Shown piece after piece: positions 1-33,063 of a DNA stretch of 33,063 nt; position 1 is the first letter of the stretch; every line of letters begins with the position of its first letter. The notes beneath the pieces are model-generated. The model did not search any database, had not been told where the DNA came from, and was given only the letters and a program-made list of their open reading frames with translations. Both the position numbers and the translations under genes were made by a program. This DNA is from Bacillota bacterium. Its GTDB lineage: Bacteria > Bacillota > Clostridia > Peptostreptococcales > Anaerovoracaceae. The DNA is taken from positions 1 through 33,063 of the forward strand of contig JAFSHN010000064.1 of NCBI GenBank assembly GCA_017440275.1. Reading direction: 5' to 3'.

Positions 1-124
1 CGCAACTTGCGTTTTGCAATTCTTTTTCACTAGAATTATTGTTTTCTTTAAGAAATTGTTCGTTTTGACCCCCATCTGTGATTTCTCACAGCGGTTTGTC
101 TTTTGACTAAATTTCCATACTATG

Positions 125-161
125 AAGTTTTCAAGGTTCATCGTTCGACGAGGTGTCGAAC
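125..161 (-). promoter_or_regulatory. rRNA leader boxB-boxA-like antitermination site
   Basis: A perfect 7-bp hairpin (143-149 with 155-161, 5-nt loop) is followed on the minus strand by TGAACCTTGAAAACTT (140-125). This closely resembles the Bacillus rRNA boxA (TGTTCTTTGAAAACT). Such sequences lie in rRNA leaders and recruit the NusB/NusE/NusG antitermination complex. The arrangement promoter, boxB stem, boxA, then more leader with a second hairpin at 76-91 indicates that a 16S rRNA gene begins just left of base 1. Confidence 0.72.
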
Positions 162-168
162 ATTTAAC

Positions 169-197
169 ATCTTAACAGACTCACTTTCGTTTGTCAA
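169..197 (-). promoter_or_regulatory. rRNA operon promoter P3 (proximal)
   Basis: Minus-strand -35 TTGACA (192-197), 17 bp spacer, -10 TAAGAT (169-174), about 109 bp downstream of P2. The predicted start near 162 falls at the first base of a perfect hairpin (143-161), so the transcript would begin with the boxB-like stem. An A/T-rich block (198-246) matching the one ahead of P2 sits directly upstream. Confidence 0.78.
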
Positions 198-277
198 GGA
201 CTTTTTAAAACTTTTTCAAAGTTTTTTTGTCTTTGTTAAGTTGTTATTTGTTTTCGCCATCTTGCGACAGCTTTTTT

Positions 278-306
278 ATATTACCACCGTAGTTCGACTT
301 TGTCAA
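278..306 (-). promoter_or_regulatory. rRNA operon promoter P2 (middle)
   Basis: Minus-strand -35 TTGACA (301-306), 17 bp spacer, -10 TAATAT (278-283). It is preceded by an A/T-rich block (307-348) containing the small inverted repeat ACTTTgaaaaAAGT-like core. A close copy of this block precedes P3, so the promoter unit looks duplicated. It lies about 102 bp downstream of P1. Confidence 0.8.
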
Positions 307-379
307 CCACTTTTTTAAACTTTTTTCAAAGTTTTTATTAAGTTGTTGTTTAGTCGTGCCTTCGAGCAGCAACTTGTCT

Positions 380-408
380 AATATACCACCCTTTGCGCCG
401 AGTGTCAA
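380..408 (-). promoter_or_regulatory. rRNA operon promoter P1 (distal)
   Basis: On the minus strand a perfect -35 TTGACA (403-408) and a -10 TATATT (380-385) are separated by 17 bp. The sequence just upstream (409-450) is A-rich on this strand, like an UP element. It is the first of three tandem promoters pointing to the left edge, where the leader resembles a Firmicutes rRNA operon leader. The rRNA genes themselves lie outside the window, so the target is inferred. Confidence 0.8.
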
Positions 409-491
409 TAGCTATTTTTAACTTTTTTATATTTTTTGAATATTGTTTTTACGGTAGGGAACAATAACATTTAATACAAGGAGGTGTTGAT

Positions 492-1148
492 ATGTTAATC
501 ACTGCCGTCAGAACTTTCATTATGTATTCGGCACTGTTACTTTCTCTCAGGCTTATGGGCAAATCCGAGCTTTCCAAGATGTCGCCTTTTCAGCTTGTAG
601 TAGTTTTTATGATTGCCGAACTGGCTGCCATTCCCATTGATTCTACGGATGCGTCTTTAATCAATGGTCTGATGGCGATTTTTTCATTGGTGTTTTTACA
701 AATACTCACTTCTTTTATTTCAGTCAAAAACGAAAGATTCAAGAATTTTGTATCAGGAAAACCAACATTATTGATTAACCGAGGAAAGCTCAACATTGAA
801 GAGTTGGAAAAGCAGCGTATTTCCATAACTGACTTTCTTGAACAACTCAGAATACAGAATGTTCCTTCAATAAATGAAATCAAATTTGCCGTTTTAGAAT
901 CCAACGGACAGCTTTCCATAATCAATAAAAGTGTATTGCCGGTCATATTAATCTCTGACGGACACCTTTATGAGCACAATTTTGTTTATTCAGGTCTTGA
1001 TTATCAGACATTCCAAAACAAATTGCGAAAGTTGAATATTGCCTCATATAAGGATATTTTTTTAGCCTTTTGTGATGCGGACAAAAAACTTCATATATAT
1101 ATGAGAGACGAATCTTCAAAACCTTATGCAAAGGAGCTTCAAATATGA
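492..1148 (+). CDS. DUF421 domain membrane protein (YetF/YrbG-like)
   Basis: This 218-residue protein belongs to the DUF421 family (B. subtilis YetF and relatives), whose molecular function is unknown. It has three hydrophobic segments at about residues 3-20, 33-52 and 56-78, including the family signature RLMGK near residue 20. A soluble C-terminal domain follows (about 85-218) and matches the family's cytoplasmic part. The start has a good AGGAGGTG site five bases upstream. The stop overlaps the next start (ATGA), so the two genes are translationally coupled, an arrangement common for DUF421/DUF4363 pairs. It is transcribed divergently from the rRNA promoters. The family assignment is firm; no substrate or partner can be read from the sequence beyond the DUF4363 neighbour. 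Confidence 0.9.
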   Translation: MLITAVRTFIMYSALLLSLRLMGKSELSKMSPFQLVVVFMIAELAAIPIDSTDASLINGLMAIFSLVFLQILTSFISVKNERFKNFVSGKPTLLINRGKLNIEELEKQRISITDFLEQLRIQNVPSINEIKFAVLESNGQLSIINKSVLPVILISDGHLYEHNFVYSGLDYQTFQNKLRKLNIASYKDIFLAFCDADKKLHIYMRDESSKPYAKELQI

Positions 1149-1528
1149 GAGACTTAATAACCGCTTCTTTTATTGTTGTTATTCTTATAGGCTGCTGGCT
1201 TTTTTTCGATTCTTATTCGGAAAAAGAAGTTAATGAACTGGCATATACCATAACAGAAGAAATAATACCTTCCATAGAAGCCGAGGCATGGGAACAAGGA
1301 AACGAGCAATTGAAAGTTGCAGAATCAAAATGGGATAGTTATAAAACAATCGCCCACCTCTTTTTATGTGCCTCCGAACTGAACGAAATCGACTATGGTA
1401 TGGCTAAAGTTATCGAATACGCTGAGGCCGAAGACGTTTCCAATACTTCAGGAGAATTAAGCGCATTGGCGCAGCAACTTATTATTCTCAATTCTCATGA
1501 AAAGATTACACCGGAAAACATTTTTTAG
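1145..1528 (+). CDS. DUF4363 family protein
   Basis: A 127-residue protein of the DUF4363 type, usually encoded next to DUF421 proteins. One N-terminal hydrophobic segment (about residues 5-22) could be a membrane anchor or uncleaved signal. It is followed by an acidic, helical extracytoplasmic domain with many Glu and Ala residues, fitting a mostly alpha-helical fold. The ATG overlaps the stop of the upstream DUF421 gene by four bases, so the pair is almost certainly one operon. Function is unknown. No clear terminator follows before the riboswitch at 1565. Confidence 0.82.
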   Translation: MRDLITASFIVVILIGCWLFFDSYSEKEVNELAYTITEEIIPSIEAEAWEQGNEQLKVAESKWDSYKTIAHLFLCASELNEIDYGMAKVIEYAEAEDVSNTSGELSALAQQLIILNSHEKITPENIF

Positions 1529-1564
1529 TTGCCCAATATTTGTTACTGTGATACTATAAGCGTA

Positions 1565-1655
1565 AGTAGAGTAAATATTGTGCGTTAAGTGCTATGGGAT
1601 GGGATGTTGCTCATAGACGAAGGCTTTGCCGCGGTACAATATTGCGTCCACTACT
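1565..1655 (+). promoter_or_regulatory. Tetrahydrofolate (THF) riboswitch aptamer
   Basis: The sequence reproduces the folT-motif THF riboswitch. P1 is closed by 1565-1569 with 1651-1655, and P2 is an 8-bp stem 1574-1581 with 1636-1643. The conserved GCGTTAAGTG lies at 1582-1591. P3 pairs 1592-1596 with 1612-1616 around the conserved GGGATGGGATGT segment, and a short GGC-TTT-GCC stem (1622-1630) is followed by CGCGG. It lies directly upstream of a folate-transporter-like S component, the usual target. Known members bind reduced folates and repress uptake or synthesis genes. Downstream, GTGTA (1701-1705) can pair with TACAC in either of two copies of an 11-base repeat (1655-1665 and 1710-1720), the second just ahead of the ribosome binding site. 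This suggests translational control, which is my inference. Confidence 0.93.
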
Positions 1656-1737
1656 ACACTATATAGCATAAGTATAGATTTTTAATCTCTGGTCTTTATG
1701 GTGTAGTTTTACACTATATAAGAAGGAGGTTATTTTT

Positions 1738-2271
1738 TTGAAAAGAAAAGAACAAAGTAATACGTATAAAGTCGTACTGATTTCGCTGATGATTGCGTTG
1801 ACGCTGATTCTTAACAGAGTCATTCCGTCTACGCCTGTGTACCATCTGACGGTAGACTTCGTTCCGGTATTTATCGTAGCCGTGCTTTTTGGTCCTCTAT
1901 GGGCTGCTGCTACATATGCGATTGCCGATACCATAGGAAGTATAATCTTACCTATGGGACCTTTCAATCCCGGAATTACCTTAACACTGTTATTAATAGG
2001 TGCCGTCTTTGGTATTGTATACTATAATAGGGAGTGTACCGGAAAGTGGATTTGGATAAGGGCATTTATCTGTGCTTCAGCCACCCTTGTAATAAAGCTT
2101 TTCGGCACCACATATTTTCTGTATTTGATGTATGGCGGACCTAATGGTATCGGCTATTGGGCCTATGTTATCACCCGTATTCCAAATTGTGTAATCTTTG
2201 CAGTATTGGTTTTCATTCTCCTGCCGATAGTTCAAAAAGTTATAATTGACAGAATTAAATATGTAAGATAA
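1738..2271 (+). CDS. folT: Folate ECF transporter S component FolT
   Basis: A 177-residue integral membrane protein, the substrate-binding S component of an energy-coupling-factor transporter. It would work with shared EcfA, EcfA' and EcfT subunits, which are not in the window. Five to six hydrophobic segments are visible (about 12-27, 38-60, 65-75, 78-95, 103-130, 143-170). The N-terminal motif KVVLISLMIALTLILNR is typical of ECF S components. Folate specificity is inferred from the THF riboswitch in its leader and from family resemblance. Translation starts at TTG, eight bases after an excellent AAGGAGGT site (1723-1730); no in-frame ATG lies near. A strong bidirectional terminator follows at once. 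Confidence 0.88.
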   Translation: MKRKEQSNTYKVVLISLMIALTLILNRVIPSTPVYHLTVDFVPVFIVAVLFGPLWAAATYAIADTIGSIILPMGPFNPGITLTLLLIGAVFGIVYYNRECTGKWIWIRAFICASATLVIKLFGTTYFLYLMYGGPNGIGYWAYVITRIPNCVIFAVLVFILLPIVQKVIIDRIKYVR

Positions 2272-2305
2272 AAAAATGCGTTCATTTCAATATGAACGCA
2301 TTTTT
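2272..2305. terminator. Bidirectional terminator between folT and aroF
   Basis: A 14-bp perfect stem (2272-2285 with 2292-2305, 6-nt loop) has A-rich left and T-rich right flanks. It can serve folT on the plus strand and the aromatic operon on the minus strand, whose last stop codon is at 2309. Confidence 0.9.
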
Positions 2306-2308
2306 GTT

Positions 2309-3337
2309 TTATAGCATTTCCGTAATGTCGTAAATCAGTCTTTCTGATTTTTCCCAGCCAAGGCAAGGGTCTGTAATAGATTTGCCGTAAACGCAGCCAC
2401 CTATAGGCTGGTTACCATCTTCAATATAACTTTCAATCATCAGACCTTTTACCAACTGACCTATGTCTTCGCTGAATCGTCTGGAATGCATAACCTCTTT
2501 TGCAATTCTAACCTGTTCAAGGTATTTCTTGCCTGAGTTGGCATGATTTGTGTCCACAATAATTGCAGGATTAGCAAGACCGCTTTCGTGATACATATCG
2601 CAAACAGTTCTCAGGTCTTCGTAATGATAGTTTGGAAGTGAACGACCACGTTTATTCATATATCCTCTTAGGATCGCATGAGCATAAGGATTACCGGCAC
2701 TGACAACTTCCCAGTTTCTATATATAAACGTATGAGAATTTTGTGCCGCTGTGATGGAGTTCATCATTACAGAAAAGTCACCGCTTGTTGGATTCTTCAT
2801 ACCCACTGCAACCTCAAGACCGCTGGCTGTCAAACGATGGAACTGGTTTTCTGCAGATCTGGCACCGACTGCTACATAGGAAAGCACATCGCTGAGGTAT
2901 CTATGGTTTTCAGGGTAGAGCATTTCGTCAGCACAGAAGAATTCAGTTTCCTTTGCTGCCCTGATAAAAGTTTCTCTGATCATAATAATACCTTTGAGCA
3001 TATCTTCTGCCACATTTGGATCCGGCTGATGAAGCATGCCCTTATAACCTGTACCGTTGGTACGAGGCTTGTTAGTGTAAATACGCGGGATAATAAGCAC
3101 TTTTTCCTTAACTTCTTCAGACACTCTCTTAAGTCTGTTAAGATAGTCGAGGACGGCATCTTCGTTGTCCGCAGAACAAGGCCCTATAATCAACAAGAAT
3201 CTATCATCCCTGCCGGCAATAATATCCTTGACTTCTTCCACACATTTTTCACGCATTGCCGTATATTTTTCTCCCAACGGGAACATTTCTTTTATGTCTT
3301 TAGGAATAGGCAGCTTGCGTTTAAACTCCATATTCAT
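2309..3337 (-). CDS. aroF: 3-deoxy-7-phosphoheptulonate (DAHP) synthase, type I
   Basis: Condenses phosphoenolpyruvate and erythrose 4-phosphate to DAHP, the committed step of the shikimate pathway. The 342 residues match the AroF/G/H (type I alpha) family in length and motifs: GPCSADNED near 52, KPRTNGTGYKG near 90 (phosphoenolpyruvate-binding Lys and Arg), GARSAENQFHR near 158 and VDTNHANSGKKY near 262. There is no fused chorismate mutase domain, so feedback control, if any, lies in the barrel. The start follows a GGAGGT site seven bases upstream. It is the last gene of the nine-gene operon, 15 bases after tyrA, although it catalyses the first step. Which aromatic end product inhibits it cannot be told. 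Confidence 0.96.
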   Translation of the reverse strand: MNMEFKRKLPIPKDIKEMFPLGEKYTAMREKCVEEVKDIIAGRDDRFLLIIGPCSADNEDAVLDYLNRLKRVSEEVKEKVLIIPRIYTNKPRTNGTGYKGMLHQPDPNVAEDMLKGIIMIRETFIRAAKETEFFCADEMLYPENHRYLSDVLSYVAVGARSAENQFHRLTASGLEVAVGMKNPTSGDFSVMMNSITAAQNSHTFIYRNWEVVSAGNPYAHAILRGYMNKRGRSLPNYHYEDLRTVCDMYHESGLANPAIIVDTNHANSGKKYLEQVRIAKEVMHSRRFSEDIGQLVKGLMIESYIEDGNQPIGGCVYGKSITDPCLGWEKSERLIYDITEML

Positions 3338-3352
3338 AATCTCTACCTCCGT

Positions 3353-4210
3353 CTATTCTTTATCGAATAATTTTCTTCTTGCCGTTGAATGTCTCATCAT
3401 TTCTTTTATACCGTTTTTGTCAGCTTCCATAAGCATTCTTTCCAACTTGGCAAATTCCATGGTGAAAAGCTTCATCTGATGAAGTAGCGCATCCTTGTTA
3501 AGCAAGAACAGTTCACTCCACATAGTTTCATCAATTCGCGCAATTCTTGTTAAATCCCTGAAGGAGTCCCCTGTGTAATCCTGCAAGTCCTCAGTATCAT
3601 TACATGTCATCAAGGTCATTGCAATACAGTGAGTAAGCTGTGAAACAAAACCTATCATCTCATCATGTTCGTAAGGTGAGAGCTGTGAAATACGTGCAAA
3701 GCCAAGAATCTTTCCAACTTGTTTGCAAACATCAATAGCTTCCGGTGTATTTTTTTCAGTCGGAACAACAATATAATTGGCCTGATGGAAAATTTCTTCA
3801 TTGGCATAATATATACCCAGTTTTTCAGAACCGGCCATAGGATGGGCTGCAATATATTCGCAGTCTTCGCGCAAAATATATTGTACATCTTCAACTATAC
3901 ATCCTTTTACACCTGTAACGTCAGTTATAATCGCTCCTGTTTTAAACAGTTTTTGATTTTCTTTAATCCATTCTTTGAAAATATGAGGATAAAGAGCAAA
4001 TATAATCAAATCCGCCTGTCCAATGAGCTTCGCATCAACTTCTGTCGTAGCTTTTGATACAATTTCATTTTTTAAAGCATATTTTATAGTCGCCTCATCC
4101 TTATCGATTGCACTTATATTGTATCCTTGCTTGGAAAAGCCTTTAGCGTAGCTGCCTCCTATTATTCCAAGCCCTATAATCAAAATGTTTGTGTTCTTAT
4201 CAATTGTCAA
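3353..4210 (-). CDS. tyrA: Prephenate dehydrogenase
   Basis: Oxidatively decarboxylates prephenate to 4-hydroxyphenylpyruvate, the tyrosine branch. The 285 residues show an N-terminal Rossmann domain with GLGIIGGS (residues ~13-20), DVTGVKG near 98 and HPMAGSEKLGI near 121, followed by the helical dimerisation domain. The length suits a monofunctional enzyme without a fused ACT or chorismate mutase domain; the mutase activity comes from pheA in the same operon. The chosen start is TTG at 4208-4210, inside the last codons of aroA and eight bases after a GAGGT site. No better ATG exists upstream of the Rossmann motif, so translation is probably coupled to aroA termination. Confidence 0.93.
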   Translation of the reverse strand: MTIDKNTNILIIGLGIIGGSYAKGFSKQGYNISAIDKDEATIKYALKNEIVSKATTEVDAKLIGQADLIIFALYPHIFKEWIKENQKLFKTGAIITDVTGVKGCIVEDVQYILREDCEYIAAHPMAGSEKLGIYYANEEIFHQANYIVVPTEKNTPEAIDVCKQVGKILGFARISQLSPYEHDEMIGFVSQLTHCIAMTLMTCNDTEDLQDYTGDSFRDLTRIARIDETMWSELFLLNKDALLHQMKLFTMEFAKLERMLMEADKNGIKEMMRHSTARRKLFDKE

Positions 4211-5414
4211 TTTCTTCTACCTCTATTCCAAGTGAACTGAGTTTTTGGAAAAAGTCCGGAAAACTCTTTGTTACAGCTTCTGTCCCGTCAATTACGCCGC
4301 CTGTTAAAGTTAAAAGTATAGAACAAGCCATAACAATTCTATGGTCATTGTGTCCGTACAGTTCTTCTGCAGGTGCCGCAAAACCGGTTGGATAAATGAT
4401 TACTTCATTGTCATAAACGCCGGCAGAAACCCCGAATTTCCTCAGTTCAGCTGCCATAACCTCTCCACGGTCACTTTCTTTTATCTTTAGTCTGCTTGTC
4501 CCGGAAAAAACACCGCCGTTTTTGGCCGCCGCTACTGCAAAGAGTACAGGTCCTAAATCAGGACAGTCAGAAATATTGAGAGTTGGTGTTCCAACTTTAA
4601 GATGCTCAAAAAGATTTGTATAAACCTTGTCTCCCTGTATGCTTTCAGGATTCAGATTAGTTACTGTCACATCACCGCCAAGCATATTAAGTGCTTCGAA
4701 GAAAGCTGCATTGGAATAGTCTCCTTCTACATAAACTTCTTCTGCAGTGTACTCCTGATTGCCTTTTATAAAAATCGTATTTTCATCAGTCCAATCGGCC
4801 TTAACTCCAAAAACGGACAGGGCCTGAATGGTCATATCAATATATGAGCGGCTTTCGATAGGCGGAGTTATGGTCAGCTTGCTGTCTCCATCAAGCAGTG
4901 GCAATGCAAAAAGCAGTCCGCTGATAAACTGACTGGACACATTTCCCGCCAATTTGTAGCATCCCGGTTGTAATGGACCTTTAACCATCACACTGGTAGC
5001 ATCCTGTGAGAAAAGAAGGCCTCGTTCCTCACATAAAGTCTTATATATTCCCAGCGGTCTTTCAAGCAGCCTTTCGCTTCCCGAAAGAACTGCATTAGCA
5101 CCGGAAACAAGACATAAAGGAACAAAGAATCTCAAAGTACTTCCGCTTTCGTTGCACTGAAGGATTTTTTTAGGAACTATGTGTGACGGATCTATGCCTT
5201 TAACTGTGATGCTCTCTCCGTTTCTTGTACATACTGCCCCAATAGCTTCAAGGCAGTCAATAGTCGCCAGAACATCTTTTGATTCGGATATACCGTGAAC
5301 AACACAAGTTCCTTTAGAAAGTCCTGCGCAAATCAACATTCTATGGGCCATACTTTTTGATGGAGGTGCCTCCACCCGGCCTTTTGCAATACCTTTTAAT
5401 ATTCTGACTTTCAT
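4200..5414 (-). CDS. aroA: 3-phosphoshikimate 1-carboxyvinyltransferase (EPSP synthase)
   Basis: Transfers the enolpyruvyl group of phosphoenolpyruvate to shikimate 3-phosphate. The 404-residue two-domain protein carries PPSKSMAHR near 17 (substrate-binding Lys, Ser, Arg), NESGSTLRF near 88 and SSQFISG near 157. It also has DCPDLGPVLFAVAA near 282, RLKIKESDRG near 309 and GHNDHRIVMA near 358. At the phosphoenolpyruvate/glyphosate site the segment reads ESGSTLR where E. coli has NAGTAMR: the Gly96 equivalent is kept but neighbours differ, a form I recall from other Clostridia. Its start overlaps the aroQ stop by one base (TAATG) and its end overlaps tyrA by 11 bases, so the three are translationally linked. 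Confidence 0.96.
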   Translation of the reverse strand: MKVRILKGIAKGRVEAPPSKSMAHRMLICAGLSKGTCVVHGISESKDVLATIDCLEAIGAVCTRNGESITVKGIDPSHIVPKKILQCNESGSTLRFFVPLCLVSGANAVLSGSERLLERPLGIYKTLCEERGLLFSQDATSVMVKGPLQPGCYKLAGNVSSQFISGLLFALPLLDGDSKLTITPPIESRSYIDMTIQALSVFGVKADWTDENTIFIKGNQEYTAEEVYVEGDYSNAAFFEALNMLGGDVTVTNLNPESIQGDKVYTNLFEHLKVGTPTLNISDCPDLGPVLFAVAAAKNGGVFSGTSRLKIKESDRGEVMAAELRKFGVSAGVYDNEVIIYPTGFAAPAEELYGHNDHRIVMACSILLTLTGGVIDGTEAVTKSFPDFFQKLSSLGIEVEEIDN

Positions 5415-5854
5415 TATTTTTCTCCCGAATTATCTATGAGATAGTCGATGGCCTCCAGATAACCATCCGTTCCATGTCCCATTACAGTAAAGCAGCAAGC
5501 ACTTCTGATATAACTCACTTGCCGAAAATCTTCTCTTTTGGATACATCGGATATGTGAACTTCTGCCGTAGGGATATTGACACTTTTCACCGCATCTAAA
5601 ATGGCTATACTTGTATGTGTATAGGCGCCCGGGTTGACAACAATGCCGTCTGTCTTATCCCAATATGCCTGCTGAATTCTATCCACCAAATCACCTTCGT
5701 GGTTTGATTGATAAAAATCAGCAGTTACCTCCTTTTTATCACAATGAGCCTTTATCTTTTTCAATAAGTCATCGTAAGTTTCTCTTCCGTATTTGTCCGG
5801 TTCCCTTATTCCGAGCATATTGAGATTAGGCCCGTTAATTATCAACAACTTCAT
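5414..5854 (-). CDS. aroQ: Type II 3-dehydroquinate dehydratase
   Basis: Dehydrates 3-dehydroquinate to 3-dehydroshikimate. The 146-residue length and the motifs INGPNLNMLGIREPDKYG (residues 5-23, with the catalytic Tyr at the end), NPGAYTHTS near 74 and EVHISDVSKRE near 98 are those of the small dodecameric type II enzyme (AroQ), not the type I AroD. Its ATG directly follows the stop of the aroE-aroK fusion (TAAATG), and its stop shares a base with the aroA start. This provides the third step of the pathway in the operon. Confidence 0.96.
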   Translation of the reverse strand: MKLLIINGPNLNMLGIREPDKYGRETYDDLLKKIKAHCDKKEVTADFYQSNHEGDLVDRIQQAYWDKTDGIVVNPGAYTHTSIAILDAVKSVNIPTAEVHISDVSKREDFRQVSYIRSACCFTVMGHGTDGYLEAIDYLIDNSGEK

Positions 5855-7090
5855 TTAAAGCTCCTTAATAATTTCCTCAGCCGCACCTTGAGCGGTATGC
5901 TGATGAGTTACTATGTAATCACAAGTAGAAGTATAAATCGGATATCGTTCTTCATATCTCTTCATTATCTGCTCTACTGTAGATGCTGTTGGGCGGTTTT
6001 TAGTCGGAATCAGTTTTTCAGGATCTCTGTCTCTGAAAAATATTTTTCCGTTAAGCTTAAGAGCCCTCACATTCTCAGGACGAAGTACAGCTCCGCCGCC
6101 TGTTGCGATTACCACACCGTTTCTCATAGAGACTTCTTTAATTACTTCAGTCTCCAAATTTCTGAAATATTCTTCACCATACTTTTCAAATATTTCGGAA
6201 ATCTTCATCTCAGTTTTTCTTTCTATCAAAACGTCTGTATCATAAAAAGGTCTTTTTAAAGTTTTGCCCAGAATTTTTCCTACTGTAGTCTTGCCGCTGG
6301 CCGGCATTCCGGTAAGAACAATATTTTGCTTTTTTGAATATAAATCCGCAAAAACGTTATCCGTCACATGAGCACAATACTTTGTATTGAGGAAAAATTC
6401 CGACGCGCGTACCGCTTGCTCTATGAGCATATAAAGGCCGCCTTCTGCTTTAATACCAAGGGACAAAGCCTCTGATACCAATTGAGTACGAATAGGATTG
6501 TAAACCACATCTATTACACCTTCCAGTTTATCAAAGCCATCCAACTCAATAGGACTTTCATATTGTTTCGGATACATTCCGCAAGGTGTCGTATTGATGA
6601 TGACCTGCGCATCCCTGTGAAGGGCCTTAGCTTCTTCGTAAGGGACAGTTCCTGCTTTTTTTCCTCTGCTGACTTTTGTCACAGACTGCACACCCAGCGC
6701 CTTGCAAACAGCAATAGCTGTATCAGAAGTACCTCCTGTACCGAGAATTAAAACTTTCTTTCCCGCAAGTTCAAGTCCCATATAATTTATGAGACCTTTC
6801 ATTCCGTCAAAGTCAGTATTGTGACCTATCAGGCGCCCCTCTTCATTTCTTATACAGTTAACTGCACCGATTGTCCTGGCAGCCTCTGTCATCTCGTCAA
6901 GATAAGGGATAACTGTCTGCTTATAAGGAATGGTAACGTTGACAGCCTTGAAGTTTTTTTCCTTCAGAAAACAATCAAGTTCTTCAGGCGTCATTTCTAT
7001 AAGCTCATATTCATAATCAGCTATTTGTTCGTGAATATCTTTAGAAAAACTATGGGAAAGTTTAGCTCCCAAAAGTCCGTATTCTGCCAT
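5855..7090 (-). CDS. aroE: Fused shikimate dehydrogenase-shikimate kinase (AroE-AroK)
   Basis: One 411-residue chain carries two successive enzymes. Residues 1-250 are shikimate dehydrogenase: SHSFSK at 12-17 (shikimate binding), the catalytic Lys57 in NVTIPYKQ, NTDFDG at 91-96, the NADP-binding GTGGTSDTA at 117-125 and NTTPCGMYP at 166-174. Residues ~254-411 are shikimate kinase: P-loop GMPASGKT at 261-268, the D-x-D of YDTDVLIE near 284, YFRNLE near 309, GGG at 331-333 and the lid Arg in NRP near 366. The chain would turn 3-dehydroshikimate into shikimate 3-phosphate. The reading frame is continuous, with no stop or start at the junction (~250-255), so this is a true fusion. aroC ends 10 bases upstream. 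Either half could also be symbolised aroK. Confidence 0.96.
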   Translation of the reverse strand: MAEYGLLGAKLSHSFSKDIHEQIADYEYELIEMTPEELDCFLKEKNFKAVNVTIPYKQTVIPYLDEMTEAARTIGAVNCIRNEEGRLIGHNTDFDGMKGLINYMGLELAGKKVLILGTGGTSDTAIAVCKALGVQSVTKVSRGKKAGTVPYEEAKALHRDAQVIINTTPCGMYPKQYESPIELDGFDKLEGVIDVVYNPIRTQLVSEALSLGIKAEGGLYMLIEQAVRASEFFLNTKYCAHVTDNVFADLYSKKQNIVLTGMPASGKTTVGKILGKTLKRPFYDTDVLIERKTEMKISEIFEKYGEEYFRNLETEVIKEVSMRNGVVIATGGGAVLRPENVRALKLNGKIFFRDRDPEKLIPTKNRPTASTVEQIMKRYEERYPIYTSTCDYIVTHQHTAQGAAEEIIKEL

Positions 7091-7100
7091 TTTTATTCTC

Positions 7101-8183
7101 CTAAAAAACTGTACCGAAACGAGCAGTCAAAAGATCTGCCAGAACCAAGGCAGTTACCGCATCAACAACGACTCTCGCTCTATGGATAATTGCAGGATCG
7201 TGTCTTCCCTGCAGCTTGAGAATTGTATCTTCCTGATTCTTAAAGTCCACGGTTTCCTGGGCTTTAAAAATAGATGGCGTCGGCTTAATTACCGTTCTGA
7301 ACTGAATCGGCATCCCGTTGGTTATTCCTCCGTTTATCCCACCGTTGTTGTTTGTTTTTGTAACTATTTTCTTACCCTCATATCTGAATGGGTCATTTGC
7401 CTGTGAGCCTCTCATATTGGCAAATTCAAAGCCTGCGCCAAATTCAATACCTTTTACGGCAGGAATTGAAAAAATTCCATGGCTGAGCATACTTTCTACG
7501 GTGTCAAACCACGGTTCACCAACTCCTGCAGGAAATCCAATAACAGACGTTTCGAGGACGCCTCCTACGCTGTCCCCTTCTGCTGCAACAGCTTCGATGG
7601 CTCCCATCATCTTTGAAGCAGCTTCATCATCCATAACAGGAAAGGTCTTATGGCCAAGCATTTTAATATCTTCTTCCAAATCATTAAAATCTCTGTCGTT
7701 TATACCACAGCAGTTCTTTATATGAGTTCCGATATATATGCCCTTTTCTTCCATCGCCTTCATTACAATGGCTCCTGCAGCTACAAGTGCCGCTGTAATT
7801 CTGCCGGAAAAATGTCCTCCGCCTCTATAATCCTCATATCCCTTATATTTGTAGAAAGCAGTCAAATCTGCATGAGACGGACGCGCAATATGGCTCATTT
7901 CATCATAGTGACAGCTCTTAGTGTTTTCATTTTTAATAATCAGACACAAAGGACTGCCTGTTGTATATCCGTTAAAAACACCGCTGATAAATTCAACCTT
8001 GTCAGATTCTTTTCTCGGTGTAGAAATCTTACCGTAAGGTTTGCGCAAATTCATCTTTGCTTCTATATATTCTTCATCAATTTTAATACCCGGCGCGATT
8101 CCGTCGATGACAGCACCTATGGCCGGCCCATGGCTCTCACCGAAAAGTGTAACAGTTAAGGCCATTCCGAACGTATTCTTCAT
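7101..8183 (-). CDS. aroC: Chorismate synthase
   Basis: Converts EPSP to chorismate using reduced FMN, the last common step of the pathway. The 360 residues are standard for the family. Recognisable signatures are FGESHG at 14-19 (catalytic His), the Arg-rich NLRKPYGKISTPRKESD near 45, RPSHADLTA near 101 and YRGGGHFSGR near 119. NNNGGINGGITNGMPI lies near 278 and the catalytic Asp segment HDPAIIHRARVV near 330. The ATG lies one base after the aroB stop, so the two are coupled. No flavin reductase gene accompanies it in the window. Confidence 0.97.
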   Translation of the reverse strand: MKNTFGMALTVTLFGESHGPAIGAVIDGIAPGIKIDEEYIEAKMNLRKPYGKISTPRKESDKVEFISGVFNGYTTGSPLCLIIKNENTKSCHYDEMSHIARPSHADLTAFYKYKGYEDYRGGGHFSGRITAALVAAGAIVMKAMEEKGIYIGTHIKNCCGINDRDFNDLEEDIKMLGHKTFPVMDDEAASKMMGAIEAVAAEGDSVGGVLETSVIGFPAGVGEPWFDTVESMLSHGIFSIPAVKGIEFGAGFEFANMRGSQANDPFRYEGKKIVTKTNNNGGINGGITNGMPIQFRTVIKPTPSIFKAQETVDFKNQEDTILKLQGRHDPAIIHRARVVVDAVTALVLADLLTARFGTVF

Positions 8184-9182
8184 TTAGAATACCTCCTTAT
8201 AAGACTCTATTAAATCTTCTTTGTTCATCTGTTTGAATTCAAAGGTTCCGATTTCATTAACAACGACTGCAGTCACAATTCCGGCTGAAGCTTTTTTGTC
8301 GTGCATAGCAGCCTCTGCAACGGCCTGTGCATCAGCAAAACATTTGCATGTGAGATTTTCCTTTCTCAGTACAGCAATCAGCCTATCTCGCAAGGCCTGA
8401 TTACACATTGGAATCATGCCCAATGCAACACATTCACCGTGAAAGAAATCGGTTACACTTTCAATTCCATGGCCAAGGGTGTGCCCAAAATTCAAAACTT
8501 TGCGAAGTCCCGTTTCTTTTTCGTCTTCAGTAACAACTCCCAGTTTTATTCTTACCGCTTTTTCAATGGCATCATCTAAAATGCTTCTGATACCCTTTTC
8601 CTCTATTAGTTCAAACAATCCCTTGTCAAAAGTCATCGCAATTTTAATGATTTCAGCAGCACCGCAGGAAAACTGTCTTTCGTCTAAAGTCTCAAGAACT
8701 TCAGGGTCAATCAGTACCGCTTTAGGCTGATGGAAAGCACCCACTATATTTTTGATACCCTTAAGGTCAACAGCTGTTTTGCCTCCCACTGACGAGTCAA
8801 CTTGAGCCAGCAATGTAGTTGGCACATTATAAAAGTCTATACCGCGCATAAAACACGCCGCAGCAAATCCTGCCAAATCTCCCACTACGCCGCCGCCTAC
8901 TGCAACAACGCAGTCTTTTCTGGAAAGACCGAAGTCCAGCATTTTGGAACAAAGTGTTTCAAAAGTACCAAGACTCTTGGATTCTTCTCCTGCTTCAATA
9001 GCATAAATACAAGCTTCTTTGCTGGCTGCTTTTACCATATCCGCATATTCAAAAGGGACCCCCGTATCTGTTACGATGAACACGCGTCTGTCCAAATCAA
9101 ATATTTCGCCGACTTTAGCAAGGGAACCTCTTTCTAATATTATATTGTAACTATCTTGTCCTAAGGACACAGGTATAATCAT
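8184..9182 (-). CDS. aroB: 3-dehydroquinate synthase
   Basis: Cyclises DAHP to 3-dehydroquinate using NAD and a divalent metal. The 332 residues contain the NAD-binding GGGVVGDLAGFAAACFMRG near 97 and PTTLLAQVDSSVGGKTAVD near 120. KNIVGAFHQP is near 144. The metal ligand histidines lie in NFGHTLGHGIE near 231 and FFHGECVALGM near 247. It is slightly shorter than the ~350-360 of E. coli or B. subtilis AroB, but all motifs are present. The gene begins two bases after pheA and ends directly before aroC, in the middle of the operon. Confidence 0.96.
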   Translation of the reverse strand: MIIPVSLGQDSYNIILERGSLAKVGEIFDLDRRVFIVTDTGVPFEYADMVKAASKEACIYAIEAGEESKSLGTFETLCSKMLDFGLSRKDCVVAVGGGVVGDLAGFAAACFMRGIDFYNVPTTLLAQVDSSVGGKTAVDLKGIKNIVGAFHQPKAVLIDPEVLETLDERQFSCGAAEIIKIAMTFDKGLFELIEEKGIRSILDDAIEKAVRIKLGVVTEDEKETGLRKVLNFGHTLGHGIESVTDFFHGECVALGMIPMCNQALRDRLIAVLRKENLTCKCFADAQAVAEAAMHDKKASAGIVTAVVVNEIGTFEFKQMNKEDLIESYKEVF

Positions 9183-9184
9183 AT

Positions 9185-10288
9185 TTAGTCCTCCTGACTA
9201 TGTAAAGTATTGTAGGAGCCTACTACTTTTATCTTATCGCAGCAAGTTTTTAGTTCTTCAAGACACGCTCTGCCTTCTTCACCGTAGATGTCGCCTTCCG
9301 CTTCCACATAGAAATAGTATTGCCACATAAGTTCTTTCATAGGTCTTGAACGAAGAGTTCTCATATTGAAACCATGCTTACCTATAATGGTAAGGGCCTG
9401 GGCCAGAGAACCGGCTTCGTTTCGTGCGGTGAACAAAAGTGAAAAATAAGGGTGCTTGCTTTCTGTGGCACCGCGGTTATCAGCTCTTGAAAACACAGCA
9501 AAACGTGTAGTATTGGACCTATCGTCATTGATACTTCTTGCAATTACATCAAGGCCAAACATTTTAGCAGATTCTGCACTTGCCACGGCCGCAATGCTCT
9601 TGTCCTGTTTTGACTTTACATATTCTGCCGCAAGTGCTGTATTAGAGTATTCAATCTCAGCCAGCTCATTTTCTTTAATGAATCCCCCGCACTGTGACAA
9701 CGCCTGAGGATGGCTTACAACGGTTTTAATATCTTTAGTTGTTGCTCCGGGCAAACCCAGAAGGTCGTGTATTATAGGAAGATCATACATTCCATTGACA
9801 TAGAGATTACCTGCAAACATCAAATCATTTACCTGGTCCACGTCTCCCGCATAACTGTTTTCTACAGGGAGAACAGCACAATCGCATTCACCGCTTTCAA
9901 CAGCATCATATGCCTTTTTAAAGTTGCTGTAGGCGATTTTTTTTGCATCAGGGAAAATTTTAGAAGCAGCGATATGGGCAAAAGCACCTTCTGTTCCACT
10001 GTAAGCAACTTTCAGGCCTTCCAAAATATTTCTTTGATAATCCTTTGAAAGTTCCATTATCTCTTTAAGGAAATTTACGTAATATGATTTTAATTTTGGA
10101 TCCTCAATTCGGTTTGCGCCATTTCTCACCACCTGCTCTTCACGTTCAGGATCGAAGATGGGCAGTCCTTTAGTTTTTTTATACTCGGCAACCTTTGCTA
10201 CTTGTTCCATACGAGCCTTAAAAAGCTCTGCCATCTGATTATCTATGTCAGTTATCTTTTTTCGGATGTCCTTTAAATCTTCCATCAT
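9185..10288 (-). CDS. pheA: Bifunctional chorismate mutase/prephenate dehydratase
   Basis: A P-protein that makes phenylpyruvate from chorismate by way of prephenate. Residues ~1-90 are an AroQ-type chorismate mutase helix bundle (DIRKKITDIDNQMAELFKAR). Residues ~95-270 are prephenate dehydratase with the catalytic TTRF in NDDRSNTTRF. Residues ~280-365 are an ACT regulatory domain, where the usual ESRP phenylalanine-binding motif reads RSRP. The mutase also supplies prephenate for TyrA. I start at the ATG at 10286-10288; a GTG two codons earlier and an ATG one codon later are alternatives. The AGGTGAAG site fits an ATG better than the GTG. It begins a few bases after the aminotransferase stop and ends two bases before aroB. 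Confidence 0.95.
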   Translation of the reverse strand: MMEDLKDIRKKITDIDNQMAELFKARMEQVAKVAEYKKTKGLPIFDPEREEQVVRNGANRIEDPKLKSYYVNFLKEIMELSKDYQRNILEGLKVAYSGTEGAFAHIAASKIFPDAKKIAYSNFKKAYDAVESGECDCAVLPVENSYAGDVDQVNDLMFAGNLYVNGMYDLPIIHDLLGLPGATTKDIKTVVSHPQALSQCGGFIKENELAEIEYSNTALAAEYVKSKQDKSIAAVASAESAKMFGLDVIARSINDDRSNTTRFAVFSRADNRGATESKHPYFSLLFTARNEAGSLAQALTIIGKHGFNMRTLRSRPMKELMWQYYFYVEAEGDIYGEEGRACLEELKTCCDKIKVVGSYNTLHSQED

Positions 10289-10294
10289 CTTCAC

Positions 10295-11482
10295 CTATAA
10301 ATTATAACTTTTTGCCATAGCTCTGAATGCAGGTATGGATGCCTCAATCTGAGCTTTGCTCACGCAGTAAGATATTCTCACATATCCCTTCATACCAAAG
10401 CTGTCGCTTGGTACAATAAGCAGTTCATAGTCCTTAGCTCTTTCAGAAAATTCTTCTCCATCGCCACTTGGAGACTTAACGAAGAGATAAAATGCACCGT
10501 CCGGATGCACAGCCTCAAAACCGCATTCTGTGATTGTCTTATATATCAATTCTCTGTTTTCAGCGTACGCGCTTATGTCTGAAGTTAAACCCTGATGTCT
10601 GCCCACAACAAACTGCATCAAGCTTGGTGCACAAACGAATCCAAGGCTTCTGCCTGCACCGCAGATAGTTGCAAAAAGCTTCCTGCGGCTCTTTGCCTTT
10701 GGGGATACCATCACGTATCCTATTCTTTCACCAGGTAACGACAAAGATTTGCTGTAGGAGTAGCAAATGACAGTATCGTCGTAGTAATTTGCAGGAAGTG
10801 CAAATTTGCCTTCATCATATACCAGTTCTCTGTATGGTTCATCAGAAATCAAATAGATTTCTTTATCATATTCTTTTTCCTTAGCTTCAAGATAAGCTGC
10901 CAGCTTCTTTAAAGTTTCTTCAGTCAAAATTGCACCTGTAGGATTGTTAGGTGAATTGATGATAAGGGCCGCTGTCTTTTCATTAAAAGCTTTATCAAGT
11001 TCATCAAAATCAATCTGGAAGTCTTTCATGGAAACAGGCACTTCTACGCAGGAAGCTCCTGAATTCTCTATAAATACTTTATATTCAGGGAAATATGGTG
11101 TGAACACGATAACTTCTTCACCGGCCTGAGCTACAGATCTCAAAGTAATTGTCAGAGAAGCCGCTGCTCCTACTGTCATATAGATATCGCTCATTTCAAC
11201 GCCCAGATTGTATTTTTCGTTCATATAATCTGCAATGGCCTGTCTTGTGTCATTGTCACCCACAGCAGATGTGTAACAATGAAGCTGTGTTGCATCACTG
11301 TCTCTGAGCAAGCTTACCATCGTCTCTGTAATTTCGTCCGGACAAGGGACATTAGGGTTTCCTATACTGAAATCGAAGACCTTGTCAGCACCGATCTCGG
11401 CCTTTCTTTTTTTTCCGTATTCAAATAATTCTCTGATGACGGAACTGTTTTCTCCAAACTGTGTCATTGTCTTGTTTATCAT
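10295..11482 (-). CDS. PLP-dependent class I/II aminotransferase (aromatic/aspartate type)
   Basis: A 395-residue fold-type I aminotransferase. NSPNNPTGA near 173, DEPYRELVYD near 216 and the pyridoxal-phosphate Schiff-base lysine in YSYSKSLSLPGERIGY near 238 are clear; an N-terminal FSIGNPNVPCPDE segment is also typical. As the first gene of the aromatic operon, it most likely transaminates phenylpyruvate and 4-hydroxyphenylpyruvate, but the sequence alone does not exclude aspartate or another amino donor as main substrate. It starts after a GGAGGT site. Its promoter and a TetR-type inverted repeat lie just upstream. Family is certain; specificity is inferred from context. Confidence 0.93.
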   Translation of the reverse strand: MINKTMTQFGENSSVIRELFEYGKKRKAEIGADKVFDFSIGNPNVPCPDEITETMVSLLRDSDATQLHCYTSAVGDNDTRQAIADYMNEKYNLGVEMSDIYMTVGAAASLTITLRSVAQAGEEVIVFTPYFPEYKVFIENSGASCVEVPVSMKDFQIDFDELDKAFNEKTAALIINSPNNPTGAILTEETLKKLAAYLEAKEKEYDKEIYLISDEPYRELVYDEGKFALPANYYDDTVICYSYSKSLSLPGERIGYVMVSPKAKSRRKLFATICGAGRSLGFVCAPSLMQFVVGRHQGLTSDISAYAENRELIYKTITECGFEAVHPDGAFYLFVKSPSGDGEEFSERAKDYELLIVPSDSFGMKGYVRISYCVSKAQIEASIPAFRAMAKSYNL

Positions 11483-11494
11483 AACTTACCTCCG

Positions 11495-11513
11495 AAGTTA
11501 GCAGTGTTAACTA
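11495..11513. promoter_or_regulatory. Putative TetR-family operator at the aro operon
   Basis: AAGTTAG-CAGTG-TTAACTA: two 7-base half-sites with a 5-base centre. The right half is identical to the right half of the perfect site at 11598-11616, and the left half matches it at 5 of 7 positions. It sits between the -10 and the ribosome binding site of the operon's first gene. Similarity, spacing and position support an operator for the divergent TetR protein. Binding is inferred. Confidence 0.68.
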
Positions 11514-11519
11514 ATGCAG

Positions 11520-11549
11520 ATTATATCGCATAAAACGGCTTAAAGTCAA
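11520..11549 (-). promoter_or_regulatory. Promoter of the aromatic amino acid operon
   Basis: On the minus strand, -35 TTGACT (11544-11549), an 18-bp spacer and a perfect -10 TATAAT (11520-11525) lie about 40 bases ahead of the first gene. The predicted start, about 7 bases past the -10, abuts the operator at 11495-11513, so a bound regulator should block initiation or early elongation. No other promoter was found within the tightly packed operon. Confidence 0.8.
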
Positions 11550-11567
11550 CCACTTCAGCGAAAAATA

Positions 11568-11596
11568 TTGCATATTCATCTTAAAAACATTATAAT
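11568..11596 (+). promoter_or_regulatory. Promoter of the tetR-family gene
   Basis: Plus-strand -35 TTGCAT (11568-11573), 17-bp spacer, -10 TATAAT (11591-11596). The perfect inverted repeat begins two bases after the -10, across the predicted start point, which suggests autoregulation. Confidence 0.75.
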
Positions 11597-11597
11597 C

Positions 11598-11616
11598 TAG
11601 TTAACAACATTAACTA
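11598..11616. promoter_or_regulatory. Putative TetR-family operator (autoregulatory)
   Basis: A perfect inverted repeat TAGTTAA-CAACA-TTAACTA occupies the space between the -10 and the AAAGGAG ribosome binding site of the TetR-family gene. A weaker copy with the same architecture lies 103 bp away at the aro operon start. It is the expected position for autorepression. Confidence 0.78.
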
Positions 11617-11628
11617 AAGGAGTTTGCT

Positions 11629-12141
11629 ATGGAAGACATTGATAGCAGCGTAATGCTCAAAGAAAAACTATTATCCGCAGGGATAGATGAAATTGCAAGC
11701 TACGGAATCAAAAACTTTTCTCTTCGCCGTGTTGCTTCTGCTTGTGGTGCCAGTTGTGCAGCCCCTTACAAGCATTTTAAAAACAAAGAAGAATTCATAA
11801 ACGAAATAATCATATATGTGGAAGAAAAATGGATGCATCTAAGTAATCAGATAGCGGGTGTTTTCGAAGATCCAAAAGAAAGAATTGCACAATTATGTGT
11901 TGCAAATGTAAGATTTAAGATTGGTAATCCTCTTTACGGTATGGGGAATAAAACCTTTGATACGAATATTTCCGAAGAGATAAAAACACTGTTTCAGAAT
12001 GATGAATCTCTGGCAGAAGAAAAGCTCTTTGCAATTTCTGCCCTCGTTACAGGGACTGCTTGTTTGATTGAGCAAGGCAAATTGGATAACAGTCCGAAAA
12101 CCTTTGATTTTCTTAAGAATAGAATTATAGCAGAACTATAA
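11629..12141 (+). CDS. TetR/AcrR-family transcriptional regulator
   Basis: A 170-residue protein with an N-terminal TetR-type helix-turn-helix at about residues 30-58 (FSLRRVASACGASCAAPYKHFKNKEEF; the YKHFKNKEE end is diagnostic). The C-terminal helical region (60-170) is short for the family and has no recognised ligand-binding subfamily. It is divergent from the aromatic operon. The shared 146-bp region has two matching inverted repeats, one over its own start and one over the operon start, so it probably represses both. The effector is unknown; an aromatic amino acid or pathway intermediate would be logical but is speculation. A good AAAGGAG site fixes the ATG. A strong terminator follows. 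Confidence 0.88.
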   Translation: MEDIDSSVMLKEKLLSAGIDEIASYGIKNFSLRRVASACGASCAAPYKHFKNKEEFINEIIIYVEEKWMHLSNQIAGVFEDPKERIAQLCVANVRFKIGNPLYGMGNKTFDTNISEEIKTLFQNDESLAEEKLFAISALVTGTACLIEQGKLDNSPKTFDFLKNRIIAEL

Positions 12142-12198
12142 AAAAAGAGACCGTCTCACAATCGACTAACGAAGTCAACTGAGAGACAGTCTCTTTTT
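12142..12198. terminator. Bidirectional terminator between the tetR-family gene and rqcP
   Basis: A long stem pairs 12142-12151 with 12189-12198 and 12153-12157 with 12183-12187, with one mismatch between the arms. It is A-rich on the left and T-rich on the right, so it can end transcription from both convergent genes. Confidence 0.88.
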
Positions 12199-12207
12199 AT
12201 AATCTTG

Positions 12208-12447
12208 TTAAATCATTTCGTACATAGTTACCGCATCTTCTTTTTTGCAGGATTCGCTGAGTTTTAAAACTCTTGCAGAAATTGAACTGTTTCCGAATTC
12301 AACTCTTATTACATCTCCTACTTTGACTTCTGTGCCTGCCTTTGCGACCTTATCGTTTACGAACACTCTTCCCTGGTCACATGCATCTTTGGCAACGGTG
12401 CGGCGCTTGATGAGCCTGGAATTTTTTAAAAACTTATCTATTCTCAT
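12208..12447 (-). CDS. rqcP: S4-domain RNA-binding protein RqcP (YabO-like)
   Basis: This 79-residue protein is almost entirely one S4 RNA-binding domain (RIDKFLKNSRLIKRRTVAKDACDQGRV...). It follows B. subtilis YabO/RqcP closely, including the RLIKRR stretch and the C-terminal KKEDAVTMYEMI. RqcP works with RqcH in ribosome-associated quality control, promoting alanine tailing of nascent chains on 50S subunits. The mazG-rqcP neighbourhood is also that of B. subtilis, although an HU gene is inserted here. No strong ribosome binding site precedes the ATG, so translation may depend on coupling to the HU gene 18 bases upstream. RqcH is not in the window. Confidence 0.9.
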   Translation of the reverse strand: MRIDKFLKNSRLIKRRTVAKDACDQGRVFVNDKVAKAGTEVKVGDVIRVEFGNSSISARVLKLSESCKKEDAVTMYEMI

Positions 12448-12465
12448 GGGCTCTATATACCGTTA

Positions 12466-12744
12466 TTATTTATTTACAGCGTCCTTAAGAGCCTTGCCTG
12501 CCTTGAAAACAGGAGCCTTGGAAGCGTCGATTTCAATAACTTCTTCAGGCTTTCTAGGGTTTCTTCCCTGTCTTGCCTTTCTTTCTCTAGTTTCGAAAGT
12601 ACCAAATCCGATTAACTGTACTTTTTCTCCCTTAACCAGAGCTTCTTCGATGCTAGCAACTAATGCGTTGATTGCAACTTCTGCATCCTTCTTAGTAAAA
12701 CCAGTCTTTTCTGCTACTGCAGCAACTAATTCAGCCTTGTTCAT
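12466..12744 (-). CDS. hup: HU-family DNA-binding protein
   Basis: A 92-residue histone-like protein with the full HU fold: an N-terminal helical dimerisation part ([20 protein letters not shown]), [18 protein letters not shown] at about 47-64 forming the start of the DNA-binding arm, and the [14 protein letters not shown] end. It bends and compacts DNA as a dimer. An AAGGAGGAA site lies ahead of the ATG. It sits between mazG and rqcP on the same strand, a position also seen for HU genes in other Clostridia as far as I recall. IHF-type proteins are excluded by the Gram-positive context. Confidence 0.96.
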
Positions 12745-12772
12745 TATTTTTCCTCCTTAATACACATGATGA

Positions 12773-13615
12773 CTACTTATCATCTATTTTTTCCAGCTCT
12801 TTTGCTTTGTCCCACAACTTGTCCATTTCTTCCAGTGTCATCTCTTCCATAGATTTGCCGCAAGCCAAACCTTGTTCTTCAACATAAGAGAATCTTCTGA
12901 TGAACTTATCTGTTGTGAAGCGCAATGCTTCTTCGGGGTTAACCTTTAAAAACCTAGCCACATTGACTACAGAAAACAATAGATCGCCTAACTCTTCCAT
13001 TACTTTGCTTTCCTCGTGCTTGTCATTGTAAGCTTCTATCAATTCTGACGTTTCTTCTTTAACCTTATCCATAGCGCATGAGACATCGTCCCAATCAAAC
13101 CCTACTTCAGCCGCTTTCTTTTGAACTTTAGCAGCTCTGGTTAAAGCCGGAAGTGCGAGAGGCACGCTTGACAAAATTCTCGTCTGAGTTTGCCCAGCCT
13201 TCTCACTCGCCTTGATATTCTCCCATTTTTCAAGGACGTTGTCAATAGTTTTTGTGCTATTATTTGCTCTTTCTTCTAAAAAAACATGGGGATGGCGGCG
13301 TATCATCTTCTCACATTCTCTGTTAATCAGACTTTTCAGTTGGAAGATACCCTCTTCCTCTGCAAGATTGGCATGGAATACCACCTGGAGCATCACATCA
13401 CCAAGTTCTTCTTCCAGATTATCCATATCTTCGTTATTTATTGCTTCAACCACTTCGTATGCTTCTTCTATCATTCCTGTTGTTAAAGTCTTATGAGTCT
13501 GCACTTTATCCCAGGGACATTCTTTTCGAAGAATAGCTATTATTTCTTTTAATCGCATCAGTGCCTCTTGATCTGTTGCAGCCGAAGAAGCCAGATGCTT
13601 GTATATTTCTTTCAT
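12773..13615 (-). CDS. mazG: Nucleoside triphosphate pyrophosphohydrolase MazG
   Basis: Hydrolyses (d)NTPs, including non-canonical ones, to monophosphates and pyrophosphate. The 280 residues hold two MazG domains. The first (about 20-130) has EEAYEVVEAI and EEELGDVMLQVVFH, giving the ExxE...ExxD metal-binding pattern; the second (about 165-265) has EETSELIEAYN and EELGDLLFSVVNVARF. CPWDKVQTHKTLTTG near 34 is a family signature. It lacks the N-terminal methylase-like domain of B. subtilis YabN, so it resembles the E. coli form. It follows the flippase gene by nine bases, and the HU gene comes 28 bases later. Confidence 0.95.
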   Translation of the reverse strand: MKEIYKHLASSAATDQEALMRLKEIIAILRKECPWDKVQTHKTLTTGMIEEAYEVVEAINNEDMDNLEEELGDVMLQVVFHANLAEEEGIFQLKSLINRECEKMIRRHPHVFLEERANNSTKTIDNVLEKWENIKASEKAGQTQTRILSSVPLALPALTRAAKVQKKAAEVGFDWDDVSCAMDKVKEETSELIEAYNDKHEESKVMEELGDLLFSVVNVARFLKVNPEEALRFTTDKFIRRFSYVEEQGLACGKSMEEMTLEEMDKLWDKAKELEKIDDK

Positions 13616-13624
13616 ATCTTTCCC

Positions 13625-15232
13625 TTATTTTACGAATTTATCTAATATTCTAACCAATTTGTCACCCTTTGGCAGTCTTGCAATTTCTTCCTTTGTAATC
13701 GCTTTTGTCATAAGGATCAATATTCCGTAAACCACAACACCAATACAGATTGCTAAAAGGCATGCCATATTGCTGCTTTCCAGAACCTTATAAATAAGTT
13801 TAAATGAAGCAAATGCTGCCGCACCCATAAGAAGTGCCGCAATAGAAGGTTTCACAAAATTCAGAACAACATTAATTTTTACATTTGTATATTTCACAAC
13901 ATGATAAATATTCAACGTTAATGCTATAGTATAAAAAACTACCGTTGCAAGAGCTGCACCCATTATGTTCAGCGCAGGAATCGCTACAAATAAATATGTG
14001 AATACTATTTTGGCTACAGCACCTATTGCAAGGTTAACTACCGGCAACGACTGCTTACCCACAGCCTGAAGTACACCTGTTGTAGTCTGCAAAACGGCAG
14101 ACTGCACAACACTGATACACATAATCATAAGCGTAGGAGCCGCAGAAGCAACTCCCGCAGGATTTGAAGGGAATAACAAAAGAAGGATAGGTTCCGCTAA
14201 CACTGCCATTCCTACTGCACACGGCATACCCATAATCATACTGATTCTTAGACCTAAATTGATATTGTCATGCACTTCGTTAGTTTTGTTAAGCTTGTAT
14301 GCAGCCGCCACCGCAGGAACCATAGCAACAGCAATAGCCTGAGTCAGCACTGCAGGAAGTCCCACCATTGTATTACAATATGCACTTAATTGACCATACA
14401 TATTACGCGCAATTTCAAGATCGAAACCTCCGGCTACAAGTCTTCTTGTAACCAGCATACTATCAGCAAAATTTACAATAGGAAGAATTGCTGCACCGAT
14501 TGTAATAGGAACTGAAATCCATATTATCTGCTTGATAATATCTCTTTTTCTTTCACGCTGGTTATAGTGTCTGTTTTTCTTAATATAATAATTGATTGCT
14601 TTTTTATTACAAAGATATATTATTACAATTACAAGCAGGCCGCCTACTGAACCTGCAGTAGCACCAAAAGTAGCTCCCGCTGCCGCCGCTTCGAGAGAAA
14701 CATCCAGCAGATAGAAGGCTAAAAGGAGTCCCACTCCTACTCTGACAATCTGTTCAATAAACTGGGATACAGCAGTAGGATTCATATTCTGTCTTCCCTG
14801 AAAATATCCTCTGTACGCGGACATTACAGGAACGAAAATCAATGCAGGGGCAATTGCCTTCATTGGCAGAAGCGCTCCCATATCTGCAAATACGTATTTA
14901 GCTATCCAATCAGCACCGAAATAACAGATAGCAAAAGAAACCACCCCTATGAACAGTAAAAGTCCTCTGGACACTTTGAACACATTATGTGCTCCCGCAT
15001 AATCTCTGATTGCAATTTTTTCAGATACCAATCTGGAAATAGCCACCGGTATACCTGCTGTGGCGATTACCAAAAACAGGGAGTACAAAGGATATGCATA
15101 ACCATAGTACGCCATACCTTCTTCCCCTATCATCGCTGTCAAAGGTATTTTTAAGAAAACACCTAATAGTTTTACGATAAGTCCGGCTATACCCAAAATA
15201 GCCGCACCTTTTACAATTTTATTACCTGACAT
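13625..15232 (-). CDS. SpoVB/MurJ-like polysaccharide flippase (YabM-like)
   Basis: A 535-residue polytopic membrane protein of the MVF/PST part of the MOP exporter superfamily, with about 14 hydrophobic segments from residue 8 to 520. The N-terminal GAAILGIAGLIVKLLGVFLKIPLTAMIG and the AYRGYFQGRQNMNPTAVSQFIEQIVRV near 140-166 match SpoVB/YabM/YtgP proteins, which are thought to flip lipid-linked cell-wall precursors. The position just upstream of mazG matches B. subtilis yabM. Whether it acts in growth (MurJ-type) or in cortex synthesis during sporulation (SpoVB) cannot be decided from the sequence. Confidence 0.9.
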   Translation of the reverse strand: MSGNKIVKGAAILGIAGLIVKLLGVFLKIPLTAMIGEEGMAYYGYAYPLYSLFLVIATAGIPVAISRLVSEKIAIRDYAGAHNVFKVSRGLLLFIGVVSFAICYFGADWIAKYVFADMGALLPMKAIAPALIFVPVMSAYRGYFQGRQNMNPTAVSQFIEQIVRVGVGLLLAFYLLDVSLEAAAAGATFGATAGSVGGLLVIVIIYLCNKKAINYYIKKNRHYNQRERKRDIIKQIIWISVPITIGAAILPIVNFADSMLVTRRLVAGGFDLEIARNMYGQLSAYCNTMVGLPAVLTQAIAVAMVPAVAAAYKLNKTNEVHDNINLGLRISMIMGMPCAVGMAVLAEPILLLLFPSNPAGVASAAPTLMIMCISVVQSAVLQTTTGVLQAVGKQSLPVVNLAIGAVAKIVFTYLFVAIPALNIMGAALATVVFYTIALTLNIYHVVKYTNVKINVVLNFVKPSIAALLMGAAAFASFKLIYKVLESSNMACLLAICIGVVVYGILILMTKAITKEEIARLPKGDKLVRILDKFVK

Positions 15233-15246
15233 TACCTGTCCTTTCT

Positions 15247-16536
15247 TTATAACTGTTTTAAAATATTTTCTGTAGCCTTTTCAGCTTCAAAAATTGTTTT
15301 TTCAATATCTATTGTAATAAACTCTCCGTTATCATAGAGAACCTTGCCGTCTACCATTGTAAGCAGTACATCACTTCCGCAAGCTGAGTAAACTAAATTG
15401 TTTTTCAAATCGTGAATTGGATGCATATGAGGAACATTGAGATTTACAACGATTAAGTCAGCTCTTGCTCCTTCTTTGAGGAAGCCGCAGTCACATCTTC
15501 CCTGGCCCATAGCACCGTTAACAGTTGCAGCCTTGAGAGTTTCGGTAGGTGAAACCACCTTTGGATCAAGAAGGTTAACCTTGGAAGCGAGTGCAAAGGC
15601 TTTCATTTCTTCCATGAAGTTCAAACTGTTGTTACTTGCTGTACTGTCTGTACCGATTGCGACATTGATTCCTCTCCTTAATAATTCAGGCACATTACAG
15701 ATACCGCTGGCCAGTTTCATATTGCTGATTGGATTAGTCGCAACTGTTACACCTTTTTCTTTAAGAATATCGTAATCTTCTCCTTCAACGTATACACAGT
15801 GAGCTGCAGTCGCAGGTACGTCGAACAGTCCAAGGCTATTGAAATACTGTGTTGGAGTCATGCCGTTGTGACGTCCTTTACATTCTTCATGCTCGTTCTT
15901 TGTTTCTGAAACGTGTACATGCATACGTGCATTGTTTTCCTTTGCATAATCAGCCACTGCTTTTACTGCAATTGGATTCGAAGTATATTCAGCATGGATG
16001 CTCATATCCATTTTTATTCTTTCATCACAGATATTATGATACTGTTCAAAACTGCGCTTCATTTCGTGCATAGATGGGAGTTCCCATACATCGCTGTCAC
16101 TGAAATGAACGATGGATCTTGAAATGTTTCCTTTGATACCACTGTCGACTGTAGCCTGAACCATTTCATCCATGAAGTAATACATATCACTGGAAGAAAC
16201 GATACCGAATCGCAATGATTCAGCATAAGAAAGAAGCGTTCCCCAATATACAGCATTACCATCCAGTTTATCTTCAAATGGGAAAATTCTTGTGTTCAGC
16301 CAGTCAGACAGAGCCAGATTTTCACCATAACCTCTCATCAAAGCCATTGGAGAATGAGCATGAGAGTTATAGAATCCCGGCATCAGAAGCTTACCCTTGC
16401 CGTCATATTCTCTGTCAAACTCTCCGGCAGGTCTTTCCTTTCCCACGTATTTAATATGTGTTCCTTCTGTAACCACATACATATCTTTCTTTATTTCAAA
16501 GTTTTCATCAAGAATTGTAATGTTTTTAAAAAGCAT
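15247..16536 (-). CDS. mtaD: Amidohydrolase, MTA/SAH deaminase family
   Basis: A 429-residue metal-dependent hydrolase of the S-adenosylhomocysteine/5'-methylthioadenosine deaminase group. Metal and active-site motifs are visible in order: GFYNSHAHSPMALMRG near 53 (HxH), MHVHVSETKNEHEE near 205, AAHCVYV near 241 and IGTDSTASNNSLNFMEEM near 291 (metal Asp). The family deaminates SAH, MTA or adenosine for salvage, but related amidohydrolases act on guanine or s-triazines, so the exact substrate is uncertain. It lies 33 bases after the VanX-like gene on the same strand; a -10-like TATACT occurs in the gap. The flippase gene follows 14 bases later. Confidence 0.88.
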   Translation of the reverse strand: MLFKNITILDENFEIKKDMYVVTEGTHIKYVGKERPAGEFDREYDGKGKLLMPGFYNSHAHSPMALMRGYGENLALSDWLNTRIFPFEDKLDGNAVYWGTLLSYAESLRFGIVSSSDMYYFMDEMVQATVDSGIKGNISRSIVHFSDSDVWELPSMHEMKRSFEQYHNICDERIKMDMSIHAEYTSNPIAVKAVADYAKENNARMHVHVSETKNEHEECKGRHNGMTPTQYFNSLGLFDVPATAAHCVYVEGEDYDILKEKGVTVATNPISNMKLASGICNVPELLRRGINVAIGTDSTASNNSLNFMEEMKAFALASKVNLLDPKVVSPTETLKAATVNGAMGQGRCDCGFLKEGARADLIVVNLNVPHMHPIHDLKNNLVYSACGSDVLLTMVDGKVLYDNGEFITIDIEKTIFEAEKATENILKQL

Positions 16537-16569
16537 CTCTAAAACTCCTTTTTATTTTTACTCAACACT

Positions 16570-17310
16570 TTAGTATAACATATCTCTCAAAAATTTCCTA
16601 TAGTTCTGTTTGCCATTAATTTTATAAATTTCATCCAAAGTAAATACTCCTTTATAAATTGCCGGCTTATTTGAGTAATAAGCCCAAACACGGTTACCAT
16701 ATTCATAATGCCACCATTCGGAAGGGAGGTTAGTAAAACCGGCTTTGATCATGGCATTATACAAGATTCTTCTATTGTTTCTCACCTCATTATTTTCCAT
16801 AGTATACTCGTAATAATCTGTCGCAGTTTTTGGAGAGAATTCATCAAATTCTGTTCCCATATCAAGTTCTCTTCCCTCTTCATCAACCAGTGTCACATCA
16901 AGAGCACCCCCTGTTGTATGTAACGGCGGAAGCATAGTGTCATTTACAGGAATTGAAACATACTTCGATATAATCTGTTTCTGTTCATCAAAAGGCTTGT
17001 CCTCTATTTTTAAATCTTTTATAAGTATTTTTGCATAGCTATCATATAATTCCTTCTGCAATGCAAAAGGTCTCCAGGCATCCCATATTCTCAGTTTATA
17101 TCCTCCGAGCAAATTCTTCTGTGCTTCAAGGAGCATCTCAAACACTTCTTTTCTGACATAGCATTCATTTACAGAGTTCATCATACCTATAGCCGGATAC
17201 TTCATTTTCACATCAAAAAATTCTCCGTCTTTTAATTCAACAAAGGGAGAGTCTTTAGGAACTATCTCTGTATATAATTGGGGTTCCTCAAAATGTGGAA
17301 TAGCTTTCAT
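16570..17310 (-). CDS. VanX/DdpX-like D-alanyl-D-alanine dipeptidase (M15D)
   Basis: A 246-residue zinc peptidase of family M15, subfamily D. DAWRP (77-81) supplies the transition-state Arg80, HTTGGALDV (131-139) gives zinc ligands His131 and Asp138, and SEWWHYEYG (197-205) gives the catalytic Glu198 and ligand His201. All VanX catalytic residues are therefore present. There is no signal peptide, so it should act in the cytoplasm. No vanH, vanA or vanRS partner is in the window; the neighbours are an amidohydrolase downstream and a divergent hydrolase plus M20 peptidase. Wall-peptide recycling or D-Ala-D-Ala use is thus more likely than glycopeptide resistance. Confidence 0.92.
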   Translation of the reverse strand: MKAIPHFEEPQLYTEIVPKDSPFVELKDGEFFDVKMKYPAIGMMNSVNECYVRKEVFEMLLEAQKNLLGGYKLRIWDAWRPFALQKELYDSYAKILIKDLKIEDKPFDEQKQIISKYVSIPVNDTMLPPLHTTGGALDVTLVDEEGRELDMGTEFDEFSPKTATDYYEYTMENNEVRNNRRILYNAMIKAGFTNLPSEWWHYEYGNRVWAYYSNKPAIYKGVFTLDEIYKINGKQNYRKFLRDMLY

Positions 17311-17333
17311 AATTATTATCTCCTTTGTACAAC

Positions 17334-17373
17334 ATTATATCATTGACCTTCTACTTTGTGTAACCTTTATAAT
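17334..17373. promoter_or_regulatory. Divergent promoters for the VanX-like and alpha/beta hydrolase genes
   Basis: On the minus strand, TTACAC (17358-17363), 18 bp and TATAAT (17334-17339) point to the dipeptidase gene. On the plus strand, TTGACC (17343-17348), 19 bp and TATAAT (17368-17373) point to the hydrolase. The two overlap face to face, so they may compete for polymerase. Both -10 boxes are perfect; the -35 boxes and the 19-bp spacing are weak. Confidence 0.5.
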
Positions 17374-17402
17374 TAATATATCTTTAAACCAGGAGGACAT
17401 TT

Positions 17403-18320
17403 ATGATTAAAGAAAAAATAACAATAGGTGCAGGCACCGATTATCCTATGAACGGAATACTTACGCTTCCTGATGACCTTTCAGCACCTATGCCGGCAGC
17501 AGTATTGGTACACGGCTCCGGTCCATCCGATATGGATGAAAAAATAGGCGGTCTCACGCCTTTTAAGGATATTGCCGAAGGCCTGGCTGCCCATGGAATT
17601 GCAACAATAAGATATGACAAAAGGACTTTTGCTCACGGCAGAAAACTTCTTAAGTTAAAAGATGTCACAGTTTGGTCTGAAACAATAGAAGATGCTCTTT
17701 TAGCCACAGAAATACTTAAATCAGATTCTCGCATTGACAAAGAAAAGGTTTTTATAATCGGTCACAGTATGGGAGCTATGCTTGCACCACGCATTGATGC
17801 AGAAGGTGGAAACTACAGGGGTTTAATTCTGATGGCCGGCTCCCCTCGCAAGCTGGAGGAAATACTCATAGATCAAAATAATGTAATAATGGAATCAAGC
17901 AGCGGTCTTATCAAGTTTATTATAAGTAAACAAATTAATAAACTTTCAGCATCTTTCGAAAACCTATATGACATTACTGACGAAGAAGCAAAACAAACAA
18001 AAATGGGAGGTGGAATCACCCTTTACTATTTCAAGGAAATGGGAGAACATCCCGCTTCTATGTATCTCAACAACCTTGATAAGCCTGTTTTGATAATGCA
18101 AGGCGAAAAAGATTTTCAGGCTACTGTAGAAAAGGATTTCAATGCTTATAAAGAACTCTTAAAAGATAAAACTAATGTTACTTTCAAGTTGTATGAAACC
18201 CTGAATCACGCTTTTGTTCAATCCATATACGGTGACATTACGAAAGCAAATAAAGAATACCAAAAAGAACGGCATATTACGGAAGAAGTGATTTGTGATA
18301 TTGCAAACTTCATAAAATAA
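17403..18320 (+). CDS. Alpha/beta hydrolase
   Basis: A 305-residue serine hydrolase of the alpha/beta fold. VHGSGPSDMDE near 36 forms the oxyanion region, GHSMGAM holds the nucleophile Ser122, and Asp237 (GEKD) and His269 (LNHAF) complete the triad. It has no signal peptide. The Pfam-level resemblance is to dienelactone hydrolase/acylaminoacyl peptidase-type proteins, and the substrate is unknown. An AGGAGG site precedes the ATG. The M20 amidohydrolase begins 38 bases after its stop, suggesting a two-gene operon for hydrolysing small acyl or amide compounds. Confidence 0.88.
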   Translation: MIKEKITIGAGTDYPMNGILTLPDDLSAPMPAAVLVHGSGPSDMDEKIGGLTPFKDIAEGLAAHGIATIRYDKRTFAHGRKLLKLKDVTVWSETIEDALLATEILKSDSRIDKEKVFIIGHSMGAMLAPRIDAEGGNYRGLILMAGSPRKLEEILIDQNNVIMESSSGLIKFIISKQINKLSASFENLYDITDEEAKQTKMGGGITLYYFKEMGEHPASMYLNNLDKPVLIMQGEKDFQATVEKDFNAYKELLKDKTNVTFKLYETLNHAFVQSIYGDITKANKEYQKERHITEEVICDIANFIK

Positions 18321-18358
18321 GGCTAAAATATTTTTAACAATAATAAGGAGGCCTTTTT

Positions 18359-19699
18359 ATGAGTTCCTACAAAAATTATGTTGAAAAGCATCGTAAACTT
18401 ATTTTAGATGCTTTGGATTATATATGGAAACATCCTGAAACCGGCTATAAAGAGTGGAAAACCCACAAATATCTCGCCGATGAATTTGAAAAACTGGGAT
18501 ATGAACTGACTCTTGCAGGCAACATCCCCGGTTTTACTGCAGAAGTTGATACCGGTCGTCCCGGTCCTACAATAGCGGTTTTCGGTGAACTGGATGCTCT
18601 GATTTGCAGTACTCATCCTGATGCCGACCCTGAAACAGGCGCAGTTCACGCCTGTGGCCACTGTGCTCAGGCAGCGGCACTTCTTGGTCTTGCAGCTACC
18701 CTCAAAGAACCTGGAGTTCTCGATAATCTCTGCGGCAAGATTAGATTGGTTGCAGTACCTTCCGAAGAGCTCATAGAGGTTGAATACCGAGAAGAACTGC
18801 GTAAACAAGGTATAATAAAATATTTCGGCGGAAAACCGGAATTTATGTATAGAGGACTTTTGGACGGTGTTGATATGGCTATTATGGTTCACACCACCAC
18901 CGGTCCATCTTCTACAGGAAGTATGTACGGAGGTTCTAACGGTTTCATAGTAAAAGGCTTTAATTTTGAAGGCAAATCCGCTCATGCAGGAGGAGCTCCT
19001 CATCAGGGAATCAATGCGCTATATGCGGCTAATCTTGCTCTCAATGCGGTTAACTCTCTTCGCGAAACTTTTAAGGATAACGCTCACATCCGTTTTCATC
19101 CTATAATCAATCATGGCGGAGATTCTGTTAATGCAATTCCTGATAATGTGAAAATGGAAAGCTACGTGCGCGGGGCAACCATGACAGAAATCGTAGAAAC
19201 CAACAGAAAAATTAATCGCGCTCTTGCTGCATCCGCAGCTGCCATTGGGGCAAATGTTCATCTCCGAGATATTCCGGGCTATTGGCCTCGCCGCCATCCG
19301 GAAAATTGTTGTCAGATTGTAAGAGAAGTAATGACAGAAGTTCTCGACAATGTGAGAGTTGATCACACAAGCTGGGCAACAGGGTGTTCCGATATGGGTG
19401 ATGTTGGTGCAGTCATGCCGGCTCTCCACCCTTTCATCAGCGGAGCCACAGGTGTAGCCCATGGAAGTGATTTCAGAATCACAGACCCTGATACTGCTTG
19501 TATCAAATCTGCAGAATTTCAATTGGCATTCCTTACAAGAGTCCTCAAAGACAATGCAAAGATTGCCCGTGAAATAATTGATTCATACACCCCTGACTTT
19601 AAGACAATGAAGGAATACTTCGACTTTGTAGATGCCTTGAACATAGACAAAAAGGCAGTTAGATACGAAGAAGATAATACCGTTGTTTTATCATTTTAA
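18359..19699 (+). CDS. M20 family metallo-amidohydrolase/peptidase
   Basis: A 446-residue zinc hydrolase related to the M20D group (AbgB, aminoacylase, carboxypeptidase types). HPETGYKEW near 21, GELDAL near 77, HACGHCAQAAALLGLA near 97 (metal His), PSEELIEVEY near 135 (catalytic Glu pair) and HTTTGPSSTG near 177 are visible. GKSAHAGGAPHQGINAL near 205 marks the dimerisation-domain His, and GVAHGSDF near 363 a C-terminal ligand. The Cys after HACGH replaces the more usual Asp/Asn. It probably cleaves an N-acyl amino acid, dipeptide or similar amide in the cytoplasm. The substrate is unknown. A GGAGG site lies upstream of the ATG. Confidence 0.9.
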   Translation: MSSYKNYVEKHRKLILDALDYIWKHPETGYKEWKTHKYLADEFEKLGYELTLAGNIPGFTAEVDTGRPGPTIAVFGELDALICSTHPDADPETGAVHACGHCAQAAALLGLAATLKEPGVLDNLCGKIRLVAVPSEELIEVEYREELRKQGIIKYFGGKPEFMYRGLLDGVDMAIMVHTTTGPSSTGSMYGGSNGFIVKGFNFEGKSAHAGGAPHQGINALYAANLALNAVNSLRETFKDNAHIRFHPIINHGGDSVNAIPDNVKMESYVRGATMTEIVETNRKINRALAASAAAIGANVHLRDIPGYWPRRHPENCCQIVREVMTEVLDNVRVDHTSWATGCSDMGDVGAVMPALHPFISGATGVAHGSDFRITDPDTACIKSAEFQLAFLTRVLKDNAKIAREIIDSYTPDFKTMKEYFDFVDALNIDKKAVRYEEDNTVVLSF

Positions 19700-19709
19700 A
19701 GTATATTTT

Positions 19710-19755
19710 TCTCCTTTTAACAGATAATAGAAGTACGATTTGATTTAAAAGGAGA
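19710..19755 (+). promoter_or_regulatory. Inverted repeat covering the spoVT ribosome binding site
   Basis: TCTCCTTTTAA (19710-19720) is perfectly complementary to TTAAAAGGAGA (19745-19755), an 11-bp stem with a 24-nt loop. The right arm contains the AAAAGGAGA ribosome binding site of spoVT, so the folded leader would hide it. Readthrough mRNA from the M20 gene would carry the whole hairpin; a transcript starting in the loop would not. There is no T-run after it, so it is not a normal terminator. Confidence 0.6.
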
Positions 19756-19762
19756 TTTATAT

Positions 19763-20254
19763 ATGAAAGCAACTGGCATTGTCCGCAGAATTGACGACCT
19801 GGGAAGAGTTGTCGTACCAAAAGAAATCAGAAGGGTCCTCCGCATCCGTGAAGGCGATCCCCTTGAAATCTATACCGGAAGTTCCGGCGAAGTTATTTTA
19901 AAAAAATATTCTCCCATCAGCGAGCTCAGTGAATTTGCAGGTGAATATGTGGAAACCGCTTCAAAGGTGCTTGGCGGTACAGTAATAGTTTCCGATACAG
20001 ACCAAGTTATCGCCGCATACGGAGTAGAAAGAAAAAACTACTTAGATAAACACATTGATGCGGAATTGGACAAAATCATCCAAAGCAAAAATCGTTACCT
20101 TAACGACTCAAAAATCGTCGTTCCAATTGTCGCACAAGGAGATCCCATTGGTTCTATTACCATCCTTCCAAAAGACAATCGTGCTCTCGGTGAAGCTGAA
20201 CTTAAGGTAGCCGAAGTAGGCGCTACCTTTCTGGCAAAACAAATGGAAAATTAA
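19763..20254 (+). CDS. spoVT: Stage V sporulation protein T
   Basis: A transcription factor of the AbrB family that tunes forespore (sigma-G) gene expression in Bacillus and late sporulation in Clostridia. Residues 1-50 are the swapped-hairpin AbrB domain (MKATGIVRRIDDLGRVVVPKEIRR), nearly identical to known SpoVT. Residues ~55-163 form the GAF-like domain (KVLGGTVIVSDTDQVIAAYG ... IVPIVAQGDPIGSITIL). It is about 15 residues shorter than B. subtilis SpoVT, at the C-terminus. It is convergent with mfd, whereas in B. subtilis it follows mfd on the same strand. A long inverted repeat covers its ribosome binding site. Confidence 0.95.
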   Translation: MKATGIVRRIDDLGRVVVPKEIRRVLRIREGDPLEIYTGSSGEVILKKYSPISELSEFAGEYVETASKVLGGTVIVSDTDQVIAAYGVERKNYLDKHIDAELDKIIQSKNRYLNDSKIVVPIVAQGDPIGSITILPKDNRALGEAELKVAEVGATFLAKQMEN

Positions 20255-20297
20255 AAAACAAGGCTATCTCAAATAATATGGGATAGCCTTTTGTTTT
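20255..20297. terminator. Bidirectional terminator between spoVT and mfd
   Basis: AAGGCTATC (20260-20268) pairs with GATAGCCTT (20282-20290), a perfect 9-bp stem, with an A-run before and T-rich sequence after. It serves both convergent genes and slightly overlaps the mfd stop codon. Confidence 0.85.
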
Positions 20298-23200
20298 AGT
20301 TGATTTTTACTTTTCTGTTTTCAGCAAGAACTTCAAGAAGTACTAAAGTTTCCTCAAGGTTTTTCTTTTCGTCAATTGTGAGTCTCACAAACGGCAATTT
20401 ACCTCCATGGATGAAAAGCTTCGGTCCAAACTTTTCAGTGGCATTCATAAGTGCAAAGCCGCTGAGAGGATTTTCCGGATTAAAATTCAGTACCACTTTA
20501 TTTTTGTCTTGCTTGATTTCCTTGATAGATAATTCTTCCGCCAGATATCTGATGTGAGCAATTTTGATAAGGTTGATGGTAGACTGAGGTACATCGCCGA
20601 ATCTGTCAAGAAGTTCATCAATAATTTCGTCTTCGTCATCACGAGTTCTGACAGAAGCAATCTTCTTATACATCTGAAGTTTCAGAGTTTCACTTGCAAT
20701 ATATGACTCAGGTATATACGCCGAAGCCTTGAGTTCCACTGAAGTTTCTTCCTTGTTTTCGTTGACGATTTCACCCTGGAGCGCTCTGACTGCATCATCA
20801 ACCATTTTACAGTACAGTTCATAACCTACATTTACCAGATGTCCTGACTGCTCAGTTCCCAGCATATTGCCGGCGCCTCTTATTTCCAGATCTCGCATTG
20901 CAACTTTGAAACCTGCACCGAACTCTGTAAACTCTCTGATTGCCTTAAGTCTCTTTTCTGCATTTTCTGTTAGAATTTTGTTCTTCTGATACATCAAATA
21001 TGCATATGCCTGTCTGTTGGAACGTCCCACTCTTCCTCTCAGCTGATAAAGCTGTGAGAGACCGTATCTGTCTGCATCCATAATTATCATGGTGTTGGCA
21101 TTGGCAATGTCTATTCCTGATTCTATAATGGTTGTGGCAACCAGTACATTATTCTCTCCGTTGATAAAGCTTAGCATAGTATCTTCAAGAATATGTTCAT
21201 TCATTTGACCGTGACCTATTGCAATCTTTGCCTCAGGTACCAATTGCTGAATTCTGTCGGCAATTTGATGAATTCCTCTCACGCGGTTATATACCACATA
21301 AACCTGTCCGCCTCTGCCCAGTTCACGTTCAACAATGTCACGAATCAGCATATCATCCTGCTCCATAACATAGGTCTGAACAGGATATCTTTCTTCTGGA
21401 GGTTCTTCAATGACACTCATATCCTTTATCCCGGTCAGCGACATATTAAGTGTTCTTGGTATCGGCGTAGCTGACAAAGTAAGAACATCCACATTCTTTT
21501 TGAGTTTCTTGATTTTTTCCTTATGCTCCACACCGAAGCGTTGCTCTTCATCGACAACCAAAAGACCCAGGTCCTTAAATTCCACCTCTTTCGAAAGCAG
21601 CCTATGAGTTCCTATAATAAGGTCTATCTGCCCTCTTCTGAGTTTACTGATAATTTCAGATTGCTGGCTTTCACTTCTGAATCTGGAAAGGACTTCAACC
21701 TTAAACGGAAAGTCTTCAAATCTTTCTTTTAAAGTATAGTAGTGCTGATTAGCCAAAATAGTAGTAGGTACCAGGATGGCCGCCTGCTTACCTTCAGCAA
21801 GGCATTTGAAAACAGCTCTTGCCGCAACTTCTGTCTTGCCAAATCCCACGTCTCCGCAAAGAAGGCGGTCCATAGGGAAAGGCTTTTCCATATCTTCTTT
21901 GATTTCAGATACAGTTCTTAACTGGTCGTTTGTTTCTTCATACGGGAAAGAATCTTCGAATTCTTTTTGCCAAATTGTATCACTGCCGAAGGCATGCCCC
22001 TTTTCAAGTTTTCTCTGAGCATAAAGATCAATGAGATCCCGTGCAAGAACAGCAATAGCCGCCTTCGCTTTAGCCTTGGTAGCCTTCCATTCGCCGCCGG
22101 ACAGCTTATTTACTTTCGGCACATTGTCGTCTCCACCAATATACTTTTGAACCATATCCATATGTTCAACAGGCACATAAAGCACATCGTTTCCGGCGTA
22201 TTTAATAGTAATATAATCTTTTTTCTCACCTTGAACTTTGAGTTGCTGAATTCCGGTAAATTTACCTATACCATGGTTTTCATGGACCACATAGTCGCCG
22301 GTCTTCATGTCGGAGAAAGATCTAATCTTTTGTCCTTTTTCTTTAAAAGCACCTTTTCGTTTGGTCTTTTTCTTATGCTGGAAAATATCATTTTCACTTA
22401 TCCAACACTTCTTTTCTTCCGGAAAATCCATACCGCTTGTCAAGGAACCTTTTTCAAATTTCACCTGACCGTTGATATGCATTCTGTCAACAAAGTCTCG
22501 CAGATTGGCAATTCTTTCATCAGAATTGGCAACTATCCTTATTTCATAACCTTTTTTAATATAGGTTTTTATTTCTGTTTCAAGTAATGACAAATTACCG
22601 CCGAAGTTAATCATCTGGCGGCTGTTTACATTGTGTATTTCATCAAAAGTTTCTATACCCTTAATCCGCTTAGGAAAAGGAGTAAATATAACTGTGGTCT
22701 TTCTGTCTAATACATCTTTCAGGTCCTTAAAACCTGTAATGAGCTGGGAATCCTTTGGAACTGCTTCTCCCCTTTCCAGGAGAACCTTAAAATCTTCTTT
22801 AAGTTCGTGTTCCCTCAGTTCAAGCAGTTCAAATACTCTTTCAGGATCATCGATCATAATTCTGCCTGAATCCATATAGTCCCAAAGATATTCTGTCTCT
22901 TCATGGAAATAATGAATATAGTTTTCGAGGAACTGCAAATTACTGATATTTTCTATATATTCGCAAACCTGTTCCTTTAATTCCAAAAGCTTCTCGGATG
23001 CTTCCTGATTCTTTCCTGCAAGACGTTTCGCCTGAGCCTCGTACTCGCGGCGAATATTTTTGCATCCAATAGCAAATAAGTCTTCTGAAGTTACAAGCTG
23101 TTCTGCTGGATATACTTCTATAGATTTAAGATTCTCAATTGAGCGTTGAGAATCTTTGTTGAAAGTTCTGATGGAATCTACTTCCGTTCCAAAAAATTCT

Positions 23201-23700
23201 ATTCTGTAAGGATTATCATTGTCAGGTGTAAAAATATCCATTATGCCGCCGCGCATGCTGAACTGGCCTTTTGTCTCTACCATTTCAGCATATTCATACC
23301 CCATAGATATGAGTTTTTCACGCAGTTCATTTAGATCTGCATCTTCACCCAAGACCAATTTGATAACCTTCTCTTCAAAGGCTTTGTGCGGGCTTATCTT
23401 TTTAATTGCAGCAGAAATAGGCGCTACGACAATAACAGGTTTACCTGTTCGAAGTGCCTTAAGAGCTTTCATTCTTTCAATTAACTGGTCGTGGTTCCTC
23501 GCTTCATATCTGAGAAAAACCTGTTCTTCTTCAGGAAGGACAAGTATCTCTTTGTCTTTCACAAAAAAAGAAAGATCCATTGCCAATCGCTGTGCCCTTA
23601 CAAGGGTAGGCACAATGATTATGCTCTGTCTTTCTTCTTTGGAAAAAAAGCTTGCGCAAGGAGCGACGCGGGCTTCTGAAACCCCCGAAATGTTAATCAT
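20296..23700 (-). CDS. mfd: Transcription-repair coupling factor Mfd
   Basis: A 1134-residue ATP-dependent translocase that removes stalled RNA polymerase from lesions and recruits UvrA. It has the usual architecture. Residues ~1-350 are the UvrB-like N-terminal module. The CarD-like RNA-polymerase-interacting domain is at ~455-525 (SFSDMKTGDYVVHENHGIGKF). The RecG-like motor spans ~570-930, with Walker A GDVGFGKTE near 615, DEEQRFG near 715 and LSATPIPRTL shortly after. The C-terminal TRCF domain covers ~990-1134. Length is close to the family norm (~1150). The start overlaps the end of pth by eight bases. B. subtilis has fin between pth and mfd; that gene is absent here. Confidence 0.97.
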   Translation of the reverse strand: MINISGVSEARVAPCASFFSKEERQSIIIVPTLVRAQRLAMDLSFFVKDKEILVLPEEEQVFLRYEARNHDQLIERMKALKALRTGKPVIVVAPISAAIKKISPHKAFEEKVIKLVLGEDADLNELREKLISMGYEYAEMVETKGQFSMRGGIMDIFTPDNDNPYRIEFFGTEVDSIRTFNKDSQRSIENLKSIEVYPAEQLVTSEDLFAIGCKNIRREYEAQAKRLAGKNQEASEKLLELKEQVCEYIENISNLQFLENYIHYFHEETEYLWDYMDSGRIMIDDPERVFELLELREHELKEDFKVLLERGEAVPKDSQLITGFKDLKDVLDRKTTVIFTPFPKRIKGIETFDEIHNVNSRQMINFGGNLSLLETEIKTYIKKGYEIRIVANSDERIANLRDFVDRMHINGQVKFEKGSLTSGMDFPEEKKCWISENDIFQHKKKTKRKGAFKEKGQKIRSFSDMKTGDYVVHENHGIGKFTGIQQLKVQGEKKDYITIKYAGNDVLYVPVEHMDMVQKYIGGDDNVPKVNKLSGGEWKATKAKAKAAIAVLARDLIDLYAQRKLEKGHAFGSDTIWQKEFEDSFPYEETNDQLRTVSEIKEDMEKPFPMDRLLCGDVGFGKTEVAARAVFKCLAEGKQAAILVPTTILANQHYYTLKERFEDFPFKVEVLSRFRSESQQSEIISKLRRGQIDLIIGTHRLLSKEVEFKDLGLLVVDEEQRFGVEHKEKIKKLKKNVDVLTLSATPIPRTLNMSLTGIKDMSVIEEPPEERYPVQTYVMEQDDMLIRDIVERELGRGGQVYVVYNRVRGIHQIADRIQQLVPEAKIAIGHGQMNEHILEDTMLSFINGENNVLVATTIIESGIDIANANTMIIMDADRYGLSQLYQLRGRVGRSNRQAYAYLMYQKNKILTENAEKRLKAIREFTEFGAGFKVAMRDLEIRGAGNMLGTEQSGHLVNVGYELYCKMVDDAVRALQGEIVNENKEETSVELKASAYIPESYIASETLKLQMYKKIASVRTRDDEDEIIDELLDRFGDVPQSTINLIKIAHIRYLAEELSIKEIKQDKNKVVLNFNPENPLSGFALMNATEKFGPKLFIHGGKLPFVRLTIDEKKNLEETLVLLEVLAENRKVKIN

Positions 23701-24322
23701 TCTTTACTTCCTCTTCTGCTTTAGTTTCTGACTTAACCGTTTTTGCCGGTTTTTCTTTTTTAGGCTTTATATTATATTCATTCATAGCCTTTTCTATGCC
23801 TTTTTCAACAATACAAGCGGCCCCGAGAGCTGCATACTTAACTGATTCAGCATACATTTCTCTCTCGCTTTTGCTCACATTACCTGTGACATAGTTAATC
23901 ATATCTTCTTTTTTGCCGGAACCGATACCAACTCTGATACGAGGGAAATCTTCAGTCTGAATATGCTGCAGAATATTTCTCATACCGTTGTGTGTTCCGC
24001 TTGAGCCTTTCTTCCTTATACGGACCTGTCCTGTAGGAATATCAATATCATCGTAGACAACAATCAATTCCTCTGGTTCGATTTTATAAAAATCCATCAC
24101 CTGTCTAACGGCTTCGCCGCTAAGGTTCATATATGTCTGAGGCTTTACTAACAAAACCTTTTGGCCGGCGATACGTCCTTCGCCGACCAAAGATTTGAAT
24201 TTGATTTTGTTAACATCTATACCGTGTGTTTCAGCCAATTGGTCCACTGTCATAAAACCCATATTGTGACGAGTAGCCTCGTATTTTTTGCCTGGGTTAC
24301 CAAGACCCACAATTATGTACAT
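23693..24322 (-). CDS. pth: Peptidyl-tRNA hydrolase
   Basis: Releases tRNA from peptidyl-tRNA that has dropped off ribosomes. The catalytic core (1-185) has GLGNPGKKYEATRHNMGF (catalytic His in RHN, residue 19), KPQTYMNLSG near 60, YDDIDIPTG near 90 and KGSSGTHNGMRNI near 104, followed by RIRVGIG near 129. An unusual tail of ~24 residues (KPKKEKPAKTVKSETKAEEE) is low-complexity, charged and probably disordered; most family members end near 190. It lies 34 bases after prs and overlaps mfd by eight bases. In B. subtilis the orthologue is spoVC. Confidence 0.96.
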   Translation of the reverse strand: MYIIVGLGNPGKKYEATRHNMGFMTVDQLAETHGIDVNKIKFKSLVGEGRIAGQKVLLVKPQTYMNLSGEAVRQVMDFYKIEPEELIVVYDDIDIPTGQVRIRKKGSSGTHNGMRNILQHIQTEDFPRIRVGIGSGKKEDMINYVTGNVSKSEREMYAESVKYAALGAACIVEKGIEKAMNEYNIKPKKEKPAKTVKSETKAEEEVKND

Positions 24323-24356
24323 AATTTATCCTTTCTATGACAGTCCTGCTTTTTGA

Positions 24357-25307
24357 TTAGTCAAAGAGCACGCTGATGGAACCGTTAGTGAATACTCTTG
24401 TCATAGCTTCTGCAAAGAGCGGAGCTACAGACAGGAATGTCATCTTATCTAATTTCTTTTCTTCTGCCAGAGGAACTGTGTTCAGAAGTACCAGTTCTTC
24501 AATAGCACAGTCTCTCAGTCTTTCAACTGCAGGACCGGATAAAATAGGGTGAGTTGCTGCTGCACGAACAGACTTGGCACCCAGCGCCTTAATTGCATTT
24601 GCAGCATTGCTGATTGTACCTGCAGTGTCAATCATGTCGTCGATAATGATACAGTTCTTGCCTTCGATATTACCGATGATGTTCATGATTTCACTCTTGT
24701 TAGGTTCAGGTCTTCTCTTGTCAATTATTGCGATTGGGCAATTAAGATACTGAGCCAGATTTCTTGCTCTTGTAACACTGCCGTGGTCAGGAGAAACAAC
24801 AACTAAGTCTTCCATATGTCTTTCTTTAAAGTACTTAGCGATGATTGGCATACCCAGCAGATGGTCTACAGGAATATCGAAGTAACCCTGAATCTGATTT
24901 GCATGAAGATCCATAGTTACTACTCTGTCAGCTCCTGCTGCCATTAAAAGGTCAGCAACCAGTTTAGCTGTGATTGGGTCTCTTGCCTTTGCTTTTCTGT
25001 CCTGTCTTGCATAACCGTAGTAAGGAATAACTGCATTGATTCTTCCTGCAGATGCTCTCTTCATAGCATCAATCATAATCAGTAATTCCATAAGGTTGTC
25101 GTTAACAGGGTTGCAAGTTGACTGAATGATATAAACGTCCAGACCTCTTACTGTTTCCCAAATGTTTACGGAAATTTCTCCGTCACTAAATTTTGTAACC
25201 GTTGCTCTTCCTAACGGTTTTCCCATGATGCTTGCAATTTCCTGTGCAAGTTCAGGATGGGAATTGCATGCAAAAAGTTTGTAGTCAGCAAATACTCCGC
25301 TTCTCAC
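24357..25307 (-). CDS. prs: Ribose-phosphate pyrophosphokinase
   Basis: Makes PRPP from ribose 5-phosphate and ATP, feeding purine, pyrimidine, histidine and NAD synthesis. The 316 residues are standard for class I PRPP synthase. Signatures are [16 protein letters not shown] near 41, [21 protein letters not shown] near 96 (ATP loop), the metal/PRPP signature [11 protein letters not shown] near 132, [12 protein letters not shown] near 172 and the ribose-phosphate loop DDMIDTAGT near 222. It stands between the GlmU acetyltransferase gene and pth, as in Bacillus, but without ctc. Confidence 0.97.
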
Positions 25308-25341
25308 TTCTTTTACCTCGCCTTCTTAATCCTTTGTTGTT

Positions 25342-26040
25342 CTACTTTTTCTTTTTCAAAATACCTTTTGCTGATACCCAGCCGTGCTTTTTGGCACCAC
25401 GGCTACGGGCTATAAACAATGTGTCTTCTTCCACATCTTCGGTAACTGTACTACCGGCGGCAATATATGCCCCCTTGCCTACTTTGACAGGTGAAACCAG
25501 ATTGCTGTTGCATCCAATGAAAGCACCATCTTCCACAACTGAACGATATTTCTTTGTTCCGTCGTAGTTGACGAATACAACACCACATCCCAGATTTACA
25601 TTTGATCCCACATCGGAATCTCCAATGTAAGTCAGATGTGAAGCTTTGGCTCCGTCACCCATCGTTGAGTTTTTAACTTCAACAAAGTCACCTACTTTGC
25701 AATCTTTACCCACATGGCTGTTAGGTCTCAGATATGCAAACGGACCTACCTTTGTACCGCTTCCCACCGAACTGTCTGTTATTACAGAACTTTTAATTTC
25801 AACTCTGTCATCAATTTTAGAGTTTGTAATTACAGTATTTTGTCCGATAAAGCAGTCTTCCCCTATTACTGTCTCACCTTCAAGCGTTACACAAGGTCCG
25901 ATCAAAGTGCCTTTACCTATAACAACGGAATCATCAATGTATGCCTGAAATTCATCTACAAATCTGACACCGTTCTTAACATGTTTTTCAATTACAGCAA
26001 GTCTTGCTGCTCTCTTTTTTTCAATTTCCTCTAAAAACAT
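25342..26040 (-). CDS. glmU: Stand-alone GlmU acetyltransferase domain (glucosamine-1-phosphate N-acetyltransferase)
   Basis: A 232-residue left-handed beta-helix protein that aligns only with the C-terminal half of bifunctional GlmU. It begins at the linker helix (EEIEKKRAARLAVIEKHVKNGV) and lacks the N-terminal uridylyltransferase Rossmann domain. The acetyltransferase residues are all present with E. coli spacing: Arg105, Lys123, His135 (catalytic), Tyr138, Asn158-Tyr159 and Lys164. These correspond to Arg333, Lys351, His363, Tyr366, Asn386-Tyr387 and Lys392. It should make GlcNAc-1-phosphate; the UDP-GlcNAc pyrophosphorylase step must be encoded elsewhere. It sits in the glmU-prs position of Bacillus and 16 bases after murC. 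No remnant of the missing half is seen between it and murC. Confidence 0.9.
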   Translation of the reverse strand: MFLEEIEKKRAARLAVIEKHVKNGVRFVDEFQAYIDDSVVIGKGTLIGPCVTLEGETVIGEDCFIGQNTVITNSKIDDRVEIKSSVITDSSVGSGTKVGPFAYLRPNSHVGKDCKVGDFVEVKNSTMGDGAKASHLTYIGDSDVGSNVNLGCGVVFVNYDGTKKYRSVVEDGAFIGCNSNLVSPVKVGKGAYIAAGSTVTEDVEEDTLFIARSRGAKKHGWVSAKGILKKKK

Positions 26041-26056
26041 TGTTTGCCCCCATAAA

Positions 26057-27433
26057 CTATTTTTCCAGAATCATTTCGCCGACTTTGAAAATGTCTCCTG
26101 CTCCCATAGTGAGAACCAGGTCTCCATGCTGTGCATTTTCAGATACATAATCAGCCATTTCATTAAAATCACTCATAAAGATAACATCTTTGTCCGGATG
26201 CAACTCTTTAATTTTGTCTGCAAGCTGAGAAGAAGAAATCTTGTAAATGTTCTTTTCTCTTGCTGCATAAATTTCAGCTAAAACCAGTTTGTCAGCCTTA
26301 TCAAATGAGTCTGCAAACTCATCAAACAGGGCTAAAGTTCTTGTATAAGTGTGTGGTTGGAATAAGCACCACAGATTATTGTGAGGCACGTTCTGACATG
26401 CACTTAACGTTGCCTTAATTTCTGTAGGGTGATGAGCATAGTCATCTACAATCTTAATACCTTTTGAAGTGGTTCCCACAATATCAAATCTTCTCTGTGT
26501 GCCATGATATCTGGCCAGCGTCTGGCAAATTATATCTGAATCTACACCCAGTGCGTGGCAGCATGCAAATGCTGCAAGAGAGTTGAGTATATTGTGTTCT
26601 CCCGGTACAGAAAGCTGTACGGTTCCTAATTTTTGACCTTCCTTGTTAACATCGAAGGATGGCATACCGCTTTCATTAAAACTGATATTGGAAGCCCCGT
26701 ATGTGCAGCTTTCGTTAAATCCGAAAGTCACCACATTGTCCAAATCTTTTATTACTTTGTTTACAAATGGATTTGCATCATAAGCAACAATCATTCCGCC
26801 TGCAGGCACAAGTGCCGCAAACTTGTCGAATGAACTTACGATATGGTCAATATCCTTGAAGTAGTCCAGATGGTCCGAATCAATATTCAAAATAACCTCG
26901 ATTTCAGGTCTTAAACTGAGAAAACTGTCCATATATTCGCAGGCTTCAGTTACAAAGTACTGACTGGTGCCTACTTTCACATTTCCTCCGATTTCAGAGA
27001 GATTGCCTCCTACCAGAATTGTAGGTTCCATCTTAGCACTATCAAGAATCAGAGATACCATAGATGTAGTTGTAGTCTTACCATGAGTACCTGAAATAGC
27101 AATACTGTTTTCGTACTCATCCATAAGTGTTCCCAGCATTTCAGCTCTTGTAACTGCCGGAATGTTATTAGCTCTTGCTGCTGCCAATTCCGGATTGTCA
27201 TTTGCCACTGCTGCTGAATACACAATTAAATCAGCATTTGCTACGTTTTCGGCTCTGTGTCCCAAAAATATTCTGGCACCTTTTGCCGCCAGATTTGTTG
27301 TGATATCGGATTCTTTCATATCCGAGCCGGTAACCTGATACCCTCTTGAAAGAAGGATTTCGGCAATAGCGGAAAGACCAATACCGCCGATTCCTATACA
27401 ATGTATTGTTTTATAGTCTGATAAATTAATCAT
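26057..27433 (-). CDS. murC: UDP-N-acetylmuramate-L-alanine ligase
   Basis: Adds L-alanine to UDP-MurNAc, the first amino acid of the peptidoglycan stem. Features are the N-terminal GIGGIGLSAIAE, the ATP loop SGTHGKTTTTSM, DSDHLDYF, the HNILNSLAAFA region and DDYAHHPTEIKATL. I choose the ATG at 27431-27433 (MINLSDYKT). The six extra codons of the longer frame include GGAGG, which serves as ribosome binding site 11 bases before this ATG, while the upstream ATG has none; the shorter start also matches usual MurC N-termini. The length is then 458 residues. A TATAAT -10 lies at 27473-27478 with a poor -35. It heads murC-glmU-prs-pth-mfd and so links two peptidoglycan-precursor enzymes. Confidence 0.95.
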   Translation of the reverse strand: MINLSDYKTIHCIGIGGIGLSAIAEILLSRGYQVTGSDMKESDITTNLAAKGARIFLGHRAENVANADLIVYSAAVANDNPELAAARANNIPAVTRAEMLGTLMDEYENSIAISGTHGKTTTTSMVSLILDSAKMEPTILVGGNLSEIGGNVKVGTSQYFVTEACEYMDSFLSLRPEIEVILNIDSDHLDYFKDIDHIVSSFDKFAALVPAGGMIVAYDANPFVNKVIKDLDNVVTFGFNESCTYGASNISFNESGMPSFDVNKEGQKLGTVQLSVPGEHNILNSLAAFACCHALGVDSDIICQTLARYHGTQRRFDIVGTTSKGIKIVDDYAHHPTEIKATLSACQNVPHNNLWCLFQPHTYTRTLALFDEFADSFDKADKLVLAEIYAAREKNIYKISSSQLADKIKELHPDKDVIFMSDFNEMADYVSENAQHGDLVLTMGAGDIFKVGEMILEK

Positions 27434-27534
27434 CCTGATAATTGCCTCCATTTAATCATAGTTGACAATTTTATTATAACACAAGGAACAGAAAAATTCT
27501 CCTATATTTAACAAATTTATAAAAGATTTATTTA

Positions 27535-27563
27535 TTGCAAATTTCTTCCAAATAGAGTATACT
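27535..27563 (+). promoter_or_regulatory. Promoter of spoVG
   Basis: -35 TTGCAA (27535-27540), 17-bp spacer, -10 TATACT (27558-27563), 44 bases ahead of the spoVG ATG. It looks sigma-A-like. No clear sigma-H promoter of the type used for B. subtilis spoVG was seen. Confidence 0.65.
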
Positions 27564-27607
27564 TTATGTGTCTCACAGTGGAAGTGTAAGAAAGGTGGAA
27601 ACAGAAT

Positions 27608-27889
27608 ATGAACATAACCGACGTAAGGATTAGAAAGGTCACTGACGAAGGTAAGATGAAAGCAATTGTTTCAATTACTTTTGATGAAGAATTTGTGGTA
27701 CATGATATCAAAATAATTGAAGGACAAAATGGACTTTTCATCGCAATGCCTAGCAGAAAGATGAACGAAGGCGATTTCAGAGATATCGCTCACCCTATTT
27801 CTTCTGAGACTCGTAACAGAATCAAAGATGCAATCTTTGCCGAGTATGAAAAAGTTCTTTCCGAACAAGAAGAAACTGAAACTGTATAA
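27608..27889 (+). CDS. spoVG: Septation/sporulation regulator SpoVG
   Basis: A 93-residue small basic-acidic protein of the SpoVG family, which binds DNA and RNA and affects septation, sporulation and other processes. The N-terminus [26 protein letters not shown] and the central [21 protein letters not shown] are family hallmarks, and the length is typical. An AAAGGTGG site precedes the ATG by nine bases. It is divergent from murC and the glmU-prs block, whereas in B. subtilis it lies directly upstream of glmU (gcaD) on the same strand. A strong terminator follows, so it is monocistronic. Confidence 0.97.
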
Positions 27890-27894
27890 AAACT

Positions 27895-27925
27895 AATGGG
27901 AGCCATAAGGCTCCCATTTTATTTT
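27895..27925. terminator. Terminator between spoVG and pyk
   Basis: AATGGGAGCC (27895-27904) and GGCTCCCATT (27909-27918) form a perfect 10-bp stem with a 4-nt loop, followed by a T-rich run to 27927. It ends spoVG; the convergent pyk gene ends four bases later, so it may serve both. Confidence 0.92.
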
Positions 27926-27928
27926 TTG

Positions 27929-29359
27929 TTAAACTTCATCATTTGCTTCAATTACTCGGATGGTGTTTGTGTTGCCCGGTACATCTACAGGCACACCGGC
28001 ACTGATTACAACATTATCTCCATTTTTAAGAATACCGTCTTTGATTGCTCTGATTGCACAATGTCTGAACAGTACTTCCACTTCATATCTGTAATCTGTC
28101 ATAAGCGGAGTTACGCCCCAGTATAAAGACATCTGATGGAATGTCTTTTCGTAAGGTGTTGCTCCAATAATCATTGTATCAGGTCTGAATTTAGACATAC
28201 GGCTTGCAGTATATCCTGTCTTTGTAATCGCCATAATTGCAGCAGCATTAATATCCTTTGCCAAAGTACATACCGCATGACCTACTGCATTAGTAACATC
28301 AAATTTATCCATTTCATGCCATACCATATTCTTTGAAGGCACCTTTGGCAAATCAGCTTCTGCCTGGAGAGCGATTTTAGCCATAGTCTTTACTGCCTGC
28401 TGAGGATACTTACCCGCAGCAGTTTCACCTGAAAGCATTACGGCAGTTGTACCGTCAAATACAGCGTTGGCAACGTCTGTAATTTCTGCTCTTGTAGGCA
28501 TAGGGTTGTTAATCATAGATTCCAGCATTTGTGTAGCTGTTATCGCAATTTTTCCGGACTGAACACATCTTCTTATAATCCTCTTTTGGATGCCCGGAAG
28601 CATTTCGTATGCTACTTCTACACCCATATCACCTCTGGCAACCATAATACCATCAGCCACATCAAGAATTTCCTCGAAGTTTTCAATACCCTGAGTGCTT
28701 TCTATTTTTGCAATTATTTTGATTTCAGAGCCACCATTATTGTCAAGGAGTTCTCTAACTTCCTTTACGTCCTGAGCTGTTCTTACAAAGGATGCAGCCA
28801 CATAATCCACATCATGTTTGATGCCGAAAAGAAGGTCTTCCTTGTCCTGTTCGCTCATGTACTTCATCTGAAGATTAACATTAGGTAAATTGATACCCTT
28901 GTGGTTGCTTATTACACCTCCGTGAACTACGACACCCTTAACTTCTTTTTCAGTAGTGCTTGTAACTCTTATAACAATTGCACCGTCATTGATAAGAACC
29001 AAATTACCCGGTTTTAATTCATTCGGAAGGTTCTTATATGTTACAGAACATCTCTCATTTGTTCCTTCCACGTCTTCCGTTGTCAAAATAAACTGCTGCC
29101 CGTTTTCTAAAGTTTCCTTACCATTCACGAAGTTCCCCGTTCTGATTTCAGGTCCTTTCGTATCTAACAATACTGCTGCAGACATTTTAAGTTCGTCTCT
29201 CACTTTACGAAATCTTTCGATAGTTTTTGCGTGTTCTTCATGAGTACCATGAGAAAAGTTGAGACGTACTACATTCATGCCCGCTCTGAGCATCGCTTCA
29301 ATAGTCTTTTCATTGTTAGAAGCAGGTCCCAAAGTACAAACAATCTTAGTTTTTCTCAT
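27929..29359 (-). CDS. pyk: Pyruvate kinase
   Basis: Converts phosphoenolpyruvate and ADP to pyruvate and ATP at the end of glycolysis. The 476 residues contain all family motifs: RLNFSHGTHEEH near 33, LLDTKGPEIRTG near 64, the catalytic Lys in KIIAKIES near 215, ARGDMGVE near 242 and ITATQMLESMINNPMPTRAE near 275. There is no extra C-terminal PEP-utiliser domain as in Bacillus. The gene begins 23 bases after the G3E-YcgQ fusion gene on the same strand. No promoter is evident in that gap, so part of its transcription may come from the metal-handling cluster; pfkA, its frequent partner, is not here. Confidence 0.97.
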   Translation of the reverse strand: MRKTKIVCTLGPASNNEKTIEAMLRAGMNVVRLNFSHGTHEEHAKTIERFRKVRDELKMSAAVLLDTKGPEIRTGNFVNGKETLENGQQFILTTEDVEGTNERCSVTYKNLPNELKPGNLVLINDGAIVIRVTSTTEKEVKGVVVHGGVISNHKGINLPNVNLQMKYMSEQDKEDLLFGIKHDVDYVAASFVRTAQDVKEVRELLDNNGGSEIKIIAKIESTQGIENFEEILDVADGIMVARGDMGVEVAYEMLPGIQKRIIRRCVQSGKIAITATQMLESMINNPMPTRAEITDVANAVFDGTTAVMLSGETAAGKYPQQAVKTMAKIALQAEADLPKVPSKNMVWHEMDKFDVTNAVGHAVCTLAKDINAAAIMAITKTGYTASRMSKFRPDTMIIGATPYEKTFHQMSLYWGVTPLMTDYRYEVEVLFRHCAIRAIKDGILKNGDNVVISAGVPVDVPGNTNTIRVIEANDEV

Positions 29360-29382
29360 AATCTAAATAACCTCTCTGTCTA

Positions 29383-30336
29383 TTAATAAAAAGTTGCAAC
29401 ATCTTCTTCAGGTGCTTCCACTTTTTCAACATTAATTACATGGAAAACAGGGCCTACGCTTTGATACATATGATTGAATTCTTTTTCAACTTTGGCTGTC
29501 ATAACTGCCCAGCCGCCATGTTCCAGAGTCTGCGAATCTTTATACTTCGCAACCAATCCGCCAAACTGAATGTCTTCTACACAGCAAGTCATAATATGTC
29601 TTCCGATTACGAATTCGTCATCGTCAAGACCGCCCCCAAGGAGAGTTCTTCCTTTGATTTTCATAGTCTTGCCGAAATATTTTTCTTCGTCTTCGTTCAT
29701 ATCAGTATACCAGATTGCATAGTTTTTATCTTCAATCTCGATGTAATCGGCCTCAATATCATACGGCAGCGGATCTTCAATGTCATCAAATTCAATATCA
29801 TCAGGACCATACTCGTAGATAATCTGACAGCGACGATTAATAACCCTTACAACTTTATGAAACTCCATCTTGTCCATAGACCTGTCAAAGTTTTTAAACA
29901 CAATGGTTTCAGGGGACTTCATTTTGTCAACGGTAAGATTTCTCATATTGTTGTTATATGTCAAAAATGTCTTTGAATCGGCAAATGACATTTCCTGATA
30001 TACAGTCCAATTTTCAGGAAGTGCACCGTAGAAATTATCCAGTAACCACATTCCGTTGTATTCAACGATAACTCTCTCAAATCTGATTTCTTTTTCCAGT
30101 TTCTTAAGATACTCCGGAGTTAATTCATCTTCATCGTCAAGAGTCATTATCAATACGTTCTGCGAAGCGAACTTTGAAGGATCAAGTTCGCGTTCCCCTT
30201 CTTCGCACAGTAAAACCAAAGTCTTTTCACCCGTGTTAAACTGAGGATCTTCCAACGTTTCCTGAATAAAAGTAGTTTTGCCCGCATCTAAAAATCCTGT
30301 AAAAAGATATACAGGAATTTCTCTTCTTCCTATCAT
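29383..30336 (-). CDS. G3E (CobW-like) GTPase fused to a YcgQ/TIGR03943-type C-terminal domain
   Basis: A 317-residue protein in two parts. Residues ~7-180 are a diverged G3E GTPase: Walker A GFLDAGKTT at 14-22 is intact, but the usual CxCC metal site is absent, the ExSG switch reads EYNG and the NKxD base-recognition site is degenerate (FKNFD). Residues ~200-317 align by eye with the C-terminal domain of B. subtilis YcgQ (TIGR03943): YFGKTMKIKGRT, GRHIMTCCVEDIQFGGLV and GGWAVMTAKVE...GPVFHVINVEKVEAPEE. YcgQ is the partner of a YcgR-type permease in putative metal transport. The fusion and the His-rich G3E gene just upstream suggest metal allocation. Substrate and partner are unknown. Confidence 0.85.
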   Translation of the reverse strand: MIGRREIPVYLFTGFLDAGKTTFIQETLEDPQFNTGEKTLVLLCEEGERELDPSKFASQNVLIMTLDDEDELTPEYLKKLEKEIRFERVIVEYNGMWLLDNFYGALPENWTVYQEMSFADSKTFLTYNNNMRNLTVDKMKSPETIVFKNFDRSMDKMEFHKVVRVINRRCQIIYEYGPDDIEFDDIEDPLPYDIEADYIEIEDKNYAIWYTDMNEDEEKYFGKTMKIKGRTLLGGGLDDDEFVIGRHIMTCCVEDIQFGGLVAKYKDSQTLEHGGWAVMTAKVEKEFNHMYQSVGPVFHVINVEKVEAPEEDVATFY

Positions 30337-30351
30337 CTTTTCCTCCTTAAA

Positions 30352-31020
30352 TTAGAGCCCAAACAACTGACGAATTGCAGTTTCATCAATCTTAGAACCG
30401 ATAATACACAATCTGCCTGTAATTTCTGCAGATCCGCATCTTACATCAGGCTCACCCGGTACATAGTCAAAGTGAATCCAGTTTCCGTCTTCACCTTCTA
30501 CAATGCCCTTCGCTCTAAGAACAAATCCGTATTTATGTTCATCTTCCAATGCTTCCAGCGCATTCTTGATTTCTTCTAAAGTATATTTCTTTGTAGTTTC
30601 AGCACCGATGCTGTCAAACACTTCATCAGCATGGTGGTGATGATGGTCGTGGTCGTGACCACAACAACATCCATCATGGTGATCATGGTCGTGATGATGG
30701 TGGTCGTGATCGTGATGATGATCATGATCGTGGTGGTGACCGCAGCAGCACTCTTCATCATGGTCGTGGTGGTGATGCTCATGGTGGTCATGACCGCAGC
30801 AGCATTCTTCATCGTGATCATGGTGATGATGGTCATGGTCGTGATGATGGTGATGCTCATGTTCTAAATGTTCCAGAGCAGCTTCAATAGTATCTTTTCT
30901 TTCCATCGCCGCCAAAATTTGCTGACCTGTCAGCTTGTCCCAGTCAGTTGTAATCATAACTGCATGCGGATTGTGTTCTTTTAAAAGTTCAACCGCTTTC
31001 GCCAACTTTTCTTCACTCAT
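30352..31020 (-). CDS. C-terminal part of a split His-rich G3E GTPase (CobW C-terminal domain)
   Basis: A 222-residue frame that starts in the middle of a G3E protein. Residues 1-45 (SEEKLAKAVELLKEHNPHAVMITTDWDKLTGQQILAAM) match the helix-strand segment after the GTPase NKxD site. Residues ~54-136 are a His/Asp-rich metal-binding stretch with three CCCGH units. Residues ~137-222 are the CobW C-terminal domain (YGFVLRAKGIVEG...WIHFDYVPGE). The ATG has no ribosome binding site, and its frame continues upstream as LSHTSK, exactly where the preceding gene ends. It is therefore best read as the second half of one gene interrupted by a one-base deletion near 31038. Such proteins act as zinc, nickel or cobalt chaperones; the metal is not known here. 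Confidence 0.8.
   Translation of the reverse strand: MSEEKLAKAVELLKEHNPHAVMITTDWDKLTGQQILAAMERKDTIEAALEHLEHEHHHHHDHDHHHHDHDEECCCGHDHHEHHHHDHDEECCCGHHHDHDHHHDHDHHHHDHDHHDGCCCGHDHDHHHHHADEVFDSIGAETTKKYTLEEIKNALEALEDEHKYGFVLRAKGIVEGEDGNWIHFDYVPGEPDVRCGSAEITGRLCIIGSKIDETAIRQLFGL
30628..30862. repeat. Low-complexity His/Asp codon repeat with CCCGH units
   Basis: This stretch of CAT/CAC/GAT/GAC-rich sequence encodes the metal-binding linker. It contains imperfect repeats of the pattern (HHDHDEE)CCCGHDH; three CCCGH units lie roughly 60-80 bp apart. Repeats of this kind are prone to length change by slippage. Confidence 0.85.
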
Positions 31021-31034
31021 TTTGCTTGTGTGGC

Positions 31035-31484
31035 TTAAATGATGGAACTTGCATGTTCTACCTGATTGTTGAAGAATTCACCGAAGTTCTTCATATAGAT
31101 TTTTGCTTTGCTTGCGTCTACAACTGTTGTGAAACCATTGAGCTGTACTTCTTCAATGTGAAGATTTTCAACCGCATCGATAATATCGCTCAGTTTACCA
31201 ACACCGGATGGTTCGATAAGTATTCTTTCAGGATGGAATTCATCAATAACCTGTCTCAACGCCTTTCCAAAGTCTCCAACCAGACTGCAGCAAATGCAAC
31301 CGGAGTTCATTTCGTTAATTTCAATTCCGGCATCCTTCAGAAATCCACCATCGATTCCAATTTCACCGAATTCATTCTCAATAAGTACAACTTTTTCACC
31401 CTTATAAGCTTCTTCTACAAGCTTTTTAATAAGAGTAGTCTTGCCGGCTCCCAGGAAACCGGAAAAAATGTCAACTTTAATCAT
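31035..31484 (-). CDS. N-terminal part of a split G3E GTPase (CobW/P47K domain)
   Basis: This frame encodes the GTPase core: Walker A SGFLGAGKTT (8-17), IENEFGEIGIDGG (35-47), the metal-binding SGCICCSL with Cys63, Cys65 and Cys66, and the Walker B-like ILIEPSGVGK (88-97). It stops at QVEHASSII, just where family members continue into the NKxD region, so it cannot be a complete G3E protein. The following frame supplies the missing part. I start at the ATG at 31482-31484, seven bases after AAAGGA; the ATG three codons earlier abuts that site. A TATAAT -10 lies upstream in the gap to the divergent BFD gene. The gene is intact up to the apparent frameshift. Confidence 0.82.
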   Translation of the reverse strand: MIKVDIFSGFLGAGKTTLIKKLVEEAYKGEKVVLIENEFGEIGIDGGFLKDAGIEINEMNSGCICCSLVGDFGKALRQVIDEFHPERILIEPSGVGKLSDIIDAVENLHIEEVQLNGFTTVVDASKAKIYMKNFGEFFNNQVEHASSII

Positions 31485-31605
31485 ATATATCATTCCTTTA
31501 CTAAAAAATATTTAACCTAAAAATTTACCCATAATATTATATCACTTTTAAAAAATAAAATAAAGTGGTATACTTATATTATAATTACAAACATCGGAGG
31601 TAATC

Positions 31606-31794
31606 ATGGACAAGAAATCAAGAGAATATGAAGTATGCCCTTGCCGCCATGTAAGTCGCGGACAGATTGAGGATTTCATCAGAGAAACAAAAACTACCGA
31701 TCTTAAAGAAATCTGCGAAAAGCTCAACGTTGGAAACAAATGCGGTGGCTGCAGAGAAACTATTCTTCAGATTGTAGATGAAATAATGGCTTAA
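31606..31794 (+). CDS. BFD-like [2Fe-2S]-binding protein
   Basis: A 62-residue protein consisting of one BFD-type domain. Cys11 and Cys13 (CPCRHV) and Cys46 and Cys49 (CGGC) give the CxC-n32-CxxC pattern of bacterioferritin-associated ferredoxin and the [2Fe-2S] domain of several oxidoreductases. It could move iron or electrons; as a free-standing form its partner is unknown. A GGAGGT site precedes the ATG. It is divergent from the G3E GTPase gene and convergent with the DUF3793 gene, in a region with several metal-linked genes. Confidence 0.88.
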   Translation: MDKKSREYEVCPCRHVSRGQIEDFIRETKTTDLKEICEKLNVGNKCGGCRETILQIVDEIMA

Positions 31795-31805
31795 TATTTA
31801 AACAT

Positions 31806-31843
31806 AACAAAAGACCGCTGCTGCGAAACAGCGGTCTTTTGTT
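31806..31843. terminator. Bidirectional terminator after the BFD-like gene
   Basis: A perfect 15-bp stem (31806-31820 with 31829-31843) with an 8-nt loop, A-rich on the left arm and T-rich on the right. It can also end the convergent DUF3793 transcript, whose stop is 70 bases away. Confidence 0.9.
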
Positions 31844-31912
31844 GTATGCTTATTTTTTAAAGAGAGAGGTCCCTTCCAAAAGGGAATGTATGAATAGTTT
31901 GTAATTTGCTTT

Positions 31913-32464
31913 TTATGCAGCTACTGTCAGTTTTTCCAGAGAAAAGCCTCTGGCAAAACAATCACAGTAAACCTTTGTACATTTTTTGTATTTTGCGAAA
32001 AGTTTCTGAGCATTTTTCTCATCGCCGTAAACTCTCCAAAGACCCACACATTTGCAGGTTTCAGGTTTATTTTCGATAAAGCCTGTCACATCTTCAGGAG
32101 GATAACCTAGAAACAATCCAATTTCGTGAGGAAATTCCTCAGTTACGCTCATACGGCGAATAAGATGGGCAACACATCTTTCCGGCGTGCCGCAGCAATA
32201 TCCCCTTTCAGAAAGAATTTCGCAAGTCCTGCTGTCACATAAATCTCTATGTAAAGACTTTGGTCTGTAAACGTACAGCAAAGTTCTATCCCCATTTTGT
32301 CTCAGTGGTAAAACCCTGAGTCCTTTTTTTCTCAAAACCTTATTAAATTTTCTAATCGATTCTTTTTTATCCCCTTCATCTTTAAAAGAACAAGAAAACA
32401 TATTTCCTGTCTTAATTCCGGCAAGGGTTGGCGAGCAGTGTCTTACGAGCATTTCTTCAGACAT
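31913..32464 (-). CDS. DUF3793 family protein
   Basis: A 183-residue cytoplasmic protein of the DUF3793 family, common in Clostridia and of unknown function. The family core HEIGLFLGYPPEDVTGFIENK (about 113-133) followed by CKCVGLWRVYGD is clear. Eleven cysteines, including CSF, CDSRTC, GYCCG, CKC and CTKVYCDC, could bind metal or be redox-active. It stands alone, behind a consensus promoter with two palindromic operator candidates over the leader. Tight repression under some condition is implied, and family members often lie near iron-uptake genes as far as I recall. A GGAGG site lies six bases before the ATG. Confidence 0.86.
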   Translation of the reverse strand: MSEEMLVRHCSPTLAGIKTGNMFSCSFKDEGDKKESIRKFNKVLRKKGLRVLPLRQNGDRTLLYVYRPKSLHRDLCDSRTCEILSERGYCCGTPERCVAHLIRRMSVTEEFPHEIGLFLGYPPEDVTGFIENKPETCKCVGLWRVYGDEKNAQKLFAKYKKCTKVYCDCFARGFSLEKLTVAA

Positions 32465-32485
32465 TTTCTTCCTCCTGTCGGTAAA

Positions 32486-32501
32486 GTTAGTTTTAACTAA
32501 C
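32486..32501. promoter_or_regulatory. Palindromic operator candidate 1, DUF3793 gene
   Basis: GTTAGTT-TT-AACTAAC is a perfect 16-base palindrome between the promoter and the ribosome binding site. It shares its seven-base half-site with the second palindrome 35 bp upstream. The regulator is not encoded in the window as far as can be seen. Confidence 0.65.
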
Positions 32502-32518
32502 CATTTCTTTTTAAAAAT

Positions 32519-32538
32519 CAGTTAGTTACAACTAACTG
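32519..32538. promoter_or_regulatory. Palindromic operator candidate 2, DUF3793 gene
   Basis: CAGTTAGTT-AC-AACTAACTG has perfect 9-base arms and sits across the predicted transcription start, just downstream of the -10 at 32546-32551. Together with the copy 35 bp downstream it suggests cooperative binding of a dimeric repressor such as an iron-responsive DtxR- or Fur-type protein. The regulator class is a guess. Confidence 0.7.
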
Positions 32539-32545
32539 TAATTAC

Positions 32546-32574
32546 AATATACACTATTCCTCGCTATATGTCAA
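32546..32574 (-). promoter_or_regulatory. Promoter of the DUF3793 gene
   Basis: Minus-strand -35 TTGACA (32569-32574), 17-bp spacer, -10 TATATT (32546-32551). The near-consensus match predicts strong basal activity, so the two palindromes downstream probably repress it. Confidence 0.8.
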
Positions 32575-32588
32575 TATTTTTTTATAAA

Positions 32589-32614
32589 AAAGGGTGGCAA
32601 TTTTGCCACCCTTT
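32589..32614 (-). terminator. Terminator after the glutamate synthase-type gene
   Basis: AAAGGGTGGCAA (32589-32600) is complementary to TTGCCACCCTTT (32603-32614). On the minus strand it is followed by TTTTTTATAAAAAA, a typical intrinsic terminator eight bases after the stop codon. It also separates this gene from the DUF3793 promoter. Confidence 0.85.
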
Positions 32615-32621
32615 CAAATCT

Positions 32622-33063
32622 TTATTTGTTTGACAGATATTCGTCGATACCTGCTGCTGCAACCTTACCTGCACCCATTGCTTTGATTACAGTAGCCGCG
32701 CCTGTTACAGCGTCTCCACCGGCAAAGATTCCAGGTCTGTTTGTAGCTGCTGCCGCATCTGTTCCGATACCTCCCTTGCTGTTTGCCGCAAGTTCGTTAG
32801 TTGTATCTAAAATCAGAGTATTCAGCTTAGTACCGATAGCCATGATTACCATGTCTACGTCAAGAACGAAGTTGGAGTCCTTAACTTCCACAGGTCTTCT
32901 TCTGCCGGAAGCATCAGGTTCGCCCAGTTCCATCTTAACGCATTCGATTCCGCATACGTTACCGTTTTCGTCACCCTTAACTGCTACAGGGTTAGTCAGA
33001 TATCTGAAGTCGATACCTTCTTCTACTGCGTGGTGAATTTCTTCTGCTCTTGCAGGGATTTCA
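32622..33063 (-). CDS. gltA: NADPH-dependent glutamate synthase small-subunit-type oxidoreductase (3' part)
   Basis: The frame is open from the right window edge to the stop at 32622-32624, so only the last ~146 residues are seen; the 5' part is outside. The visible segment begins EIPARAEEIHHAVEEGIDF, continues to MELGEPDASGRRRPVEV, then has VDMVIMAIGTKLN and the FAD-binding NRPGIFAGGDAVTGAATVIKAMGAGKVAA. These are signatures of the GltD/NfnB family (small subunit of glutamate synthase, homotetrameric GltA, or the NADPH subunit of NADH-dependent ferredoxin:NADP oxidoreductase). The choice between GltA and NfnB needs the missing part and the neighbour upstream. The ATG at 32931-32933 is internal, not a start. 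Confidence 0.88.
   Translation of the reverse strand, partial: EIPARAEEIHHAVEEGIDFRYLTNPVAVKGDENGNVCGIECVKMELGEPDASGRRRPVEVKDSNFVLDVDMVIMAIGTKLNTLILDTTNELAANSKGGIGTDAAAATNRPGIFAGGDAVTGAATVIKAMGAGKVAAAGIDEYLSNK

Follow-up and report, generated by a model that had tools for sequence, protein, structure and literature searches.

A predicted TetR-type repressor of an aromatic amino acid operon and its putative paired operators in a clostridial genus

Analysis of a 33,063-nucleotide stretch of bacterial DNA (the window) and of related genomes suggests that the tetR gene divergent from a nine-gene aromatic amino acid (aro) operon very likely encodes a dedicated TetR-type repressor of this operon, which would act through paired operators and for which phenylalanine or tyrosine would be the likeliest signal. 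The original prediction, a TetR with operators on its own gene and on the aro operon and a motif conserved at related tetR-aro pairs, is borne out by two exact paired sites in the window and by an aro-side site at 20 of 20 such pairs; the tetR-side site proved to be lineage-specific. No description of TetR control of an aro operon was found in the open-licence literature text that was searched. In the available part of PMC12566513, the TetR family is named only for TtgR.

The regulator gene, the aro operon and the two sites between them

Pfam and NCBIfam profile matches agreed with the earlier assignment of nine open reading frames to the aro operon. The genes, predicted promoters and putative operators of the window are listed below in the order in which they lie, from tetR to the last aro gene.

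11629..12141, plus strand: tetR, TetR/AcrR-type regulator of 170 aa with the recognition stretch SCAAPYKHF (PF00440 TetR_N, E 1.3e-8)
11599..11615, either strand: O_tetR, putative operator between the tetR -10 and ribosome-binding site, AGTTAACAACATTAACT, exact AGTTA-N7-TAACT
11568..11596, plus strand: predicted tetR promoter, TTGCAT-17-TATAAT, read from the sequence and absent from the promoter scan output
11520..11549, minus strand: strong predicted aro operon promoter, TTGACT-18-TATAAT, 11/12 consensus matches (promoter scan)
11496..11512, either strand: O_aro, putative operator over the predicted aro transcript start, minus-strand reading AGTTAACACTGCTAACT, exact AGTTA-N7-TAACT
10295..11482, minus strand: aro gene 1, class I/II aminotransferase (PF00155; NF005305 above cut-off)
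9185..10294, minus strand: aro gene 2, chorismate mutase-prephenate dehydratase, CM-PDT (PF01817 and PF00800)
8184..9182, minus strand: aro gene 3, aroB, 3-dehydroquinate synthase (TIGR01357 above cut-off)
7101..8183, minus strand: aro gene 4, aroC, chorismate synthase (TIGR00033 above cut-off)
5855..7090, minus strand: aro gene 5, fused aroE-aroK, shikimate dehydrogenase-shikimate kinase (PF08501 and PF01202)
5414..5854, minus strand: aro gene 6, type II 3-dehydroquinate dehydratase, aroQ (TIGR01088 above cut-off)
4200..5414, minus strand: aro gene 7, aroA, EPSP synthase (TIGR01356 above cut-off)
3353..4210, minus strand: aro gene 8, tyrA, prephenate dehydrogenase (E down to 1.5e-50 with prephenate dehydrogenase models, below their cut-offs)
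2309..3337, minus strand: aro gene 9, aroF/G/H-type DAHP synthase (TIGR00034 above cut-off)

The PF00440 match of the tetR product scored 34.9 bits against a cut-off of 24 and was its sole Pfam match, the C-terminal half giving none. TyrR, TrpR and ArgR-type regulators control aromatic genes, and an 'ARO box' is known from Streptococcus/Lactococcus. The pathway controlled here would be the same, but the window regulator showed no Pfam match to the TyrR/TrpR/ArgR-type families. A search of solved structures returned generic TetR relatives only, the best PDB matches lying chiefly over the N-terminal half, and the NCBIfam matches, among them a SACE_7040-type regulator and the efflux repressors MtrR and AcrR, were all far below cut-offs. 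The usual targets of TetR/AcrR repressors are efflux, catabolic or lipid genes. The window regulator resembles the AcrR, MtrR, TtgR and SlmA types in its N-terminal TetR_N domain, its divergent layout and a palindromic operator at the promoter, a likeness seen here in sequence only, and differs from them in that it is predicted to act on an entire operon for amino acid biosynthesis.

Two inverted repeats are present at the places given in the original prediction. The repeat at 11598-11616 is perfect (TAGTTAA-CAACA-TTAACTA), and the repeat at 11495-11513 is imperfect (AAGTTAG-CAGTG-TTAACTA), with 5 of 7 arm pairs matching. Both can be read in the window as 7-base arms around a 5-base centre; this description is incomplete and covers only part of the aro-side site, because across relatives that site is a 17-bp palindrome, roughly RGTTAACA-N-TGTTAACY. 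Exact copies of the 17-bp core AGTTA-N7-TAACT stand at 11496-11512 and 11599-11615, and the 33-kb window contains no others; dinucleotide shuffles of the window (n=300) contained a mean of 0.037 copies. Shuffling the 146-bp region between the genes (n=20,000) gave at least one copy in 16 shuffles and two copies in none. As a generic control, 15 of 3000 shuffles held some 5-bp-arm inverted repeat twice with the same arm and spacing. With up to 2 mismatches allowed, the core was not enriched in the window (14 matches against 21.8 expected), so the signal consists of the two exact copies. O_aro starts 7 nt past the aro -10 and O_tetR starts 2 nt past the tetR TATAAT (11591-11596). The window's own genome (1.46 Mb, 75% complete) has the exact core at one place beyond this pair; that match (C24:370) falls within an ORF (251-829 of L137) and was not considered further.

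A THF riboswitch (RF01831, 78.9 bits) at 1565-1655 is the sole Rfam match in the window and precedes an ECF transporter S-component gene (1738-2271). A THF riboswitch likewise occurs in genus genome G001 (L176:14033-14124).

Conservation of the tetR-aro pair and of its operator

A homologue search yielded 70 loci encoding some relative, and in ten of them (L031-L040) tetR is divergent from an aro operon. The same arrangement was found in the genus genomes G001, G002, G003 and G004 (the last being locus L031), and six genomes (G249, G496, G416, G432, G495 and G472) were added through genome searches, their aro genes being confirmed with tblastn. In a 48-row tree 20 TetRs form one clade, with support of 93/89, under the tool's star threshold, and recovery in 92% of bootstrap trees; all 20 are divergent from an aro operon, and their nearest relatives in the tree are TetRs from other contexts. 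The tree omits L125 (= L049), L052 and L214 (no motif found). At E <= 1e-6, a single TetR matched the alignment in each of the genomes G320-G329. The operons themselves vary. That of G249 has no aroE-aroK match in place, in that of G496 AroB is joined to chorismate mutase and a prephenate dehydratase was not seen in the part read, and those of L035, L036 and L263 are truncated where the contig or locus ends. The gene order MazG-HU-tetR-aro was found in the window, G001, G002 and G004, or four of the six TetR loci checked in the window's group; in G003 and G249 neither MazG nor HU was matched in the part that was read.

Comparison of AroB across the family gave a match in 31 of 35 genomes (G006-G027 and others), which in 22 of them was only about 35-44% identical to the window's AroB over the matched part. 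Identity of at least 53% was seen in G000-G005, G249, G074 and G008. By this sequence comparison the window-type aro operon may be a separate, perhaps acquired, lineage.

Operator sites were counted in the 300 bp upstream of the first aro gene at 19 loci; the twentieth, G472, was viewed separately and carries TGTTAACACTGTTAACT at the equivalent place. The aro site had at most one mismatch to RGTTAWCANTGWTAACY at 18 of the 19 loci and 3 mismatches at L219, counts that come from a consensus drawn from the very loci scored on it and that are not independent because many of the loci are close relatives. The L219 site is itself a palindrome with 7-bp arms. Positions T3, T4, A5, C7, G11, T13, A14 and A15 were invariant across the 19 loci. 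At every one of them the site is 4-16 nt downstream of the best -10, which is the position expected of a repressor. A second site nearer tetR was found at up to 3 mismatches in nine loci (five genus loci, G249, G496, G432 and G495) and was absent at this threshold from the other ten, including all nine of L032-L040; at L219, TGATAACGGTGTTAACA was noticed by eye at the tetR start. The aro site is thus the constant part of the system, and the predicted autoregulation varies and is not universal, since even at this loose threshold a tetR-side operator occurs at only nine of 19 loci.

In genome-wide scans, the pattern RGTTADCANTGTTAACY at 0 mismatches was present once per genome, at aro, in all five genus genomes with tetR (G000-G004), and had no match in G005, the genus genome without tetR. 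A reversed control pattern at up to one mismatch occurred 0 times in G000-G004 and 3 times in G005. Among G320-G328, the aro site was found at up to one mismatch in nine of nine genomes and was the only such site of the genome in six. G329 (L041), which is not an aro member, had no site at this threshold.

A few sites were observed away from aro. In G325, G327 and G328 (L189, L186 and L191) a second site is present between ychF and a response-regulator gene, and in G326 (L230) it is present with 2 mismatches; in this group it falls between two predicted promoters, over neither core. A full-length ychF match was found in 19 of the 21 genomes checked (not in G003 or G005). Apart from this group, 15 genomes had such a match, and scanning 500 bp ahead of their ychF at up to 3 mismatches returned nothing, which also serves as a rough background for the site counts. 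Four other sites at up to one mismatch were found in the genus (G004:C43, G003:C87, G005:C65 and G005:C111). The G003:C87 site (L110:1501-1517), with one mismatch, overlaps the end of a promoter (TTGACA...TATAAT) that precedes a membrane-protein-like ORF, and is a possible extra target in that species.

Sister regulators and aro operons without tetR

Fourteen sister rows of the alignment were compared with the 20 aro rows. The sister recognition stretch is SCAAPYKHF or near to it, and HTH residues are largely common to both groups. A near-identical operator was found at five of the 14 sisters, namely L129 (GGTTATCACTGTTAACT), L130, L131, L225 and L227. At L225 and L227 it reads AGTAAACA(A/T)TGTTAACT and follows a TTGACA...TATAGT-like promoter, inside the first codons of a mechanically called ORF. 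L041 carries the variant GTTAACACATGTTAAC before degV, and the other eight sisters had no site in the stretch read. The sisters L129, L130 and L131 are divergent from acyl carrier protein and NMO-type (enoyl-reductase-like) genes, with fabD and accB/C/D farther along in L129, and L225, L227 and L008 are beside AMP-binding (acyl-CoA-ligase-like) genes, the one in L225 coming before tetR and bioY after it. Taken by their neighbours and sites, L129, L130, L131, L225, L227 and L041 represent a candidate lipid regulon.

Sisters and aro-TetRs are alike in the recognition helix and, at the loci named, in the operator; they differ in their neighbours and in a diverged ligand half, and the sisters fall outside the aro clade. 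The aro group is marked by Leu71 (19/20), Cys90 (18/20) and Ala92 (19/20), where sister rows have Arg (9/14), Ser (11/14) and Glu (6/14) or Ala (5/14). Exact NPHFRSI was found in eight of the 14 sister rows and in none of the 20 aro rows, a few of which have NPNYRS or NPNFRS, and Cys39 and Cys43 are invariant in all 20 aro and all 14 sister rows. The ligand-binding half of the aro-TetRs showed no conserved motif attributable to an aromatic ligand. The aro rows form their own clade (93/89) and do not group with the lipid-linked sister rows. A TetR group with other members next to fatty-acid synthesis, acyl-CoA-ligase-like, DegV or unrelated genes is the probable origin of the regulator, and we infer from these comparisons that the operator code was kept while the target and the sensor half changed.

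Operons without tetR offer a second comparison. In G005, of the same genus and 90% complete, no tetR orthologue was found (best match 6.9e-4, none at 1e-12), and the start of its aro operon shows no site with 3 or fewer mismatches over 300 bp; the aro operon of G074 is likewise without a site. In a tree of CM-PDT, AroB and AroC, G005 is nested among species with the TetR, grouping with the window and G249 (95/95), and its gene order is MazG-HU-aro. Joint loss of gene and site in G005 would be the simplest reading of these sequences.

The original prediction had seen no T-box or attenuator leader at the window operon, and this was upheld: no Rfam family matched in the intergenic region, and a leader ORF with terminator was found at none of 19 TetR loci, the window included. 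A reading of the operator as an RNA hairpin was rejected, its stability being no better than that of shuffles (z 0.22). Rfam scanning found no T-box in the window, nor at the aro promoter of ten other TetR loci (L176-L178, L136, L032, L033, L034, L037, L038 and L040). A T-box does occur in L033 at 15468-15718, on the contig that carries the tetR-aro pair, about 5 kb away from it and not on aro.

The survey for attenuators covered 197 genomes of the order of G325, 46 of which have the CM-PDT enzyme at E <= 1e-60 (G496 is outside these 46), and 30 loci were read. Five of the 30 have the TetR, with the site at up to 2 mismatches in four and at 3 in L282 (G416). The TetR-less set (n=26) consists of 24 assessable loci together with G074 and G005; L269 was dropped, as its contig ends there. 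A short ORF with at least three consecutive Phe/Tyr residues (e.g. RFYYY, CYYYFYF) was found at 18 of these 26 loci (L261, L266, L268, L270-L280, L283, L286, L287 and L174) compared with 264 of 2600 shuffles, and the remaining eight, G005 included, had no such Phe/Tyr-rich leader ORF. Among TetR-less loci, 11 of 26 had a leader ORF with a downstream terminator, compared with none of the 19 TetR loci (Fisher p 0.001); for a leader-like ORF without the terminator requirement, which discriminates weakly, the counts were 18 of 26 and 6 of 19 (Fisher p 0.017). Both p values treat as independent loci that are not. Rfam gave no match at the 15 leader loci scanned, and the Phe/Tyr-rich leader ORFs are possibly an undescribed attenuator family. 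Since leader and terminator are frequent at TetR-less loci and absent from all 19 TetR loci, the TetR seems to substitute for attenuation on this operon type.

Two known systems bear on this comparison. The motif uORFC-13-1, a Phe-codon upstream ORF at aroF, is proposed in the available part of PMC8632094 to work through leader ORF and terminator, as would the TetR-less loci here. It is an RNA mechanism, which was not found at the TetR loci, and it stands upstream of aroF, whereas the leaders identified here precede the aminotransferase or chorismate mutase-prephenate dehydratase gene. HisR, as presented from comparative genomics in the available part of PMC9413887, represses his genes in Firmicutes, others of which rely on T-boxes or attenuators for this control. 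It is similar in being a DNA-binding repressor in place of these RNA devices on amino acid genes, but it belongs to the TrpR family and has the motif cacTTTAnnnnnnTAAAgtg (PMC9413887), whereas the window regulator matches TetR_N only.

Proposed mechanism, alternative explanations and meaning

From sequence comparison we infer binding, repression and signal as follows. The TetR, presumably as a dimer, would bind the 17-bp palindrome (about RGTTAACANTGTTAACY) over the aro transcription start, and in this genus would also bind a further copy, of lower symmetry, that follows its own -10. Putative binding at these two places would lead to repression of the aro operon and of tetR itself. The likeliest signal would be an end product, phenylalanine or tyrosine, acting as corepressor, and the alternative would be a pathway intermediate acting as inducer. 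Phe or Tyr is the first choice because many TetR-less relatives of the operon have Phe/Tyr-rich leader ORFs at the equivalent place.

The identity of the ligand is the point at which another explanation carries some weight. The TetR could control aro and yet sense a non-aromatic ligand, either a lipid-type one (acyl-CoA or similar), which some sister TetRs may also sense, or a redox signal through Cys39/Cys43, coupling aromatic synthesis to the lipid or redox state. Sister neighbours of the acyl-carrier-protein/NMO type (L129-L131), AMP-binding genes (L225, L227 and L008) and degV (L041) are in its favour, as are the two cysteines invariant in both groups. We consider it unlikely, because the ligand half differs, NPHFRSI being confined to sister rows, and because the leaders on TetR-less operons point to end-product control. 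That the TetR activates rather than represses the operon is very improbable: the extra ychF site in G325-G328, placed between two predicted promoters and not over one, would suit an activator, but the aro site is downstream of the -10 at 19 of 19 loci and most of the promoters look near-consensus.

Two further explanations would deprive the TetR of its role at aro. The repeats could belong to a leader hairpin, attenuator or T-box with the TetR as a bystander; relatives of the operon do carry leader ORFs with terminators, and amino acid genes of Firmicutes often carry T-boxes according to the available part of PMC9413887. Such RNA-level control is hardly to be expected here, given the lack of an Rfam match in the intergenic region, a hairpin z of 0.22, a site that spans the predicted transcription start, a tetR-side copy that is on the other transcript, and the 19 TetR loci without leader and terminator. 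Alternatively, the TetR would act on its own gene only or on some distant target, efflux genes for example, its adjacency to aro being accidental. The SACE_7040-type, MtrR and AcrR matches lean that way, far below cut-offs as they are. With 20 of 20 clade members beside aro and having an aro-promoter site, and with the tetR-side site the less conserved of the two, this explanation is extremely improbable.

Dedicated repression of the aro operon by the TetR is thus the reading that we prefer. A broader reading, which we put forward tentatively and which is somewhat more likely to fail than to hold, is that an aromatic-sensing TetR class replaced Phe/Tyr leader attenuation of one operon type. 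This class would have arisen by rewiring from a TetR with fatty-acid-gene kin, a regulator that retained its operator code, shifted to the aro promoter and took on a different ligand, with a second target (ychF/response regulator) gained in one sub-lineage.

If true, the proposed repression would extend the control schemes for the shikimate-Phe-Tyr pathway of clostridia by a protein-based one. The operon type would then form a natural series, being under an RNA attenuator, under a TetR or, in G005, under neither visible device, and the repressors would be an example of a constant DNA code with a changed pathway. A TetR that senses aromatic compounds would be of use as a biosensor part.
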